A DNA stretch of 64,000 bases from Hyphomicrobiales bacterium (GTDB lineage Bacteria; Pseudomonadota; Alphaproteobacteria; Rhizobiales; Rhizobiaceae). Made by a program: the position numbers and the translations under genes. The stretch spans positions 34,435-98,434 of the forward strand of contig JAPLOZ010000092.1 of the NCBI GenBank assembly GCA_026400435.1, read 5' to 3'. Positions 1 through 64,000 of the stretch are shown piece by piece (the stretch's first letter is position 1; each line of letters starts with the position of its first letter). Under the pieces are notes generated by a model, which had not been told where the DNA came from, did not search any database, and saw nothing but the letters and a program-made list of their open reading frames with translations.

Positions 1-1634
1 ATCGGCTGCGCGCGTCGCTGAAGGGCGTTGCCGACATGCCGCGGGCGCTGACCCGGCTGGCGCTTAACCGCGGCGGCCCGCGCGACCTCGGCGCAATCAG
101 CGCCGGCTTCGCCGCAGCGGCCGAAATCGCCGACACGTTTGCCGGCGTGGAGTTATCGCAGGAACTGGCGGAGGCCATGCAGGCGATCGCCATGCTGCCG
201 AAGGATTTCGCGCGGCATCTGCGGGCGGCGCTTGCCGACGAACTGCCGCTGCTCAAGCGCGACGGCGGTTTCCTGCGCCACGGCTACGACCGCGACCTCG
301 ACGACGCGCGGAGCCTGCGAGACGAATCGCGGCGGGTGATCCTCGGGCTGGAGCGCGGGCTGATCGAGGAGACCGGCATACGGTCGCTCAAGATCCGGCA
401 CAACAATGTGCTTGGCTATTACATCGAGGTGACCGCCAACCACGCGGCGATCATGACCGGCACCGACGAGGCCAAGGGGCGTTTCATCCACCGCCAGACG
501 ATGGCCAGCGCGATGCGTTTCACCACCACCGAGCTTGCCGGGCTGGAGAGCAAGATCGCCAATGCGGCAGACCGGGCGCTGTCGATCGAACTGGCGGCCT
601 TCGACCGGCTGGTCGCAGAGGCGGTGGCTTCGGCCGATGCGATCCGTGCCGGCGCAGACGCGCTCGGCGTGCTTGACGTGTCATCGGCACTGGCCTGCCT
701 GGCGCTGGCCGACGATTACTGCCGGCCGGTGGTGGACGACAGCCTTGCCTTCGCGATCAAGGCCGGCCGGCATCCCGTCGTAGAGCAGGCGCTGCGGCGG
801 CAGGCCGAAACTCCGTTCGTCGCCAACGACTGCGACCTCTCGCCGGAGGACGGTGGGAGGAGCGGCGCGATCTGGCTGCTGACCGGCCCCAACATGGGCG
901 GCAAGTCGACCTTCCTGCGCCAGAACGCGCTGATTGCGATGCTCGCCCAGGTCGGCAGCTATGTGCCGGCGCGCGCGGCCCACATCGGCGTAGTTGACCG
1001 GCTTTTCAGCAGGGTTGGCGCTTCGGACGATCTGGCGCGCGGGCGCTCGACCTTCATGGTCGAGATGGTGGAGACCGCCGCGATCCTCAACCAGGCGGGC
1101 GAAAGGAGCCTTGTGATCCTCGACGAGATCGGGCGCGGCACGGCGACCTTCGACGGCCTGTCGATCGCCTGGGCGGCGGTCGAGTATTTGCACGAGGAGA
1201 ACCGCGCCAGGGCGATCTTCGCCACGCATTTCCACGAGATGACTGCGCTGTCGACGAAACTTAGCCGGCTGCGCAATGTGACGATGCGGGTCAAGGAATG
1301 GGAAGGCGACGTGGTCTTCCTGCACGAGGTAGCGAAGGGCGCGGCGGACCGGAGCTACGGCGTGCAGGTGGCGCGGCTGGCCGGCCTGCCCGCTGCCGTG
1401 GTGAACCGCGCAAAGGACGTGCTGGCGCAACTCGAGAGCGGCGAGACGGCGGGCAAGGCCGAAAAGCTGATCGACGACCTCCCGCTGTTTTCAGCGGCAC
1501 TGAAACGCGAGACGCCGGTGGCTGCCAAGACCGACCCGGTGGGCGCGGCGCTTGCTGGTATCAACCCCGACGAGCTGACGCCGAAAGAAGCGTTGGAAGC
1601 GCTGTACCGCCTGAAGGGGCTGGGTGGTGGGTGA
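1..1634 (+). CDS. mutS: DNA mismatch repair protein MutS, 3' part (5' end outside window)
   Basis: MutS recognises mismatched base pairs and uses ATP to recruit MutL for repair. The reading frame is already open at base 3, so the gene starts upstream of the window; the ATG at 36 is internal. The visible part has the clamp/lever region, then the ABC-type ATPase: Walker [12 protein letters not shown], Walker [16 protein letters not shown] and the FATHFHEM switch. The end (GLGGG) is the usual MutS C-terminus. The stop overlaps the GTG start of the next gene by 11 bp. Recognition is certain; only the N-terminal mismatch-binding domain is missing because of the window edge. Confidence 0.97.
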
Positions 1635-2613
1635 GGCCGCACGCCTCGTTCTCACTCTCTCCAGGGTGTGCCTGACGCTCCGGCATCCGCTCCTGATCTG
1701 GCGATTTGCGAGAAGGCTAAGGTATTTTCCCAATCTGGCACTGCCGCGGACGTATCATGAAAAGATGCTCTGGCGAAAAGTGGTTGATCGAAACCCGCTT
1801 TTCGTACGCCTGACCGACAAGATCCTTTGCAAGGAGTGGGTGAGGGTCAAGGCACCGCATCTCGCTGTCCCGATCACGGAATGGACGGGGCTGGACGCCC
1901 GGGACATACCCGGTCGGCTGCTCGAAGGTGATGTCGTCGTGAAACTCAATGCGGGCTGCAACATGAACGCGTTCTTGTCGGCAGGTCAGCCTTCACGCGA
2001 CGAAATCCATCGCCTGAGCCAACAGTGGTTCAGCAAGCGCCACGGAAGGCGCCACGGCGAGTGGGCCTACGGTCCTATCGTTCGGCGACTGCTTGTTGAG
2101 CAACGGCTGGTCCTCGGCGGGGACCGACTGCCGACTGACATCAAAGTTCATGTTTGCGGGGGACAAGTTTGCCACGTCTGGGTCGAAGATCGCATTGGTC
2201 GGCGATCGCTGTTGCTTGACTCACGGGGCGCCGCGCTTGCCGGACGTGACTCGGACTACCCAGGCGAAGATCAGGCGCTTCCATTCAGCGAACGGCTTTC
2301 GAAACTTGTTCGCGAAGCGGTCGCGAACGCCGCTCTGCTTGCTTCGGACATGGACTATATCCGGGTTGACTTTCTGGTAGCCGAGAACAAGCTCTTTGTG
2401 GGGGAACTGACTGTCTATTCGGCTTCCGGCTACGGCACCTGGTCTAATCCAGCCATAGCCCAGAATGCTGCAAGGATGTGGGATTTGAAGAAGTCTCACT
2501 TCCTGCGGGAAAGGCGGAAGGGACTGTCGGGTTTCTATGCGAAAGCACTGTTGGCGGCGCTGGAGGCCCGATCGGCCGACACATCCGATTCATGCGCGGC
2601 CGGAAATGCTTGA
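1624..2613 (+). CDS. TupA-like ATP-grasp domain protein
   Basis: A 329-residue protein resembling the TupA-like ATP-grasp family, named after a teichuronopeptide synthesis enzyme of Bacillus; relatives sit in polysaccharide loci. Family hallmarks seen are the N-terminal segment [13 protein letters not shown], the VVKLNAGCN strand, the [12 protein letters not shown] segment and the DYIRVDFLV...[10 protein letters not shown] end, which carries likely metal/ATP ligands. The start is a GTG inside the mutS 3' end, needed to keep the family's N-terminal helix. Codon use is slightly less GC-biased than mutS. The acceptor substrate is unknown; it probably ligates an amino acid to a glycan or nucleotide sugar, which is inference. 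Confidence 0.75.
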
Positions 2614-2634
2614 AGTAGAAATGTCTCGCAGCGG

Positions 2635-3735
2635 ATGGACGAATTGACGCTGGCACAGAACGTGAAACGCGCGTTGTATCGTCTGATCGCCGCATCGATG
2701 ATGATGTCCGCCGTGGCCGGCTGCACCAGCATCTCTTACTATGTGCAATCGTTGCAGGGCCACGCCGAGATCATGGCGGCGCGCAAGAGCGTCGCCGGGC
2801 TGGTCGACAATCCCGCGACACCCGAGCCATTGCGCGCCCGGTTGGAGGAAGCTAGCGCCATCAGGCAGTTTGCCACCGACAGTCTGGGACTGCCTGACAA
2901 CAACAGCTACCGCAGCTACGTCGACGTTGGGCGCGACTATGTGACCTTGGCTGTGTTCGCGGCGCCTGAATTCTCGCTTGCGCCCATGACTTGGTGCGTC
3001 CCGGTCTATGGCTGTGTTCCCTACCGGGGATATTTTTCCAAGCAGGGTGCGGTCGAAACTGCAACCGGGCTGAAAGCGCAGGGTCTCGACGTGCATGTCA
3101 GCGGCGTCACCGCCTACTCCACACTTGGCTGGTCGAGTGACCCGCTGTTGAACACGATGCTGCGGCAGGACGATACCTACCTCGCGGGACTTGTCTTTCA
3201 CGAGCTGGCCCACCAGCGGGTCTATGTGAACGGCGACTCCGCGTTCAACGAGGCCTTCGCGGTCGCCGTCGAAACGAGCGGCGTCAAAAGATGGCTGCGT
3301 GAGACGGGCAACCTGGCGGGATTGCGCGGCTATGAGGCCGAGATCAAGCGCGGCAACGATTTTTACGCGCTGGTGGCTCAGGCCCGGTCAGACCTGGCTC
3401 AGATCTATGACGGACCCGCAAGCATACAGAGCAAGCGGACAGCCAAGGCAGCAGCGATCGAACGGCTCCGCACGCGTTACCGGATCACGCGCGACCGGCG
3501 CTGGGGCGGATACCGCGGATACGACGCGTGGTTCGATAGCCCGATCAACAACGCCAAGCTGGCCGCCACAACCGTCTACAGCGATCAGGTTCCGGCGTTC
3601 CTGCACCTGTTCGACCTCTGTTCCGGCAACTACGCGCGCTTCTATGCGGCGGTCCGGCGGCTCGGCGCATTGGAAAGGGAACAGCGGGAGGACGCGCTCA
3701 AGGCGACGAATGGATGTGGAGCCGCGTCTCGCTAG
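2635..3735 (+). CDS. Predicted aminopeptidase, membrane lipoprotein
   Basis: A 366-residue protein of the predicted aminopeptidase family (Pfam Aminopep type). A lipoprotein signal ends in SAVAGC, with Cys30 as the likely lipidated residue, so it should be anchored in a membrane facing the periplasm. A zinc-peptidase motif HELAH lies at about residues 189-193, followed by NEAFA at 205-209, where Glu206 is the likely third metal ligand. It starts 21 bp after the TupA-like gene, possibly in the same transcript. The substrate is unknown; family annotation as aminopeptidase rests on the motif, not on chemistry I can see. Confidence 0.8.
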   Translation: MDELTLAQNVKRALYRLIAASMMMSAVAGCTSISYYVQSLQGHAEIMAARKSVAGLVDNPATPEPLRARLEEASAIRQFATDSLGLPDNNSYRSYVDVGRDYVTLAVFAAPEFSLAPMTWCVPVYGCVPYRGYFSKQGAVETATGLKAQGLDVHVSGVTAYSTLGWSSDPLLNTMLRQDDTYLAGLVFHELAHQRVYVNGDSAFNEAFAVAVETSGVKRWLRETGNLAGLRGYEAEIKRGNDFYALVAQARSDLAQIYDGPASIQSKRTAKAAAIERLRTRYRITRDRRWGGYRGYDAWFDSPINNAKLAATTVYSDQVPAFLHLFDLCSGNYARFYAAVRRLGALEREQREDALKATNGCGAASR

Positions 3736-3829
3736 GTTCTGACTGCATCTTCGTCGGCAGTCCGGCAGGCTGAAGGGCGAAATGGCCGATGGGCCACGCC
3801 ATCGTGCCGAGCATGGATGGGTTCGCCGG

Positions 3830-5563
3830 TCAGACTGCTGTCTTGCGGAGCATATTGCCGACTGCCGCCCGCAGCTTGCCACTGGAGAGTGGCTTGTGCA
3901 GCAACACAAAGCCGCTGGCGTGAGCTTCGGCGATGCGGTCGGGGGCAGTGTCGCCTGTCAGAATGATCGCAGGGATTGTCGTGGAAAAATGCTGTCGCAG
4001 TGCCGCAATTGACGTAAGTCCGGTTTCCTGCCCCGAGAGCCGGTAGTCGCAGATGATGAGGTCGGGGCACTGCCCAGGTTGCGGGTACCGCATGACGATC
4101 TCGCTCGCCGATCCTGCGACTGCAACTGTATGCCCCCAGCCTGTCAGCAAACTGTACATCGCGTCGCGGATGGCGGCATCGTCGTCGACTACGCAAATCA
4201 GAGAGCTTGTGACTGCAGGAACAATGGGATCGGCGACCACGGCGGCGCTGGTGGCCTTGGGGACTGCCACCCGGAACACGCTGCCGCTTCCGGGAACGGA
4301 CCTAAAAGTAGTCTCGACTCCCAAGAGATCGGCAGACCGTCGCACGATAGCGAGGCCCAGACCCACTCCCTTCGACCGGTCGCGTTCTGGATTGTCGATC
4401 TGATAGAATTCCTGAAAGATCCGGTCATGCTCCGCTTCCGGGATGCCGCGGCCCGTGTCCCAAATCTCGATCGACACATCGGCGCCACGCCGCCGACACC
4501 CGATCAGGACGCCGCCCTTGTCGGTATAGCGCACGGCGTTGGAGAGGATATTGCGCAGTATGCGATCCAGCATCACCGGGTCGCTATCGACCAGCATGGA
4601 ACACGGATGCTGGCGCAAGGTGATCTGCTTGGCGGCGGCCTCGTCGGCATGGTCACGGATCAGGCGATCGAGCATTGCCGACATGGCGACCGGCTCCCGG
4701 TGAACCTGCACCGCGCCGGCATCAAGCTTTGAGATGTCGAGCAGCCCTACGAACAACTCGTCCAGCGCGGCGACTGACTTGACGATCTGTTCCAGGAGGC
4801 GGCGCGACACGGCATCCATCTTGCGCCCGCTGAGCGCACCCACGAACAGGCCAAGAGCATGCACCGGTTGGCGAAGGTCGTGGCTGGCGGCGGCCAGAAA
4901 CTGCGACTTTGCCAAATTGGCTTGTTCAGCGACAAGTTTCTGCCGGCTGAGGTCGCTGGCCAAGTCGAGATTGGCAAATCCGAGGCGCAGACTCGCGATC
5001 AGTTGCCGGCTGTACTGCAGCGCGATCAATGGCATCGCCATCAAAAACATGGTCTCCAATCCGGCCAGAAGCTCGAAATGAGGATAACGGTGATACAGCG
5101 CTAGAAAGACATGCGGGGACATCATCGGAAACAGGAAAATCAGGTAGGTCGGCAGGTACGCGCCAAATACGATGGCACCCGCCGAACCTAGCCCTGCCCA
5201 CGCGACGATAAGTACCAATGCCTGGGTGACATCGTCAGCCGAACTCAACAGCAAGGCGCCGCAGCCCCAGGCAATGCCTTCGATAAGCGCCATCGCGGTG
5301 AACAGCGCCATCCAGAGGCGCCAGGCAGCATCAACGGGTGAAGCGCGTCGATAGGCGACGATCAGCGCGAAATGTACAACAGCCAGGCCGACAATGCTCA
5401 GGCCCCAGCCAACGGCCCGGATTTGCGGGGTCTCGGCGCTGTGCCCCACTGTCGCGATCAACACGGCGACACAGGCAGCGCTGAACAGGCCCACCGGCGT
5501 TTGCCGGTAGAGCGACCGGATCTGAGCGGCCCTGATACGGTCGATGTCTGCCAACGCTTTCAA
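3830..5563 (-). CDS. Hybrid sensor histidine kinase with C-terminal receiver domain
   Basis: A 577-residue membrane sensor. Six predicted membrane segments fill residues 25-183, followed by a short coiled linker, the HisKA box ASHDLRQPVHAL with phospho-acceptor His228, the ATPase N box near RNILSNAVRY, G boxes DTGRGIP and GVGLGLAI, and a receiver domain with VVDDD and phospho-acceptor Asp506 in ICDYRL. There is no large periplasmic domain, so it probably senses within the membrane. The start is TTG with GGAG four bases upstream. It follows the secreted-protein gene on the same strand and is divergent from the LuxR-type regulator at 6448, its likely partner. Confidence 0.93.
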   Translation of the reverse strand: MKALADIDRIRAAQIRSLYRQTPVGLFSAACVAVLIATVGHSAETPQIRAVGWGLSIVGLAVVHFALIVAYRRASPVDAAWRLWMALFTAMALIEGIAWGCGALLLSSADDVTQALVLIVAWAGLGSAGAIVFGAYLPTYLIFLFPMMSPHVFLALYHRYPHFELLAGLETMFLMAMPLIALQYSRQLIASLRLGFANLDLASDLSRQKLVAEQANLAKSQFLAAASHDLRQPVHALGLFVGALSGRKMDAVSRRLLEQIVKSVAALDELFVGLLDISKLDAGAVQVHREPVAMSAMLDRLIRDHADEAAAKQITLRQHPCSMLVDSDPVMLDRILRNILSNAVRYTDKGGVLIGCRRRGADVSIEIWDTGRGIPEAEHDRIFQEFYQIDNPERDRSKGVGLGLAIVRRSADLLGVETTFRSVPGSGSVFRVAVPKATSAAVVADPIVPAVTSSLICVVDDDAAIRDAMYSLLTGWGHTVAVAGSASEIVMRYPQPGQCPDLIICDYRLSGQETGLTSIAALRQHFSTTIPAIILTGDTAPDRIAEAHASGFVLLHKPLSSGKLRAAVGNMLRKTAV

Positions 5564-5644
5564 AAGCTCCGAGGCAAGCGTGTCTCGCCTCAGAGCTATT
5601 CCTGTATGATTGTCCCCACAAGCGGGACCCCGCGATGGCCCCGA

Positions 5645-6283
5645 CTACTGTCCGGCCGTGACGGAAAATCCTGTAATCTTCACGGTCACCGGCGGATCAG
5701 CCGGCAGGCTGGCCTGAGCAAAAATGCCGAATTGCAGCGGTCCGGGCGGCATCTGGGCGCGGACCGACTTGACCTTTATCCCGTCCACGGAAAGGGTCAG
5801 CACCCCGGCCTTGGCCTGCACCAGAAGCGTATGCACCGTACCCGGTGCGGTGTTGAAGCCGTCAACCTTCACGCCGGTAAAGATTGCGCTCCAGACGTTG
5901 TTCACCTTTTTGTAGAGCGCAGCATTGGCGTCATCGCCAACGAGGAACATGAACAGGTTGCTGGCGTCGAGGCCCCAGAATTGGATTCCACTGCTCAAAG
6001 GATTGCCGGCTACGGGGGGAGGGAACACCACCTCCTGACAATAATCGCCATTGTTGGCGTTGAAGGTCAGGTTCATGGTCGCTCCCGCGGAAATGTCCTT
6101 GTTCAGCTCGATCTGCATGGCGGGCGGGACAATCTTTATATTGCTGAACGACATGTCCCATCCGCCGCTGTCATCGGCAAACTTGTCCTCGAAAATAGAA
6201 ACGCCACTTTGGCCTTCACAGGCCAGGGCGGCGGTTGCAAATGCCACCTGCAAGGCGGCGGCGATCATCAATCTGCGGGTCAT
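5645..6283 (-). CDS. Secreted protein of unknown function, jelly-roll/LamG-like
   Basis: A 212-residue protein beginning MTRRLMIAAALQ; a signal peptide ends near ALACEG. I chose this ATG rather than the ORF-track start 14 codons upstream because it places the signal peptide at the N-terminus. The mature part is rich in beta strands with patterns such as SSGIQFWGLD, NLFMFLVGDD and VTVKITGFSV, as in concanavalin-like domains that bind sugars or coat surfaces. No catalytic residues can be assigned. It lies 81 bp upstream of the hybrid kinase gene on the same strand, so it may be a ligand-binding accessory or output of that system; this is inference. Confidence 0.6.
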   Translation of the reverse strand: MTRRLMIAAALQVAFATAALACEGQSGVSIFEDKFADDSGGWDMSFSNIKIVPPAMQIELNKDISAGATMNLTFNANNGDYCQEVVFPPPVAGNPLSSGIQFWGLDASNLFMFLVGDDANAALYKKVNNVWSAIFTGVKVDGFNTAPGTVHTLLVQAKAGVLTLSVDGIKVKSVRAQMPPGPLQFGIFAQASLPADPPVTVKITGFSVTAGQ

Positions 6284-6358
6284 GTCCAAGCTCCGTTGCG
6301 ATCCATGGGTTCCAAGGATCGGCAAATCAGGACCTGTCGTAAATTGGACAGAGGTCCG

Positions 6359-6388
6359 CCGGGGTCCCGGGATGTCTCGGGACCCCGG
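6359..6388. promoter_or_regulatory. Long inverted repeat between divergent sensor operon and regulator
   Basis: CCGGGGTCCCG and CGGGACCCCGG form a perfect 11-bp inverted repeat around an 8-base loop, with no T-run. Just upstream, GGACCTGTC (6329-6337 region) and GACAGAGGTCC form a second, imperfect one. They sit in the 164-bp divergent promoter region, so they may be operators of the LuxR-type regulator at 6448 or a structured leader. Confidence 0.45.
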
Positions 6389-6447
6389 GGTTCAGGTAGG
6401 AACTATGGCCCATTGCCCCGTTCGGGCTTCGCCGCAATACTTGTCGG

Positions 6448-7077
6448 ATGAAAATCCTGATTGTCGATGATCACCCTGTCTTGCGCGCCGGCCTTGCGGC
6501 ACTTCTTGGTCAGGCTCGGGCGGGATCAACCATCATTGAGGCGGGCAATGCAGCCGAAGCTTTCAAGCAAGTCGATCTCTACCCCGACCTTGACATCGTG
6601 ATTCTCGATCTCGTGCTGCCCGACATGGGCGGGCTCTCGGTACTGGCAGAATTTGGCAGGCGCTGTCCTGGCCTGCCGGTGATCGTCCTGTCGTCGTCTG
6701 AAGATCCGCAAGGGGCACGGCGCGCCCTGTCCCAGGGGGCGCTTGGCTATGTTCCCAAATCGGCCAGCCAGAATACCCTGTCCGCTGCCATCGAACTGGT
6801 CATGTCGGGCGAAATCTATGTGCCGCCGATGCTGCTGAACGAAGTTGCCGGGGTGCACAGGAATGCATCCTCGGAGTCGATGCCGCCACTATTGACCGAG
6901 CGCCAGATACAGGTGCTGCGCCACCTTGACCTTGGCCAGCCCAACAAGACGATCGCGTTCAAGCTGGGTTTGTCGGAAAAGACCGTAAAGGCGCACATCA
7001 CCGCCATACTGAAGGCGCTGCACGCCCGCAACAGGACCCACGCCGTTTCCCTTGGCCGGCTTGCGGGGCTGATCTGA
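6448..7077 (+). CDS. Response regulator, NarL/FixJ (LuxR) family
   Basis: A 209-residue DNA-binding response regulator. The receiver domain (1-120) has the acidic pair in IVDDHP, phospho-acceptor Asp54 in VILDLVLPD, and Lys104 in YVPKSAS. The C-terminal LuxR-type helix-turn-helix covers about 146-205 (LLTERQIQVLRHL, LSEKTVKAHI). It is divergent from the secreted protein and hybrid kinase, which is the usual geometry for a partner regulator. Targets cannot be read from the sequence, but the inverted repeat upstream is a candidate binding site. The gene is full length for the family. Confidence 0.93.
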   Translation: MKILIVDDHPVLRAGLAALLGQARAGSTIIEAGNAAEAFKQVDLYPDLDIVILDLVLPDMGGLSVLAEFGRRCPGLPVIVLSSSEDPQGARRALSQGALGYVPKSASQNTLSAAIELVMSGEIYVPPMLLNEVAGVHRNASSESMPPLLTERQIQVLRHLDLGQPNKTIAFKLGLSEKTVKAHITAILKALHARNRTHAVSLGRLAGLI

Positions 7078-7094
7078 CATATCCCGCGTCAGCG

Positions 7095-7748
7095 TTACAC
7101 TCGCCCGCTGCCCCGCAACCCGCGCACCGCACTCGCCGCTCTTCTCGCCACGGTCACGCCCGCGCCGAGCGTCACCAGCCACAGCGCGGCGAGCAGGGTC
7201 TCGTTGCGGCCGTTCCAGAGCGGCTCGAGCATCGAGGCGAGTGCTGCGAAGGTCATCACGGCCATGCGATGCTGCTTTGCCATCGGGCCGGAGAAATCTG
7301 CTGGCAGCCCGCAGCTGCGGCCAAGCTCGCGGACATAGGCAGTGAGGATGGCAAGCGCCGCGGCGGCCCAGCCGAGCGCGGGATGGCCGATGCCGTAGCC
7401 TGCGCCAATGAAGATCAGCAGGTCGGAAACGCGATCGGGGAACTCGTTCCAGAAGCCGCCGTCGGGCGCGCTCTTGCCGGCTTCGATCGCCACCATGCCG
7501 TCGAAGAGGTTGCAGAGCAGCCTGAGCTGGCAGAACGCCGCGGCCGCAATCAGAAAGAGCGCGCGGGACGCGGCGCCTTCGCTGGATCCGGCGCACCAGA
7601 AAGCCGCGCCCGATAGTGCCGCGAAAACCATGCTGGCGATGGAAATCTGGTTTGGCGTGATGCGCGTCCGGGCAAGCCAGCCTGTGATGGCGCCGGCCCA
7701 TCCGGTCTGCCGGCTGGCGAGCGGGCGGCGGTTCTCAAGGTTAGCCAT
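7095..7748 (-). CDS. CDP-alcohol phosphatidyltransferase family protein with variant motif
   Basis: A 217-residue integral membrane protein of the family that joins CDP-diacylglycerol (or another CDP-alcohol) to an alcohol acceptor. The canonical pattern is DG-x2-AR-x8-G-x3-D-x3-D. Here Asp83-Gly84, Ala87, Asp105 and Asp109 are kept, but Arg is Ile, Gly is Asn and the spacer is four residues longer. All four metal-binding aspartate/glycine positions are therefore plausible, with altered geometry. It is the last gene of the PlsC/CdsA-like operon, overlapping the preceding gene by 8 bp. The acceptor alcohol is unknown; the layout resembles E. coli ynbA-ynbB. Confidence 0.82.
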   Translation of the reverse strand: MANLENRRPLASRQTGWAGAITGWLARTRITPNQISIASMVFAALSGAAFWCAGSSEGAASRALFLIAAAAFCQLRLLCNLFDGMVAIEAGKSAPDGGFWNEFPDRVSDLLIFIGAGYGIGHPALGWAAAALAILTAYVRELGRSCGLPADFSGPMAKQHRMAVMTFAALASMLEPLWNGRNETLLAALWLVTLGAGVTVARRAASAVRGLRGSGRV

Positions 7749-8136
7749 GACTTACCTTCTGGCGCCACAGCGCCGCGGCGTAGATGGTGGAATAAAGTGC
7801 GGTGACACCGGCGGGCAGCGCGATTGTGGCGAGGATCTCGGGCGTGCCTGCGAGCGTGTGGACCGTGGTGAGGATGGCAAGCGACAGAGCGATGGCGACG
7901 AGCGGCGGCAGGACCAGTGCCGCGATGCCGCTGAAACGCACCGCCAGAAATTCGATCATGCGCTTAAGGACCAACGTGATGGCAGCCGACAGGGCGCCCT
8001 GCACCATGCCGGCGACGAGCGGTTGCGGAAATGCGTGCGCGCGGTTGGCGAAGACGGCCCAGCCGCCCATTGCAAGGAAGGCGACGGCGACATGGACGAT
8101 CGAACGCTGCGCCAGGCTCTGTGTGGCTCCTGCCAT
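7741..8136 (-). CDS. Small integral membrane protein of unknown function
   Basis: A 131-residue protein starting MAGATQSLAQRS. The ORF-track version is 75 codons longer, but that extension is a shadow of the overlapping gene; the ATG chosen forms an ATGA overlap with the upstream stop. Three to four hydrophobic segments are visible (VAVAFLAMGGWAVF, GALSAAITLVL, ALVLPPLVAIALSLAIL, ALYSTIYAAALW). No known family is recognised. It is translationally coupled on both sides to lipid-synthesis genes, so it probably works with the CdsA-like and CDP-alcohol enzymes, perhaps as a subunit or lipid transporter; this is inference. Confidence 0.75.
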   Translation of the reverse strand: MAGATQSLAQRSIVHVAVAFLAMGGWAVFANRAHAFPQPLVAGMVQGALSAAITLVLKRMIEFLAVRFSGIAALVLPPLVAIALSLAILTTVHTLAGTPEILATIALPAGVTALYSTIYAAALWRQKVSHG

Positions 8137-9077
8137 CAGGTCCACCAGAAGCGCACCAGGTGGAAGAAGATCGGTGCGGAAAAGACGACCGAGTCGAGCC
8201 GGTCGATGAAACCGCCATGGCCGGCGATCGTGTGGCCCCAGTCCTTGACGCCGCGGTCGCGCTTGATGGCCGACATGACGAGGCCGCCGCAGAAGCCGAG
8301 CAATGCGATGACCAGCGCAAGCAGGCCCGCCTGGAACACCGTGAACGGCGTCATCCACCACAGCCCGGCGCCAACCAGCGTCGCGGAGAGAACGCCGCCC
8401 GCGAAACCCTCGACGGTCTTGGACGGCGACAGGCGCGGCGCGATCTTACGCCTGCCGATGAGCTTGCCCCAGACATATTGCAGCACGTCCGAAAGCTGCA
8501 CGACGACGATCAGGAAGGCGATGAGCAGCACGTTGCGGCCGTCGTAGCCCGGTATGTGCAGGTTGAGCAGCGCCGCCACATGCGAGGCGCAGAACACCGT
8601 GATCATCAGCGCCCACTGCATCTCGGCGATGCGCACGAGGTAGTCCTCGGTTTCTCCGCGCAGCGCCGAAAGGATCGGCAACAGCAGGAACACATAGACC
8701 GGAATGAAGATCGCGTAGAGCCCGTACCAGTCGATCCAGATCAGGTAGTACTGGTAGGGCAAGACGATGAAGAAGGAAGCGACCAGCGACCAGTGGTCGG
8801 CGCGCCGCGCGTGGGTCAGCGTCATGAATTCGCGCAGCGCCGCGAACGAGCAGAAGCCGAACAGCAGCACCACGCCGGTCTTGCCGCCGATGAAGGCGAT
8901 GGCGAGCAGCACCGCCATCACCCACCACGCCCGGATGCGGTCGTTGAGGTTCTCGATCGCCAGGTTGGCGCCGTCGGGCGAGTAGCGGCGCTGCAGCGCG
9001 TAGCCAACCAGGGAGGCGAACACCAGGACGGCGGCGATGCCGTATAGCAGATGGATGAGGTCGGGGTGGATTCGCAT
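8136..9077 (-). CDS. Phosphatidate cytidylyltransferase (CdsA-like)
   Basis: A 313-residue, multi-pass membrane enzyme that would make CDP-diacylglycerol from phosphatidate and CTP. The family signature is complete: SAIKRDRGVKDWGH followed by GHGGFIDRLD, with a conserved SPSKTVEGFAGG upstream. I chose the ATG at 9077 because it overlaps the PlsC-like stop (ATGA); the longer ORF start is not credible. Being longer and in a dedicated operon, it is likely a second, specialised copy (YnbB-like) beside the housekeeping cdsA expected near frr/uppS, which is not in this window. Confidence 0.9.
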   Translation of the reverse strand: MRIHPDLIHLLYGIAAVLVFASLVGYALQRRYSPDGANLAIENLNDRIRAWWVMAVLLAIAFIGGKTGVVLLFGFCSFAALREFMTLTHARRADHWSLVASFFIVLPYQYYLIWIDWYGLYAIFIPVYVFLLLPILSALRGETEDYLVRIAEMQWALMITVFCASHVAALLNLHIPGYDGRNVLLIAFLIVVVQLSDVLQYVWGKLIGRRKIAPRLSPSKTVEGFAGGVLSATLVGAGLWWMTPFTVFQAGLLALVIALLGFCGGLVMSAIKRDRGVKDWGHTIAGHGGFIDRLDSVVFSAPIFFHLVRFWWT

Positions 9078-9748
9078 CATGCCGCGCCACCGTTGCGGGC
9101 CGGCCTCAGCGCAAGCAGCGCATCGCGCGCCCGGGCAAGGAACGGCTCCGCCGCCTCGCCGTGGGCAACCTTGAGCGAGGGTCCGAAGCTGACCGTGCAC
9201 ATCAGCGGCACGGGGATGAACTCGCCCTTCGGCATGACACGGTTGAGGTTCTCGATCCAGACCGGCACGAGTTCGACATCGGGGCGGGCGAGCGCCAGTT
9301 TGTAGAGGCCGGCCCTGAATGGCAGCAGCGGCTCGTCGGTCATGTTGCGCGTGCCTTCCGGGAACAGAATGAGCGATGCGCCGCCGGCGATCGCCTCCTG
9401 CATCACCTCGATCGGGTCGCGGGTGCGCGCCTCGCGGTCGCGGTCGATCAGCACGGCATTGAACACGTCGCGGCCGATGAAGCGCCGGAGCGGCGATTTC
9501 ATCCAGTAGTCAGCGCCTGCCACCGGGCGCGTCTTGCGACGCAGGCGTGGCGGCAAGACGATCCAGATCAGGATGAAGTCGCCGTGGCTGGCATGGTTGG
9601 CGAAATAGATCCGCCGCTTGCGCGAGGGCTCATTGCCGACCCAGATGCCGCGCACCGCGGTTACGAACCGGGCAAACAGGGTGATGACGACCGCAAAGGA
9701 ACTGGCGAGCGCACTCTTGGGCAGGCTGGACGCGGAATGATCCGACAT
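9077..9748 (-). CDS. 1-acyl-sn-glycerol-3-phosphate acyltransferase (PlsC-like)
   Basis: A 223-residue acyltransferase. The catalytic NHxxxxD motif is NHASHGD at residues 51-57, and the substrate-binding FPEGTR motif is at 129-134. One N-terminal hydrophobic segment (residues 18-33) anchors it to the membrane. It would acylate lysophosphatidate to phosphatidate, the substrate of the CdsA-like enzyme encoded next. It is the first gene of a four-gene operon in which every junction overlaps by 4 to 8 bp. The fatty-acid preference and whether this is the housekeeping copy cannot be told. Confidence 0.9.
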   Translation of the reverse strand: MSDHSASSLPKSALASSFAVVITLFARFVTAVRGIWVGNEPSRKRRIYFANHASHGDFILIWIVLPPRLRRKTRPVAGADYWMKSPLRRFIGRDVFNAVLIDRDREARTRDPIEVMQEAIAGGASLILFPEGTRNMTDEPLLPFRAGLYKLALARPDVELVPVWIENLNRVMPKGEFIPVPLMCTVSFGPSLKVAHGEAAEPFLARARDALLALRPARNGGAA

Positions 9749-9906
9749 GGTTCGTGCTCGACGCTCACTGCGGGCGTCAAGATGCAGACTCTGCGCCCGG
9801 GCCCCGGTACATCATGTGAAGGAAATTTTGTGAAGCGCAATGCCCCGCCCCGATTCCTAAGCTGCAACGAACAGGCTAGTCTGGACCGGTCCAAGAAGGG
9901 GAATTC

Positions 9907-10896
9907 ATGGCGCTCACGCGATTTTCCGGCATCAACAGGCGCCATCTGCTGCGCGGCGGGCTCGCCGTCGGGGCGAGCCTGATCGCCGCCGAGACGGTCG
10001 GCCAGGAGGTTCTCAAGGAGATCGCCGACCTGAAGCCCGGCGAATTCACCTGGCACCCGGACCGCCAGCCCGCAGGCCCGGTCGCCGTCGTCGTCTCGCT
10101 GCCCGAGCAGCTGGTGCATGTCTATCGAAACGGCATCCGCGTGGCGGTGTCGACCTGTTCGTCCGGCAAGCCCGGACATGATACGCCGACCGGCGTGTTC
10201 GTGGTGCTGCAGAAGGACAAGAACCACCATTCCTCGACCTATAACGACGCTTCGATGCCGAACACCGAGCGCCTGACATGGTCGGGCGTGGCATTGCATG
10301 CAGGCGGGCTGCCGGGATATCCGTCCTCGCACGGCTGCGTGCACCTGCCGCTCGACTTCTCGGCCAAGCTGTTCACGATCACGCATCTCGGTACCCCCGT
10401 CATCATCGCCGACAGCCATTCCGATCCCTGGGAACTGACGCATCCAGGCATGGTGCTGGCTGGCTACGCGGAAAGCGAGTTTGCCCAGGTCGAATCGGGA
10501 CTGCAGGGCAAGAAGGCGCCCTCGGACTGGGCCGAGGCGGAAACCAACCCGGTGATTTCGGTGATCGCCTCCTCGGCGGGCAGGACGATCGAGCTGGTGC
10601 AGGATTCCGACGTCATCGCGACCTCAGCCCTGACGATCAAGGGCGACGGACCGCTGGGCAGCCATGTCTTCGTGCTGCAGGGGCCCGATGCCGGCATCAA
10701 GGGCATGAAATGGATTGCCATCACGCATGGCGTCGACGCCCAGCCGGACACCGCCGCGCTCGGCAGGCTGACCGCCGACACGGCGTTCATCGAACAGATG
10801 AAGCAGAAGATGCATCCGGGCATGGTCATGATCCTGACCGACGCGCCGCTGTCGCCCGACACCAAGACAGGCAAGGATTTCGTGATCATGTCCTGA
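9907..10896 (+). CDS. L,D-transpeptidase (YkuD domain), Tat-type signal
   Basis: A 329-residue exported enzyme. The N-terminus NRRHLLRGGLAVGASL resembles a Tat signal. The YkuD domain follows at about 58-160 with His131 and the catalytic stretch SSHGCVHLP, nucleophile Cys144. Such enzymes cross-link peptidoglycan peptides or attach proteins or LPS-linked partners to it. The remaining 160 residues (165-329) are an extra domain with VISVIASSAGRTIELVQD-like strands that I do not recognise. AAGGGG lies just upstream of the ATG. It is preceded by a 158-bp gap and looks monocistronic. Confidence 0.9.
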   Translation: MALTRFSGINRRHLLRGGLAVGASLIAAETVGQEVLKEIADLKPGEFTWHPDRQPAGPVAVVVSLPEQLVHVYRNGIRVAVSTCSSGKPGHDTPTGVFVVLQKDKNHHSSTYNDASMPNTERLTWSGVALHAGGLPGYPSSHGCVHLPLDFSAKLFTITHLGTPVIIADSHSDPWELTHPGMVLAGYAESEFAQVESGLQGKKAPSDWAEAETNPVISVIASSAGRTIELVQDSDVIATSALTIKGDGPLGSHVFVLQGPDAGIKGMKWIAITHGVDAQPDTAALGRLTADTAFIEQMKQKMHPGMVMILTDAPLSPDTKTGKDFVIMS

Positions 10897-11221
10897 TGGG
10901 GACGACAAAGGACCGGGCGCCCCTCGCATTGCCCTCAATATTGCGTAAGCCAGAAATATGCGTGAGGGAAAGCAGTCTTTCACCAGCTGGAGCGCGGTCG
11001 AACAGGTTGTGAAAGCCGGCGCGAAAGCTTCCGCAAGGTCACAGCCGACACGACATATTTCCCGGCCGGCCAACCAGCCGCGGATGTGATGATTATCCGG
11101 CAATTTGTTAGCCGGAGCAGCGGGTTTCGAAAGATATCAAGGCGTTTCGCCTGCAATTCGCAGAATTCGCTGCTCATCTTAAGACCGTGTTTAAACAGTA
11201 TATCATAGCGTCCATTCGAAT
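10897..11221. other. Intergenic region without a credible gene
   Basis: This 325-bp stretch separates the transpeptidase from the GGDEF-EAL gene. A 43-codon open frame at 10959 has no ribosome site and no recognisable sequence. The right end is AT-rich (GTTTAAACAGTATATCAT near 11188-11206) and probably holds the promoter of the GGDEF-EAL gene. A short hairpin AGGCG-TTT-CGCCT occurs near 11140-11152. I see nothing else. Confidence 0.5.
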
Positions 11222-13945
11222 ATGCACCTTGGCCGTTCTGGTGCGGATGGAACATTGGAAACAATTTTCTACCCCTTGCGCCGCGCGCTGCGGCTGATCT
11301 GGAAGCCGACCAACGTGCCGGCAGGGCTGGCGCTGCTCGTCGTGGCGGCGGTCGGCCTGCTTGCCGAGTATCAGAACCGGGGCGCTTACGTTGAACGCCA
11401 ACGCACCGAAGTGCTCGGCCATGTCAGCCTGATCCGCGCCAAGCTCGAGGGCGACATCAACAGCAACATCCAGCTGGTTCGCGGGCTGGTCGCGACGCTG
11501 GCGACGGAGCCGTTCATGGACCAGCGGCGCTTTTCCGCGCTTGCCGGCAACCTGCTCTCGGAAAAATCGCAGATCAGGAACATCGCGGGCGCGCCCGACC
11601 TCGTCATCACGCTCATCCACCCGATGGCGGGGAACGAGCGGGCGCTTGGACTGGACTATCGCAAGAGCGCGCCGCAGCGCGAGGCTGCCATGCGCGCCCG
11701 CGACACTGGCGAACTCGTCCTGGCCGGCCCGGTCGATCTGGTGCAGGGCGGCAAGGGAATCGTCGGCCGGTTTCCCGTCTTCGTGAATGACGGCCGTGAG
11801 GGCAAACGTTTCTGGGGCATCGTCTCCGCCGTCGTCGATATGGAAACGCTTTACCGCGACAGCGGGCTGCTCGACCCCGGTCTGCCGATCGAACTCAGCA
11901 TCGTCGGCAGGGACGGCAAGGGGGAACACGGCGAACTGTTCTACGGCCGCGCCGCCGTGGTTGCCAATCACCCCGTGACGGCCGACGTCCTGCTTCCGGC
12001 CGGATACTGGCGGATTGCCGCTGTTCCGCGCGGCGGGTGGAACAACATTCCGCCCAATGCCTGGGCTCTGCGGTTGCTGATCCTGGCAGGAGGACTGCTG
12101 ATCATGATACCGGCCGTCGCGACCGGGCGCCTGATCGAGGAGCGGCTCAAGAACGTCGACGAACTGCGCCGCCGCGAGGTGCAACTCGAACGCATGTCGC
12201 GGCGCCTCAGCCTCGCGTTGGACAGTTCGAGAATCGGCGTCTGGGAGTTGAACGCCGAGACCAACGAACTGTTCTGGGACGACCGCGTCAACGAACTCTA
12301 CGGCTATCCCGCCGATGGCGGTCCGCGCAACTACGGGCACTGGGAGCGCGCAATCCACCCGGACGACCTGGAGCGTGTGCTGCGCGATTCAGGCCATGTC
12401 GCGGCCACGGGCGACGCTTTCCAGACCCAGTACCGTCTGGTACTGCCCAACGGCAGGGTAAGGCATGTCCGCGAAAGCGCGATGGCCTATCAGGATCCGG
12501 GTGGGCCGCTGAGGATCGTCGGCGTCAACTGGGACGTCACCGACGATGTCCTGCTCGCCGAAAAGCTGCAGCGCGCCAACACCGACAGCGAGGCGCGCAA
12601 TTTCGAACTGGAAGCGGCCAAGGAACGCATCGAATATAACGCGCTCCATGATTCTCTGACCGGGCTTCCGAACCGCCGCTACCTCGACGACGTGTTGGCC
12701 AGGCATATTGCGAAGTTCGCAAGCGGGACCGAACGCGCGGGGTTGCTGCATCTCGATCTCGACCGCTTCAAGCAGATCAACGACACGCTCGGCCACGCAG
12801 CCGGCGACGCGATGCTGGTGCATGCCGCCAGGGTGCTGAAATCCAACCTGCGCTTTGGCGATTTCGTCGCACGCGTTGGCGGCGACGAGTTCGTCGTGCT
12901 GTGCAGGATCGAGGAACAGGACCGCGCGCGCTGGAGCGAAGTGCTGGCCGGCCTGGCCGACCGCATCATCGAGGAGATGCATCAGCCGGTTCCTTACCAG
13001 GGGCATGAATGCCGGTTCGGCGTGTCCATCGGGATAGCCTGCGATCTCGACAACGTCGGCGATCCCACCCGCCTGCTGGTCAACGCCGACCTTGCGCTCT
13101 ATCGCGCCAAGAGCCGGGGCCGCAACCGGCACCAGTTCTTCAACGACGCGTTGCAGGCCGAGATCACCACCACCAAGCGCGTCGCCGACGAGATCCTGTC
13201 CGGCCTCGAGCGCAACGAGTTTGTCGCCTACTACCAGCCGCAGTTCGACGCGGTGACGCATGCCATTGTCGGGGTCGAGGCGCTGGCGCGCTGGAAACAC
13301 CCAACAGCAGGCATCCTTCCGCCGAGCGAGTTCATCAAGATCGCCGAGGAACTGAACGTCGTCGCCACCATCGACCGCATGATCCTCGAACAGGCGCTGC
13401 GCGACCTCAAGGACTGGGCCGCCGGCGGCCTGCGCATCCCCAAGGCGTCGGTGAACGTTTCGGCCAAGCGCCTGCACGACGAGGAGCTGATCCGCAGCCT
13501 GCGCGAACTGTCGATCAAGCCCGGAACGATAGCCTTCGAACTGGTGGAGTCGATCTTCCTAGACGAGAACGACGACCAGTTCACCTGGAACGTCGAGCAG
13601 ATCAAGGCGCTTGGCATTGAAATCGAGATCGACGATTTCGGCACCGGCTACGCCTCGATCGTCAGCCTGCTGAAGCTCAAGCCGCGCCGTCTCAAGATCG
13701 ACCGCCAGCTGGTGACGCCCATCCTGGGGTCGCCTCCGCAGCGCCATCTGGTCGGCTCGATCATCGACATCGGCAAATCCCTCGGCATCGAGGTGCTGGC
13801 GGAAGGCGTCGAGACGATGGAGCATGCCAGGGTGTTGAAGTCGCTCGGCTGCCACGCATTGCAGGGCCATGCCTTCGCACAGGCCATGAGCGCGACAGAC
13901 CTCAAGGAATTCGCCAACGCAAGGCAGTTGCGCGCCGCCTCCTAG
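11222..13945 (+). CDS. CHASE-PAS-GGDEF-EAL cyclic di-GMP enzyme
   Basis: A 907-residue membrane protein that makes and/or degrades cyclic di-GMP. A membrane helix at about 33-50 and another at 283-300 flank a periplasmic CHASE-type domain (about 55-275). A PAS domain follows (about 325-445), then GGDEF (about 475-640) and EAL (about 655-900). The GGDEF site is intact (GGDEF at 553-557) and an inhibitory RxxD site (RFGD) precedes it by five residues. The EAL domain has EALARW, DDFGTGY and LAEGVET, so phosphodiesterase activity is expected. The periplasmic ligand is unknown. It ends 81 bp before glnD. Confidence 0.93.
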   Translation: MHLGRSGADGTLETIFYPLRRALRLIWKPTNVPAGLALLVVAAVGLLAEYQNRGAYVERQRTEVLGHVSLIRAKLEGDINSNIQLVRGLVATLATEPFMDQRRFSALAGNLLSEKSQIRNIAGAPDLVITLIHPMAGNERALGLDYRKSAPQREAAMRARDTGELVLAGPVDLVQGGKGIVGRFPVFVNDGREGKRFWGIVSAVVDMETLYRDSGLLDPGLPIELSIVGRDGKGEHGELFYGRAAVVANHPVTADVLLPAGYWRIAAVPRGGWNNIPPNAWALRLLILAGGLLIMIPAVATGRLIEERLKNVDELRRREVQLERMSRRLSLALDSSRIGVWELNAETNELFWDDRVNELYGYPADGGPRNYGHWERAIHPDDLERVLRDSGHVAATGDAFQTQYRLVLPNGRVRHVRESAMAYQDPGGPLRIVGVNWDVTDDVLLAEKLQRANTDSEARNFELEAAKERIEYNALHDSLTGLPNRRYLDDVLARHIAKFASGTERAGLLHLDLDRFKQINDTLGHAAGDAMLVHAARVLKSNLRFGDFVARVGGDEFVVLCRIEEQDRARWSEVLAGLADRIIEEMHQPVPYQGHECRFGVSIGIACDLDNVGDPTRLLVNADLALYRAKSRGRNRHQFFNDALQAEITTTKRVADEILSGLERNEFVAYYQPQFDAVTHAIVGVEALARWKHPTAGILPPSEFIKIAEELNVVATIDRMILEQALRDLKDWAAGGLRIPKASVNVSAKRLHDEELIRSLRELSIKPGTIAFELVESIFLDENDDQFTWNVEQIKALGIEIEIDDFGTGYASIVSLLKLKPRRLKIDRQLVTPILGSPPQRHLVGSIIDIGKSLGIEVLAEGVETMEHARVLKSLGCHALQGHAFAQAMSATDLKEFANARQLRAAS

Positions 13946-14026
13946 AAGTGTTGCCGACGGCTTGCCCGATACCATATTCATTGCCGGCAAATCGCGCTAT
14001 AGACGCCGCCGTGACGGCGAGGGCCA

Positions 14027-16819
14027 ATGGCTAGGATACCCTTGAAACTGGAAGACGTGATCGACGGCGCGGCCCTGCGCCGCAAGCTTGACGCGCTTGC
14101 TCGCAAGGCTGACCTCAAGCCCGACGAAAAGCGCTTGAAGGCGCTCGCCCTGTTCAAGCAGGCGCTGTCCGACGGCCGCCAGACAGCCGAGGCAATGCTG
14201 ATGGAGGACGGCGGCGGCACGACATGCGCCATGCGCCTGTCGCACCTGATGGATGAGATCATCCGCGCCCTCCATGACTTCGCGGTGAAGCAGCTGCAGC
14301 CGTCCGGCAAGCAGGCGCCCGTACGCATGGCGGTGGTCGCCACCGGCGGCTACGGCCGCGGGACGCTGGCGCCGGGCTCCGACATCGATCTTCTGTTCCT
14401 GCTGCCGGCCAAACAGACGCCGCTCGGCGAGCAGGTCGTCGAGTACATGCTCTACATGCTCTGGGACATGGGGCTGAAAGTCGGCCACGCCACCCGCAAC
14501 GTCGACGAATGCGTCAGGCAGTCGCGCGCCGACATAACGATCCGCACATCGATCCTGGAAGCGCGTTTCCTGTGGGCCGACCAGGGCCTGTTCGATTTGC
14601 TGATGGCCCGCTTCGACAAGGAAGTGGTGAAGGATACCGGCGCCGAATACGTCCAGTCGAAGCTCGCCGAGCGCGACGAGCGCCACGCAAAGGCCGGCGA
14701 CACCCGCTATCTGGTCGAGCCCAACATCAAGGAAGGCAAGGGCGGCCTGCGCGACCTCCAGACGCTGTTCTGGATCGGCAAGTACTATTATCGCGTGCGC
14801 AGCGCGGAAGAACTGGTCGAGAAGGGCGTATTCTCGCAAGCCGAATTCGACCAGTTCCGCAAGGCCGAGGACTTCCTGTGGGCGGTGCGTTGCCACATGC
14901 ATTTCGCCACCGGCAAGGCCGAGGAGCGGCTGCATTTCGACATCCAGCGTGAGATCGCCGGGCGGCTCGGCTACACCAGCCATCCCGGCCTGTCCGCCGT
15001 CGAGCGCTTCATGAAGCACTACTTCCTGATCGCCAAGAATGTCGGCGACCTGACCCGCATCTTCTGCGCCGCGCTGGAGGAGGAGCAGGCAAAGCACGTC
15101 CCGGGCTTCAACCGCATCTTCCAGACTTTCCAGCGGAGACGGCGCAAGCTGGCCGGCACCGGCGACTTCATGGTCGACAACAATCGCATCAACATTGCCG
15201 ACGACAAGGTCTTCGAGCGCGACCCGGTCAACTTGCTCCGGCTGTTCTGGCTCGCCGACAAGCACGGGCTTGAATACCATCCTGACGCACTGAAGCTGTT
15301 GACGCGTTCCCTGGGCCTCGTGGACAAGAACCTCAGGCGCGATCCCGAGGCCAACCGGCTGTTCCTCGAAGTGCTGACCTCCGACCGCAATCCCGAACTG
15401 AACCTGCGGCGCATGAACGAGGCCGGATTGCTCGGCAGGCTGATACCCGACTTCGGCAAGATCGTCGCCATGATGCAGTTCTCGATGTACCACCACTACA
15501 CGGTCGACGAGCATCTGATCCGCTGCGTCGGCGTGCTGAGCGAGATCGAACATGGCGGCGGCGAGAAGGTACATCCTCTGTCGCACTCGCTGACACCCGG
15601 CCTCAAGAAGAGCCGCGAGGTGCTTTACGTCGCCGTGCTTCTGCACGACATCGCCAAGGGCCGCCCCGAGGATCATTCGATGGCCGGCGCCAAGATTGCC
15701 CGGCGCATCTGTCCGCACATGGGTCTCTCGGCCGCCGACACCGAGACGGTGGCGTGGCTGGTCGAAAACCATCTCGTGATGTCGATGACCGCGCAGACGC
15801 GCGACCTGAACGACCGCAAGACGATCGACGACTTCGCATCCCTCGTGCAATCGGTCGAGCGGCTGAAGCTGCTGCTGGTGCTGACCGTGTGCGACATACG
15901 CGGTGTCGGCCCGGGCGTCTGGAACGGCTGGAAGGGCCAGCTGCTGCGCACGCTCTACTACGAGACGGAGCTGCTGCTGACCGGCGGGTTCTCGGAGGTG
16001 ACGCGCGCCGAGCGCATCGTCGAGGCGCGCGAGCGGCTGGCGCAGGGGCTGACGGACTGGCCGGAAAAGCTGCGCCGCAAATATGTCCGGCTTCACTACG
16101 AGAACTACCTGCTGACGGTCGATCTGGGAGACCAGCTGCGCCACGCCGAATTCATTCGCGATGCCGACCAGGCGAACAAGCAGTTCGCCACCATGGTCAA
16201 GACGCACGGCTTCGAGGCCGTTACGGAAATCACCGTGCTCGCGCAGGACCATCCGCGCCTGCTGTCGATCATTGCTGGCGCCTGCGCCGCCGCCGGCGGC
16301 AACATCGTCGATGCGCAGATCTTCACGACGTCCGACGGACGGGCGCTCGACAGCATCCTCATCAGCCGCGAATTCGACCGCGACGAGGACGAGCGCCGCC
16401 GCGCCGAGCGTGTCGGCAAGCTGATAGAGGACGTGCTGTCGGGCCGGCTGTGGCTGCCCGAGATGATCGCCAAGCGCGCCAAGCCGAGGCGCGGCCAGAA
16501 GGCCTTCAAGATCGAGCCGCGCGTCGACATCGGCAACACCCTGTCCAACCGCTTCTCGGTCATCGAGGTCGAGGGCCTCGACCGGCCCGGGCTGCTGTCG
16601 GAAATCACGGGCAGGCTTTCCGACCTGTCGCTCGACATCGCGTCGGCCCACATCACCACCTTCGGCGAGAAGGTGATCGACACCTTCTACGTGACCGACC
16701 TGACCGGGTCGAAGATCGAGAACCCGACCAGGCAGGAGACGGTGAGGAAGCGGCTGATCGCGGCTCTGGAGGGCGATCAACCGGAACGCCCGGCCAAGGC
16801 AAAGATCGCGGCGGAGTAA
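14027..16819 (+). CDS. glnD: [Protein-PII] uridylyltransferase/uridylyl-removing enzyme
   Basis: GlnD senses glutamine and attaches or removes UMP on PII signalling proteins, controlling nitrogen assimilation. The 930-residue length fits rhizobial GlnD. Order of domains: nucleotidyltransferase (GGYGRG...GSDIDLLF at about 107-124), GlnE-like helical region, HD domain with LLHDIAKG near residue 530, and two ACT domains (the stretch after [12 protein letters not shown] near 745 and after [13 protein letters not shown] near 850). Both activities should be present. It is followed after 11 bp by murJ. The 927-codon open frame on the opposite strand is a codon-bias shadow. Confidence 0.98.
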
Positions 16820-16830
16820 GAACCAGCCCG

Positions 16831-18423
16831 ATGAGCCTCATCAGGAAGTTCGCAACCGTTGCCTCGGGCACGCTGATGAGCCGCCTGCTCGGCTTCACGC
16901 GCGAGATGCTGATGGCGGCGGCGGTCGGCACCGGTCCGATCGCCGATGCCTTCTATGCGGCGTTCCAGTTTCCCAACACCTTCCGCAGGCTGTTCGCCGA
17001 GGGCGCGTTCAACGCCGCCTTCGTGCCGCTCTTCGCAAAGGAGATCGAGGCCAACGGCGTCGACGGCGCCAAGCGGTTTTCGGAAGAGGTGTTCGGCGTG
17101 CTGTTCACCGTGCTTCTGGCGCTCACCATCGTCATGGAACTGTCGATGCCGCTGCTGGTGCGCTACGCCATCGCGCCGGGCTTCAGCGACCAGCCCGAAA
17201 AGCTGGCGGTGACCGTGTCGCTGGCCACCATCATGTTCCCCTACCTCATCTGCATGTCGCTCGGTGCCATGATGGCCGGCATGCTGAATTCGCTGCGCCG
17301 CTACTTCGCGGCGGCGATCGCGCCGGTTTTTCTCAACGTCATCCTGATCGGCGTGCTGGCCTATGCCTGGTACGAGGGCAAGGACGGACCGGCGGTTGGC
17401 TACGCGCTTGCCTGGGGAGTTCTGGCGGCGGGCATCGTCCAGCTTGCCATCGTGTGGATCGCGGTTCGCCATGCCGGCGTGTCGATCGGCCTGCGCCGGC
17501 CGCGCCTGACGCCCAACGTCAAGCGGCTTCTCTGGCTTGCGCTGCCTGCCGCGATCACCGGCGGCATCACCCAGATCAACCAGCTGATCGGCACGGCGAT
17601 CGCCTCGTCGCGCGCCGGCGCCGTGTCCTCTCTCAACCTCGCCGACCGCGTGTACCAGCTTCCGCTCGGCGTGGTGGGCATCGCGGTGGCGATCGTGCTT
17701 TTGCCGGAACTGGCGCGCGCGCTGCGCGCCGGCAACGCAACGGAGGCGTCCAACCTTCAGAACCGCTCGGTCGAGTTCACGCTGTTCCTGACGCTGCCGG
17801 CGGCGGCGGCGCTTCTCACCATGTCGGAGCCGATCGTGCGCGTGCTCTACGAGCGCGGCGCCTTCACGCCCGACGACACCGTGCTGGTGGCCAAGGTGCT
17901 CGCGATCTTCGGGCTTGGCCTGCCGGCCTTCGTGCTGATCAAGGCGTTCACGCCGGGCTATTTCGCCCGCGAGGACACGCGCACGCCGATGATCTTCGCG
18001 GCAATCTCGGTGGTGGTGAACGTGTCGCTGGCGCTCTGGCTCTTTCCCTCCATGGGAGCGCCGGGGATCGCCACGGCATCCGCGGTGGCGGGATGGGTCA
18101 ACGCCGCCATGCTACTCGGCGTGCTGGTCAGGCGGGGCCACTGGGGCGGCGACGCCGGCCTGATGAAACGGACGCCGCGGCTGGTGGTGGCGTCGGCCAT
18201 CATGGCCGCCGCGATCTGGTACGCTGCGTCCTATCTCGAGCCACAGCTTGCCTCGGCTTCGCCGACCCACACGCAGGCTGCCGCGCTCGGCGCGATCGTG
18301 CTGTGCGCGACCGTGCTTTATTTCGCGGCGGCTTTCGGGCTTGGCGGCGCCGACATCGGCATGCTGCGCCGAAGCATCAGGCGCAAGGGCGGCGCCGCCG
18401 CCGCCCCGCCCGATCCGGATTGA
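16831..18423 (+). CDS. murJ: Lipid II flippase MurJ
   Basis: MurJ moves the peptidoglycan precursor lipid II across the inner membrane. The protein has 530 residues with about 14 hydrophobic segments and starts [18 protein letters not shown]. Family features visible are [10 protein letters not shown], the [20 protein letters not shown] segment, the long MVIN core and [12 protein letters not shown] chose the ATG at 16831; the ORF-track start at 15754 runs through glnD in another frame. It lies 11 bp after glnD and 79 bp before trpS, which is a common alphaproteobacterial order. Confidence 0.97.
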
Positions 18424-18502
18424 CGCACTTGATCCGGCGCGCGGCCTCGTCCATAAGCGCGCCTCGGCAAGGCACGGCCCTCCACAAGCCAGGGAAAACA
18501 GA

Positions 18503-19570
18503 ATGTCCAGCTTCAAGCCGCTCGTCTTCTCGGGCGTACAGCCGACCGGCAACCTGCACCTCGGCAACTATCTCGGCGCAATCAAGAAGTTCGTCGCCCT
18601 GCAGGAAACGTCCGAATGCATCTATTGCGTCGTCGACCTGCATTCGCTGACCGCGCAACTCGTCCACCAGGACCTCGCCGAGCAGACGCGCTCGATCACC
18701 GCCGCATTTCTTGCTTCCGGCATCGACCCCATGAAGCACATCGTCTTCAACCAGAGCCGCGTGATGCAGCACGCCGAGCTTGCCTGGATATTCAACTGCG
18801 TGGCGCGCATCGGCTGGATGAACCGCATGACGCAATTCAAGGACAAGGCCGGCAAGGACCGCGAGAACGCCTCGCTCGGCCTGCTCGCCTATCCGAGCCT
18901 GATGGCCGCCGACATCCTCGTCTATCGCGCCACCCATGTGCCCGTGGGCGAAGACCAGAAGCAGCACCTGGAACTCACGCGCGACATCGCCCAGAAATTC
19001 AACAATGACTTTTCGCCACGCATCGCCGATCTCGGCGTCGGCGTGGAGATGCGGATCGGCGAAGAGACGGTGCACGGCTTCTTTCCGCTCACCGAACCGG
19101 TGATCGGCGGCCCGGCCGCCCGCATCATGAGCCTGCGCGACGGCTCCAAGAAGATGTCGAAGTCCGACCCCTCGGACCTGTCGCGCATCAACCTGACCGA
19201 TGACGCCGACACGATCTCGAAGAAGATCCGCAAGGCCAAGACCGATCCCGCCGCGCTGCCGAGCGAGGCCGACGGCCTCGAGGGACGGCCGGAGGCGGAA
19301 AACCTCGTCGGCATCTATGCCGGCCTGGCCGACGTCACCGCCGAGGCGGTGCTGAAGGAGTTCGGCGGCCGGCAGTTTTCCGAGTTCAAGCCGGCGCTGG
19401 CCGACCTGGCGGTCGAGAAGCTCGCGCCGATCGCCGGCGAGATGCGGCGGATCTCGGCGGACCAGGCCTATGTCGATGCCGTGCTGCGCGATGGCGGCGA
19501 ACGTGCCGGCGCAAAGGCCGAAGCCACGATGAAGACCGTGCGCGAGATCATCGGGTTGCTCGGCAACTGA
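18503..19570 (+). CDS. trpS: Tryptophanyl-tRNA synthetase
   Basis: This class I synthetase charges tRNA-Trp. It has 355 residues, starting [16 protein letters not shown], with the HIGH-type motif [10 protein letters not shown], the conserved [11 protein letters not shown] and [13 protein letters not shown] segments, and the KMSKS loop [10 protein letters not shown]. The ATG at 18503 was chosen because it gives the family N-terminus and has AGGGA upstream; the longer ORF start lies inside murJ. Length and motifs are normal. Confidence 0.98.
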
Positions 19571-19679
19571 ACGTCGCATTGGCGGGAGGCCGACGCTGGG
19601 TCAACCGGCGCCGGCTTGCCGCCCGGCCACGCCAATGGCAGATTGCGGGTCGTCGACCGTGACCGCGAGGGAGTAGTCC

Positions 19680-20171
19680 ATGGTCTCCAGACGTCTGAGC
19701 CGCGAGGCCGGCCATCGCCGCAAATTCCTGGCGATCATCGACGATACGCCCGAATGCGAGCGCGCGGTCGCCTATGCGGCGAAGCGCGCAAAGAGCACAG
19801 GCGGCGTGCTGGTCCTGCTCTACGTGATCGAACCCGGCGACTTCCAGCACTGGCTTGGCGTCGAGAAGATCATGCGCGACGAGGCGATGCAGGCGGCGGG
19901 TGCGGCACTGGACATTCATGCGAGCAAGGTGCGCGAACAGATCGGTATTGAGCCGGAGCCTGTTGTCCGCGAGGGCAAGCCGGCGGAGGAAATCCACAAG
20001 CTGATCGAGGACGACCAGGACATCGCGATCCTTGTGCTGGCAGCGGGCGCCGGCAAGGAGGGTCCAGGACCGCTGGTAGCCTCGATCGCCGGCAAGGCCG
20101 CCGCGTTTCCGATTCCCGTCACCGTGGTGCCGCAGAACCTCTCGGACGAGGACATCGATAGCCTGGCTTGA
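19680..20171 (+). CDS. Universal stress protein (UspA family)
   Basis: A 163-residue single-domain protein of the Usp fold. It shows the FLAIIDDTPECERAVAYA first strand/helix, the VLVLLYVIEP strand, and a C-terminal nucleotide-loop region AAGAGKEGPGPLVASIAGKAAAFPIPVTVVP resembling the G-2x-G-9x-G(S/T) ATP loop but with altered spacing. Its function is usually stress tolerance and its exact role cannot be assigned. It follows trpS by 109 bp, a conserved rhizobial neighbour pattern as far as I recall. Confidence 0.9.
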   Translation: MVSRRLSREAGHRRKFLAIIDDTPECERAVAYAAKRAKSTGGVLVLLYVIEPGDFQHWLGVEKIMRDEAMQAAGAALDIHASKVREQIGIEPEPVVREGKPAEEIHKLIEDDQDIAILVLAAGAGKEGPGPLVASIAGKAAAFPIPVTVVPQNLSDEDIDSLA

Positions 20172-20275
20172 GTTCGACGGCGCCCTCTCGCAACGGCCGG
20201 TTTGTGGAAAACCATTTCGCGGCGCCTTGAAAAGCGTTGTCTCCTTTCGCTTGAATGCGCCAGCAAACAGGCCTA

Positions 20276-20292
20276 TTTAGAACTATTCCAAA
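20276..20292 (+). promoter_or_regulatory. ICE/Irr-box-like inverted repeat upstream of the Nfu gene
   Basis: TTTAGAACTATTCCAAA matches TTTAGAA-N3-TTCTAAA with one mismatch. The latter is the iron control element bound by Irr in rhizobia (family knowledge from memory). It ends 38 bp before the Nfu start codon, a position where Irr could block transcription. Confidence 0.6.
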
Positions 20293-20330
20293 GAACGGCC
20301 TGTTGATCGTTGCGGGCCACGGAGAAGCCA

Positions 20331-20906
20331 ATGTTCATCCAGACCGAGGCGACGCCGAACCCGGCGACCCTGAAGTTTCTGCCCGGCAAGGAAGTTTTGC
20401 GCGACGGCACCGCCGATTTCCGCGACGCTGACAGCGCCGCCGCCGCCTCGCCGCTCGCCGGCAAGCTGTTTTCGATTCACGGCGTGACGGGCGTGTTCTT
20501 CGGCTACGATTTCGTCACCGTGACCAAGAACGACAGTCTCGAATGGCAGCACCTCAAGCCGGCCATTCTGGGCGCCATCATGGAGCATTTCATGACCGGC
20601 GCGCCGGTCATGGCCAATGGCAAGGCAAATGACGATGCGGGCGACCTTGCCGAAGAGTTCTACGACAAGGCCGACGCGGAGATCGTCGTCACCATCAAGG
20701 AACTGCTCGACACCCGCGTGCGCCCGGCGGTGGCGCAGGACGGCGGCGACATCACGTTCCGTGGCTACGAGAATGGAACGGTGTTCCTGAACATGAAGGG
20801 ATCGTGCGCTGGCTGCCCATCGTCGACGGCGACGCTGAAGCACGGCATCCAGAACCTCTTGCGGCACTTCGTGCCCGAGGTCCAGCAGGTCGAGCAGATC
20901 GCCTGA
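20331..20906 (+). CDS. Nfu/NifU-type iron-sulfur cluster carrier
   Basis: A 191-residue protein with an N-terminal Nfu_N domain (MFIQTEATPNPATLKFLPG) and a C-terminal NifU domain that carries the cluster-binding pair in GSCAGCPSS. It would carry Fe-S clusters to target apoproteins in the cytosol. The start is the ATG giving the family N-terminus; the ORF-track start seven codons earlier is unlikely. An ICE-like box upstream suggests iron control by Irr; rhizobial fssA, as I recall, is an Irr-controlled scaffold gene of this kind. A terminator follows directly. Confidence 0.95.
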   Translation: MFIQTEATPNPATLKFLPGKEVLRDGTADFRDADSAAAASPLAGKLFSIHGVTGVFFGYDFVTVTKNDSLEWQHLKPAILGAIMEHFMTGAPVMANGKANDDAGDLAEEFYDKADAEIVVTIKELLDTRVRPAVAQDGGDITFRGYENGTVFLNMKGSCAGCPSSTATLKHGIQNLLRHFVPEVQQVEQIA

Positions 20907-20931
20907 CCGGCGCTACAGAACACCCTGAAAG

Positions 20932-20956
20932 AGCCGGCGATCGGCCGGCTTTTTTT
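20932..20956 (+). terminator. Rho-independent terminator after the Nfu gene
   Basis: AGCCGGC-GATCG-GCCGGCT forms a 7-bp stem with a 5-base loop followed by seven T residues. It overlaps the stop of the converging DUF1513 gene; on the opposite strand there is only a short A/T flank, so it mainly serves the plus strand. Confidence 0.9.
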
Positions 20957-22064
20957 ACGCCTCGATCCTGAGCGCATGGTTGTCCCAGACGTGGTCGGCG
21001 TCTTCCGACGACCGGCCGTCAGGCTCGACGATCGAGCCGGTTCCGGTGGTGACAAGGAAGCCTGAACGGTCGGGGGCCACGCCGCACACCTCGGTCAGCA
21101 GCCGCGTTGCGACGACCTTCGCGGTCGCCGCGTCGATGATGGAGAATGCATTGCCCTGCGGCGAGGTCACCGCGATCGTTCCCGCCTTGCGGTTTGCCGC
21201 CACCGAGCCGATGTAGTTGCGGAAGCCTGAAAGCACCGGCTCCGGCATCTCGATCAGCTCCAGCTCCTTCCCGCGCACCGCCCGGCCAACGAGCGCCGGC
21301 CGCTCCGTCGCCGGACCCTCGTGCTGGCAGCCGAACCACACCGCGCCTGTCTGGTCGGTGTCCATGTGGCGGATCGAAAGCTGGTGCAGCGCGGACGGCA
21401 GCTCATGCTTCTCGATGAGATCGCCGGTCATGCGGTCGACCAGCGCGTAGGATGGCTTCATGGTCGGCAGGTTGAGCTTGGCGCGTCCGAAATCGGGATG
21501 CGTCTCAATGCCGCCGTTGGCAACCGCGATGGTGCGGCCGTCGCCGAGCAGCAAAAGTTCGTGCGGGCCGACGCCATGGGTCGGAAATTCACCGAGACGC
21601 GCAAAGCCGGCTCCGGCGTCATAGACGCCGATCATGCCTGCGGCGTTGTCGAAGTCGTTCTCCGTGGCGTAGAGCAGCGCTCCGTCGGACGAAAAGACGC
21701 CGTGGCCGAAGAAGTGCCGGCCGGCCACGCTCTGGACTGTCACAGGTTGCATCTTCCCGGCATGGTCGAAGACGACGAAAAAAGTGCCGGGCTGGCGGGC
21801 GAAGACGACAGAACGGCCCGAAACAGGGTCGAAGGTGATGTCGTGGCCGCGGTCGGGCAGTTCGACGACGCGCAGTATTTGGCCGGCTTCCGAGAGGATC
21901 GCCGCGCCATAGGCGCCATCGCGGCGCTGGTAGGCAGTGGCGAACACGGCGTCGGTCTCGAGCGTTGCGGCAAGCGCCGCCGGCGCCAGCGACGACAAAT
22001 AGACGGCGCCCGCCGCCGTGAGGAAGTCCCTGCGGTCGATGAGCCGGCGGCGGTCCGTCATCAT
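20955..22064 (-). CDS. DUF1513 protein, Tat-exported
   Basis: A 369-residue periplasmic protein with a Tat signal (DRRDFLTAAG, cleavage near ALA). The body is a beta-propeller-like series with GHDITFDPVSGRSVVFAR and GVGPHELLLLGDGRTIAVANGG, typical of DUF1513. Family members sit with imelysin and di-heme proteins in iron-uptake operons, as here. Its ATG overlaps the stop of the second imelysin gene (ATGA). A biochemical activity is not known to me. It is the last gene of the operon. Confidence 0.88.
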   Translation of the reverse strand: MMTDRRRLIDRRDFLTAAGAVYLSSLAPAALAATLETDAVFATAYQRRDGAYGAAILSEAGQILRVVELPDRGHDITFDPVSGRSVVFARQPGTFFVVFDHAGKMQPVTVQSVAGRHFFGHGVFSSDGALLYATENDFDNAAGMIGVYDAGAGFARLGEFPTHGVGPHELLLLGDGRTIAVANGGIETHPDFGRAKLNLPTMKPSYALVDRMTGDLIEKHELPSALHQLSIRHMDTDQTGAVWFGCQHEGPATERPALVGRAVRGKELELIEMPEPVLSGFRNYIGSVAANRKAGTIAVTSPQGNAFSIIDAATAKVVATRLLTEVCGVAPDRSGFLVTTGTGSIVEPDGRSSEDADHVWDNHALRIEA

Positions 22065-23154
22065 CAGTCTCCGTCTAGCGACGAAAAGCCGGCCGTGAGG
22101 CCAAGCGCGCCCGACATCTGCGTGCCGAAGATGTCGGACAGGCTCGATGTGACGAGGCCGAAATAGGCAAGCTTGGCGCGCCTGTCCGGATCGGCGAGCA
22201 CGGCCGCGATGGGTCCGTCGGCGCCCTTCGCGGCGCTTGCCGCATTGGCGAATTCAAACAGCGCCGACTTGCCCATGTAGCTCGCTTCGGCGGGCAGGGC
22301 GTCGGCAAGATGCGAGGCCTCCAGCAGGTCGCGCATGCCGGCAAGATTTCCTGCCAGCGCATCGACGGTCTTGTTCGAGCGCCAGAACAGCGCCTGCCGG
22401 GGCTTGTCGGCGGCCGCGTCCTTGCCGAGGAAGCCGCCGAGCCGCACGTCGCGCACCAGCTCGGTGCCGGTTACGAAAACGCCCATCAGTTCGGTGACAG
22501 CCTCGGTGCCGTCGCGGTATTGCGGATTTTGCGCGGATGGATTGGCCCAGATTGCTGCGAAACCGTCAGGCGCCGCCCATGCCGTCTCCAGCTCCTGGGC
22601 AATCGCGTCGAGATTGCCGGATATCGCCGCGCCATAGGCGCAGCGATGCTCGTCGCCGGTCGCAAGGGCCTCCGAGCCGGCGCCGTAAAGCACGAACTCA
22701 AGCGCGCCGAGCCCCTGCATGGCGACGCTTTTGCCAGCCAGTCCCGTGGCGTCCGTGACGGTCGGGTCCTTGTCGGCCAGCGCAGCCTGCACCTGCCTGA
22801 GGCCGGTGGCTTTTCGATCGGGCCAGAACAGGATGCGCTCGAGCCTGCTCTGTTCGGCCACCGGTCCGAAGCGGATGGTTTCGATGCGCGACCAGGCATC
22901 CACGGTTTTGGCGAATGTGGCACGGTCGGCGTCGAGCGCGGCCTGCGATGGCGCCGTGCAGAGTGCTTTGCCGGCTTCATAAAGTGCCGACGTCGATTGG
23001 TGGAAGGCGCGGTAGCCCGGCCGGATGAAGCCGTCGATCGATCGGGTGACGATGTCCGTCGCCTTGCTTGCCGACGCCGGACCGCCGCAAAGACAGACGA
23101 CGGTCGCCAGCGCCACCGCGGCAGCGACGGCAGAGGGGTGGTGCAGGATTTTCA

Positions 23155-23155
<1 letters not shown>
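22064..23155 (-). CDS. Imelysin-family protein with degenerate metal motif
   Basis: A 363-residue secreted protein of the imelysin (M75, insulin-cleaving metallopeptidase) family; the signal peptide ends near ASASKA. Imelysins carry a GxHxxE motif thought to bind metal. Here the equivalent stretch is GLGALEFVLYG, with Gly where His is expected, so metal binding is probably lost or different. I use the ATG at 23155, which overlaps the di-heme gene stop (ATGA), rather than the GTG one codon earlier in the ORF track. It sits between the di-heme protein and the DUF1513 protein. Confidence 0.88.
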
Positions 23156-24744
<1,589 letters not shown>

Positions 24745-24756
24745 GGTCTCATGGTC

Positions 24757-25050
24757 CTAGTGGCTCTCGGCCTCGTCGACGCAGTCGGCATCGAGTTGCT
24801 TGTAACTGGGCGCGGTACGGTGTGAAACGATGTCCGGCCCGCCCGCATGCGCGCCGGAATGGTAGTGTTGGGTTACCCGAATGATGGTTTCGACCACTTT
24901 GGGGAAGCAGCCGCAACAGCGGCCGCGCTTCTCCAGTGCATGGTACACCTTGGCCGGCACGATGAGGTGCCAGGGGTCTTGCTTGAGCAACTGGATGATC
25001 GTCTGCTCGACTTCCCTCTCCGTTATCATGTTGCAGTGGCAGACAAGCAT
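24757..25050 (-). CDS. bfd: Bacterioferritin-associated ferredoxin-like [2Fe-2S] protein
   Basis: A 97-residue protein. The Bfd/Fer2_BFD pattern is Cys-x-Cys near the N-terminus (MLVCHC, Cys4 and Cys6) and Cys-x2-Cys later (CCGC, Cys45 and Cys48). The gap between the two pairs is 38 residues, longer than the 31-33 usual for Bfd, and there is a 40-residue His/Asp-rich tail. Bfd normally reduces the iron in bacterioferritin to release it. It lies within the iron operon, between the first imelysin and the di-heme protein. A flavoprotein with ferredoxin-reductase features is encoded at 26825 and may be its reductase. Confidence 0.85.
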   Translation of the reverse strand: MLVCHCNMITEREVEQTIIQLLKQDPWHLIVPAKVYHALEKRGRCCGCFPKVVETIIRVTQHYHSGAHAGGPDIVSHRTAPSYKQLDADCVDEAESH

Positions 25051-25110
25051 GTGAGGCTCTGGTTGACTGACGGCGCCCTCAGCGCGCGCTCTGGTTGAAG
25101 CTCGTAGCCT

Positions 25111-26412
25111 TTATTCGAAGACCTTGTCGGGCGAATCGAGGCTGTCGGAGCCCTCGAAGGCGATAGCGTCCAGATTGAGTGCGGAAACCGCCCGCTCGAT
25201 CGACTTGGTCTGGTCTACAAGCGCGTCGATGGCCGCCTGCACGGCGGCATTGCCGGCCGCATTGCCTTCGCCGATCTGCTGGTCGTAGGCCTCGCCGGCG
25301 AGGGCGCGCGCCTCGATGGCTTCCATCGCCGCGACGGTAGCGTCGAGCTTGCCCGACAGTTCGGCGTCGGTCGCCGGGTCGGCGGCCTTGACGAGGTCGG
25401 CGACCGCGGGGCCTTCCACCTTGGAGCCGTCGATGCGCGTGTAGCTGCCATGATAGGCGTTGCGGATGCCGACGGCGTCGTAGAGATGCGAGATGTGTGT
25501 GTTGTCGGAGAAGCAGTCTTGTTCCTCCTCCGGATCGTGCAGCAAGAGGCCAAGCTTCATGCGCTCGCCTGCAAGCTCGCCATAGGAGAGCGAACCCATG
25601 CCGGTAAGTATGGTCGAGACGCCGGCCTGCGGCGTGCCTTCGAGAAGAGCCTTGCGGGCTTCGCCGTCGGCCGCCCAGTCGCCGACCATCTCCTGCAGGT
25701 CGGACACCAGGAGGTGGGACGCGGCGGCGAGGTACTGCGCGCGGCGGTCGCAGTGGCCGCCGGTGCAGTTGGCGGCGTCGTAGTCCGTGTAGGGGCGGTT
25801 GCCGGCGCCGGGACCCGTGCCGTTCAGGTCTTGGCCCCACAGCAGGAACTCGATCGCATGGTAGCCGGTCGCGACGTTGGCTTCGATATCGCCGGCCTCC
25901 TGCAGCGTTCCGGAAAGGAACTCCGGCGTGATGGTCGTGGCGTCGACCTTCTGGCCGTTGATTTCGATGGAGGTGTTGGCGATGACGTTGGCCGTGTAAA
26001 GCGTGTTTTCGTCGGATTCGGCGCCGTAGGAAGGGTCGACGTAGTCGATCAGTCCCTCATCCAGCGGCCAGGAATTCACGCGTCCTTCCCAGTCGTCGAC
26101 GATAGGGTTGCCGAAGCGGTACACTTCCGTCTGCTGATAGGGGATGCGGGCAGCCTTCCAAGCCTCGCGCGCGGTGGCGAGCGCTTCGGCGGAGGGCTTC
26201 GCAATCAGCGCAGCTACCGCCTGCTCCAGCGCCTGGGCGGTTGTCAGGGAATCCTCGTATTTGGCGAGCGCGATGTCGGCATAGGCGGCGATCACCGCGT
26301 TGGGGTCGGAGTCGGCCGAAGCAGGCGCCGCGCAAAACACCGCCGCCGCGGCAAGCGCCGCCCGCATGCCCGGCAACTTCCAGACGGGGCGCTGATTGCT
26401 GGCTCGGTTCAT
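25111..26412 (-). CDS. Imelysin-family periplasmic iron protein
   Basis: A 433-residue secreted protein; the signal peptide ends near ASADSD. The imelysin motif is complete here: GYHAIEFLLWG at about 183-193, giving GxHxxE. A RFGN-type segment (YRFGNPIVDDWEGRVNSWPLDE) marks the family. Imelysins are iron-regulated and may bind iron in the periplasm or outer membrane. The start has GAGGAG eight bases upstream. It leads an operon with the Bfd-like, di-heme, second imelysin and DUF1513 genes, read from a promoter that holds an ICE-like box. Confidence 0.92.
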   Translation of the reverse strand: MNRASNQRPVWKLPGMRAALAAAAVFCAAPASADSDPNAVIAAYADIALAKYEDSLTTAQALEQAVAALIAKPSAEALATAREAWKAARIPYQQTEVYRFGNPIVDDWEGRVNSWPLDEGLIDYVDPSYGAESDENTLYTANVIANTSIEINGQKVDATTITPEFLSGTLQEAGDIEANVATGYHAIEFLLWGQDLNGTGPGAGNRPYTDYDAANCTGGHCDRRAQYLAAASHLLVSDLQEMVGDWAADGEARKALLEGTPQAGVSTILTGMGSLSYGELAGERMKLGLLLHDPEEEQDCFSDNTHISHLYDAVGIRNAYHGSYTRIDGSKVEGPAVADLVKAADPATDAELSGKLDATVAAMEAIEARALAGEAYDQQIGEGNAAGNAAVQAAIDALVDQTKSIERAVSALNLDAIAFEGSDSLDSPDKVFE

Positions 26413-26676
26413 GTCGTCTCCTCAAAATGGCGCCGCGGCGGCGCACACAAACGGTTTCTGCGGGACTGGAGAAGCGAAATTTCCTGCAGCGCCCCTGTCC
26501 TCGTGGCACTCCACAGCGTGGCGGCGGACAGGCGGGAAAGTCACCGGAAATCCTCCAATCGAACGGGTTCAAGGCCCAGTCATCAAAGGGAATTGCCTTG
26601 GCAGGCGCCAGACTGATAGGCCGCGCGCCGCCATCGAGTCAATCCGGTTTCACGAAAAACCTAATCCGATCAATAG

Positions 26677-26693
26677 TTTAGAATTATTCTAAA
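26677..26693 (-). promoter_or_regulatory. Near-perfect ICE/Irr box in the iron operon promoter
   Basis: TTTAGAATTATTCTAAA is an inverted repeat of TTTAGAA around three bases, extended by one G/C pair to 19 bp with only the centre base unpaired. It equals the rhizobial Irr iron-control element as I remember it. It lies in the 412-bp divergent region, 265 bp before the imelysin start and 131 bp before the flavoprotein start. Besides this box the region shows only GC-rich filler and a small GCGCCGCGGCGGCGC hairpin; I see no gene in it. Confidence 0.75.
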
Positions 26694-26824
26694 CTGCAAC
26701 ACTCAGGTTTTACGCGCCTGCTACGGCTTGACACTTCGCTGCGCGGGATGCGACCCGATCGCGCCTGGGCGTGCCGCTCAGGGACATTCCGCTCAAGCGA
26801 CATTGTATTAGCTGTTGCAGGATC

Positions 26825-28087
26825 ATGAAGAACGGCGTTGTCATCATCGGTGCGGGCCACGCAGGCGTGCAGGCAGCCGCCAGCCTGCGCGACGAGGGCT
26901 ATGACGGACCGGTCCGGCTGATCGGCGACGAGGCCGAGCTTCCCTATCACAAGCCGCCTCTGTCGAAGACGTTCATCAAGGATGTCGACGCCAGGCCGCA
27001 GATCCTGCGCGCGGATTCATTCTACTCCGGCGCCGGCGTCGATCTTCTGCTTGGCGAACGCGCGATCAGGCTCGACCCGGCGGCGGGCAGGCTCGAACTG
27101 GCGTCCGGCGCGAGCCTCGCCTACGACAAGGCGATCCTCGCCACCGGTGCCCGCCCGCGCGTGCTTGCCATAGAAGGCGGGCTGCTCGCCGGCGTGCTGT
27201 CGCTGCGCTCCATCGCCGACGCGCGCGCCATCCGCGTGCTTGCCGCGACGGTCGAGGACGTCGTTATCCTCGGTGGCGGGTTCATCGGGCTTGAGATCGC
27301 CGCGACGCTGGTCGCCAGCAGACGCCGCGTCACTGTAGTCGAGGCGCAGGACCGGCTGCTGGCGCGCGTCGTCGCCCCCGCGATCTCCGCGCATGTCGCC
27401 GGACGGCTTGCCGCTTCGGGCGTGCGCGTGATGACGCGCACCACGGTGAGCCGGATCGAGGGCGACGACGGACATGTCAGCGCCGTCATCACCTCGGCGG
27501 GCGAGCGCATCGCGGCGCGCATGCTGATCGTCGGCATCGGCGTGGTGCCGAACGTCGAACTCGCCGCCGACGCGGGCCTGGCAATCGCCAACGGCATTCG
27601 CGTTGACGGCCAGTTGCGCAGCAGCGCGCCCAACATCTTCGCGATCGGCGACATCGCCAGCTACCGCCACTGGCTGACGGGCGGCGACGTGCGGCTGGAA
27701 TCGGTGCAGAACGCCACTGATCACGCCAAGCTCGCCGCGCGCGCCATCGTGGGACATGGCGACAGCTACGCCGCCGTGCCGTGGTTCTGGTCCGACATCG
27801 GCGACATGAAGCTGCAGATGGTCGGGCTGACCGGCGGCAGCGACCGCCAGATTGTCTCGGGCGAGCCGACCGACAACAGGTTCTCGGTGTTCCACTACAA
27901 AGGCGGCCGGCTGATCGGCGTCGAATCGGTCAACCGCCCGGCCGACCACATGCTTGGCCGCAGGATGCTTGCCGCCGGTTTTTCTCCGAGCCCCGAAGTC
28001 GTCGCGGCAGGAGACGGCAGCCTGAAGGCCGCGCTCGCGGCGTGGCAGGCCGCCCAGCCCCACCCGGACTCAGGTCGAGACGGCTGA
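26825..28087 (+). CDS. FAD-dependent oxidoreductase, ferredoxin reductase type
   Basis: A 420-residue flavoprotein. FAD site VVIIGAGHAGVQAAASL at the N-terminus, NAD(P)H site VVILGGGFIGLEIAATL near 150-170, FAD phosphate/ribityl motif FAIGDIASY near 278, and a C-terminal reductase domain (PWFWSDIGDMKLQMVGL). This is the layout of NAD(P)H-dependent ferredoxin/rubredoxin reductases. The ATG at 26825 gives the family start; the ORF-track start is 18 codons upstream. It is divergent from the iron operon, so it probably reduces the Bfd-like ferredoxin; substrate ferredoxin is inference. Its 3' end overlaps the converging FMN reductase gene by 18 bp. Confidence 0.9.
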   Translation: MKNGVVIIGAGHAGVQAAASLRDEGYDGPVRLIGDEAELPYHKPPLSKTFIKDVDARPQILRADSFYSGAGVDLLLGERAIRLDPAAGRLELASGASLAYDKAILATGARPRVLAIEGGLLAGVLSLRSIADARAIRVLAATVEDVVILGGGFIGLEIAATLVASRRRVTVVEAQDRLLARVVAPAISAHVAGRLAASGVRVMTRTTVSRIEGDDGHVSAVITSAGERIAARMLIVGIGVVPNVELAADAGLAIANGIRVDGQLRSSAPNIFAIGDIASYRHWLTGGDVRLESVQNATDHAKLAARAIVGHGDSYAAVPWFWSDIGDMKLQMVGLTGGSDRQIVSGEPTDNRFSVFHYKGGRLIGVESVNRPADHMLGRRMLAAGFSPSPEVVAAGDGSLKAALAAWQAAQPHPDSGRDG

Positions 28088-28660
28088 TGCGTCGGGTTCG
28101 CGCATCGGCTTGAGAGCCACCGCCCATTTGTGCAGTTCGGCAAGCAGTGCCTGGGCTCCATCCCCGGTTGACGGCTCGGGCCGGAAAACGCCGTCATCGC
28201 CGATGTGCTGGCGGACGAAAGGCACCGGGACCGGCTGGGTCACGGCGACCATGTTCAGATTGCCAAGCAGCGAGCGCAATACCTGCGCCGAGCGCAATCC
28301 GCCGGACACACCGCCGTAACTCACCACGGCCGCGGGTTTGTATGCCCATTCGCGAAACAGGCACTGGATTGCGTTCACCAGGGCGGCGGGCGCGAAATAG
28401 TCGTATTCCGGCGTCACGAACAGGAACGCGTCGGCAGACGCCGCGCTGCGGCTCCAGCGCTTGGTGTGTTCATGCTCGTATTTGTGCATGGCAGGGTGCG
28501 CCGCCTCGTCCAGCAGGGGAAGGTCGAAGTCGGCAAGGTCGACCAGATCGACGTCGAACTGGCCATTCTCCAGCGCCAACTCGTGAACCCACCGCGCAAC
28601 CGTCGGGCCGATACGCCCGGGGCGGGTGCTGCCAATGATGATGTTGAGTTTCAGTGCCAT
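28070..28660 (-). CDS. NADPH-dependent FMN reductase family protein
   Basis: A 196-residue flavodoxin-fold enzyme starting MALKLNIIIGSTRPGR. The flavin-binding segments GSTRPGRIGPTVARWV, PEYDYFAPAALVNAI and YGGVSGGLRSAQ are all present. It would reduce FMN or quinone-like compounds with NADPH. I chose the ATG at 28660 over the ORF-track start 41 codons upstream because it gives the family N-terminus. It is divergent from an HxlR regulator whose gene faces away, a typical regulator/target pair. Confidence 0.9.
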   Translation of the reverse strand: MALKLNIIIGSTRPGRIGPTVARWVHELALENGQFDVDLVDLADFDLPLLDEAAHPAMHKYEHEHTKRWSRSAASADAFLFVTPEYDYFAPAALVNAIQCLFREWAYKPAAVVSYGGVSGGLRSAQVLRSLLGNLNMVAVTQPVPVPFVRQHIGDDGVFRPEPSTGDGAQALLAELHKWAVALKPMREPDASAVST

Positions 28661-28725
28661 CTGCCAGAGGTCTCCGAGGAGTAAGGACCGCAAAACCCTT
28701 GGGCGGCAGTCCAGGTTTCGTTGAA

Positions 28726-28737
28726 ATACCATGGTAT
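28726..28737. promoter_or_regulatory. 12-bp palindrome between FMN reductase and HxlR genes
   Basis: ATACCATGGTAT is a perfect palindrome in the 152-bp divergent region; a further ATACC lies 16 bp downstream. It is a candidate operator for the HxlR regulator at 28813. No such site is confirmed by the sequence alone. Confidence 0.4.
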
Positions 28738-28812
28738 CCGTGCGATACCTGCATCTATCTATGCCATCGCGCGGCTGGTGCAAGACGGCACCTTTTGCCT
28801 ACGGAGGTTTCC

Positions 28813-29214
28813 TTGAGTAAACCGCATCTTCGGTCCGAGACGCCCAATTGCAGGGCAATCCGGGATCTACTGTCCACCGTCGGCAGCAAATGGACGGTCG
28901 TGCTGATCGAACTCCTGGCGGAACGCCCAAAACGGTTTTCCGAACTGAAGCGGGAGGTTGGCGAGATCACCCAGAAGTCGCTCACCACGGTGCTACGCGA
29001 ACTGGAGCGAGGGGGCATCGTGAGGCGCACGGTTACGCCGATCATCCCGCCTCGGGTGGACTACGAGTTGACGCCGCTTGGCGTCTCGCTGTCGCAGTCG
29101 CTGGCCGTCCTGATAAACTGGGCTATCGAGAATGAGACGTCCGTGAGCGCGGCGCGGCAGCGTTTCGCGGATACGACCGGCCAGACGGCCGGGCCTGCGT
29201 CAACACCGTCTTAA
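28813..29214 (+). CDS. HxlR-family transcriptional regulator
   Basis: A 133-residue winged-helix regulator starting at TTG (MSKPHLRSETPNCRAIRDLL). GGAGG lies five bases before the TTG; the ORF-track start 53 codons upstream is not credible. Family marks are the N-terminal CRAIRDLLSTVGSKWTVVLI, the KRFSELKREVGEITQKSLTTVLREL recognition helix and the VDYELTPLG wing. HxlR regulators sense quinones or aldehydes, often through the N-terminal Cys, here in PNCRA. It likely controls the divergent FMN reductase gene. Confidence 0.92.
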   Translation: MSKPHLRSETPNCRAIRDLLSTVGSKWTVVLIELLAERPKRFSELKREVGEITQKSLTTVLRELERGGIVRRTVTPIIPPRVDYELTPLGVSLSQSLAVLINWAIENETSVSAARQRFADTTGQTAGPASTPS

Positions 29215-29237
29215 AGTCTTGCCGTCATTCTGGCGGC

Positions 29238-29822
29238 ATGGCTCTGGGGCTTCCAAAATTCAGGTGGCTGATCATCGGCGCGATCGCCGCCGGCGCGTGG
29301 GCGATGCATGAGGACATGCAGGGTCCGCGTCCGCCCGGGCGCGTCCAGCCAGCGAAGTCCGAGCGCAAGGCGCATTCCACGCCTAAGCCGTCGAAGCCTC
29401 TGACTGCAAAGCCTGCTGTCGCGTCATCGGACGAGCGGCCGGTCCCGCCGAAGCCGGTCGGCGGCAACGCCGCGGCCCTGGGCGCATCGGCAAAGACGGC
29501 GCTGGCGCTGCCGAAGACGGTCGAGCCGCCGCCTGTCAAGCCGCAGAAGATCGTCACCGGCTCCATAGCGAAGCCGGACAAGCCGATCTTCATGCAGACG
29601 AAAGCGCAGGTGCATCTGCGCGCGCAGGCGCGGCCGGGCGCTGCTGTCATCGCGACGCTGGAGCCGCGCACGGTGATGCGCGAACTGGCGCGGTCGGGCG
29701 AATGGCGGCTGGTGATGGGCGATGGACGCAAGGGCTGGGTCAGGGCCGACTATCTTGTCGCGCCGACATTCCTGCCGCGCCGCCCGAAACTTCCTGTCGC
29801 CGAGGTCGGCCAGACGAAGTGA
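29238..29822 (+). CDS. SH3b-domain protein with membrane anchor
   Basis: A 194-residue protein with a short hydrophobic N-terminus (FRWLIIGAIAAGAWAM) that is a signal or anchor, a Pro/Lys/Ala-rich linker of about 80 residues, and a C-terminal bacterial SH3 domain (VHLRAQARPGAAVIATLEPRTV...GWVRADYLV). Such proteins bind peptidoglycan or proteins at the envelope. It starts 23 bp after the HxlR gene but is unlikely to be related in function. No catalytic residues are seen. Confidence 0.85.
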   Translation: MALGLPKFRWLIIGAIAAGAWAMHEDMQGPRPPGRVQPAKSERKAHSTPKPSKPLTAKPAVASSDERPVPPKPVGGNAAALGASAKTALALPKTVEPPPVKPQKIVTGSIAKPDKPIFMQTKAQVHLRAQARPGAAVIATLEPRTVMRELARSGEWRLVMGDGRKGWVRADYLVAPTFLPRRPKLPVAEVGQTK

Positions 29823-29856
29823 GCCGCCGCGCCGGGCAGGGCGCAGGAGGGCAGTC

Positions 29857-30093
29857 CTAGAAAGCCTTGAAGGTCAGCGTCGTCAGCGAACGCACGATGC
29901 CCGGCACATTGGCGATGTGTTCGTTGACGAACTTGCCGATGTCGTCTTCGGTCTCGATGTAGATCTTCATCAAGAGATCGTATTCGCCGCTGGTCGAGTA
30001 GAGCTCGGAGACGATCTCGCGCTCGAACAGCTCGCCAGCGACTTCATAGGTCTTGCCGGGCTGGCACTGGAGCTGCACAAAAACGGCTCTCAT
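29857..30093 (-). CDS. Stand-alone Lrp/AsnC-type ligand-binding domain protein
   Basis: A 78-residue protein with the Lrp/AsnC ligand-binding fold (RAVFVQLQCQPGKTYEVA, YDLLMKIYIETEDD, GIVRSLTTLTF) but no DNA-binding domain. These single-domain proteins form oligomers and bind amino acids. The ATG at 30093 gives the family N-terminus; the ORF track adds 14 residues. It is likely a metabolic sensor that partners another Lrp protein. It is flanked by unrelated genes on the opposite strand and the same strand. Confidence 0.85.
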   Translation of the reverse strand: MRAVFVQLQCQPGKTYEVAGELFEREIVSELYSTSGEYDLLMKIYIETEDDIGKFVNEHIANVPGIVRSLTTLTFKAF

Positions 30094-30177
30094 CGCGGGT
30101 CTTTCCGTTCTGCGGGACGCCCAGAAGGCGTACAATTGTCTGTCAGGGCCCGTCGATAGCCCTTTAGCCGTCTGCTA

Positions 30178-31008
30178 TCAATCCGCCAGCAGCGTGCGCG
30201 TCAAGGGGTGAGGCGGATCGGCCAGCCCGTCGATGATGTTGAAATGATGCCGGTCAGGCTCGACAACCAGCGCGGTGGCGCCGCCGACCCCGATCCAAGC
30301 ATTGGCCAGCAATTCGCTGTGGCGGATGAATTCCGAGCGCTCGCCGCCGCCCACCCAGCACGTTGTGCGCGGCCCATCGAAGGGTTCCAGGAAAACAGGG
30401 CTTTCGGTCATCGCCTCCGCATGGTCGACCTTCAGCGTGGCGTTCATGGCGGTCCGCATCATGGGCCTGAGGTCGTGCAAGCCGGATATGGAGACGACAT
30501 TGCCGATGCGCCGCCGCACCGCCCCCGAAAGGGGACTGTCCGCGCAGGCCATGCGCGTCGCGAGGTGCCCGCCCGCCGAATGGCCGGTCAGGTGGATCGG
30601 GCCCTCGATCAGAGGCGCGATCTTCTCGACCGCCTGAGCAATCTCGGCGACGATGCCGGCGATTCTGATATCAGGGCACAGCGTGTAGGTAGGCATCGCC
30701 ACCGCATAACCGTGTTCAACCGGTCCGCGCGCCAGATGCGACCAGGAGGTCTGGTCGAACTTCATCCAGTAGCCGCCATGGATGAAGATGACGAGACCCT
30801 TCGGTTCGGCGTCAGGCAGGAACAGGTCGAAGCGGTTGCGCTCCTCGGGGCCGTAGGGCAGGCCGAGCCGGGCCTTCCCTACCGCCCCGCGCGCATCCCG
30901 GTAAGCCTTGGCAGGCGCGACCCACGCCTCTGGCCAGCGGTCGCCGCCGGGTATGTTGGCGCCGTTTGTATAGGCGTCGTTCCAGTCCGCTATGCGACGA
31001 TGGTACAT
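30178..31008 (-). CDS. Alpha/beta hydrolase (arylformamidase-like)
   Basis: A 276-residue hydrolase. The oxyanion-hole motif is FIHGGYWM and the nucleophile elbow is GHSAGGH with the catalytic Ser. HGGYW is characteristic of the arylformamidase (kynurenine formamidase-like) branch, though no tryptophan-degradation genes are near. GGAGG sits just before the ATG. It precedes ureE on the opposite strand across a 151-bp gap. The substrate is uncertain. Confidence 0.85.
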   Translation of the reverse strand: MYHRRIADWNDAYTNGANIPGGDRWPEAWVAPAKAYRDARGAVGKARLGLPYGPEERNRFDLFLPDAEPKGLVIFIHGGYWMKFDQTSWSHLARGPVEHGYAVAMPTYTLCPDIRIAGIVAEIAQAVEKIAPLIEGPIHLTGHSAGGHLATRMACADSPLSGAVRRRIGNVVSISGLHDLRPMMRTAMNATLKVDHAEAMTESPVFLEPFDGPRTTCWVGGGERSEFIRHSELLANAWIGVGGATALVVEPDRHHFNIIDGLADPPHPLTRTLLAD

Positions 31009-31159
31009 GTTGTCCTCCGAAAGCGTTCCATAGCGTCGCGCGGGCGCGCTGTCATCCCGCCGCTTGGCCAGTTCCGGCCATGCGGCTCTTCGACACGATC
31101 GAGCGAAGCGGTTGGCAAGAGCGCCTCACATGGCGCATGATCGGCCCGACACTATCCGC

Positions 31160-31783
31160 ATGGCTGGCATTTTCATGAAACTTTCCCTCAACGCCGACTT
31201 CACGAAATTTCCGCGCGCGACCTCCATTGCGCCGGCTGGCGTGGCCGGGGAAATCAGCGGGCGGGCGGTGCTGCCGCATGACGAACGCCACCTGCGCCGC
31301 CGCGCAATAGAGCTCGTCGGAGGCGGCAAGGTGCTTGTCGACCTGCTTGAACCGGTGACGCTGGCAGACGGCGACCGGCTGGTGCTCGAAGACGGCCGGC
31401 TTGTCGAAATCGGCGCTGCTGCAGAAGAACTCTACGACATCCGCGCGCGCGACTCAGTCCATCTCGCCGAGTTGGCCTGGCACATCGGCAACAGGCATCT
31501 CGCCGCGTCAATCCAGTCCGGCCGCATCCTGATCCTGCGCGACCATGTCATCAAGGCGATGCTGCAAGGGCTGGGCGCAACGGTGGCCGATGTGGTGGAG
31601 CCTTTCACGCCGGTGCGCGGCGCCTATTCTGGCCACGGGCAGGACCATGATGATGGGCACGGCCACGGCCACGGCCACGGCCACGATCATGGGCACGATC
31701 ATGGGCACGGCCACGATCACGGCGAACGCGACGCCTTCGGCCGCAGGCCCGGCGATCCCCATTACGGCCACAACCATGGCTGA
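31160..31783 (+). CDS. ureE: Urease accessory protein UreE with long His-rich tail
   Basis: UreE is the nickel metallochaperone for urease assembly. The protein is about 207 residues (or 202 if the ATG at 31175 is used; neither start has a strong ribosome site). The peptide-binding and metal-binding domains are present ([52 protein letters not shown]). The C-terminus has about 17 His alternating with Gly/Asp ([16 protein letters not shown]), a nickel-storage feature. Its stop overlaps the ureF start by 8 bp. No ureA, ureB, ureC or ureD is found in the window. Confidence 0.93.
31655..31722 (+). repeat. Short tandem repeats encoding the UreE His-rich tail
   Basis: The units GGCCAC and GATCATGGGCAC repeat about ten times and encode alternating His-Gly/His-Asp residues. 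Such units tend to expand or shrink, so length may vary between strains. Confidence 0.85.
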
Positions 31784-32444
31784 AGCCCGTGCGGCGGCAG
31801 CGCAGCTCAGGCTGATGGCCTTCCTGTCGCCGTCCTTCCCGGTCGGCGGATTTTCCTACAGCCACGGGCTTGAGCGCGCGGCGCATGACGGCCTGCTGCC
31901 CGACGCCGACGCGCTCATGGAATGGCTGTCCGACCTGATAGTCTCCGGCTCCGGCTGGAACGACGCGGTGCTTTTTGCCGAAGCCCATCGGCGGGCAGAA
32001 GGCGGCGACCTCCGCGAAATCGCCGAACTTGCCGAGGCGCTTTCCGGGTCGCAGGAACGGCACCGCGAATCCATGCTGCAGGGCGCGGCGTTCGTGACGG
32101 CGGCGCGCGCCTGGCCACATGACGTACTCGACCGCCTGCCCGCCGAGTGCGCCTATTGCGTGGCGGCGGGCGCAATCCTCGGCGCGCACGGCGTTCCGCT
32201 CGAAGCGGCGCTCGCAGCCTGGCTTCAGGCCTTCACGATGAACCTCGTGCAGGCCGGCATAAGGCTGGGCGTCACCGGCCAGCAGGGCGCGATGGCCGTG
32301 GTCGCCACGCTGGAGCCGTCCGTCCTCGCCGCGGCGCGAGGCGCTGCAGGCTCGACGCTCGACGATCTCGGCTCCGCCACGGTGCTGTCCGACATCATGG
32401 CTATGCAGCACGAGACTCAGCATTCCAGGCTGTTCCGCTCATGA
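31776..32444 (+). CDS. ureF: Urease accessory protein UreF
   Basis: UreF is a GTPase regulator that, with UreG and UreD, loads nickel into urease. The protein has 222 residues and starts [31 protein letters not shown]; the ATG at 31776 overlaps the ureE stop by 8 bp. The motifs [22 protein letters not shown] and [13 protein letters not shown] fit the family, and the C-terminus ends with the [15 protein letters not shown] segment that contacts UreG. The ORF-track start inside ureE is not real. A DUF3995 gene follows by ATGA overlap. Confidence 0.95.
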
Positions 32445-32884
32445 TGATGCTGGCGTCCCTCGTCGCGCTCGCGCTCCTGGCAATCGCCCTGCTGCACGCC
32501 TACTGGGGCGGCGGCGGGGTGTGGCCGGGATCCGATCCCGCCGACCTGGCGCGCCGCGTCGCGGGTTTCCGCGACAGCGCGGGCTCGACGCAGTCGCCGG
32601 TCGCCTGCTTCCTGGTCGCGGCCGCGCTCGGTTTTTGCGCGGTCGTTGCGCTGGTGCTGGGCGGGATGATACCCAGCCCGTTCCCGTTCTTCATCCTTGG
32701 GCCGGCCGCGCTGCTCATCACGATCGTCTTCCTCGGCAGGGGTATCGCCGGCTACACGCCAGCCTGGCGTCGGCTCACGCCCATCGAGCCGTTCGCGCGG
32801 CTGGATCGCCTCTACTATTCACCGCTCTGCCTGCTCATTGGCGCGGCCTTCTTCACGCTCGGCATCAGGGGATTTTCCGCATGA
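32441..32884 (+). CDS. DUF3995 membrane protein embedded between ureF and ureG
   Basis: A 147-residue protein with four hydrophobic segments, matching DUF3995 ([17 protein letters not shown] start and [15 protein letters not shown]). The chosen ATG overlaps the ureF stop (ATGA), and its own stop overlaps the ureG start (ATGA). Such coupling on both sides suggests co-expression with the urease accessory genes. DUF3995 has no known activity to my knowledge; a role in nickel or ammonia transport is guesswork. Confidence 0.85.
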
Positions 32885-33516
32885 CATCGAACAACGGCCC
32901 GCTTCGCGTCGGCATCGGCGGCCCGGTCGGCTCCGGTAAGACAACGCTTACCGAAAAGCTCTGCAAGGCGCTGCGCGACAGCTACTCCATCGCGGTCGTG
33001 ACCAACGACATCTACACCAAGGAGGACGCCATGATGCTGGCGCGGCTGCAGGCGCTGCCGGAAGACCGCATCATGGGAGTGGAGACCGGCGGCTGCCCGC
33101 ACACGGCGATCCGCGAGGACGCGTCGATCAACCTGCAGGCGATCGCCGAGATGAACAAAAAATTCCCCGACCTCGACATCGTCTTCATCGAGTCGGGCGG
33201 CGACAATCTCGCTGCGACCTTCTCGCCCGATCTCGCCGACCTGACGCTCTATGTCATCTCGGTCTGCCAGGGCGAGGAGATCCCGAGGAAGGGCGGGCCG
33301 GGCATCACGCGCTCGGACTACCTCGTCATCAACAAGAGCGACCTCGCGCCCTATGTGAACGTCAACCTCGAAATCATGGAACGCGACGCCGCGAGGCAGC
33401 GGGGAAAACGCCCGTTCGGCTTCACCGACCTGTCGCGCGGCAAGGGACTGGACGAGGTGATCGCCTACATCGTCGAGAATGGCGGGCTGGACAGCGCGCG
33501 CGTCGCGGCGGAGTAA
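32881..33516 (+). CDS. ureG: Urease accessory GTPase UreG
   Basis: UreG delivers nickel to apo-urease at the cost of GTP. The 211-residue protein has the P-loop [11 protein letters not shown], the metal-linked CPH motif in [13 protein letters not shown], the ESGGDN Walker-type stretch and NKSDLAPYV (base-recognition NKxD). The ATG at 32881 overlaps the stop of the DUF3995 gene. Length and motifs are complete. It is followed by a 62-bp gap before the aldolase gene. Confidence 0.97.
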
Positions 33517-33578
33517 ATTTTCGGATTGCACCGCCGCGAGCGGCGGGAGCATCTTTTGTCCTTTACAGGGAACCTGCC

Positions 33579-34349
33579 ATGACCGTCGCCCATCTCAAGA
33601 CCGGCCAGTTGACCAACCTGCCATTCTACGAGGAGCGTGTCGACCTCGCCTGCGCGTTCCGCTGGACGGCCAGGCTCAACATGCACGAGGCGGTGGCCAA
33701 CCATTTCTCGCTGGCGGTGAACGACGACGGCACCAAATTCCTGATGAACCCGAACCAGGTGCATTTTTCGCGCGTCAAGGCGAGCGACCTGCTCTTGATC
33801 GACGCCAAAGATCCTGCGGCGCTGACTGGCCCCGACGCGCCGGACCCGACCGCATGGGGCCTGCACGGCGCGATCCACCGCCACGTGCCGCATGCGCGCT
33901 GCGTGATGCATGTGCATTCCATCCATGCGACGGTGCTTGCCTCGCTCGCCGACTCGCGGCTGCCGCCGGTCGACCAGAACTCGACCATGTTCTACGGACC
34001 GCGCCAGGTGATCGACGAGAATTATGGCGGGCTGGCTTTCGAGGAGGAGGGCGAGCGCTGCTCCAAGCTGCTCGCTGACCCCCGCGTCCAGGTCATGATC
34101 ATGGGCAATCATGGCATACTGGTCATCGGTGCGACGGTCGCCGAGGCCTTCAACCGCATGTTCTATTTCGAGCGCGCGGCCGAGACCTACGTCAAGTCGC
34201 TGTGGACCGGAAAGCCGCTGCGCATGCTCTCCGATGAGATCGCCGAGAAGACCGCCGCCGAACTGGACAACTATCCCGGCCAGGCCGATCGGCACCTGTC
34301 GGAACTGAAGGCGATCCTCGACGAGCAGGAGCCCGCCTACCGGAGCTGA
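33579..34349 (+). CDS. Class II aldolase/adducin family protein
   Basis: A 256-residue protein of the family that includes fuculose-phosphate aldolase and ribulose-5-phosphate epimerase. Zinc ligands appear as the HVHSIH segment at about 107-112 and GNHGIL near 178, with the intervening TMFYGPR segment. The aldolase base Glu near the N-terminus is not the obvious classic residue, so the actual reaction is uncertain. It follows ureG with no link in function that I can see. Homologues are often annotated only as class II aldolase. Confidence 0.88.
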   Translation: MTVAHLKTGQLTNLPFYEERVDLACAFRWTARLNMHEAVANHFSLAVNDDGTKFLMNPNQVHFSRVKASDLLLIDAKDPAALTGPDAPDPTAWGLHGAIHRHVPHARCVMHVHSIHATVLASLADSRLPPVDQNSTMFYGPRQVIDENYGGLAFEEEGERCSKLLADPRVQVMIMGNHGILVIGATVAEAFNRMFYFERAAETYVKSLWTGKPLRMLSDEIAEKTAAELDNYPGQADRHLSELKAILDEQEPAYRS

Positions 34350-34407
34350 AGCAATTCCAGCAAAAGTGCAGCGCGGTCTTGCGTTCGGAATTGCGCAAAG
34401 GAAATGC

Positions 34408-35808
34408 TCAGTTGGCAGTTCTCGCCAGCCCGTTGCGGTCGCGCCGCAGCCAGCGGGCGAGCAGCAGCGCCGACACCACCGCCAGCCCGGCGGACAAGCC
34501 GATCCAGATGCCGTTGCCTTCAAGGCCGGCCTGGAAAGCAAGGACTACTCCAAGGGGCAGGCCGACGCCCCAGTAGCCGATGAGGGCATAGACCATCGGC
34601 ACTGTGGTGTCGTGCAGCCCCCGCAGCATGCCGCCTGCAACCGCCTGCGCACCGTCGAAGATCTGGAACAGCCCAGCAAAGGCGAGGAAGCCGACGGCCA
34701 GCGGCACGACGGCGGCGTTCTCCGGCGCGTCCAGGTCGATGAAGGCGGAGATCAGCGTGTAAGGCGCAAGGATCATCATTGCAGCCGTCATGGACATGAA
34801 GCCGACGCCCATCGCGTAGGCCGTCCAGCCGGCCCGTGTGACCGCATGACGGTCGCCCGCGCCGAACGCCCTGCCGACTCGGACCGTCACCGCCTGCCCA
34901 AGGCCAAGCGGCACCATGAAGGTGACCGAAGTAATCTGGATCGCTATGGCATAGGCGGCGATCGACTGGGTGTTGATCAGCCCCATCAGGAATGCCGCCA
35001 AGGCGAAGATCGAGACCTCGAACAACAGCAGCGCCGCGACCGGCATGCCGAGCCTGAGCAACGCCCGGAAACGCGGCCAGTCGGCGCGCCAGAAGCGACC
35101 GAACAGGCGGTAGCGCCGGAAGCGCTTCTCCAAGGTGACCACGGCGGCCATGCCGGCAAACATCAGCACAGACGACAAGGTCGTCGCCAGGCCCGATCCC
35201 GGCAGGCCGAGCCCTGGAAAGCCCAGATTGCCGTACATGAGGCACCAGTTTCCCAGCACGTTGAAGACGATTGCGCAAAACACGATCGCCAGCGCCCAGC
35301 CGGGCCGCTCCAGCGCCGAGATGAAGGAGCGGAGCACGATGTAGCCATAAAACGGCAGGCTGGCCCACATCAGCGTGCGGACATAGGAGCCGGCGAGCGC
35401 GGCCAGCCGGGGCTCCTGCCGCATCGCCAGCATGATCGCTTCGCTGTGCCAGAGCACGAACCAGATCGGCACCGACACCATGATGGCGATCCACAGGCCC
35501 TGCCGCACCGTGCGTCGCACGTCGCGCACCGAATGGCGCCGGCGGCCCAGTTCGGTCGCCATCATCGGAGATGTCGCGATCATCAGACCGAGCCCGAAGA
35601 TCAGCGGGATGAAGTAGAGGTTCGCGCCGAGCGACCCGGCGGCAATGGCATCCGGCCCGAGCCTGCCCATCATGAGCACGTCCGTGGTGGTCATCGCCGT
35701 CTGGCCGAGATTGGTCAGAATCATCGGCCAGCTGAGCTGCAGCATCGCGCGGATTTCCTCGCGCCATGGATTTCCCGGGGCGTGCGCTCCGGCCTCGATC
35801 GCAGACAT
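34408..35808 (-). CDS. MATE family efflux transporter (NorM-like)
   Basis: A 466-residue membrane protein starting MSAIEAGAHAPGNPW with about 12 hydrophobic segments. Each half shows the MATE signature, such as SWPMILTNLGQTAMTTTDVLMMGRLG in the first half and the matching VTVRVGRAFGAGD segment in the second. It would expel cationic compounds using a Na+ or H+ gradient. I chose the ATG at 35808 over the ORF-track start because the extra 76 residues are non-hydrophobic filler. It is followed on the minus strand by nothing in the same operon; a 158-bp gap lies upstream. Confidence 0.9.
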   Translation of the reverse strand: MSAIEAGAHAPGNPWREEIRAMLQLSWPMILTNLGQTAMTTTDVLMMGRLGPDAIAAGSLGANLYFIPLIFGLGLMIATSPMMATELGRRRHSVRDVRRTVRQGLWIAIMVSVPIWFVLWHSEAIMLAMRQEPRLAALAGSYVRTLMWASLPFYGYIVLRSFISALERPGWALAIVFCAIVFNVLGNWCLMYGNLGFPGLGLPGSGLATTLSSVLMFAGMAAVVTLEKRFRRYRLFGRFWRADWPRFRALLRLGMPVAALLLFEVSIFALAAFLMGLINTQSIAAYAIAIQITSVTFMVPLGLGQAVTVRVGRAFGAGDRHAVTRAGWTAYAMGVGFMSMTAAMMILAPYTLISAFIDLDAPENAAVVPLAVGFLAFAGLFQIFDGAQAVAGGMLRGLHDTTVPMVYALIGYWGVGLPLGVVLAFQAGLEGNGIWIGLSAGLAVVSALLLARWLRRDRNGLARTAN

Positions 35809-35966
35809 GTCCTCGCCTGTCCGTTCGCGGTGCTTCGCCTGGACAAGCCAGCCGGAAACCGCAACTGCCGCGCCGGTCCTGGCGGGGAGCACGCTGTTTC
35901 GGTCAGCCACCGCATAAATGCAAGAGGCCGGTCGGCCGGGAGTGCTGGTCCAGCCTGCTTCTCCAG

Positions 35967-36680
35967 TCAGCTTCGACGGCGCGCGAGGCCGTTCCTGATG
36001 CTGCCATGCTCGCCGATCATCTCGATCCAGTCGCATCGAAGTTTCGGCAGCGCCTTGTGCAGGGCGACGAACTCCCTATCAGGAAAATAGGCGCCGCAGG
36101 TCAGGTGGACGAGGTGCTTGAAGTCATGCAGCGGCGCCAGGCTTTTGTCGGCGACCCGCGACGCGGCGAGGAACAGATAGCGCAGATCGGAAAGCCCGCG
36201 CAGCGGCTCGAGGCTTGCAAGTTCCAGCTTGCGGTCCATGCCGCCCTCCCAGCCCAGCGTCCTCAATCCAGTCAATCGACCGAGCGGCGCGATGTCGGTT
36301 GCGCGAAAGAAACCTTCGAGAAACAGCACTTCAAGGCCAGGCGAAAGTCCGCGGGTCCATTCCATGTCCGCAACCTTGCCGCCGCCATGGATGATCAGCC
36401 GCTTCAGCTTCCGGCATTTGGCCCGCGGCTCGAGCGACGTCGCCGACATGGTCTTGATACGCAGGATTTCGAGCGCGGGCAGGCTGGCGATCGCTTCCAG
36501 CATCTCCTGGTTGACCCTGCCGGCCCAAAGGTGCCTCAGGCGCTTCAGCCGGCTAAGATCGCGATACGACTTGTCCTTTCTGAGCAGCGTGAGCTGCTCG
36601 ACGTCTTCCGTCACCGCGTCGAGCGTCACCCGCAGCGGTGGCGCCGCGCCGCTGTCGAATGCGACGCCCGCATCGATCAT
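35967..36680 (-). CDS. Leucine-rich-repeat-like protein of unknown function
   Basis: A 237-residue protein with irregular Leu-rich repeats of 22-25 residues (LSRLKRLRHLWAG, LPALEILRIK, CRKLKRLIIHGGG, LTGLRTLGWEGG, LSDLRYLFLAASRV). The ATG at 36680 gives a start right before the first repeat; the ORF-track start adds 77 residues with no such pattern that look like another frame. There is no signal peptide, so it is cytoplasmic. It may act in protein binding. It is divergent from the cyaC-like gene, with 212 bp between them. No family is recognised. Confidence 0.6.
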   Translation of the reverse strand: MIDAGVAFDSGAAPPLRVTLDAVTEDVEQLTLLRKDKSYRDLSRLKRLRHLWAGRVNQEMLEAIASLPALEILRIKTMSATSLEPRAKCRKLKRLIIHGGGKVADMEWTRGLSPGLEVLFLEGFFRATDIAPLGRLTGLRTLGWEGGMDRKLELASLEPLRGLSDLRYLFLAASRVADKSLAPLHDFKHLVHLTCGAYFPDREFVALHKALPKLRCDWIEMIGEHGSIRNGLARRRS

Positions 36681-36892
36681 TGTGCTGAGCCCGCTATCCA
36701 ACCAGCTTCTCCGGGATGCGTTCGAAAAACCGACTGTCCGACCATTGGCGCGCGGCTGTCGAGCGCAATCGCGGCGTCTCCAGCCGCGGTAGTCTCGCCG
36801 GCCCCATGTCCCGTGCATCGCCGGACAGGCATTGAAGCGCGGCGTCGTCCCTGCCAAACATGCGGCATGGAAAATCGGTCGTCGGTTCCCGC

Positions 36893-38620
36893 ATGACAGC
36901 AATTCAGCCAACGCCCCCCGCTCCTCGGCGGCCTTCCGAACGCATGCTGCGCACGGCGAGGCTGGTTTCCGGCCTGATCCTGATGGTCTTCGTCATCATG
37001 CATGTCGGCAATCTCGCCTTGAACCTGATCTCGATCGAGACGGCCGACAGCGCCATCGTCTGGCTGACTGCGCCATGGCTGACGCTGCCGGGCGTGGTCG
37101 TGCTTTACGGCGCGGCAACGGTTCACGTGGGGCTGACCCTGCGCGCGCTCTTTCTCAGGCGGACCCTCAGGATGCCCGTCAAGGAAGCGGCACAGATCCT
37201 GCTTGGCCTGCTGATCCCCGTGCTGGTAGCCGAGCATGCGCTGGGAACCCGCGTGTACGAGGCGGTGACAGGCCATTCGCCGGACTATGAATTTGTGGTC
37301 CGCTCGCTGTGGGTCGATTCGCCGGTGACCGGGTTCAAGCAGGTCGTGGCGCTGCTGGTGATCTGGGCGCACGGCTGTCTCGGGCTGCATTTCTGGCTTC
37401 GCTACCGGCCGTGGTACCCGGCCGCGGCGCCGTTGCTCCTGATCGCGGCCGTGTTGCTGCCGGTGCTCGGCCTGCTGGGTTTCGCCGACGCAGGCAAGGC
37501 GATCGTAGCCATGGCGCAGCCAACGTTTCCTGCCGACGTCACGCCACAGCGCATTGCGCAGGTGATTGCAACCAAGACGACCTTCCTCAATCTTACCTAC
37601 GCGGTTGCCTTTTGCACGGTCGGCGCAACGCTCGTCCTGCGCGCGGTGCGCCAGCTTCAGGCGCGGCGCAACCTGATTGCGGTCCGCTATGAGAGCGGGC
37701 AGGTGGTGCGGGTCCCCAGGGGTTCGACGGTGCTTGAAGCAAGCCGCGTCGGCGGCATCCCGCACTATTCGGTCTGCGGCGGGAAGGGACGCTGCTCCAC
37801 CTGTCGCGTCAGGGTGACCGGAGGCGCCGCCGATCTGCCAGCCCCCGGTCCGCTGGAGCGCATCACGCTTTCGCGCATCCATGCCGGTCCCGACGTGCGC
37901 CTCGCCTGCCAGATAAGGCCGACCCACGACGTCACCGTTCTGCCGCTGCTCGCGGCCAGCATCGAGCGTGTTCTGCCGGGCGGCGGGCGGCAGCCGGCGC
38001 CGGGGCGGGAGCAGGAGATTGCCGTGCTGTTCTGCGATATCAGAAGCTTCACCGCGCTCGCCGACCACCGCCTTCCCTACGATATCGTGTTCCTGCTCAA
38101 CCGCTATTTCGCGATCGTCGGCAAGGCGGTCGAACAGTCGGGCGGGCGGCTCGACAAATTCATCGGCGACGGCGCCATGGCGCTGTTCGGACTGGAAAGC
38201 TCTACCGCCGAGGCGTGCCGGCAGGCGCTGGCGGCATCCGCGGCGATCCTCGCAGACCTCGACCGGCTGAGTGAGGAGCTTGCGGCCGAAATCCCTGCTC
38301 CGCTCAAGGTCGCGATCGGCATCCATGCCGGTCCGGCGATCGTCGGCGCCATGGGATATGGCGGCGTTATGAACGTCACCGCCATAGGCGATACGGTGAA
38401 TGTGGCAAGCCGCCTCGAATCGGCGGCCAAGGAATTCAACGCCGCGATCGTGGTCTCTGACGCGGTGGTGGCGCTGTCGGGTCTCGATCTGTCGGACTAC
38501 GAGGCGCGCGAGATCGACATACGCGGAAGCACCCGGCCATTGCATGTCCGCGTTGTGCCCCAGGACGCGCTGCTTGGCGGCGGCTTTCCCCTCGCCCGTG
38601 TCGCCCAATCGGCCGCGTGA
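36893..38620 (+). CDS. cyaC: CyaC-like redox-sensing adenylate cyclase (heme membrane domain, 2Fe-2S, cyclase)
   Basis: A 575-residue fusion. Six membrane segments (about 22-250) contain His37, His78, His115, His160 and His166, placed as in diheme-b quinone-binding anchors of succinate dehydrogenase type. A plant-type [2Fe-2S] domain follows (about 265-350) with Cys295, Cys301, Cys304 and Cys339. The class III cyclase domain (about 372-560) has metal-binding Asp382 (LFCDIRSF) and Asp426 (GDGAMA), so it should be active. The design matches Sinorhizobium meliloti CyaC, described (from memory) as a quinone-responsive adenylate cyclase. The ATG at 36893 is preferred; the one at 36860 is possible. 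Confidence 0.9.
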   Translation: MTAIQPTPPAPRRPSERMLRTARLVSGLILMVFVIMHVGNLALNLISIETADSAIVWLTAPWLTLPGVVVLYGAATVHVGLTLRALFLRRTLRMPVKEAAQILLGLLIPVLVAEHALGTRVYEAVTGHSPDYEFVVRSLWVDSPVTGFKQVVALLVIWAHGCLGLHFWLRYRPWYPAAAPLLLIAAVLLPVLGLLGFADAGKAIVAMAQPTFPADVTPQRIAQVIATKTTFLNLTYAVAFCTVGATLVLRAVRQLQARRNLIAVRYESGQVVRVPRGSTVLEASRVGGIPHYSVCGGKGRCSTCRVRVTGGAADLPAPGPLERITLSRIHAGPDVRLACQIRPTHDVTVLPLLAASIERVLPGGGRQPAPGREQEIAVLFCDIRSFTALADHRLPYDIVFLLNRYFAIVGKAVEQSGGRLDKFIGDGAMALFGLESSTAEACRQALAASAAILADLDRLSEELAAEIPAPLKVAIGIHAGPAIVGAMGYGGVMNVTAIGDTVNVASRLESAAKEFNAAIVVSDAVVALSGLDLSDYEAREIDIRGSTRPLHVRVVPQDALLGGGFPLARVAQSAA

Positions 38621-38700
38621 CCTGAAGCTAGCCCTGCCCTCACCCCCCCGGCTGCCCCGAGGCGCCGCCCTGCCTGCAGGGTCGGCGCCGGCGCGGCGAT

Positions 38701-39834
38701 TCAGGCGAGCAGCGCGCGCGCCTCCTTGGGGCCGAGCGCCGCCGGCCGCTCGCAGGTCGTCTGCATGGCGACGAATTTTCCGGTCTCGCCCGACTTTAGG
38801 ATCGCCGTCATCACGTCGACGGCATGCAGCGCGAGCTCCATCGAGCAGCGGTGCGGACGACCCGACTGGATGGCCAGCGCCATGTCGGACAGCCCGGCGG
38901 TGCGGTAGTTGGCCATCATGCCCTGGCTGTGCTTCTGGTTGGGCACCCCGAACGGGTGGTGCCAGGCCGGCAGTTTCTTCACGTCCTTGGCGCCCTGCGT
39001 GTAGCGAACCGTGCCGCCGAAGAAATTCGGGTCGGGCACATAGACTGTGCCCGCCTCGCCGTAGAGCTCCATCGGCGCGTGGCCGTTCTGCCAGACGTCC
39101 CAGCTCGTGCCGAGCGTTACCAACGCCCCGCTCTCGAACTTGAGCAGCGCGTGGATGGTGGTGGGAGTCTTCACCGGAACCTTCTCGCCGTTGCGCGGTC
39201 CGTTGGCGATGATGCGTTCCTTGCGCGGCGTCGACGACAGGGCCGCCACGCTGGCGACCGGACCGAGCAGCTGGATCAGGTTGGTGATGTAGTAAGGCCC
39301 GATGTCGAGCACAGGTCCGGCGCCGGGCAGGAAAAAGAAGTCCGGGTTGGGATGCCAGTGCTCCATGCCGCGCCCCATGACGTGGCACGTACCGCCGGTA
39401 ATCGCACCCAGCTTGCCGGTGTCGATCAGGTTGCGCACGAGCTGGTGGGAACCGCCGAGGAAGGTGTCCGGCGCCGAGCCGATGCGCAGCTTCTTCTTGC
39501 CCGCGCGCTTCTTGAGATCGAGCCCTTCCTTTACGGAAAGCACGAAGGGCTTCTCCGAATAGACGTGCTTGCCGGCATCGAGCGCTTGGCGCGAAATGTC
39601 GTAGTGCACCGCCGGGACCGTCAGGTTGACGACGATGTCGACGTCGCCGGCCTCAAGCAGGCCTTCGACGCTCAGCGCGCGGACGCCGTACTCCTTGGCC
39701 CTGGCTTTCGCGGCCGCCGGGTTGATGTCGGCGCAGGCTTTGACCTCGATGCCCTTGAACAGCGGGGCGAAGGTGAAATAGGTGGTTGAAATGTTGCCGC
39801 ATCCGATGATGCCGACACCAAGCTTGCGTGCCAT
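38701..39834 (-). CDS. Gfo/Idh/MocA family dehydrogenase
   Basis: A 377-residue NAD(P)-dependent dehydrogenase. Rossmann motif VGIIGCGNIS at the N-terminus, the EKP motif (YSEKPFVLS) that carries the catalytic Lys, and a C-terminal substrate domain (GPVLDIGPYYITNLIQLLGP). Such enzymes oxidise sugars, inositols or their derivatives. It is the last gene of the LacI-controlled sugar operon and lies 20 bp after the epimerase gene, so the two probably act on the imported sugar. The substrate cannot be named. Confidence 0.92.
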   Translation of the reverse strand: MARKLGVGIIGCGNISTTYFTFAPLFKGIEVKACADINPAAAKARAKEYGVRALSVEGLLEAGDVDIVVNLTVPAVHYDISRQALDAGKHVYSEKPFVLSVKEGLDLKKRAGKKKLRIGSAPDTFLGGSHQLVRNLIDTGKLGAITGGTCHVMGRGMEHWHPNPDFFFLPGAGPVLDIGPYYITNLIQLLGPVASVAALSSTPRKERIIANGPRNGEKVPVKTPTTIHALLKFESGALVTLGTSWDVWQNGHAPMELYGEAGTVYVPDPNFFGGTVRYTQGAKDVKKLPAWHHPFGVPNQKHSQGMMANYRTAGLSDMALAIQSGRPHRCSMELALHAVDVMTAILKSGETGKFVAMQTTCERPAALGPKEARALLA

Positions 39835-39854
39835 GTCGATTGCTCCTGATGCGT

Positions 39855-40604
39855 TCAGTACTTGCTGACAGACTCGATCGAGCGGCGCGCGAAGCGCTCG
39901 AAATCGTTCGGGTTGTCCTGTTCCATGATGAAATACTTAGCCGGCGTCTTCGAGCGCAGGGCAGGGACGAGCTTTGCCCAGTCGATCGTGCCGTGGCCGA
40001 CATCCGACCAGCCGTCCTCATCCTTGCCTTCGCCCGGCTTGGCGATGTCCTTGACGTGGACGGCGACCACGCGTTTGCCATGACGGTCGAGCCACGGCAA
40101 GGGGTCCGCGCCGCCGCGCACGATCCAGGCCACGTCCATCTCCCAGCCCACGTCGGGCGCGGCGGACAGGATGTGCTCCTGCGGTACGGAGCCGTCGGCG
40201 AGCGCCTTGAATTCGAAGTCGTGATTGTGCCACGCGAAGCCGTAGCCGCCCTTCTTCGCGCGCGCGCCGACGGCGGCGAGCCGCTCGCCAAATCCGCGCC
40301 AGCCTGCAGCCGAAGCTTGCGGCCGCGCTTCGGGATTGAGGTAGGGGCAGACCATCGTCGTTACGCCCAGCGCATCGGCGATTTTGTGCGCGCCGTCGAA
40401 ATCGGTCTCAAGCATGTCGATCGAAAAATGCGCGGTCGGCATCGACAGGCCGTTCTTGTCGAGTTCCTTGCGGAAGGCAGCCGGGTCCGCATAGACGCCG
40501 CCGAAGCCTTCAACTTCCTTGTAGCCGGCTTGCCCGAGCAGCTTCAGCACCTTGTCCCACGGCTGGAAGTTGCGGGCGCTGTAGAGCTGCATTGACCAGT
40601 TCAT
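39855..40604 (-). CDS. Sugar phosphate isomerase/epimerase (AP endonuclease 2-like TIM barrel)
   Basis: A 249-residue TIM barrel of the xylose isomerase-like family. Metal and catalytic positions are visible in FAWHNHDFEF, VGWEMDVAW and VAVHVKDIA, and in the final FIMEQDNP. These enzymes isomerise or epimerise keto-sugars and inositol derivatives, often feeding a Gfo/Idh/MocA dehydrogenase. It belongs to the sugar ABC operon and has AAAGGA before its ATG. The exact substrate is unknown. Confidence 0.9.
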   Translation of the reverse strand: MNWSMQLYSARNFQPWDKVLKLLGQAGYKEVEGFGGVYADPAAFRKELDKNGLSMPTAHFSIDMLETDFDGAHKIADALGVTTMVCPYLNPEARPQASAAGWRGFGERLAAVGARAKKGGYGFAWHNHDFEFKALADGSVPQEHILSAAPDVGWEMDVAWIVRGGADPLPWLDRHGKRVVAVHVKDIAKPGEGKDEDGWSDVGHGTIDWAKLVPALRSKTPAKYFIMEQDNPNDFERFARRSIESVSKY

Positions 40605-40678
40605 GTCGTTTTCCTTTCAGGATGCCGGGCGCTTGGGACGCCCGAAGTTTTCGAATTTCAAGATCGGCGTAATCCGTC

Positions 40679-41758
40679 CTATAGCCGCACGCCGGACGCA
40701 GCGTCGAACAAGGACGCGTTCATCGGGTCGAAGCCGACGCTGACCTGGTCGCCGGTGCGCGGAGCGCGTTCCGAGGAAACGCGGATCGTCAGGTTCTGGC
40801 CGCCGAGCCGGGTCCAGACCAGCGTGTCGGAACCCATCGGCTCGACGATCTCGACGGACGCCGCGGCCGAGAACGGCCAGTCATCGCCAGAGTTGATGCC
40901 GATATGCTCTGGCCGGATGCCGAAGACTGCGGCACCGGGGCGCGCATTTTCGAAGCGGTAGTTGTCGAGCGGGATGTCGATGCCCTCGGCCTTGAAGCGC
41001 GGCGCTCCGGTGTCCGTGCTCACCGCACCATCGAGGAAATTCATGCCCGGCGATCCGATAAAACCGGCTACGTAGCGGTTGACCGGACGTTTGTAAATTT
41101 CCTGCGGGTGGTCGAGCTGCTGGATCAGCCCGCCCTTCATGACCGCGATGCGATCCGCCAAGGTCATGGCCTCGATCTGGTCGTGGGTGACATAGATCAT
41201 CGTGTTGGCCAGCTTCTGGTGCAGCCGCTTGATCTCGACGCGCAGTTCCGAGCGCAGCTTGGCGTCGAGGTTGGAAAGCGGCTCGTCGAACAGGAACACG
41301 TCCACGTCGCGCACCAGCGCGCGGCCGATGGCGACGCGCTGCCGCTGGCCGCCGGAAAGCTGCGCGGGCTTGCGGTCAAGCAGCGGCTCGATCTGCAGGA
41401 TTTCGGCGGTGCGCGCGATGCGCCGTGCGATCTCGTCCCTCGCCACTCCGGCGTTCTTGAGGCCGAAGGTCAGGTTGCCCTTCACGGTCATCTGCGGATA
41501 GAGCGCGTAGGACTGGAACACCATGCCGATGCCGCGGTCCTTGGGCTCCTCCCAGGTGACGTTCTTGCCCTTGATGAAAATCTGGCCGTCCGAGACGTCG
41601 AGCAGGCCGGCGATGCAATTGAGCAGGGTCGACTTGCCGCAGCCCGACGGCCCCAGCAGCACGAGGAACTCGCCCTCCTCGATGTCCAGGTCGAGGTTCT
41701 TCAGCACCGGCACGGCGCCGAAATTCAGCGACAGGTTCCTGACGGCTACGCTCGGCAT
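40679..41758 (-). CDS. Sugar ABC transporter ATP-binding protein (UgpC/MsmK type)
   Basis: A 359-residue ATPase of the carbohydrate-1 (CUT1) class. Walker A GPSGCGKST, signature LSGGQRQRVAIGRAL, Walker B VFLFDEPLSNLD and the THDQIEAMTLAD switch are intact, and the C-terminal regulatory (TOBE/MalK-type) domain is present. It energises import through the two permeases encoded upstream. The stop of the upstream permease lies 9 bp before its start. Confidence 0.96.
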   Translation of the reverse strand: MPSVAVRNLSLNFGAVPVLKNLDLDIEEGEFLVLLGPSGCGKSTLLNCIAGLLDVSDGQIFIKGKNVTWEEPKDRGIGMVFQSYALYPQMTVKGNLTFGLKNAGVARDEIARRIARTAEILQIEPLLDRKPAQLSGGQRQRVAIGRALVRDVDVFLFDEPLSNLDAKLRSELRVEIKRLHQKLANTMIYVTHDQIEAMTLADRIAVMKGGLIQQLDHPQEIYKRPVNRYVAGFIGSPGMNFLDGAVSTDTGAPRFKAEGIDIPLDNYRFENARPGAAVFGIRPEHIGINSGDDWPFSAAASVEIVEPMGSDTLVWTRLGGQNLTIRVSSERAPRTGDQVSVGFDPMNASLFDAASGVRL

Positions 41759-41767
41759 GGCCCCGTC

Positions 41768-42709
41768 CTAACCCTTTACCGCGCCGGCGGCGATGCCGCG
41801 CACGAACAGTTTTCCGGAAACGAAATACACGATCAGCGGCACGAGGCCGGTAAGAATGGTCGCCGCCATGTTGACGTTGTACTCCTTCACGCCCTGCACT
41901 GAATTGACGATGTTGTTGAGCTGCACGGTCATCGGGTAGGTGTCGGGCTTGGTGTAGATCACGCCGAACAGGAAGTCGTTCCAGATGCCCGTGATCTGCA
42001 GGATTATGGCGACCACGAAGATCGGCAGCGCCATCGGCAGCATGATGACGAAATAGATGCGCCAGAAACCGGCGCCGTCGACGCGCGCCGCCTTGAACAG
42101 CTCTTCGGGCACCGAGGCGAAATAGTTGCGGAACAGCAGCGTCAGGATCGGCATGCCGAAGATGGAATGCACGATGATGAGACCCCAAAGCGTTCCGTAG
42201 AGGCCGATCTCCCGCAGCAGGATGACGATTGGGTAGATCATGACCTGGTAGGGAATGAAGGCGCCGACGATCAGGATCGTGAAGAACGTGTCGGCGCCCT
42301 TGAAGCGCCAGTTTGCCAGCGCATAGCCGTTCACCGAGGCGACGGCGATCGAGAAAATGACCGACGGCACGGTGATGCGCACCGAGTTCCAGAAGCCGCG
42401 GCTGAGCCCGTCGCAGTTCAACCCGGTGCAGGCCGTCGCCCACGCCTTGACCCACGGCTCGAAGGTGATCTCGACCGGCGGCGCGAAGATGTTGCCGAGG
42501 CGAATTTCCGGCATGCCCTTCAGCGAGGTCACGATCATCACGTAAAGCGGCACGAGGTAGTAGAGAGCGACGACGATGAGCGTGCCGTAAAGGAATATGT
42601 TGCGGCGCGACAGGGCGCGCCGCGGCCTTGCGCCGCGCGGGCCTTCGAGCGGTGCCCTGAAAGCATCGGCGCCAACGACCGCCGCGGCGAGCGTTCCGGG
42701 GTTGGACAT
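41768..42709 (-). CDS. Sugar ABC transporter permease (MalG-like)
   Basis: A 313-residue integral membrane subunit with six helices. The EAA loop that contacts the ATPase is LFKAARVDGAGFWRIYFVIMLP. The ATG at 42709 overlaps the upstream permease stop (ATGA); the longer ORF start 11 codons earlier is not needed. With the partner permease it forms the membrane channel. The segment MPEIRLGNIFAPPVEITFEPW is the usual periplasmic loop of CUT1 permeases. Confidence 0.95.
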   Translation of the reverse strand: MSNPGTLAAAVVGADAFRAPLEGPRGARPRRALSRRNIFLYGTLIVVALYYLVPLYVMIVTSLKGMPEIRLGNIFAPPVEITFEPWVKAWATACTGLNCDGLSRGFWNSVRITVPSVIFSIAVASVNGYALANWRFKGADTFFTILIVGAFIPYQVMIYPIVILLREIGLYGTLWGLIIVHSIFGMPILTLLFRNYFASVPEELFKAARVDGAGFWRIYFVIMLPMALPIFVVAIILQITGIWNDFLFGVIYTKPDTYPMTVQLNNIVNSVQGVKEYNVNMAATILTGLVPLIVYFVSGKLFVRGIAAGAVKG

Positions 42710-43608
42710 CAGCGCCTCCGCCCGAATTCGAGATAGGCCCACGGAACAACGACGATCGCCACCGTCACGAGCATCATGGTCGACGCGGCAAACCCCTGAC
42801 CCAGGTTCTGGGCGAGGAACATGTAGTCATAGACATATTTCGCCGGCACCTCCGACGCCCCTCCCGGTCCGCCGCTGGTCTGCGCCACGACGAGATCGTA
42901 GAGGCGAACGATGCCCGAGGCGATGATGACCAGCGTGGTGATGAAGACCGGACGCATCATCGGAATGACGATGAACATGTAGGTCTTCCACATCGGGATG
43001 CCGTCGACGCGCGCGGCTTTCCAGATGTCCTCGTCTATGCCGCGCAACCCTGCGAGCATGAGGCACATCACCAACCCGGTGCCCTGCCAGAGCCCGGCGA
43101 TCAGGATGCCGTAGATGACGATGCGCTGGTCGTAGAGCGGGTTGAAGGTGAAGCTTTCCCAGCCGGCATTGCGCACGAGGCGCTGGACGCCGAAATCAGG
43201 ATTGAGGATCCATTGCCAGGTCAGCCCGGTGACCACGAAGGAAAGCGCGAAGGGATAGAGGAAGATCGTCCTGAAGACGCCCTCGAACCGGATCTTCTGG
43301 TCGAGCAGCGCCGCGAGCAGGAAACCGATGACGAGCGAGAAGATCAGGGAAAGGACGCCGTAGACGAGCAGGTTCTCGATCGAGGTTAGCCAGCGTGGCG
43401 CCGACCACAGGCGTTCATACTGGTCGAGCCCGACGAATTTCAGGCGCGGCAGGAGCTTGGAGTTGGTGAAGGAGTAGAGAACCGTCCACAACGTGCCGCC
43501 CAGGAATACGAACAGCGCCGTGAGGATCATCGGAATCGAAGCGATCTTGGCGCTCAGGTTCCTGAACAGGCGGCTGGGGCGGCGGACCTCGTTCCCGCTG
43601 ATGCTCAT
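42709..43608 (-). CDS. Sugar ABC transporter permease (MalF/UgpA-like)
   Basis: A 299-residue membrane subunit with six helices. Its EAA loop is IWKAARVDGIPMWKTYMFIVIPM. It follows the binding-protein gene after a 67-bp gap that contains a strong stem-loop, and overlaps the next permease by 1 bp (ATGA). Together with the ATPase at 40679 it completes a CUT1 sugar importer resembling glucose/mannose (GtsA-type) systems; that substrate hint comes from the binding protein and is weak. Confidence 0.95.
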   Translation of the reverse strand: MSISGNEVRRPSRLFRNLSAKIASIPMILTALFVFLGGTLWTVLYSFTNSKLLPRLKFVGLDQYERLWSAPRWLTSIENLLVYGVLSLIFSLVIGFLLAALLDQKIRFEGVFRTIFLYPFALSFVVTGLTWQWILNPDFGVQRLVRNAGWESFTFNPLYDQRIVIYGILIAGLWQGTGLVMCLMLAGLRGIDEDIWKAARVDGIPMWKTYMFIVIPMMRPVFITTLVIIASGIVRLYDLVVAQTSGGPGGASEVPAKYVYDYMFLAQNLGQGFAASTMMLVTVAIVVVPWAYLEFGRRR

Positions 43609-43626
43609 CTTGGGCTCCGGCTGAAA

Positions 43627-43663
43627 ACGGACAGGCCGATCCGTTGCGGAAAGGCCTGTCCGT
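43627..43663 (-). other. Intercistronic stem-loop between binding protein and permease genes
   Basis: ACGGACAGGCC and GGCCTGTCCGT pair perfectly over 11 bp around a 15-base loop, itself holding CCG/CGG. Read on the minus strand it is followed by TTTT. Such structures stabilise the abundant binding-protein mRNA and lower expression of the permeases; as a full terminator its T-run is weak. Confidence 0.75.
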
Positions 43664-43675
43664 CTGGAGATGCTG

Positions 43676-44914
43676 TCAGTCGGCGGCCGCTATGATTGCA
43701 GCGTAGCGCTTCTGGGCTTCTTCCGGGGTCAGCGATGGCGTCTTGAAGAACTCGACGAACAGGTCGTTGAGCTGGTTGTTGGTGTCTTCCGTCATCAGCT
43801 GGTTGGTGTCGGGGATGATGTCGCCCTTGGCGAGGATGTCGAGCCCCTTCTTCATGCAGTCGTTGGCGGCCGACACGTCAACATCGCCACGCACCGGCAC
43901 GGAGCCCTTCTTCAGGTTGAAGGCAACCTGCGTGGCGGGGCTCAGCATGGTCGAGGCAAGCACTTCCTGCGCGGCTGTCTTGTCCGCGTCGTCGAGCTTC
44001 GGGAAGTAGAAGGAATCGCCGCCCGTCGAGATCAACTCGTTGACGCCAAGACCTGGCAGGCAGGTGTAATCCTTGCCGGCCACCTGGCCGGCGACCTGGA
44101 ACTCGCCCTGCGCCCAGTCGCCCATGATCTGGCCGCCAGCCTGGCCGGTGATGACCAGATTGGTCGCCTGGTTCCAGTCTTGCACGTTCGACTTCGCCGA
44201 CATCTTGCGGGCGTCGTCGGCAGCCTTGAACACCTTGGCGATCTCGGGTCCGGCCGCGACGTCGGCATCCTTGTCCTTGTACACCTTCAGGAAGATATCC
44301 TTGCCGGCGATGGCCGGGATGAGGACGTTGAAGGCGCCGGTCGTCTGCCAGGACTGGCCGCCGATCGCGAGCGGGATCTTACCCGCCTTCTCGAGTGCCG
44401 GGCCTGCCGCGACGAACTCGTCCCAGTTGGTAGGTACTGGCACGCCGGCGTCCTCGAACGCCTTGTTGGACAGCCAGAGCCACTGCCACGAGTGAATGTT
44501 GACGGGGACGCAATAGACCTTGCCGTCCACCGTGCAGCCTTCAAGCAGGCTGGCCGGACGGATGAAGTCCTTCCAGTGCTCTTTCTCGGCAAGGTCGGTG
44601 AAGTCGCGCATCAGTCCCGCCTCGACCAGTTCCTCGGCCTGGCGGCCGGTGTTGAACTGTGTCGCGGCCATTGGCGATCCGCCCGTAATGCGGCTGACCA
44701 TGACCGGGCGGGCGGTGCTGCCGCCGCCGGCAATCGCGCCGTCGATCCATTTGTTGCCCGTGGCGTCGAACGCCTTGGCGAATTCCGCAACCGCGGCGGC
44801 CTCGCCACCCGACGTCCACCAATGCGTGACCTCAAGCTCGGCTGCGCCGGCCGGCGCGACGAAAGGCAGTGCGACCGTCGCGGCGAAGGCAGCGGTCAAA
44901 AGCTTATAACGCAT
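43676..44914 (-). CDS. Sugar ABC transporter periplasmic binding protein
   Basis: A 412-residue secreted binding protein. Signal peptide MRYKLLTAAFAATVALPFVAPAGAA, then a mature start LEVTHWWTSGGEAAAVAEF that resembles glucose/mannose-type (GtsA) binding proteins, and LLEGCTVDGKVYCVPVNIHSWQWLW. The ATG at 44914 was chosen because GGGAGGA is directly upstream and it starts the signal peptide; the ORF-track start is 22 codons earlier. The 18-bp operator lies 16 bp before the start. It is the first gene of the operon. Confidence 0.95.
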   Translation of the reverse strand: MRYKLLTAAFAATVALPFVAPAGAAELEVTHWWTSGGEAAAVAEFAKAFDATGNKWIDGAIAGGGSTARPVMVSRITGGSPMAATQFNTGRQAEELVEAGLMRDFTDLAEKEHWKDFIRPASLLEGCTVDGKVYCVPVNIHSWQWLWLSNKAFEDAGVPVPTNWDEFVAAGPALEKAGKIPLAIGGQSWQTTGAFNVLIPAIAGKDIFLKVYKDKDADVAAGPEIAKVFKAADDARKMSAKSNVQDWNQATNLVITGQAGGQIMGDWAQGEFQVAGQVAGKDYTCLPGLGVNELISTGGDSFYFPKLDDADKTAAQEVLASTMLSPATQVAFNLKKGSVPVRGDVDVSAANDCMKKGLDILAKGDIIPDTNQLMTEDTNNQLNDLFVEFFKTPSLTPEEAQKRYAAIIAAAD

Positions 44915-44929
44915 GTAGTTCCTCCCGAA

Positions 44930-44947
44930 ATCTGAAACGTTACAGAT
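44930..44947 (-). promoter_or_regulatory. LacI-type operator in front of the sugar ABC operon
   Basis: ATCTGAAACGTTACAGAT is an 18-bp palindrome with one mismatched base pair (A/A at positions 6 and 13) and the central AACGTT typical of LacI-family sites. It begins 16 bp before the binding-protein start, so a bound repressor would cover the promoter or the transcript start. Confidence 0.8.
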
Positions 44948-45052
44948 TGAGAGGATACGGCAGCCACCGGACTTAGGCAATGCTCCTTAGGTCGGATGCG
45001 TGGATTTTTCCGGACGCCGAATTTATTAGCTGACGCCCGGATTGGTTGCGCG

Positions 45053-45078
45053 GCACTGCAGCAAGCCTGCTGCAGTGC
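45053..45078. other. Perfect inverted repeat in the LacI/ABC intergenic region
   Basis: GCACTGCAGCA and TGCTGCAGTGC pair over 11 bp around AGCC. There is no T-run on either strand, so it is not an obvious terminator. The 396-bp region (44915-45310) holds no gene; apart from this repeat, CAGAC-AATC-GTCTG near 45101 and the two operators, I see only GC-rich sequence. Confidence 0.6.
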
Positions 45079-45216
45079 AACAAGAACAAAGCAATTCCCC
45101 AGACAATCGTCTGATTCCATTGGTGCTGCAATGCGGCAAGGGGCGGTATGCCGGGCGGCCCGCCGGCCAACCTGCGCGCATCCCTGTCGGGGCCAGGCCG
45201 AAGCAGACCACGCTGG

Positions 45217-45234
45217 AGCTGTAACGTTACAGCT
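45217..45234 (+). promoter_or_regulatory. Perfect LacI-type operator in front of the regulator gene
   Basis: AGCTGTAACGTTACAGCT is a perfect 18-bp palindrome sharing the CTG[T/A]AACGTTACAG core with the site at 44930. It lies 76 bp before the LacI start codon, suggesting autoregulation. Confidence 0.85.
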
Positions 45235-45310
45235 TGCGCAAAAATGTCTTGAGGTTCACACTGTTGCCGGTTGCCGTCGCGTCCGAAAAGCACGATGTAG
45301 GGGCAGGGAC

Positions 45311-46375
45311 ATGGACGAGCCTGCAGATACCGTGAAACAACAGATCGCCGCGGCGGAACCGCTCTCGGGGGCTCTCGGTCGCCCGACGCTGAAGACGATC
45401 GCCTTCATGACCGGGCTTGGCGTTACCACCGTCTCGCGGGCGCTGAAGGATGCGCCGGAAATTGGCGAGGAAACGCGCCGCCGCGTGCAGCTTGTCGCCC
45501 GGCAGGTTGGCTACCGGCCCAACCGCGCCGGCGTGCGCCTGAGGACAGGCAAGACCAACGTCATCAGCCTTGTGCTCAATACCGAGGAGCAGATCGGCGG
45601 CTTCGTTTCGGACATGATCTACGGCATTTCGGAACATCTCGCGCAAACGCCCTATCACCTGATCGTGACGCCCTACTCGCGAAACAACGACCCGCTGGAG
45701 CCGGTGCGCTACGTGGTGGAGACGGGTTCGGCGGACGGCATCATCATCTCGCGCACCGAACCCGACGACAAGCGCGTGCGCTACATGCTGGAGCGCGGTT
45801 TTCCGTTTGTCACCCACGGGAGAACCGAGGTCGACACGGGCCACGCTTTCCACGACTTCGACAACTACGCCTTTGCCCGCGACGCCGTCAGGAAGCTCGC
45901 CGAGCTGGGTCGCAGGCGGCTGGCGCTGCTCGGGCCGCCGTCCACGCTCTCCTACCATCATCACATGCGCAACGGCTTCCTCGACACCATGGGCGAGCTG
46001 GGCTTTGCGGAAATGCCGTTCAACGCCGTCACCGTGGATCACTCGATCGAGCAGATCCGCGCCCGCACCCTGCAGCTGATGCAGCGGCCCAATCGTCCGG
46101 ACGGCATCGTCAGCGGGGCTGGCGGGGCGACCTTCGCGCTTGTCGCGGGCATCGAGGATGCCGGGCTCAGGGTGGGCAGGGACGTCGAGATCGTGTCCAA
46201 GCAGTCGGCCAAGCTGCTGCACATGTTCCGCCCGGAGATCCATGTCGTCAACGAGGACGTCCGCAAGGCCGGCCGTGAACTGGCGCGCTCCATCATCGCA
46301 CTCATCGGCGGCGCGCCCGCCGCCTCGCTGCAAAGCCTCAGCCAGCCCGGTCCGGTGCTGGCAAGAGGGGAGTAG
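45311..46375 (+). CDS. LacI-family transcriptional regulator
   Basis: A 354-residue repressor. The N-terminal HTH has PTLKTIAFMTGLGVTTVSRALKDAP, followed by the periplasmic-binding-like sensor domain (NVISLVLNTEEQIGGFVSDMIYGI, ADGIIISRTEPDDKRV, GIVSGAGGATFALVAGIEDAGL). The ATG at 45311 starts the regulator; the ORF-track start 105 codons upstream runs through the promoter region. It is divergent from the sugar ABC operon, and the two matching operators support direct control of both. Its 3' end overlaps the converging WYL gene by 38 bp. Confidence 0.95.
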   Translation: MDEPADTVKQQIAAAEPLSGALGRPTLKTIAFMTGLGVTTVSRALKDAPEIGEETRRRVQLVARQVGYRPNRAGVRLRTGKTNVISLVLNTEEQIGGFVSDMIYGISEHLAQTPYHLIVTPYSRNNDPLEPVRYVVETGSADGIIISRTEPDDKRVRYMLERGFPFVTHGRTEVDTGHAFHDFDNYAFARDAVRKLAELGRRRLALLGPPSTLSYHHHMRNGFLDTMGELGFAEMPFNAVTVDHSIEQIRARTLQLMQRPNRPDGIVSGAGGATFALVAGIEDAGLRVGRDVEIVSKQSAKLLHMFRPEIHVVNEDVRKAGRELARSIIALIGGAPAASLQSLSQPGPVLARGE

Positions 46376-47111
46376 GATCGCGCGAAGCCGGATCGGCCTT
46401 CAGCGCACTGAGCTTCGAGTGCTCCAGCGCCAAAGAGTCGGAGAATCGCTTTCCAGCCTCCTGCCGGAATGTCCGCCCGAGATCGCTTGCGCTGTCGATG
46501 CGGTCGAGCCGGAGATGCCGAAAATCCTGAGATCGCTCACACCAGATCGTCAACAGCCAGCTCTCGTCAAAGGCCGTCAGCCCCAGGGGACGGGCCTCCC
46601 GTGAGGAGCGCACACCGACAAGGTTGACATACCCGATCCGGAGCATTCTGCGCTTTCTGATCGCGTCACGCAGATCATCATGAAGCGAGCTTGCCTTGAC
46701 TGACGAGGCCACGGTGCTCGGTCCCGCTTCCAGTGGCGTCGAAAACAGGTCCTGGCGCGCCTTGGGATCCAGTGTCGACGAGATTTTCGCCGCGACGCGC
46801 CCCGCGGCATGCGACAAGCGTTCACCGGATCGTTCAGCGACTAGACGCATGCCGAGAGCGACCGCATCCAGCTCGTCCGCTTCGAGGCGCAGAGACGGCA
46901 TAAAATAGCCGCGCTCCATCAGGTAGCCAATTCCGCCCTCTCCGCGGATCGGCGCTCCCATTCCCTGCAAATCCGCAATATCGCGATAGATCGATCTTAC
47001 GGAGACGCCGGTGAGCTGAGCGAGGTCGCGCGCCGTCACGGGGGTCATTCGGGCTCGGAGATGGTCCATGAGAGTAAAGAGCCGAAACAGACGCAAGAAG
47101 CCACACTCCAC
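46338..47111 (-). CDS. WYL-domain transcriptional regulator (YafY-type)
   Basis: A 257-residue regulator with an N-terminal HTH_11 domain (RDLAQLTGVSVRSIYRDIADLQGMGAPI) and a C-terminal WYL domain (RMLRIGYVNLVGVRSSREARPLGLTAFDESWLLTIWCER). WYL domains sense nucleotides or small ligands. The start is uncertain: GTG at 47111, TTG at 47096 or ATG at 47069. It is divergent from the SnoaL protein gene, its likely target. Confidence 0.88.
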   Translation of the reverse strand: MECGFLRLFRLFTLMDHLRARMTPVTARDLAQLTGVSVRSIYRDIADLQGMGAPIRGEGGIGYLMERGYFMPSLRLEADELDAVALGMRLVAERSGERLSHAAGRVAAKISSTLDPKARQDLFSTPLEAGPSTVASSVKASSLHDDLRDAIRKRRMLRIGYVNLVGVRSSREARPLGLTAFDESWLLTIWCERSQDFRHLRLDRIDSASDLGRTFRQEAGKRFSDSLALEHSKLSALKADPASRDPTPLLPAPDRAG

Positions 47112-47172
47112 TGACGGAAACTGTCACTGACCTTGGTCACATAGCATGCTTTCCAACCGGACCGGAGGACCA

Positions 47173-47457
47173 ATGAGAGGACTGATCTTGGCCGTGGCCG
47201 CCACTCTGTGGTGCGCAAACTCTAACGCACATGTCGCAGGAGGACAGACAAATGGACGAAAACAACATCATCCGCACGATCGAAACCATGACCGGCGCGT
47301 TCGCGAAGGGCGACATCGACGCAGTCATGTCCACCTACGAGAAGGGAGCGGTCGTCGTTGGCGCACCGGGCATGAACGTCACTGGCGACTTGGCGCTGCG
47401 CCGGATGTTTTCCGACTTCGTAGCCGCCGGAGCGACGTTCGCTTACGGCCGACATGA
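47173..47457 (+). other. Leader-like open frame with own ribosome site, possible frameshift remnant
   Basis: An ATG with GGAGG four bases upstream opens MRGLILAVAATLWCANSNAH, which looks like a signal peptide, and then continues out of frame into the SnoaL gene until 47457. The following SnoaL frame is one base out of register. Either a signal peptide once fused to the SnoaL protein was lost by a one-base insertion, or it is a short leader peptide. The part beyond about 47250 looks like an overlapping shadow. Confidence 0.35.
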
Positions 47458-47629
47458 AGTCGTCGTGTCGGATGATGTGGGGCTTCACCTTATGAAGTGG
47501 ACGGCGCCCGGCCCGGAAGGGCCGCAGTCTGCTTTGTCAGTGGCGGTCTTGCGCCGGCAGCCGGACGGATCCTGGAAGATGGTCATAGATCATCCTTTCG
47601 GAGACGGGGTGATGTCCGGCAGCCAATGA
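47252..47629 (+). CDS. SnoaL-like/DUF4440 domain protein
   Basis: A 125-residue protein starting MDENNIIRTIETMTGAFAKGD. It has the SnoaL fold signs: N-terminal helix with AFAKGDIDAVMSTY, a beta-rich core with LRRMFSDFVAAGATFAY, and a final strand with GSWKMVIDHPF. Such proteins bind small hydrophobic molecules or act in polyketide-like chemistry. AGGAGG lies eight bases before the ATG. It is divergent from the WYL regulator. The role is unknown. Confidence 0.8.
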   Translation: MDENNIIRTIETMTGAFAKGDIDAVMSTYEKGAVVVGAPGMNVTGDLALRRMFSDFVAAGATFAYGRHEVVVSDDVGLHLMKWTAPGPEGPQSALSVAVLRRQPDGSWKMVIDHPFGDGVMSGSQ

Positions 47630-47725
47630 AAGCTTTTGCGGCCGCGGGACAACGGGTGGTCCGGCGGCCGCTTCAGGATGGGCCGCGATACCCGCCCGAA
47701 TCCGCCGAGCCTGAACAGCGAACGC

Positions 47726-48115
47726 TCAAGCCGGCCCGACGATGCCCCATGTCACGCCGAAGGCGTCCTTAACCTGTCGGTATTTGTCGCCCCAGAAGGC
47801 AACTTCCAGCGGCACCACGACTTCCGCTCCCGCTTCGGTCGCCCGTTTCCACCAGGCGTCGGCGTCGTCGACGATGATGTGCAGCGTGACGTTCTTCTTC
47901 GGTTCGTCGGGCGTACCGTGTTCGGGGAACGGGTCGTTGAACATCATCGCGCCGCCGTTGATCTCGACATGCACATGCATCGAGCGGCCGTCCGGTGTCT
48001 CCCTGCGGTCGATGAGTTTGGCGCCGAACGCCTTCTCGTAGAAGGCTGTCGCCGCCCTCGTGTCGCTCACCGTGAAATAGGCGATCACGCCGGGAATCTT
48101 CATAGTCTCTGCCAT
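47726..48115 (-). CDS. VOC superfamily protein (PhnB/glyoxalase-like)
   Basis: A 129-residue protein of the vicinal-oxygen-chelate fold. It begins IPGVIAYFTVSDTRAATAFYEKAFGAKL and contains NGGAMMFNDPFPEHGTPDEP and LHIIVDDADAWWKRATEAGAEVVVPLE. These PhnB-type proteins bind metals or small ligands; no substrate is apparent. It lies 13 bp after the SRPBCC gene and is the last gene of the ECF42-linked operon. Confidence 0.9.
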   Translation of the reverse strand: MAETMKIPGVIAYFTVSDTRAATAFYEKAFGAKLIDRRETPDGRSMHVHVEINGGAMMFNDPFPEHGTPDEPKKNVTLHIIVDDADAWWKRATEAGAEVVVPLEVAFWGDKYRQVKDAFGVTWGIVGPA

Positions 48116-48128
48116 TGTCGTTGCACCT

Positions 48129-48620
48129 TCAGAGTGTCTTCAAGAGGTCGGCCAGCTGGTCGGCGCATTGGCCCCAGCCTTCGTGGAAGTCCATCTTTTC
48201 GTGGGCTTCGCGATCCTCCACCGTCCAGTGGCGCACGCGAGCCGTGTAGCGCGTCTTGCCGACATCAACGGTTTCAAACGAGACGATCGCCACCATGAAG
48301 GGTTTCGGCGAGGGTTCCCATGGCGAGGTAAAGGCGTCGGTGAAGACCAGCTTTTCGTTCTTCACCACATCGAGATAGATGCCCTGGCTGGGATGGTCGC
48401 CGCCTTCGGGATCGCGCATCACGATCAGGCTTGTCCCGCCAGGCCTGACGTCGAGGGCGGCGCCGGGCGTCGTCCAGGGCAGCGGTGCGAACCATTGCTT
48501 CAACAGCTTGGGTTCGGTCCAGGCGCGATACACCTTGTCGCGCGGCGCATCGAAAATGCGCTCCAGAACCAGTTCCCGCTCGGCTGGAAACACCGCGCTG
48601 ACATCGGCCCGTATGTTCAT
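48129..48620 (-). CDS. SRPBCC/AHSA1-domain protein
   Basis: A 163-residue protein of the START/AHSA1 fold, starting MNIRADVSAVFPAER; the core is VLERIFDAPRDKVYRAWTEPKLLKQWFAP and the end is MDFHEGWGQCADQLADLL. I chose the ATG at 48620 because GGAGGG precedes it; the ORF-track start is 16 codons earlier. Such proteins bind hydrophobic ligands. It lies about 100 bp after the sigma-factor gene and is probably in the same operon. Confidence 0.9.
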   Translation of the reverse strand: MNIRADVSAVFPAERELVLERIFDAPRDKVYRAWTEPKLLKQWFAPLPWTTPGAALDVRPGGTSLIVMRDPEGGDHPSQGIYLDVVKNEKLVFTDAFTSPWEPSPKPFMVAIVSFETVDVGKTRYTARVRHWTVEDREAHEKMDFHEGWGQCADQLADLLKTL

Positions 48621-48716
48621 CATTCCCTCCGTGTTCTCTGTGTCCATGGTTCTATGACGAACGGGCAAGGTCCGTTTCGACAGGACGGGAAGGCTTTTTC
48701 GTCGGCTCCAGCTGTC

Positions 48717-49964
48717 TCACGCAGCGGGTGTCGACAGCCTGTCGAGATGCATGCGGATATGCGCGGCATCGGCCGGCGAATTGGCGAGCGCAATCGCGCG
48801 GCAGAAGGCTTCGCGTGCTTCGTCATGGCGACCAAGCTGCATCAGCAGGCCACCCTTGACGCCGAAATAGTGGAAATAGCCTGACAGCTTCGGTTCCAGC
48901 GGCTCGATCATGGCGAGCGCGGCTTCCGGCCCGCGCGACTTGGACACCGCGACGGCGCGGTTCAGCGTGATGACCGGCGACGGTTGCATGGCTTCGAGCG
49001 CGCCGTAGAGCAGGTCAATCTGCTGCCAGTCGGTGTCCTCCGCACGGGCGGCGCGGTCATGAAGCGCTGCGATTGCCGCCTGGATCTGGTAGGGTCCGGG
49101 CCTGCCGTGGCGCATCGCCTTGTCGATCAGGGCGAGCCCCTCTGCGATCATCTTGGCGCTCCACAACCCGCGATCCTGATCCTCCAGTAGAACCACCGCG
49201 CCATCGGCGTCGAAGCGGGCGCGGGAGCGAGCATGCTGCAAGAGCAGCAGCGCTGTGAGCCCCATGATCTCGGGCTCGGAGGGAAACAGCCGCAGCAGCA
49301 GGCGCGACTGCCGGATCGCTTCGTCGCAGAGCGGGATGCGCATGGCGACATCGCCGCCGCTCGCCGAATAGCCCTCGTTGAAGACGAGATAGACCATGGC
49401 CGCCACCGCGCCCAGCCGCTCGGCGCGCTCGACCGGACCGGGTGTCTCGAACGGTACGTTGGCGGCGGCGATCCTCGCCTTGGCGCGGGTGATGCGCTGC
49501 TCCATCGCGCTTTCGCTGACCAGGAAGGCCCGGGCGATCTGCTTCACCGACAGGCCCGACACGATGCGCAGCGCCAACGCCACTTGCTGAGTCGCCGGCA
49601 GGTCGGGATGGCAGCAGACGAACAGCAGCCGCAAAATGTCGTCGCGGTAGTCGGCGCCGTCCAGTCGCTCGACCAGCGCGGCTTCGGCGTCCTCCAGGTC
49701 TGACAGCACCCGCTCGTCCGGCAGCGGAGCGGTTTTCGAGCGGCGTCGCACCATGTCGATCGCGGCGTTGCGCCCGACGAAGATCAGCCACGCGGCCGGG
49801 TCGCGCGGCGGGCCGTTCTGCGGCCAGTTCTTCAGCGCGCGCAGGCAGGCATCCTGGAAAGCCTCTTCGGCGAGGTCGAGGTCGCGAAAGTAGCGCAGCA
49901 GCGCCGCCACTGCCTGCGGCCTCGCCGCCGCGACAAGCGGGTCTATCCAGGAGATGTCGCTCAC
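48717..49964 (-). CDS. ECF42-type RNA polymerase sigma factor with TPR-like C-terminus
   Basis: A 415-residue sigma factor. The sigma-70 region 2 (YFRDLDLAEEAFQDACLRALKNWP) and region 4 (QIARAFLVSESAMEQRITRAKARI) occupy about the first 170 residues. The rest is a DUF6596/TPR-like domain with repeated helices, typical of group ECF42. These factors occur next to DGPF-domain genes and are regulated through the C-terminal extension rather than by an anti-sigma factor. The start is GTG, overlapping the DGPF stop (GTGA). The target genes probably include its neighbours. Confidence 0.93.
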   Translation of the reverse strand: MSDISWIDPLVAAARPQAVAALLRYFRDLDLAEEAFQDACLRALKNWPQNGPPRDPAAWLIFVGRNAAIDMVRRRSKTAPLPDERVLSDLEDAEAALVERLDGADYRDDILRLLFVCCHPDLPATQQVALALRIVSGLSVKQIARAFLVSESAMEQRITRAKARIAAANVPFETPGPVERAERLGAVAAMVYLVFNEGYSASGGDVAMRIPLCDEAIRQSRLLLRLFPSEPEIMGLTALLLLQHARSRARFDADGAVVLLEDQDRGLWSAKMIAEGLALIDKAMRHGRPGPYQIQAAIAALHDRAARAEDTDWQQIDLLYGALEAMQPSPVITLNRAVAVSKSRGPEAALAMIEPLEPKLSGYFHYFGVKGGLLMQLGRHDEAREAFCRAIALANSPADAAHIRMHLDRLSTPAA

Positions 49965-50335
49965 AGGGTCGCCGCGACCGGATTGAGCACGCCGACGGGG
50001 CGTATTTCATAGCCGCCGCCGGATGGATTCGCCGCGCAAAGCTCACGCGCGAAGGCGACGGCTTCTTCGAGATTGTCGCAGTTGACGGTATAAAAGCCGA
50101 GCAACTGTTCCTTGGTCTCGGCGAACGGCCCGTCGAGAACCAGCGTCTCGCCCCTGACCTGGCGCAGCGTTGTTGCAGCGGTTGTCGGCAGCAGCCGCGC
50201 GACCGGGCCGAGTTTGCCGGCCCTGGCATATTTCTCCTGCACGACAGCGAGCCTTTGCATGACAGCGTCGTCCTGATCCTTGGTCCACGACGATACGGCG
50301 TCTTCCTGGGCGTAGCAGAGAATGGCGTAAAGCAT
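49961..50335 (-). CDS. DGPF/YCII-domain protein
   Basis: A 124-residue protein of the YCII-related fold with the family motif LDGPFAETKEQLLGFY, and an N-terminus MLYAILCYAQED. DGPF proteins are the constant partners of ECF42 sigma factors. It overlaps the sigma gene by 4 bp and leads the operon. Its biochemical role is not established to my knowledge; binding of small molecules is likely. Confidence 0.93.
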   Translation of the reverse strand: MLYAILCYAQEDAVSSWTKDQDDAVMQRLAVVQEKYARAGKLGPVARLLPTTAATTLRQVRGETLVLDGPFAETKEQLLGFYTVNCDNLEEAVAFARELCAANPSGGGYEIRPVGVLNPVAATL

Positions 50336-50744
50336 TCGGTTGTCTCCCTGTCATGAGGACGAAAGATTATGGCCTACGCCGACATGGCGTCGACAACAAA
50401 TCCGACAAGCGCTCCCTCCGGTGAACCTTTTCCGGTTGCGCCGCGACTGACGCCAAGGCGCCGCAATTCTGCGGGCCGAAGTGGAAGAGGATATACCCAT
50501 GACCAGACACGCTTTGTGCGGGTCGGCTGGATCGGGCGCGCTGCGCGGCAAAGGACCAGGCCAAGAGCCCGGCATGCCGGGCAGCGCGTCGGCGCGGTTG
50601 ACCCAACGTAAGACGGCAGGTAGTTTCCACGCTAGGGGTTCAATGGTGAAAGCCATGGGAGAAAGTGCCGGTATTGCGCGCTTCCATCCTTTTGGCGCGC
50701 CCAGGCCGGCAGTTTCCCCCGCCCCATCAGGGAGGGAAACGGCC
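50336..50744. other. Intergenic region with no credible gene
   Basis: This 409-bp gap separates the DGPF gene from the first secreted-protein gene; several open frames on both strands lack ribosome sites or recognisable sequence. It contains a perfect 16-bp palindrome GCCCGGCATGCCGGGC at 50567-50582 and, at its right end, the GGAGGG ribosome site of the gene that follows. Promoters for both neighbours should lie here. Confidence 0.5.
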
Positions 50745-52736
50745 ATGCTACGCGGCTACGACGTACTGCGTTCGCTTCATTGCAAATTAAGCCGGCAAAG
50801 GACCGACGGCCTGCGTCGGAGGCTTGCCGGCGGCAGCGCGCTGCTGGCGCTGGCATTTGCCGCGAACTTCGTCTCCCTCGCACCCGCGTCTGCCCAGGAA
50901 ACCAGCATCATCAATCCGGGCGCTATGGCGGTCACCGGCTTTTCCGGCACCGTCATTCCAGGGATAGACGAGGGCCTGCCGCCCGGCGTCGATCCGGTCG
51001 ACGAGACCTTCATCGATGCCGAACGCGCCTCCCTGCGCGTCTTCGACGTGTCGGCGCTTGGCGGACCACCTTCGGGCCAGCTCGTCTATACGCCGCAGCC
51101 CTTCGAAGTCCTGGCCAGCCAGATCGGACAGGTCTTCGCTCTCACCTATGACGACGGCGTCCGCGACGGCGCAACCTCGGACGTGCCCAACCTCTATGCC
51201 GGCGCAACATCGCTGCATGGCATCCGCATCATCACCCCTGACGCCGACGGCGATGGAAGGCCCGAGCGCGAGCGCCGCGGCAAATCCGGCGCCGCCTTCA
51301 TGGCCGGCCAGTTCGGCGAGGAGAACGGCGGCGGGCCTGGCTCGATCTGGAAGGTCGACGGGCTAACCGGCGAGGTGTCGCTGTTCGCCACCATCGACGG
51401 CAACAGCGGGCCTGGCATCGGCGATGTCAGCTTCGACAAGGCGCATCGCGAGTTCTTCGCCTCCGACCTCGACAGCGGCCTGATCCACCGCATCGCCGCC
51501 GACGGCACGCTGGTTGACACGTTCGACCACGGCGTCGCCGGGCGTCCGGCCCGCAGCCTGGACCCGATCGCGGACGACGGCTCGGTGATGGACATCCAGG
51601 GCGCGGCCTTCGACAGTGAGGACCCCGACACCTGGGGCTTCACGCAGGACGAGCGCCGCGTCTGGGGCGTCGCCGCGCATGGCGGCCGCGTCTACTACGC
51701 GGTCGGTGACAAGGCCGAGATATGGTCGGTTGGCATCGCCAGCGACGGTTCTTTCGCCGCCGACGCGCGCTGGGAGCTGACCGTCGACGCCGAGGAAGAC
51801 CTGCCTGTCACCGACATCGCCTTCGACAGCAAGGGCTTCATGTATCTCGCCCAGCGCGGCGAGACGGAAAACCGTTACGACTATTCGCAGTTTGCCGATT
51901 CCGGCGACGGCGAGGTGCTGCGCTACTGGCGCGAGAGCCCGGACGATCCCGCGACGGAATCGATCTGGGTTCCCGTGCCGCAGGAATATGCGATCGGCTT
52001 CCCGGAGAAGCATCGCCAGTCGGCCGGCGGCATCGACCTGCAATATGGCTACGACGCTGAGGGAAACTTCAACCCCAACGCCTGCTCGGCTACGCTGGTT
52101 GCGACCGGCGACAAGCTGCGCGACAACCCTGAACTCGCCGAACAGCTCGCCGCCGGCGGGCCGCTCGCGGTGCACGGCGTGCAGATCACCGCGACATCTT
52201 TGGTGCGCCCGCAGAACGAGCCGCCATTCGGCTCATGGTTCGTCGACTTCGACGGCCTCTTCGAGGATCCCGAGGTCGAGGGTCATGTCGGCGACGTCGA
52301 GGTCTGGCACCCCTGCGAGGGCCGCGCCGGGTACTATGAACGGATTCCCTATCCCGGGGGCTATCCGGATCCTTACTGGCCGCCGGAATTTCCACCTCCT
52401 GGCAACTATCCGCCCTGCATCGACGTCGATGCGGTCGAGTATTACTGCACTCCGGCCGGGCTCGAGGCCGATATCTATGTGCGTGACGTCGCGGGTATCG
52501 GCGGCGATTCCGTCAAGGCCGATTCCAGGTCGCCAGGCGTGGGCATTGGCCCGCTCCAGCAGACCCGGATACCGGGCGCTCCTTTCACCATCGGAATGAG
52601 CGGCTTCTTCCCGGGCGATACGGTGAATGTCGGCCTCTGCTTCTACAGGCAGTCCGACGCTGACGCTGGCGGCTACTATCCTTGCTGCAAAGTCGTGGTC
52701 CCGCTCGCTACCCCCCCTGTCAGCTGCGAACCGTGA
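50745..52736 (+). CDS. Large secreted beta-propeller-like protein with C-terminal cysteine domain
   Basis: A 663-residue exported protein. A signal peptide ends near residue 50 (APASA). The central part (about 55-480) has repeated propeller-like units and acidic loops such as TPDADGDGRPERE that resemble calcium sites. A Pro/Tyr-rich linker follows (about 535-560, PYPGGYPDPYWPPEFPPP). Residues 567-663 form a domain with Cys pairs (CC near 647) that also occurs in the next protein. The ATG at 50745 has GGAGGG eight bases upstream; the ORF-track start 88 codons earlier is filler. I do not recognise the protein; it is likely an envelope or matrix component. Confidence 0.75.
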   Translation: MLRGYDVLRSLHCKLSRQRTDGLRRRLAGGSALLALAFAANFVSLAPASAQETSIINPGAMAVTGFSGTVIPGIDEGLPPGVDPVDETFIDAERASLRVFDVSALGGPPSGQLVYTPQPFEVLASQIGQVFALTYDDGVRDGATSDVPNLYAGATSLHGIRIITPDADGDGRPERERRGKSGAAFMAGQFGEENGGGPGSIWKVDGLTGEVSLFATIDGNSGPGIGDVSFDKAHREFFASDLDSGLIHRIAADGTLVDTFDHGVAGRPARSLDPIADDGSVMDIQGAAFDSEDPDTWGFTQDERRVWGVAAHGGRVYYAVGDKAEIWSVGIASDGSFAADARWELTVDAEEDLPVTDIAFDSKGFMYLAQRGETENRYDYSQFADSGDGEVLRYWRESPDDPATESIWVPVPQEYAIGFPEKHRQSAGGIDLQYGYDAEGNFNPNACSATLVATGDKLRDNPELAEQLAAGGPLAVHGVQITATSLVRPQNEPPFGSWFVDFDGLFEDPEVEGHVGDVEVWHPCEGRAGYYERIPYPGGYPDPYWPPEFPPPGNYPPCIDVDAVEYYCTPAGLEADIYVRDVAGIGGDSVKADSRSPGVGIGPLQQTRIPGAPFTIGMSGFFPGDTVNVGLCFYRQSDADAGGYYPCCKVVVPLATPPVSCEP

Positions 52737-52747
52737 GGGAGGGAACG

Positions 52748-55700
52748 ATGACAAACGCTGATTTCCCGCTCGCGACGAGCAGAACCGCAACGCTCATGGA
52801 GACGATCATGAAACCCCTGTCATACGCCGGGCGCCCCGTGCGCTGGCTGATGGCGGCCGGGCTCGCGCTCGCCGCCATGCAGGCAGTGCCGGCAAGAACC
52901 CAGCCGGCCGCCGATGTTCCACTGGGCCTCGATCTCGATCCCGGTCCGACGCACCACCCAAGGCCCGGAGAAGCCGAACCGTTCTTCACCAAGACCGGCG
53001 AGCAGCTCAACTGTGACTATGTCAGATACACCCTCCGCTTCGGCGCTGCGGGCGATCCGGCGAAATTCCTCGATCCTGCCTTCATCGCCGAGATGCAGAA
53101 TGTGCGGCTGGATTTCCGCGACACGCTGCCGGCCGGTCTCGAGATCGTCGACGTAAAGGTGTCGGGCGACGGCACCGATGCCGCCGGCGGACCACTGCCC
53201 GCGCCGACCGTATCGACGACGACCAACCCCAACGACACGGTCAAGCTGGATGATTTCCGGCTGTCGACCAGCGACCTCGACGGCTCCGGCGAAATCGGCA
53301 GCCGCTACGTCGACTTCGTCATTGCGGCCAGGATCGACCATGCGGCCTTCCCGGCGCCGAAGATCGTCGTCAACCAGGGCTTTGTCGGCATCATTCTGGT
53401 GGGTGGCCCCGCAATCTTGGTGCCTTCGCATGATCCTGAGCTGCCGGACGACGGCGACTTCAGGACCGGCGAGCCAACCAAGATCCTGATCGATGTCGAG
53501 CGCTGCGATCGCCCGCCCCCGCCTCCACCGGGCGAGGCATGCTTCAAGGTCGAAACCGGCACGGTCGACTGCGTGCCGGGCGGCGGCGCCTTCATCTACC
53601 ACATGCCGGTCGGGCCTGACCTCGGCGGCAAGTGGGTGCAGTTGAGGACAACCACGCCCGGCGTCACTGTCGCGCCTCTCTCGCAGCTCGCCCCGATCGG
53701 CGGCGGCGTGCTCAACTGGACAATCACCGGCGCTTCGCCCGGCGATGTCGTGCAACTCGTCGTCACCGGCGTCGAAACCTACGCCGGGCCGGAGGAAGGC
53801 GTCGGACTCTGCTGTTCGCAGACCGTCGACATCGTCATCCCGCGCGACCTCAGGTGCCCGCCGCAGCATCACGAACCCGACATCAAGGTCGAGAAGCGGG
53901 CCGACGTCGCGCGCTGCACACCGGAAGGCGGCTGCGACTTCACCATCCGCGTCACCAATGTCGGCGACGGCCCTTACAACGGACCGATCGTGCTCGACGA
54001 GGTGACGGCGCCCGGCAGCGCGGCAGTCGTTTCGGGACCGAACCCGCCCTGGGCCTGTGCGCCCATGGCGAGCCCGATGAGCTGCACGCATCCGGCGACC
54101 ACGCTGGACCCCGGCGAATGGGTCGAGCTCAAGCTCGGCTTTGCGCCCGGACCCGGCTGGGACTGGAACGTCATCCGCAACTGCGCCGAGTACGACTACA
54201 CGGCCAGCGGCAAGCCCGACGTGTTCGGTTCCACCGCCAACGACAAGGCCTGTGCCTCGATCCCGATCTGCCGTCGCGGCGACCCCCGCTGCGATCCGCC
54301 GGTCGAGAAAAAGGTCGACCTGCGCATCACCAAGGACTCGCGTTCAGTCGCCTGCACCGCCGACGGCGTCTGCTGGTTCAACATCCGCGTGTTCAACAAC
54401 GGCAGCGAGAACTATGTCGGTCCGCTGACCGTGGTCGACGAATACCCGACGGGCGTACCCGCTGCGTCGACTTTCGGGCCAAACCCGCCCTGGACCTGCG
54501 GTCCGATCGGCGGCGGCCAGTTCCAGTGCGACCATCCGGGCGTCAATCTCGCGCCGGGGGCATTCATCCCGATCACCGTGCGGGCGGTCGTCAACGACGA
54601 CTATCCGGGCGACATTATTCGCAACTGCGCGCAAGTGAATGCGATAACGGGCGAAGCCGACCTCGCCAACAACCGGGCATGCGCGCAGATGCGCATTCCC
54701 AACCGCGAACCCGGCCAGCCGGCGCTGCGCATCACCAAGACCTGCGAGGACACGGCGGGCGCGGCGGCGGTATCCTGCCGGATCACGGTGACAAGCGTGG
54801 GCACTGCCACGCCCACCGGTCCGGTCCGTGTCGCCGATGCAGCCACGATCCTCGGCACGGCGACACCGGTCCAGATACTCACTGTCACCCCTGACGGTGG
54901 AGAATGGGCCTGCGGTCCGGTGCCGGCAAACGCACTGTCGTGCCAGATCCCCGGCGCGGTCATGACGCCCGGAACGAGCCGTCACTTCGACGTGACCGTC
55001 CAGGATTCCGGATATGCCCGTTTCGAGAACTGCGCGCGGGGGTCGTGGGGTCCTGCCCCCGGCAACGACATCGTCTATCCTTTCGGCGAGGCGTGCGCCC
55101 AGGGCGGCACCACGATCCACGTCGAGAAAACCGGCGACAAGGAGTGCACGGCGGGCATGCCCTGCACGTTCGAGATCACGATCACCAATGACGGCCCGAC
55201 CGGTTTCTCCGGCCCGGTCCGCATAGGTGACGCGATCGGCGTGGGCGGCACGCGGCTGGAAGGGGTTGAGATCACCGAGATCTCCCCGCCCTTCGGCTGC
55301 TCGCCGGAACCGACGACGCTGCCCATGTCCTGCGTCGCCACCTTGTCACTCGGCCCCGGCGAATCGCGCGTCCACCAGGTGACGGTCGTCATTCCGGAAG
55401 GGCCGTTCGCCAACAACAGGCAACCGGTGCCGGCGCGCAATTGCGTCGGCGTCGTGTCCCCCGATACGCCGGTGGCTTCGGCCGAACGGATGATGTCATC
55501 CGGCGCGGCCACCACCGGCCGTCCGGGCGCCGAGCCCTATGCCTGCCACGACTTCACCGTAGGCAAACCGGTGGTGGAAGAGTGCTCGAAGGGCTTCGTC
55601 ATGAACGACGCCGGCCGTTGCGTCTGCCCGCAGGGAACCAGCTTCCGCAACGGGCAGTGCAGGCCGACCGGTGGCGAGCCGCCACCTCCGCCTCCCCCGC

Positions 55701-56146
55701 CGCCTGGCGTCGGGCTATGCAAGCTGCTGCCGGGCCAGATCCGGACGCAGGACGGACGTTGCGTGTGCCCGCGCGGCACGGAGCTGGTGCGTGGCGAGTG
55801 CCGCAGGCTGCCTCCGCCGCAGTGCGAACTGCTGCCGGGCCAGATCCGCACCAAGGACGGACGCTGCGTCTGCCCACGCGGCACCAGCCTCATCAAGGGG
55901 CAGTGCCGTGAGGTGGAGGTCGAGTGTCCGCGCGGCACGGTGCTGCGCAAAGGCCGGTGCGTGAACATCGAGCTGGAATGCCCACGGGGCAGCGTGCTGA
56001 GCAACGGGCGCTGCGTGAAGATAGAGCGTGAAACCTGCCCGCGCGGCTTCGTCGGCACACCGCCGAACTGCCGCCGGATACAGATCGACCAGCAACTTCA
56101 GCAGCTGATAGACCCGAAGCAGCGGCAAAAGCTTCAGATCCAGTAG
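52748..56146 (+). CDS. Large secreted DUF11-repeat protein with cysteine-rich tail
   Basis: A 1132-residue exported protein. A long signal peptide (residues 1-50; MKPLSYAGRP... suggests an alternative start at 52808) ends near ARTQPA. Residues 264-366 form a domain shared with the preceding protein. Four DUF11-like repeats of roughly 125-150 residues cover 378-940, each with conserved Cys and motifs such as DIKVEKRADV and GPNPPWAC. The tail (about 944-1132) is a Cys-rich array (RCVCPRGT, GQCR, ECPRGT) interrupted by a run of nine prolines. A strong GAGGGAGGGA site precedes the ATG, 11 bp after the upstream stop. Probably surface-exposed; function unknown. Confidence 0.75.
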   Translation: MTNADFPLATSRTATLMETIMKPLSYAGRPVRWLMAAGLALAAMQAVPARTQPAADVPLGLDLDPGPTHHPRPGEAEPFFTKTGEQLNCDYVRYTLRFGAAGDPAKFLDPAFIAEMQNVRLDFRDTLPAGLEIVDVKVSGDGTDAAGGPLPAPTVSTTTNPNDTVKLDDFRLSTSDLDGSGEIGSRYVDFVIAARIDHAAFPAPKIVVNQGFVGIILVGGPAILVPSHDPELPDDGDFRTGEPTKILIDVERCDRPPPPPPGEACFKVETGTVDCVPGGGAFIYHMPVGPDLGGKWVQLRTTTPGVTVAPLSQLAPIGGGVLNWTITGASPGDVVQLVVTGVETYAGPEEGVGLCCSQTVDIVIPRDLRCPPQHHEPDIKVEKRADVARCTPEGGCDFTIRVTNVGDGPYNGPIVLDEVTAPGSAAVVSGPNPPWACAPMASPMSCTHPATTLDPGEWVELKLGFAPGPGWDWNVIRNCAEYDYTASGKPDVFGSTANDKACASIPICRRGDPRCDPPVEKKVDLRITKDSRSVACTADGVCWFNIRVFNNGSENYVGPLTVVDEYPTGVPAASTFGPNPPWTCGPIGGGQFQCDHPGVNLAPGAFIPITVRAVVNDDYPGDIIRNCAQVNAITGEADLANNRACAQMRIPNREPGQPALRITKTCEDTAGAAAVSCRITVTSVGTATPTGPVRVADAATILGTATPVQILTVTPDGGEWACGPVPANALSCQIPGAVMTPGTSRHFDVTVQDSGYARFENCARGSWGPAPGNDIVYPFGEACAQGGTTIHVEKTGDKECTAGMPCTFEITITNDGPTGFSGPVRIGDAIGVGGTRLEGVEITEISPPFGCSPEPTTLPMSCVATLSLGPGESRVHQVTVVIPEGPFANNRQPVPARNCVGVVSPDTPVASAERMMSSGAATTGRPGAEPYACHDFTVGKPVVEECSKGFVMNDAGRCVCPQGTSFRNGQCRPTGGEPPPPPPPPPGVGLCKLLPGQIRTQDGRCVCPRGTELVRGECRRLPPPQCELLPGQIRTKDGRCVCPRGTSLIKGQCREVEVECPRGTVLRKGRCVNIELECPRGSVLSNGRCVKIERETCPRGFVGTPPNCRRIQIDQQLQQLIDPKQRQKLQIQ
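55724..55933 (+). repeat. Two tandem 105-bp units in the cysteine-rich tail
   Basis: Both copies begin CTGCTGCCGGGCCAGATCCG and encode 35-residue units LLPGQIRT-DGRCVCPRGT-G-CR. They differ by a few bases, indicating recent duplication; shorter, more diverged units of 18 residues follow. Confidence 0.85.
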
Positions 56147-56164
56147 GATCGTCACCATGAGAAT

Positions 56165-56197
56165 GCCCCGCCGGTTCGCCGGCGGGGCTCTTTCTTT
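56165..56197 (+). terminator. Rho-independent terminator after the secreted-protein pair
   Basis: GCCCCGCCGG-TTCG-CCGGCGGGGC is a perfect 10-bp stem with a UUCG-type tetraloop followed by TCTTTCTTT. It ends the two-gene secreted-protein transcript and lies 19 bp after its last stop. Confidence 0.95.
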
Positions 56198-56224
56198 AGC
56201 CTCAGGGAAGCACCATTCTCGCCG

Positions 56225-57382
56225 CTACGCGTTCCGGAAGACCCGCTGGCCGTCGATCCACACAGCGGAGACGTCGAGCCTATGCGACAGCGCAACGAAA
56301 CTGGCGGCCGAACCGGGTGTCAGCGCACCAAGCCTCATGGTGCCCCCAAGCGCACGAGCGGGATAGAGAGAGGCCATGCGAATGGCCTCGCCAAGCTCGA
56401 TGCCGATACGCCGGTGCGCAAACAGCACTGCCGAGATCATGTCCAGATCGGCGCCCGCCAGCGTACCGTCGTCGAGCGTCAGCCTGCCATCCTTGCGATG
56501 GATGGTGCGGCCGTTAAGCGTGAAGGAGCGCATGCCGGTGCCGATGGTCGCCATCGCATCGGTAACCAGCAGGATGGTTCCCGGGCCGCGCTTGGCGCGC
56601 ACCGCGATCCCGACAGTGGCAGGATCGACATGAATGCCGTCGGCAATCAGTCCGGCCGACATTCGGCCGTCGTCGAGTGCCGCTCCAGCCAGGCCCGGCT
56701 CGCGGTTCCCAATCTGGCTCATCGCGTTGAACAGATGCGTCGCCATCGTGGCGCCGGCATCGGCATAGGCGCAGGCGGTGGCGTAGCTCGCCTCGGTATG
56801 GCCGAGGCTGACGACGATGCCGGCGCCAGCCAGCGCCGCGACCTGCCCGGTCGTGACCGATTCCGGGGCGACCGTTGTCAGCAGCGCCGGCAGCCCGGCG
56901 CGCGCTGCGATCAGCGCCGACAGGTCGGCGTCGGTCATCGGCCTGATCAGTTTCGGGTCGTGCGCGCCCTTGCGGGCGACCGAGAGATGAGGACCTTCGA
57001 GATGCAGCCCCGCGAAGCCTGGCACCTTGCTTCGCGCGGCCTCGATACCGGCGGCGACCGCTGCCGCGGTGACCTCGGGCGTGTCGGTGATCAGCGTGGG
57101 CAGCAGCGCGGTGGTGCCAAATCGCGCATGCGCCCGGCAGATCGTCGCGATGCCCTCGACATCGGGATGGTCATTGAGCATGACGCCGCCGCCGCCATTG
57201 ACCTGCAGGTCGACAAAGCCTGGCGCCAGCAGGTCGCCGGCCTCGACGCTTTCGGCGCCGGCCGCAACTGCGCCGCGCGGGACAATCGCCTCGACAGTCG
57301 CGCCACGCGCGAGCAGCGCCGCGTCGTCGTGCCAGCGTTCACCGTCGAATATGCGGTGTGCCCGGTAGGCGATCGTATTCAT
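56225..57382 (-). CDS. nagA: N-acetylglucosamine-6-phosphate deacetylase
   Basis: NagA removes the acetyl group from GlcNAc-6-phosphate. The 385-residue protein is a metal-dependent amidohydrolase: APGFVDLQVNGGGG, HLEGPHLSVARKGAH, LGHTEASYATA, THLFNAMSQIGNREPG and VTDAMATIGTGM carry the metal ligands and active-site residues. Its ATG overlaps the stop of the SIS gene (ATGA). With the SIS deaminase it turns GlcNAc-6-phosphate into fructose-6-phosphate. Confidence 0.96.
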   Translation of the reverse strand: MNTIAYRAHRIFDGERWHDDAALLARGATVEAIVPRGAVAAGAESVEAGDLLAPGFVDLQVNGGGGVMLNDHPDVEGIATICRAHARFGTTALLPTLITDTPEVTAAAVAAGIEAARSKVPGFAGLHLEGPHLSVARKGAHDPKLIRPMTDADLSALIAARAGLPALLTTVAPESVTTGQVAALAGAGIVVSLGHTEASYATACAYADAGATMATHLFNAMSQIGNREPGLAGAALDDGRMSAGLIADGIHVDPATVGIAVRAKRGPGTILLVTDAMATIGTGMRSFTLNGRTIHRKDGRLTLDDGTLAGADLDMISAVLFAHRRIGIELGEAIRMASLYPARALGGTMRLGALTPGSAASFVALSHRLDVSAVWIDGQRVFRNA

Positions 57383-58419
57383 ACGGTCTCCGTGACCTTG
57401 CGCAGGTTGGGGGGCTGGTCCGGATCGAGGCCGCGCCGCCGCGCATACGCCTCGACGAAGGCGTAGAACGACACGATCAGCGTCAGCGGGTCGGTCAGCG
57501 GATGGCCGGTCGCCGCATGCGGCAGCAGGCTAGACTTCGACGCCAGCGCCGATGTGATGAACACCGATGCGCCTTTGCCGGACAGGATGTCGGCGGTCTC
57601 GGCCATCGACGGTTCCGAGGCGTCGCGCGCGGCGAGCGCCACGACGGGAAAGCCCGGTCCGACCAGCGCCAGCGGCCCGTGCATCACCTCGGCTGCGCTG
57701 TAGGCCTCGGCATGCATGGCGCAGGTTTCCTTGAATTTCAGCGCCGCCTCGTTGGCGATAGCAACCGATGGCCCGCGCCCCAGGATGAAGAGCGAGTTTT
57801 CACCAGCCGAGGCTTCGCTCGCCAGCGCATCGGCGATGCCGATCCAGTCACAGCCTATCGCCTTGCGAAAATGCTCCGGCAGGTCGCGCAACGCCGACAG
57901 CAGGTCCCGGTCGTCCGTCCAGTGCGCCAGAAGCAGCAGCCCGGCGACCGCCGAATTGACGAAGCTTTTGGTCGCCGCCACGCTCCTTTCCACGCCGGCC
58001 AGCATGTCGATGGCGTGGTCGGAGGCTTCGGCCAGCGGGGAGCCGGCCGTGTTGGTAATGGCGATGGAGAGCGCGCCGGCAGCCCGCGCGGACTGCGCCA
58101 TTGCGACGATATCGGGGCTCTTGCCCGACTGCGAGATCGCAAGGCAGGCGGCGCCGTCGAGCTTGAGCTTCGCCTTGTAGATCGAGGCGATCGAGGGTCC
58201 AAGCGAGGCGACCGGGACGCCGGCGGTGAGTTCCGTAGCGTATTTGAGGAACGACGCGGCGTGGTCGGACGAACCGCGCGCCACCGTCGCCACGACGCGC
58301 GGCGACAGGGCGCGCAGCGCCCTACCTGCCGTGCCCAGCGCGCCGTCGGAGGCGTCGAGCAGCCGCGCCGCCGCGTCGGGAATCTCCAGTATTTCGCGCC
58401 GCATGTGGGTTTCGGTCAC
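57379..58419 (-). CDS. SIS-domain glucosamine-6-phosphate deaminase/isomerase (NagB-II/GlmS-like)
   Basis: A 346-residue protein with two SIS domains and no glutaminase domain. The sugar-phosphate sites are VARGSSDHAASFLKYA, ISQSGKSPDIVAMA and the second-half EAALKFKETCAMHAEAYSAAEVMHGP. This layout is that of NagB-II, which deaminates glucosamine-6-phosphate. The start is GTG at 58419, overlapping the GntR stop (GTGA); an ATG five codons later (58404) is possible. It sits between nagA and the regulator. Confidence 0.92.
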   Translation of the reverse strand: MTETHMRREILEIPDAAARLLDASDGALGTAGRALRALSPRVVATVARGSSDHAASFLKYATELTAGVPVASLGPSIASIYKAKLKLDGAACLAISQSGKSPDIVAMAQSARAAGALSIAITNTAGSPLAEASDHAIDMLAGVERSVAATKSFVNSAVAGLLLLAHWTDDRDLLSALRDLPEHFRKAIGCDWIGIADALASEASAGENSLFILGRGPSVAIANEAALKFKETCAMHAEAYSAAEVMHGPLALVGPGFPVVALAARDASEPSMAETADILSGKGASVFITSALASKSSLLPHAATGHPLTDPLTLIVSFYAFVEAYARRRGLDPDQPPNLRKVTETV

Positions 58420-59201
58420 GCCTGGGCAGCTCCTTCATGCGTATCGGCAAGCCTCAGCTCGACGACAAAATCATAGGCATCGCCCCTGTAGACGGAGCGG
58501 GTGAACTCGATGACCTTGCCGCTCGCCAGATAGGAGATGCGCTCGATCGTCAGGCTGGCCGAGCCGGGCGCGGCGCCCAGCAGCGCCGCCTCGGCCTCGT
58601 TCAGGTTCTTGGCAGACAGGCGCTGGATCGCGCGCACCGGGCGATGGCCTGTTTGCTCCAGGGCGGCATAAAGGGATGCTCCGACCGCCTGCGGATCGGG
58701 CAGGGTTGTCGCGGCGAGCGACGCGCGTTCGATGGCGAGCGGCGTGTCGTCGGCGATGCGCAATCGCGCCACCCGCGCCACCCGTTCGCTGGGCGACAGG
58801 CCAAGCGTCATCATCTCCTCCGGCGACGGCGAGTAGAGGCCGCGGTCGAGCCATTGCGAGCGCACCTTCATGCCGCGCCGCGCCATGTCTTCGGTGAACG
58901 ATGTGAGCCGCGACAGCGGCTGCTCCACGCGGTTGACGCGCGGCGCCACGAAGGTGCCGGATCCATGCCGTTGCACCAGGATGCCGCCACGCACCAGGTC
59001 TTGCACCGCCTTGCGCACGGTGACGCGCGATACGTCGGCCTTGACCGCGATGTCGCGTTCGGACGGCAGCGCATCGCCGGGGCCGATGACGCCGGAGTTG
59101 ACCGCCTCCTCGATGCTCTTCCTCAGCTGCAGATAGAGCGGTGCGCCCTTCTGGGGCGCATCGCGGACAGAATGGAAAATGCGTTCGGCCGCGTCAGCCA
59201 T
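58416..59201 (-). CDS. GntR-family transcriptional regulator (HutC subfamily)
   Basis: A 261-residue regulator. The N-terminal winged helix has PLYLQLRKSIEEAVNSGVI, LPSERDIAVKADVSRVTVRKAVQDL and VQRHGSGTFV; the C-terminal UTRA domain binds the effector (YLASGKVIEFTRSVYRGDAYDF). UTRA regulators of amino-sugar loci sense GlcNAc- or GlcN-phosphates. The ATG at 59201 overlaps the kinase stop by 8 bp; the ORF-track start 122 codons earlier is not credible. It likely controls both divergent transcripts through the 17-bp sites at 60117 and 60253. Confidence 0.93.
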   Translation of the reverse strand: MADAAERIFHSVRDAPQKGAPLYLQLRKSIEEAVNSGVIGPGDALPSERDIAVKADVSRVTVRKAVQDLVRGGILVQRHGSGTFVAPRVNRVEQPLSRLTSFTEDMARRGMKVRSQWLDRGLYSPSPEEMMTLGLSPSERVARVARLRIADDTPLAIERASLAATTLPDPQAVGASLYAALEQTGHRPVRAIQRLSAKNLNEAEAALLGAAPGSASLTIERISYLASGKVIEFTRSVYRGDAYDFVVELRLADTHEGAAQA

Positions 59202-60093
59202 CGACGTGGTCCTGCCCGGCGTCGCCGGCCTCTGCGAAAAGCCGCGCTGCCATGGCGACGGCGCCGCCGAGCGCGTCGCTGCGTGGCGGAGCCAGCATCG
59301 TGCGAAGCGGCGCCGACAACCGATCGGCGTAAAGCGGCGCCAGTCCGCCAAGCAGTGAGAGGGGGGAGGTTCCGTCGAGCTCAAGCGCCGCGAGCGAGGC
59401 TTCCACGGCCAGAACCGCGCGCGCGAGAATTGCCTTGGCGACCGGATCGCCTTTCGCCTCATATTCGAAAACCTTGGGCGCGAAGCCGCCGAAGTCGCCT
59501 GGCCGCGCGGTGATTGTGAACTCGACGACATCCTGTGGATTGCCGCGAAACACGGCAAGCATGGCATCGGTCAGCGGCGATGCCGGCAGGATGCCGTCAT
59601 GCGCCAGCAGCGTCTCCTCCAAGAGGTCGCGGCCGATGCGTCCGCCGCCGCCCTGGTCGCCGACCTGGAAGCCCCACCCACCGATGGCGCGCGCCACGCC
59701 GTTGCGGCGCACCAGATAGGCGGTGCCGGTGCCAAGAATGGCGATCGCGCCGTCGCCGTCATTGCCGATCGCGCCTTCGAGCGCGATCAGCGCGTCGGTC
59801 ACGACACGGCTCGTTGCGAAGGGCAGGATGGTTTCCAGCTGCCGCGCGTAGGTGCCGACATTCGTCCCGGCCAGGCCGAGCACCGCCGACGTCCCGGCGA
59901 TCAGCGCAGCATCCTTGCCGGCGTCGGCAAACGCCTGCCGCGCGGCGTCCACGATGTTCGCGCGTGCGCCGGTCAGGTCGGTGCGGATGTTGGCGGGGCC
60001 GCTCTTGCCGCGGCCAATGATTTCGCCGGCCTCAGTCGCGAGCGCAGCCCTGCAACCGGTACCTCCACCATCGATTCCCAGCAAGAACGTCAA
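59194..60093 (-). CDS. N-acetylglucosamine kinase-like protein (BadF/BadG/BcrA/BcrD family)
   Basis: A 299-residue ATPase with the actin-like fold: phosphate-1 motif FLLGIDGGGTGCRAAL, AGTSAVLGLAGTN, GTGTAYLVRR and GWGFQVGDQGGGG. Members in this context phosphorylate GlcNAc or related sugars such as anhydroMurNAc. I chose the TTG at 60093: GGAGG lies eight to twelve bases upstream and the operator-like site then lies outside the gene. The ORF-track start 16 codons upstream would place that site inside the gene. Confidence 0.9.
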   Translation of the reverse strand: MTFLLGIDGGGTGCRAALATEAGEIIGRGKSGPANIRTDLTGARANIVDAARQAFADAGKDAALIAGTSAVLGLAGTNVGTYARQLETILPFATSRVVTDALIALEGAIGNDGDGAIAILGTGTAYLVRRNGVARAIGGWGFQVGDQGGGGRIGRDLLEETLLAHDGILPASPLTDAMLAVFRGNPQDVVEFTITARPGDFGGFAPKVFEYEAKGDPVAKAILARAVLAVEASLAALELDGTSPLSLLGGLAPLYADRLSAPLRTMLAPPRSDALGGAVAMAARLFAEAGDAGQDHVDG

Positions 60094-60116
60094 GGCCTTC
60101 CTCCGCAAAGTGGATA

Positions 60117-60133
60117 ATACCAATAAAAGACCA
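60117..60133 (+). promoter_or_regulatory. 17-bp operator-like site before the kinase/GntR/nag operon
   Basis: ATACCAATAAAAGACCA matches the site at 60253 (on the other strand) at 15 of 17 positions, with ACCA half-sites one helical turn (11 bp) apart. It ends 23 bp before the kinase start. Candidate GntR binding site. Confidence 0.65.
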
Positions 60134-60252
60134 ATAGCCAAGCCTTAATTTCCGTTGCCAAGATATTAAGGCATATTCGAATGAAGTTTCAATGACTTCA
60201 GTCCCATAAAACGCCTGGACTGCTCCAAAATTCGTTAACGTCACTGGACAAG

Positions 60253-60269
60253 TGGTATTTTTTTGGTAT
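60253..60269 (-). promoter_or_regulatory. 17-bp operator-like site before murQ
   Basis: Read on the minus strand the sequence is ATACCAAAAAAATACCA, the mirror of the site at 60117. It ends 24 bp before the murQ start. The rest of the 200-bp divergent region is AT-rich and should hold both promoters. Confidence 0.65.
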
Positions 60270-60293
60270 GGTCACTGCGAGGAGACCCGGTTG

Positions 60294-61226
60294 ATGGCGC
60301 AAGCGCGCACGGAAGCACTGCACGAGCATGCCGGAGGGCTGGATCAGCAACCGCCGGCCACTGTGCTCGGCTTCCTGGCGGACGCTCAGGTCGAGGCCGC
60401 GAAAACCGTGCGCGAGGCTATCCCTGCGCTGGTCGAGGCCGCCGCGCTGGTCGCCGCGACGCTCGCCTCGGGCGGCAGGCTCGCCTATGCCGCGGCGGGC
60501 AGCTCCGGCCTGATGGCGCTGGCCGACGCGCTCGAGCTTCCCGGCACATACGGAATTCCAAGGCATCGCATCATCGTCCTTTTCGCCGGGGGCGCCGCCG
60601 CCTTGCAGGACATGGTGGGCGGTCCGGAAGACGATGCCGCCGGCGCCGCCGCCGAAGTCGCCGCCGCCGGGCTTTCGGCGGGCGACTGCCTGATCGCCGT
60701 GTCGGCCAGCGGCTCCACGCCTTATGCAGTTGGCGCCCTTCAGGAAGCGGCGCGGCGCGGCGCCAAGACCATCGCCATCGCCAACAACGAAGGCTCGCAG
60801 TTGTTGGTACTTGCCGACGCGCCGGTCCTGCTCGCCACGCCGCCCGAGGTGATCGCCGGATCGACGCGCATGGGCGCCGGCACCGCGCAAAAGATCGCGC
60901 TCAACATGTTGTCAACAATGGCGGCGGTCCAGCTCGGCCATGTGCACGACGGCTACATGGTCAATCTCCATGCCGACAATCTCAAGCTGAGGGCGCGTGC
61001 CGCGCGCATGGTCGCCGCCATCGCCAGCTGCGACCGGCAGACGGCTGCGGCGGCGTTGGACAAAACAGATGGCCGGGTCAAGCCGGCAGTGTTGATTGCC
61101 GCCGGCGCGGCAGATGTCGCTGCAGCCGAGGCCATGCTCGACGGTGCCGGCGGAAGGCTGCGTGCCGCACTCGGGAAACTCGAAGTTCTGAAGGGTAGCC
61201 GGCAAAAGCTGGCTGCCGCAAAATAG
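60294..61226 (+). CDS. murQ: N-acetylmuramic acid 6-phosphate etherase (MurQ)
   Basis: MurQ cleaves the lactyl ether of MurNAc-6-phosphate to give GlcNAc-6-phosphate. The 310-residue SIS-domain protein has AYAAAGSSGLMALADALELPGTYG, SASGSTPYAVGALQEA and the family tail EVIAGSTRMGAGTAQKIALNMLSTM. The family usually has GAGTSGR and SGRT here; these positions are AAGSSGL and SGST, so substrate detail may differ. AGGAGA precedes the ATG. It starts the operon that continues with a sugar ABC transporter, which implies imported MurNAc (or its disaccharide) as substrate. Confidence 0.9.
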   Translation: MAQARTEALHEHAGGLDQQPPATVLGFLADAQVEAAKTVREAIPALVEAAALVAATLASGGRLAYAAAGSSGLMALADALELPGTYGIPRHRIIVLFAGGAAALQDMVGGPEDDAAGAAAEVAAAGLSAGDCLIAVSASGSTPYAVGALQEAARRGAKTIAIANNEGSQLLVLADAPVLLATPPEVIAGSTRMGAGTAQKIALNMLSTMAAVQLGHVHDGYMVNLHADNLKLRARAARMVAAIASCDRQTAAAALDKTDGRVKPAVLIAAGAADVAAAEAMLDGAGGRLRAALGKLEVLKGSRQKLAAAK

Positions 61227-61261
61227 CGAACCTGGAACAGGTCAAACTGGGAGACTAAGAC

Positions 61262-62521
61262 ATGACACGCAAGATGCTTACCGCTCTGCTTCTCGGCACG
61301 AGCGTTCTGGGCGCGGCCGGCACGGCCTTCGCGCAGGACAAGACCATTACCATCGAAAGCTGGCGCAACGACGACCTGCCGATCTGGAACGAAAAGCTGA
61401 TCCCCGCCTTCGAGAAGGCCAATCCCGGCATCAAGGTGGTGTTCGCGCCTTCGGCTCCGACCGAATACAATGCGGCGCTGAACGCCAAGCTTGACGCCGG
61501 ATCGGCCGGCGACCTCATTACCTGCCGTCCGTTCGACGCGTCGCTCGAACTCTACAACAAGGGCCACCTCGCCGACCTCAGCTCGCTTGCCGGCATGGAG
61601 AATTTCTCCGACGTCGCCAAGTCCGCCTGGCAGACCGACGACGGCAAGGCCACCTTCTGCGTGCCGATGGCCTCGGTCATCCACGGCTTCATCTACAACA
61701 AGGACGCCTTCGACGCGCTCGGCATCGCCGTGCCGGCGACGGAAGCGGAGTTCTTCGCCGCCCTCGACAAGATCAAGGCCGACGGCAACTACATCCCGCT
61801 GGCGATGGGCACCAAGGACCTCTGGGAAGCCGCGACGATGGGCTACCAGAACATCGGCCCGACCTACTGGAAGGGCGAGGAAGGCCGCCTGGCGCTGATC
61901 AAGGGCGATCAGAAGCTGACCGATCCGGACTGGGTCGAACCCTATGCAACGCTCGCCAAGTGGAAGGACTACCTCGGCGACGGGTTCGAGGCTCAGTCCT
62001 ATCCGGACAGCCAGAACCTCTTCACGCTCGGCCGCGCCGCCATCTATCCGGCCGGTTCGTGGGAAATCTCGGGCTTCAACACGCAGGCGCAGTTCAAGAT
62101 GGGTGCCTTCCCGCCACCGGTCAGAAACGCCGGCGACACCTGCTACATTTCCGACCACAACGACATCGCGATCGGCCTTAACCCCAAGAGCGCCAACGCC
62201 GATGCGGCCAAGACCTTCCTGTCATGGGTCGCCTCGCCGGAATTCGCCGCCATCTACGCGAACGCGCTGCCGGGCTTCTTCAGCCTGTCCTCGACGCCGG
62301 TGAAGATGGACGATCCGCTGGCCCAGGAATTCGTCTCCTGGCGCGAGAAGTGCAAGCCGACCATCCGCTCGACCTACCAGATCCTGTCGCGCGGCACGCC
62401 CAACCTCGAGAACGAGACCTGGGTCGAATCGGCCAACGTGATCAACGGCACCGATACGCCCGCGATCGCCGCCGAGAAGCTGCAGAAAGGCCTCGACAGC
62501 TGGTACAAGCCGGCCAATTAA
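61262..62521 (+). CDS. Carbohydrate ABC transporter binding protein (muropeptide/amino-sugar operon)
   Basis: A 419-residue secreted binding protein; the signal peptide ends near TAFAQ. The mature start IESWRNDDLPIWNEKLIPAFEKANPGIKVVF and the AALNAKLDAGSAGDLITCRPFDASLELY segment fit CUT1 family binding proteins. It follows murQ by 35 bp, so the cargo is likely MurNAc or a GlcNAc/MurNAc-containing sugar; this is context, not proof. A strong stem-loop follows it, then a small monooxygenase-like gene and the permeases. Confidence 0.93.
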   Translation: MTRKMLTALLLGTSVLGAAGTAFAQDKTITIESWRNDDLPIWNEKLIPAFEKANPGIKVVFAPSAPTEYNAALNAKLDAGSAGDLITCRPFDASLELYNKGHLADLSSLAGMENFSDVAKSAWQTDDGKATFCVPMASVIHGFIYNKDAFDALGIAVPATEAEFFAALDKIKADGNYIPLAMGTKDLWEAATMGYQNIGPTYWKGEEGRLALIKGDQKLTDPDWVEPYATLAKWKDYLGDGFEAQSYPDSQNLFTLGRAAIYPAGSWEISGFNTQAQFKMGAFPPPVRNAGDTCYISDHNDIAIGLNPKSANADAAKTFLSWVASPEFAAIYANALPGFFSLSSTPVKMDDPLAQEFVSWREKCKPTIRSTYQILSRGTPNLENETWVESANVINGTDTPAIAAEKLQKGLDSWYKPAN

Positions 62522-62533
62522 GGCGCATCGGCA

Positions 62534-62563
62534 AGCGGTGCGGGGCAAGCTCCCCGCACCGCT
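62534..62563 (+). other. Strong stem-loop after the binding-protein gene
   Basis: AGCGGTGCGGGG and CCCCGCACCGCT pair perfectly over 12 bp around CAAGCT, followed by only a weak T-rich stretch. It parallels the stem-loop at 43627 in the other sugar ABC operon and probably lowers downstream expression or protects the mRNA. Confidence 0.8.
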
Positions 62564-62650
62564 CTTGCTTTTCGGGGAAGCTCGGCGAAACTCGGGGCGG
62601 CCCAATCGGGCCGCCGTGCCGAACCGACCCCGTCAAGATTGAGGTGTGCC

Positions 62651-62989
62651 ATGATAATCCGCGTCTATCGTTGCACGGTGGCTGAAGGCAAAGATGCCGA
62701 ATTCCGCCGCTATGCCTTCGACAAGCGCCATCCCTGGTTGCGCGAGCAAGCCGGCCTTGTCGCCTTCTTTGCCGGCAAGCCGCTTCAAGGCGACACCGGA
62801 AGGAGCCGCTGCATAACCCAGATCTGGGAAAGCGAGGAGGCGCTACGCGCGGCCATGGGAGAGACCTGGCGCGATGTTCCGATCCTTCCCGTGGAGGCCC
62901 GTTCATTGATCGAGTCAGCCAGCGTGGAGCATTACGAGCTTGCCGATCACTTTGTCGGCGAAGTGTTCCAGGACCTCTGGTCGATATGA
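62651..62989 (+). CDS. Antibiotic-biosynthesis-monooxygenase-like small protein
   Basis: A 112-residue protein of the dimeric alpha/beta barrel type (MIIRVYRCTVAEGKDAEFRRY, IWESEEALRAAMGETW). It may bind heme or a small hydrophobic molecule, or be an oxygenase without cofactor. The ATG at 62651 is chosen; the ORF track starts four codons earlier. It lies between the binding protein and the first permease, and its stop overlaps the permease start (ATGA), which is unusual for a sugar importer operon. Confidence 0.8.
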   Translation: MIIRVYRCTVAEGKDAEFRRYAFDKRHPWLREQAGLVAFFAGKPLQGDTGRSRCITQIWESEEALRAAMGETWRDVPILPVEARSLIESASVEHYELADHFVGEVFQDLWSI

Positions 62990-63924
62990 CGAGCGACGCG
63001 ACAGGGACCCCCGCCAGGCGGCCGATCCGCTGGCATATCCTGGTGTTCCTGGCGCCGGCGCTGCTCGTCTATACGGCCGTGATGATCATCCCGCTGTTCG
63101 GCACGCTGCAGCTTTCGCTGTTCAACGCAGAGGAACATCGGCGCTTCTTCGCCGGCCTCGACAATTTCCGCACGCTTTTCTTCGATCAGCGGTGGTCGGC
63201 CACCTTCTGGAACGCGCTCTGGAACAACACCTGGTTCTTCATCATCCACATGGCCGTGCAGAACCCCATCGGCATCGGACTTGCAGCACTTCTGTCGAGC
63301 CCGAGACTGCGCTTCTCGGCCTTCTACCGCACCGCCATCTTCATCCCGACCATCCTGTCCTTTGTCGTCGTCGGCTTTGCCTGGAAGCTCATCCTGTCGC
63401 CGCTCTGGGGCGTTGCGCCCAACCTGCTCGACCTCGTCGGCCTGAAGAGCCTGTTCACGCCGTGGCTCGGCAAGGAAGAATACGCGCTGACCACGCTCGG
63501 CCTGATCTCGGTGTGGCAGTTCGTCGGCATCCCGATGATGCTGATCTACGCGGCGCTCCTGTCGATCCCCGACGAGGTGATAGAGGCGGCCGAATGCGAC
63601 GGCATCACCGGCTGGTCGCAGTTCTGGAAGATCAAGCTGCCGCTGATCCTGCCCTCGATTGGCATCATCTCGGTGCTGACCTTCGTCGGCAACTTCAACG
63701 CCTTCGATCTGATCTATTCGGCGCAGGGCGCGCTGGCGGGGCCGAACTACTCCACCGACATCCTCGGCACCTTCCTTTACCGGACATTCTTCGGCTTCCA
63801 GTTGCAGACTGGCGATCCCTACATGGGCTCGACCATCGCCTCGATGATGTTCCTGATCATCCTGACAGGCGTCTGCATCTTCCTCTTCGCCATCCAGACG
63901 CGGCTGAGAAGGTATCAGTTCTGA
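62986..63924 (+). CDS. Carbohydrate ABC transporter permease (MalF-like)
   Basis: A 312-residue membrane subunit with six helices and the EAA loop VIEAAECDGITGWSQFWKIKLPLIL. It belongs to the murQ operon importer and begins by ATGA overlap with the monooxygenase-like gene. The next gene starts 10 bp after its stop. Confidence 0.95.
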   Translation: MTSDATGTPARRPIRWHILVFLAPALLVYTAVMIIPLFGTLQLSLFNAEEHRRFFAGLDNFRTLFFDQRWSATFWNALWNNTWFFIIHMAVQNPIGIGLAALLSSPRLRFSAFYRTAIFIPTILSFVVVGFAWKLILSPLWGVAPNLLDLVGLKSLFTPWLGKEEYALTTLGLISVWQFVGIPMMLIYAALLSIPDEVIEAAECDGITGWSQFWKIKLPLILPSIGIISVLTFVGNFNAFDLIYSAQGALAGPNYSTDILGTFLYRTFFGFQLQTGDPYMGSTIASMMFLIILTGVCIFLFAIQTRLRRYQF

Positions 63925-63934
63925 TGGGTGCCCG

Positions 63935-64000
63935 ATGAGCCGCGCGACACATTCGCTGCCCCGCTCGATCGGCGCACATGCCGTGCTGCTCCTCTACACG
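63935..64000 (+). CDS. Second carbohydrate ABC permease, 5' end only (cut by window edge)
   Basis: An ATG at 63935 opens MSRATHSLPRSIGAHAVLLLYT and stays open to the window end. By position this should be the MalG-like partner of the preceding permease; the start of a hydrophobic segment (AHAVLLLYT) agrees. Only 22 codons are visible, so the call rests mainly on context. Confidence 0.7.
   Translation, partial: MSRATHSLPRSIGAHAVLLLYT

Follow-up and report, generated by a model that had tools for sequence, protein, structure and literature searches.

Two conserved elements lie upstream of an imelysin operon in the 64,000-nucleotide stretch of DNA analysed here (the window): a perfect ICE (Irr box) and a 38-nt hairpin in the leader of the operon, which holds a Shine-Dalgarno sequence in its stem. 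We consider it probable that the box is a genuine Irr operator that activates the operon and that the hairpin acts as a translational layer, with the reservation that no binding, expression or structure-probing data exist. The 17-bp repeat is an ordinary member of the known ICE class and alone is an expected, modest result. In contrast, the hairpin was unexpected: in a sample of genomes from the order it precedes at least five kinds of iron uptake, storage and related genes, is coupled to ICE-like promoters and is absent from Rfam. The features are listed in Table 1.

Table 1. Positions of the regulatory elements and genes in the window.
Feature	Position	Strand	Basis or remark
ICE (Irr box), perfect 8-1-8 inverted repeat TTTAGAATTATTCTAAA	26677..26693	.	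pattern match and conservation
-35 element TTGACT	26637..26642	-	34 bp beyond ICE; promoter role inferred from consensus
-10 element CTATCA	26614..26619	-	spacer 17; inferred from consensus
Conserved leader hairpin	26552..26589	-	alignment, folding, covariance model
Outer stem, CCUUUGAU with AUUGGAGG	26589-26582 with 26559-26552	-	
Inner stem, GGG with CCC	26577-26575 with 26567-26565	-	
Heptaloop CCUUGAA	26568..26574	-	nearly invariant among sites
Leader ORF, 40 aa	26422..26544	-	GTG start (26544) 7 nt after the Shine-Dalgarno strand; translation inferred
Imelysin (Peptidase_M75), first long gene of operon	25111..26412	-	domain search
Bacterioferritin-associated ferredoxin-like protein (Fer2_BFD; bfd)	24757..25050	-	below Pfam cut-off; supported by position and homologues
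Di-haem oxidoreductase (DHOR)	23155..24744	-	domain search
Second imelysin-domain protein	22064..23158	-	domain search
DUF1513 protein, last gene of operon	20955..22064	-	domain search
Divergent ferredoxin-reductase-type flavoprotein (Pyr_redox_2 and Reductase_C), possible second ICE target	26825..28087	+	domain search
Second ICE of window TTTAGAACTATTCCAAA (C13:54710)	20276..20292	.	1 mismatch; close upstream of nfu
NfuA-type Fe-S scaffold gene (Nfu_N and NifU; nfu)	20334..20906	+	domain search from first in-frame start, 20310

The ICE, its probable regulator and its probable target operon

A member of the ICE class should be an inverted repeat of the form TTTAGAA-N3-TTCTAAA, should precede iron genes and be kept in the promoters of orthologues, and should occur in a genome that encodes Irr. 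The repeat at 26677-26693 meets the sequence requirement with 0 mismatches: when TTTAGAATTATTCTAAA is compared with the ICE form TTTAGAANNNTTCTAAA, no position differs and the 8-1-8 symmetry is complete. The requirements of position, conservation and an encoded Irr are also fulfilled, as described below. The first-pass annotation had reported a near-perfect Irr box between an imelysin-led operon and a flavoprotein gene. Its identification of the ICE, its placement of the box (inside the intergenic region 26413-26824) and its description of the flanking genes all hold; however, the repeat is perfect rather than near-perfect, and neither the other ICE of the window nor the conserved downstream hairpin had been noticed.

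Two sites with up to 3 mismatches were seen in the window against 0.08 expected by chance. The organism's own genome (3.88 Mb, 87.6% complete) was scanned by a pattern search with mismatch counts, not by a weight matrix, and the sole exact ICE was that at 26677-26693. ICEs with 2 or fewer mismatches were found at four places only, each just upstream of iron genes, namely the imelysin operon, mbfA, nfu and a gene for an FbpA-like iron-ABC binding protein. The 1-mismatch ICE at C13:26429 precedes the MbfA gene (NF045676, 575 bits against a cut-off of 450), and the 2-mismatch ICE at C52:7597 precedes the FbpA-like gene. The mbfA site is on the same contig as the window, about 8 kb before it. At 3 mismatches the reversed control pattern was commoner than the real pattern across the genome (43 versus 18). 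Therefore, only ICEs with 0-2 mismatches were counted as evidence. A 3-mismatch near-palindrome sits between ccmA-like and aconitase genes in the same genome.

Absence of an irr gene would have refuted the Irr reading. An irr gene is present at positions 16530-16874 of contig C58 of the organism's own genome (G000), and its product exceeds the cut-offs of two NCBIfam equivalog models (NF045678 IrrA, 220.9 bits against 150; NF045677 Irr, 206.9 bits against 170). The sequence has an HHH stretch and no Cys-Pro motif near the N-terminus. It is one of three Fur-family genes; the best model is Zur for one of the other two and Fur for the third, both below the cut-offs. Because rirA is also encoded (NF008886, 253 bits against 193), Irr is not the sole iron regulator, and possession of both genes makes the organism one of the Irr-plus-RirA type described in a review (PMC7762939). 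The placement among Irr-using Hyphomicrobiales, proposed earlier from the sequence, is borne out by the encoded irr and by the nearest named relatives of the imelysin, which belong to Mesorhizobium, Aminobacter, Pseudaminobacter and Oryzicola.

Conservation was followed in 80 named loci, which come from Mesorhizobium, Aminobacter and related genera. It should be mentioned that these loci were picked by imelysin similarity and are closely related; therefore, they are not 80 independent observations. An ICE with 0-1 mismatch was present in all 80 (70 exact and 10 with one change) and likewise in each of the ten orthologues that were closest in a set of 101 related genomes, and bfd was present in every one of these loci and orthologues. 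The more distant imelysin orthologues, nearly all without bfd, had no ICE at 0-1 mismatch, and a perfect ICE was looked for in distant Rhizobiaceae imelysin promoters and not found. In six of the distant loci without bfd (L032, L033, L035, L036, L042 and L045), a degenerate ICE right half, TTCTAAACTA, stands directly before TTTGACA, which suggests a moved or altered regulatory site. Irr control of the imelysin operon is thus supported by the site, the irr gene and conservation, as far as sequence data allow, and binding of Irr and irr-dependent expression are inferred.

The direction of Irr action and the gene that it serves have to be considered together. Irr activates or represses according to the position of the ICE, and activation is common (PMC7762939); on this ground, low-iron activation is inferred for the imelysin operon. 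The TTGAC of the -35 element does not vary among 10 aligned orthologues, and the distance from the ICE to this element fits activation by Irr when iron is low, an inference from geometry and gene content. The ICE of the organism's own fbpA-like gene lies about 33 bp from its -35 element, matching the imelysin operon; at mbfA, nfu and ccmA, in contrast, the ICE is close to the start codon or covers the likely promoter, an arrangement that fits repression. Low iron strongly induces the related gene irpA of Rhodobacter sphaeroides (PMC3413700) and raises the expression of its bfd-bfr genes (PMC4618611); IscR acts at the irpA-bfd-bfr operon of that organism (PMC4618611, PMC4344238). Nevertheless, low-iron repression is the best-known role of Irr (PMC3413700), and Irr might act through this box as a repressor of the imelysin operon, or the ICE might mainly serve the flavoprotein gene, which is divergent from the operon in most relatives and on whose side of the ICE a TTGACA is found. 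This sequence (window 26728-26733) is kept in most close relatives and is likely the -35 element of a divergent flavoprotein promoter. These alternatives are unlikely, although they keep some weight, because the ICE is distant from the imelysin -10 element without overlapping it, because iron-acquisition-type genes are expected to go up, not down, in low iron, and because the ICE is kept where the flavoprotein gene is missing (L057, L063, L066, L082, L111 and L123 in the named set; L026 and L028 among the relatives). Since the ICE persists in these loci, we assign it, on sequence grounds, to the leftward imelysin-bfd-DHOR-imelysin-DUF1513 operon and not clearly to the flavoprotein gene. Co-control of the flavoprotein gene by the ICE remains possible.

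The leader hairpin

Alignment of the intergenic regions contained a second block, CCTTTGATGNNNGGGCCTTGAACCC-N5-ATTGGAGG, with conservation equal to that of the ICE. This block is present in 79 of the 80 named loci; the exception, L111, has the ICE and no leader element. In the window the hairpin lies about 87 nt past the ICE on the imelysin side, and the 3' strand of its outer stem, AUUGGAGG, is a Shine-Dalgarno sequence. Conservation is highest in the loop rather than in the stem. Although the hairpin was predicted in all six sequences folded, it is weak, and its folding energies were not below those of shuffled sequence. Therefore, the case for the hairpin rests on comparison.

The comparison supports pairing. 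In a MAFFT alignment of 25 sites, 17 cells had two-sided changes; shuffling gave 6.5, and none of the 500 shuffles reached the observed count. In a MAFFT-only alignment of 71 sites there were 53 two-sided changes against 21.8 after shuffling, above all 500 shuffles; the covariation score of this alignment was 0.284 against 0.205 (0 of 500), and the score was far lower when the stem partners were slid. Because related sequences inflate covariation counts, the shuffle controls are not probabilities. An alignment fitted to the model agrees on covariation but is biased. The inner stem is clearly compensated; for example, GC, AU, UG, CG and UA occur at one pair. Support for the outer stem comes mainly from one-sided changes. 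Most of these affect the 5' side and leave the pairing intact (U to C opposite G, G to A opposite U), a pattern that would follow from the ribosome holding the 3' side fixed. RNAalifold gave both stems on the 25 sites and only the inner stem on the 71 diverse sites. A leader RNA that sequesters its Shine-Dalgarno sequence should have a covarying, conserved stem that includes this sequence beside a start codon. The hairpin has such a stem, with the qualification already given for its outer part.

The Shine-Dalgarno strand precedes a short leader ORF, the stop codon of which is 9 nt before the imelysin ATG. The start codon of this ORF is conserved and its peptide is poorly conserved. Because the peptide varies, no function is assigned to it, and translational coupling to imelysin is only a proposal.

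Two other explanations of the leader element were weighed. As an inverted repeat between promoter and gene it has a symmetry that can serve DNA binding, and the genome encodes RirA and a Fur/Mur-like protein; thus, it could be a DNA operator for RirA or Fur/Mur rather than an RNA structure. We regard this as quite improbable, however, because both stems contain G-U pairs, the bases of a pair change freely without loss of pairing, the element has the same orientation as the gene, its loop is more conserved than its stem, and its 3' strand is a Shine-Dalgarno sequence at a fixed distance from the start codon. The block could also be a conserved peptide-coding stretch or a leader-peptide gene, since a frame reading FDVWALNPFDW can be followed in most Mesorhizobium loci and similar residues are kept in a few distant ones (L031, L034 and L037). 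In about a dozen loci, however, a stop codon lies close upstream without a start in frame (only 2 codons away in L057, L123 and L026), and before fbpA the hairpin element is directly the gene's own Shine-Dalgarno sequence. Moreover, a fourfold-degenerate GCC codon is invariant among the aligned Mesorhizobium-type sites. A coding origin of any kind has hardly any credibility left, and the FDVWALNPFDW reading is ruled out by the upstream stops without a start and by the zero synonymous variation. An RNA hairpin is the reading that we retain.

Rfam gave no match for the window at E values up to 1, and none for 14 diverse loci at the gathering score. Without a covariance-model match, the hairpin is not assigned to any known Rfam family. 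No description of a known iron leader hairpin of this kind was found in the open-access literature, subscription papers being outside the scope of the search; this does not prove that the hairpin is undescribed.

Spread of the hairpin among iron genes

The core pattern with up to 2 mismatches occurred in 57 of 298 genomes of the order, and the reversed control in 0 among the genomes listed. Matches with 0-1 mismatch precede different iron genes. A covariance model (R1) built from 25 diverse sites detected, at E values up to 1e-4, about 90 sites in 71 of the 298 genomes. Outside the order, only weak matches were obtained in a class-wide sample of 385 genomes (best E value, 7.7e-5). No second copy of the hairpin was found in the organism's own genome, where the fbpA-like gene has an ICE and no recognisable hairpin.

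Genes for imelysin, ferric-ABC, bfd-bfr, FeoAB and FTR1 are preceded by the hairpin. Of 93 sites, the first recognised downstream gene was geneX or imelysin in 41, FbpA-like in 29 and bfd in 10. Readable cases among the other 13 are cupredoxin with FTR1 permease, FeoA(B), SufA-like, DUF2325 and an IsdG/ABM-type monooxygenase; both SufA cases score weakly, lack an ICE and could have arisen by chance. The geneX product belongs to a family of about 165 aa without a Pfam or NCBIfam match, recorded at eight loci (L023, L026, L028, L173, L199, L223, L262 and L263). The gene either separates the hairpin from imelysin, follows fbpA or stands by itself downstream of a divergent hairpin copy, and it probably encodes an iron-module protein of unknown function. 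L246, L249 and L250 each have two divergent hairpin copies within a single intergenic region, and most of the copies are preceded by an ICE-like site. Relatives of geneX follow the divergent copies.

The hairpin is coupled to the ICE on one side and to a start codon on the other. An ICE with up to 2 mismatches was found within 150 nt upstream of 45 of the 81 distinct hairpin sites with full upstream sequence, against 0.125 in shuffles, and the downstream control at these sites gave none. Typically, 72-102 nt separate the end of the ICE from the hairpin. An ATG or GTG follows the Shine-Dalgarno strand by 4-10 nt, most often 6 nt, in 65 of 69 distinct sites, leaving about 4 of the 69 without a well-placed start; the shifted-window control gave 7-14 of 81.

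Proposed control and comparison with known systems

Under low iron, haem-free Irr would most likely bind the ICE and activate the imelysin operon from about position -80, as judged from promoter geometry and gene content. The mRNA would then begin with the conserved hairpin (26589-26552), holding the Shine-Dalgarno sequence of the leader ORF directly before imelysin, and opening or closing of the hairpin through its CCUUGAA loop may add translational control. There would thus be two control layers, with Irr acting on the promoter and the hairpin on translation. Conservation, covariation, overlap with the Shine-Dalgarno sequence and association with iron genes are observed properties of the hairpin; its regulatory effect and a trans-acting factor are inferred. 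We also put forward, tentatively and at somewhat less than even chances, that in many Hyphomicrobiales this uncatalogued hairpin is a shared post-transcriptional iron element, in which a trans-acting RNA or protein reads CCUUGAA and jointly sets the translation of ferric-ABC, FeoAB, FTR1, imelysin and bfd-bfr genes atop Irr. Such an element would be a counterpart of the eukaryotic iron-responsive element (IRE) in logic only. If the hairpin regulates translation, rhizobia and their relatives have a shared RNA layer of iron control beside Irr and RirA. The small size of the hairpin (38 nt) and its conserved loop make it a concrete target, and the search for its partner is directly testable.

The operon resembles hemP-irpA-bfd-bfr-RSP_1545-1543 of Rhodobacter sphaeroides, in which an imelysin gene (irpA), bfd and a di-haem cytochrome-type gene are likewise joined in one iron-responsive operon (PMC4618611, PMC4344238). 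However, that operon is controlled by IscR and has hemP first, whereas the operon in the window has an ICE for Irr and no bfr, and carries the leader hairpin and a short ORF in place of hemP. The window ICE shares its inverted-repeat consensus with the known ICEs of Bradyrhizobium japonicum bfr and mbfA and of Rhodobacter sphaeroides mbfA and ccpA; Irr is present, and the target classes (mbfA, aconitase and iron genes) are alike. The window ICE differs in lying 34 bp upstream of the -35 element instead of over the promoter. A further difference is that the organism has RirA in addition, and Irr-binding data are lacking for its ICE.

Leader hairpins that sequester the Shine-Dalgarno sequence, such as RNA thermometers and translationally acting leaders, hold this sequence in a stem, as the window hairpin does. 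The window hairpin differs from these leaders in its conserved heptaloop and its exclusive link to iron genes, and no Rfam model matches it. The eukaryotic IRE is a small hairpin that is carried in iron-gene leaders and has a conserved loop, and the outline of the window hairpin is alike. However, loop and stem differ and no binding protein has been demonstrated for the hairpin, and we do not claim membership of the IRE class. What is unusual is that one conserved loop is common to uptake and storage iron genes of many kinds and is paired with ICE promoters.
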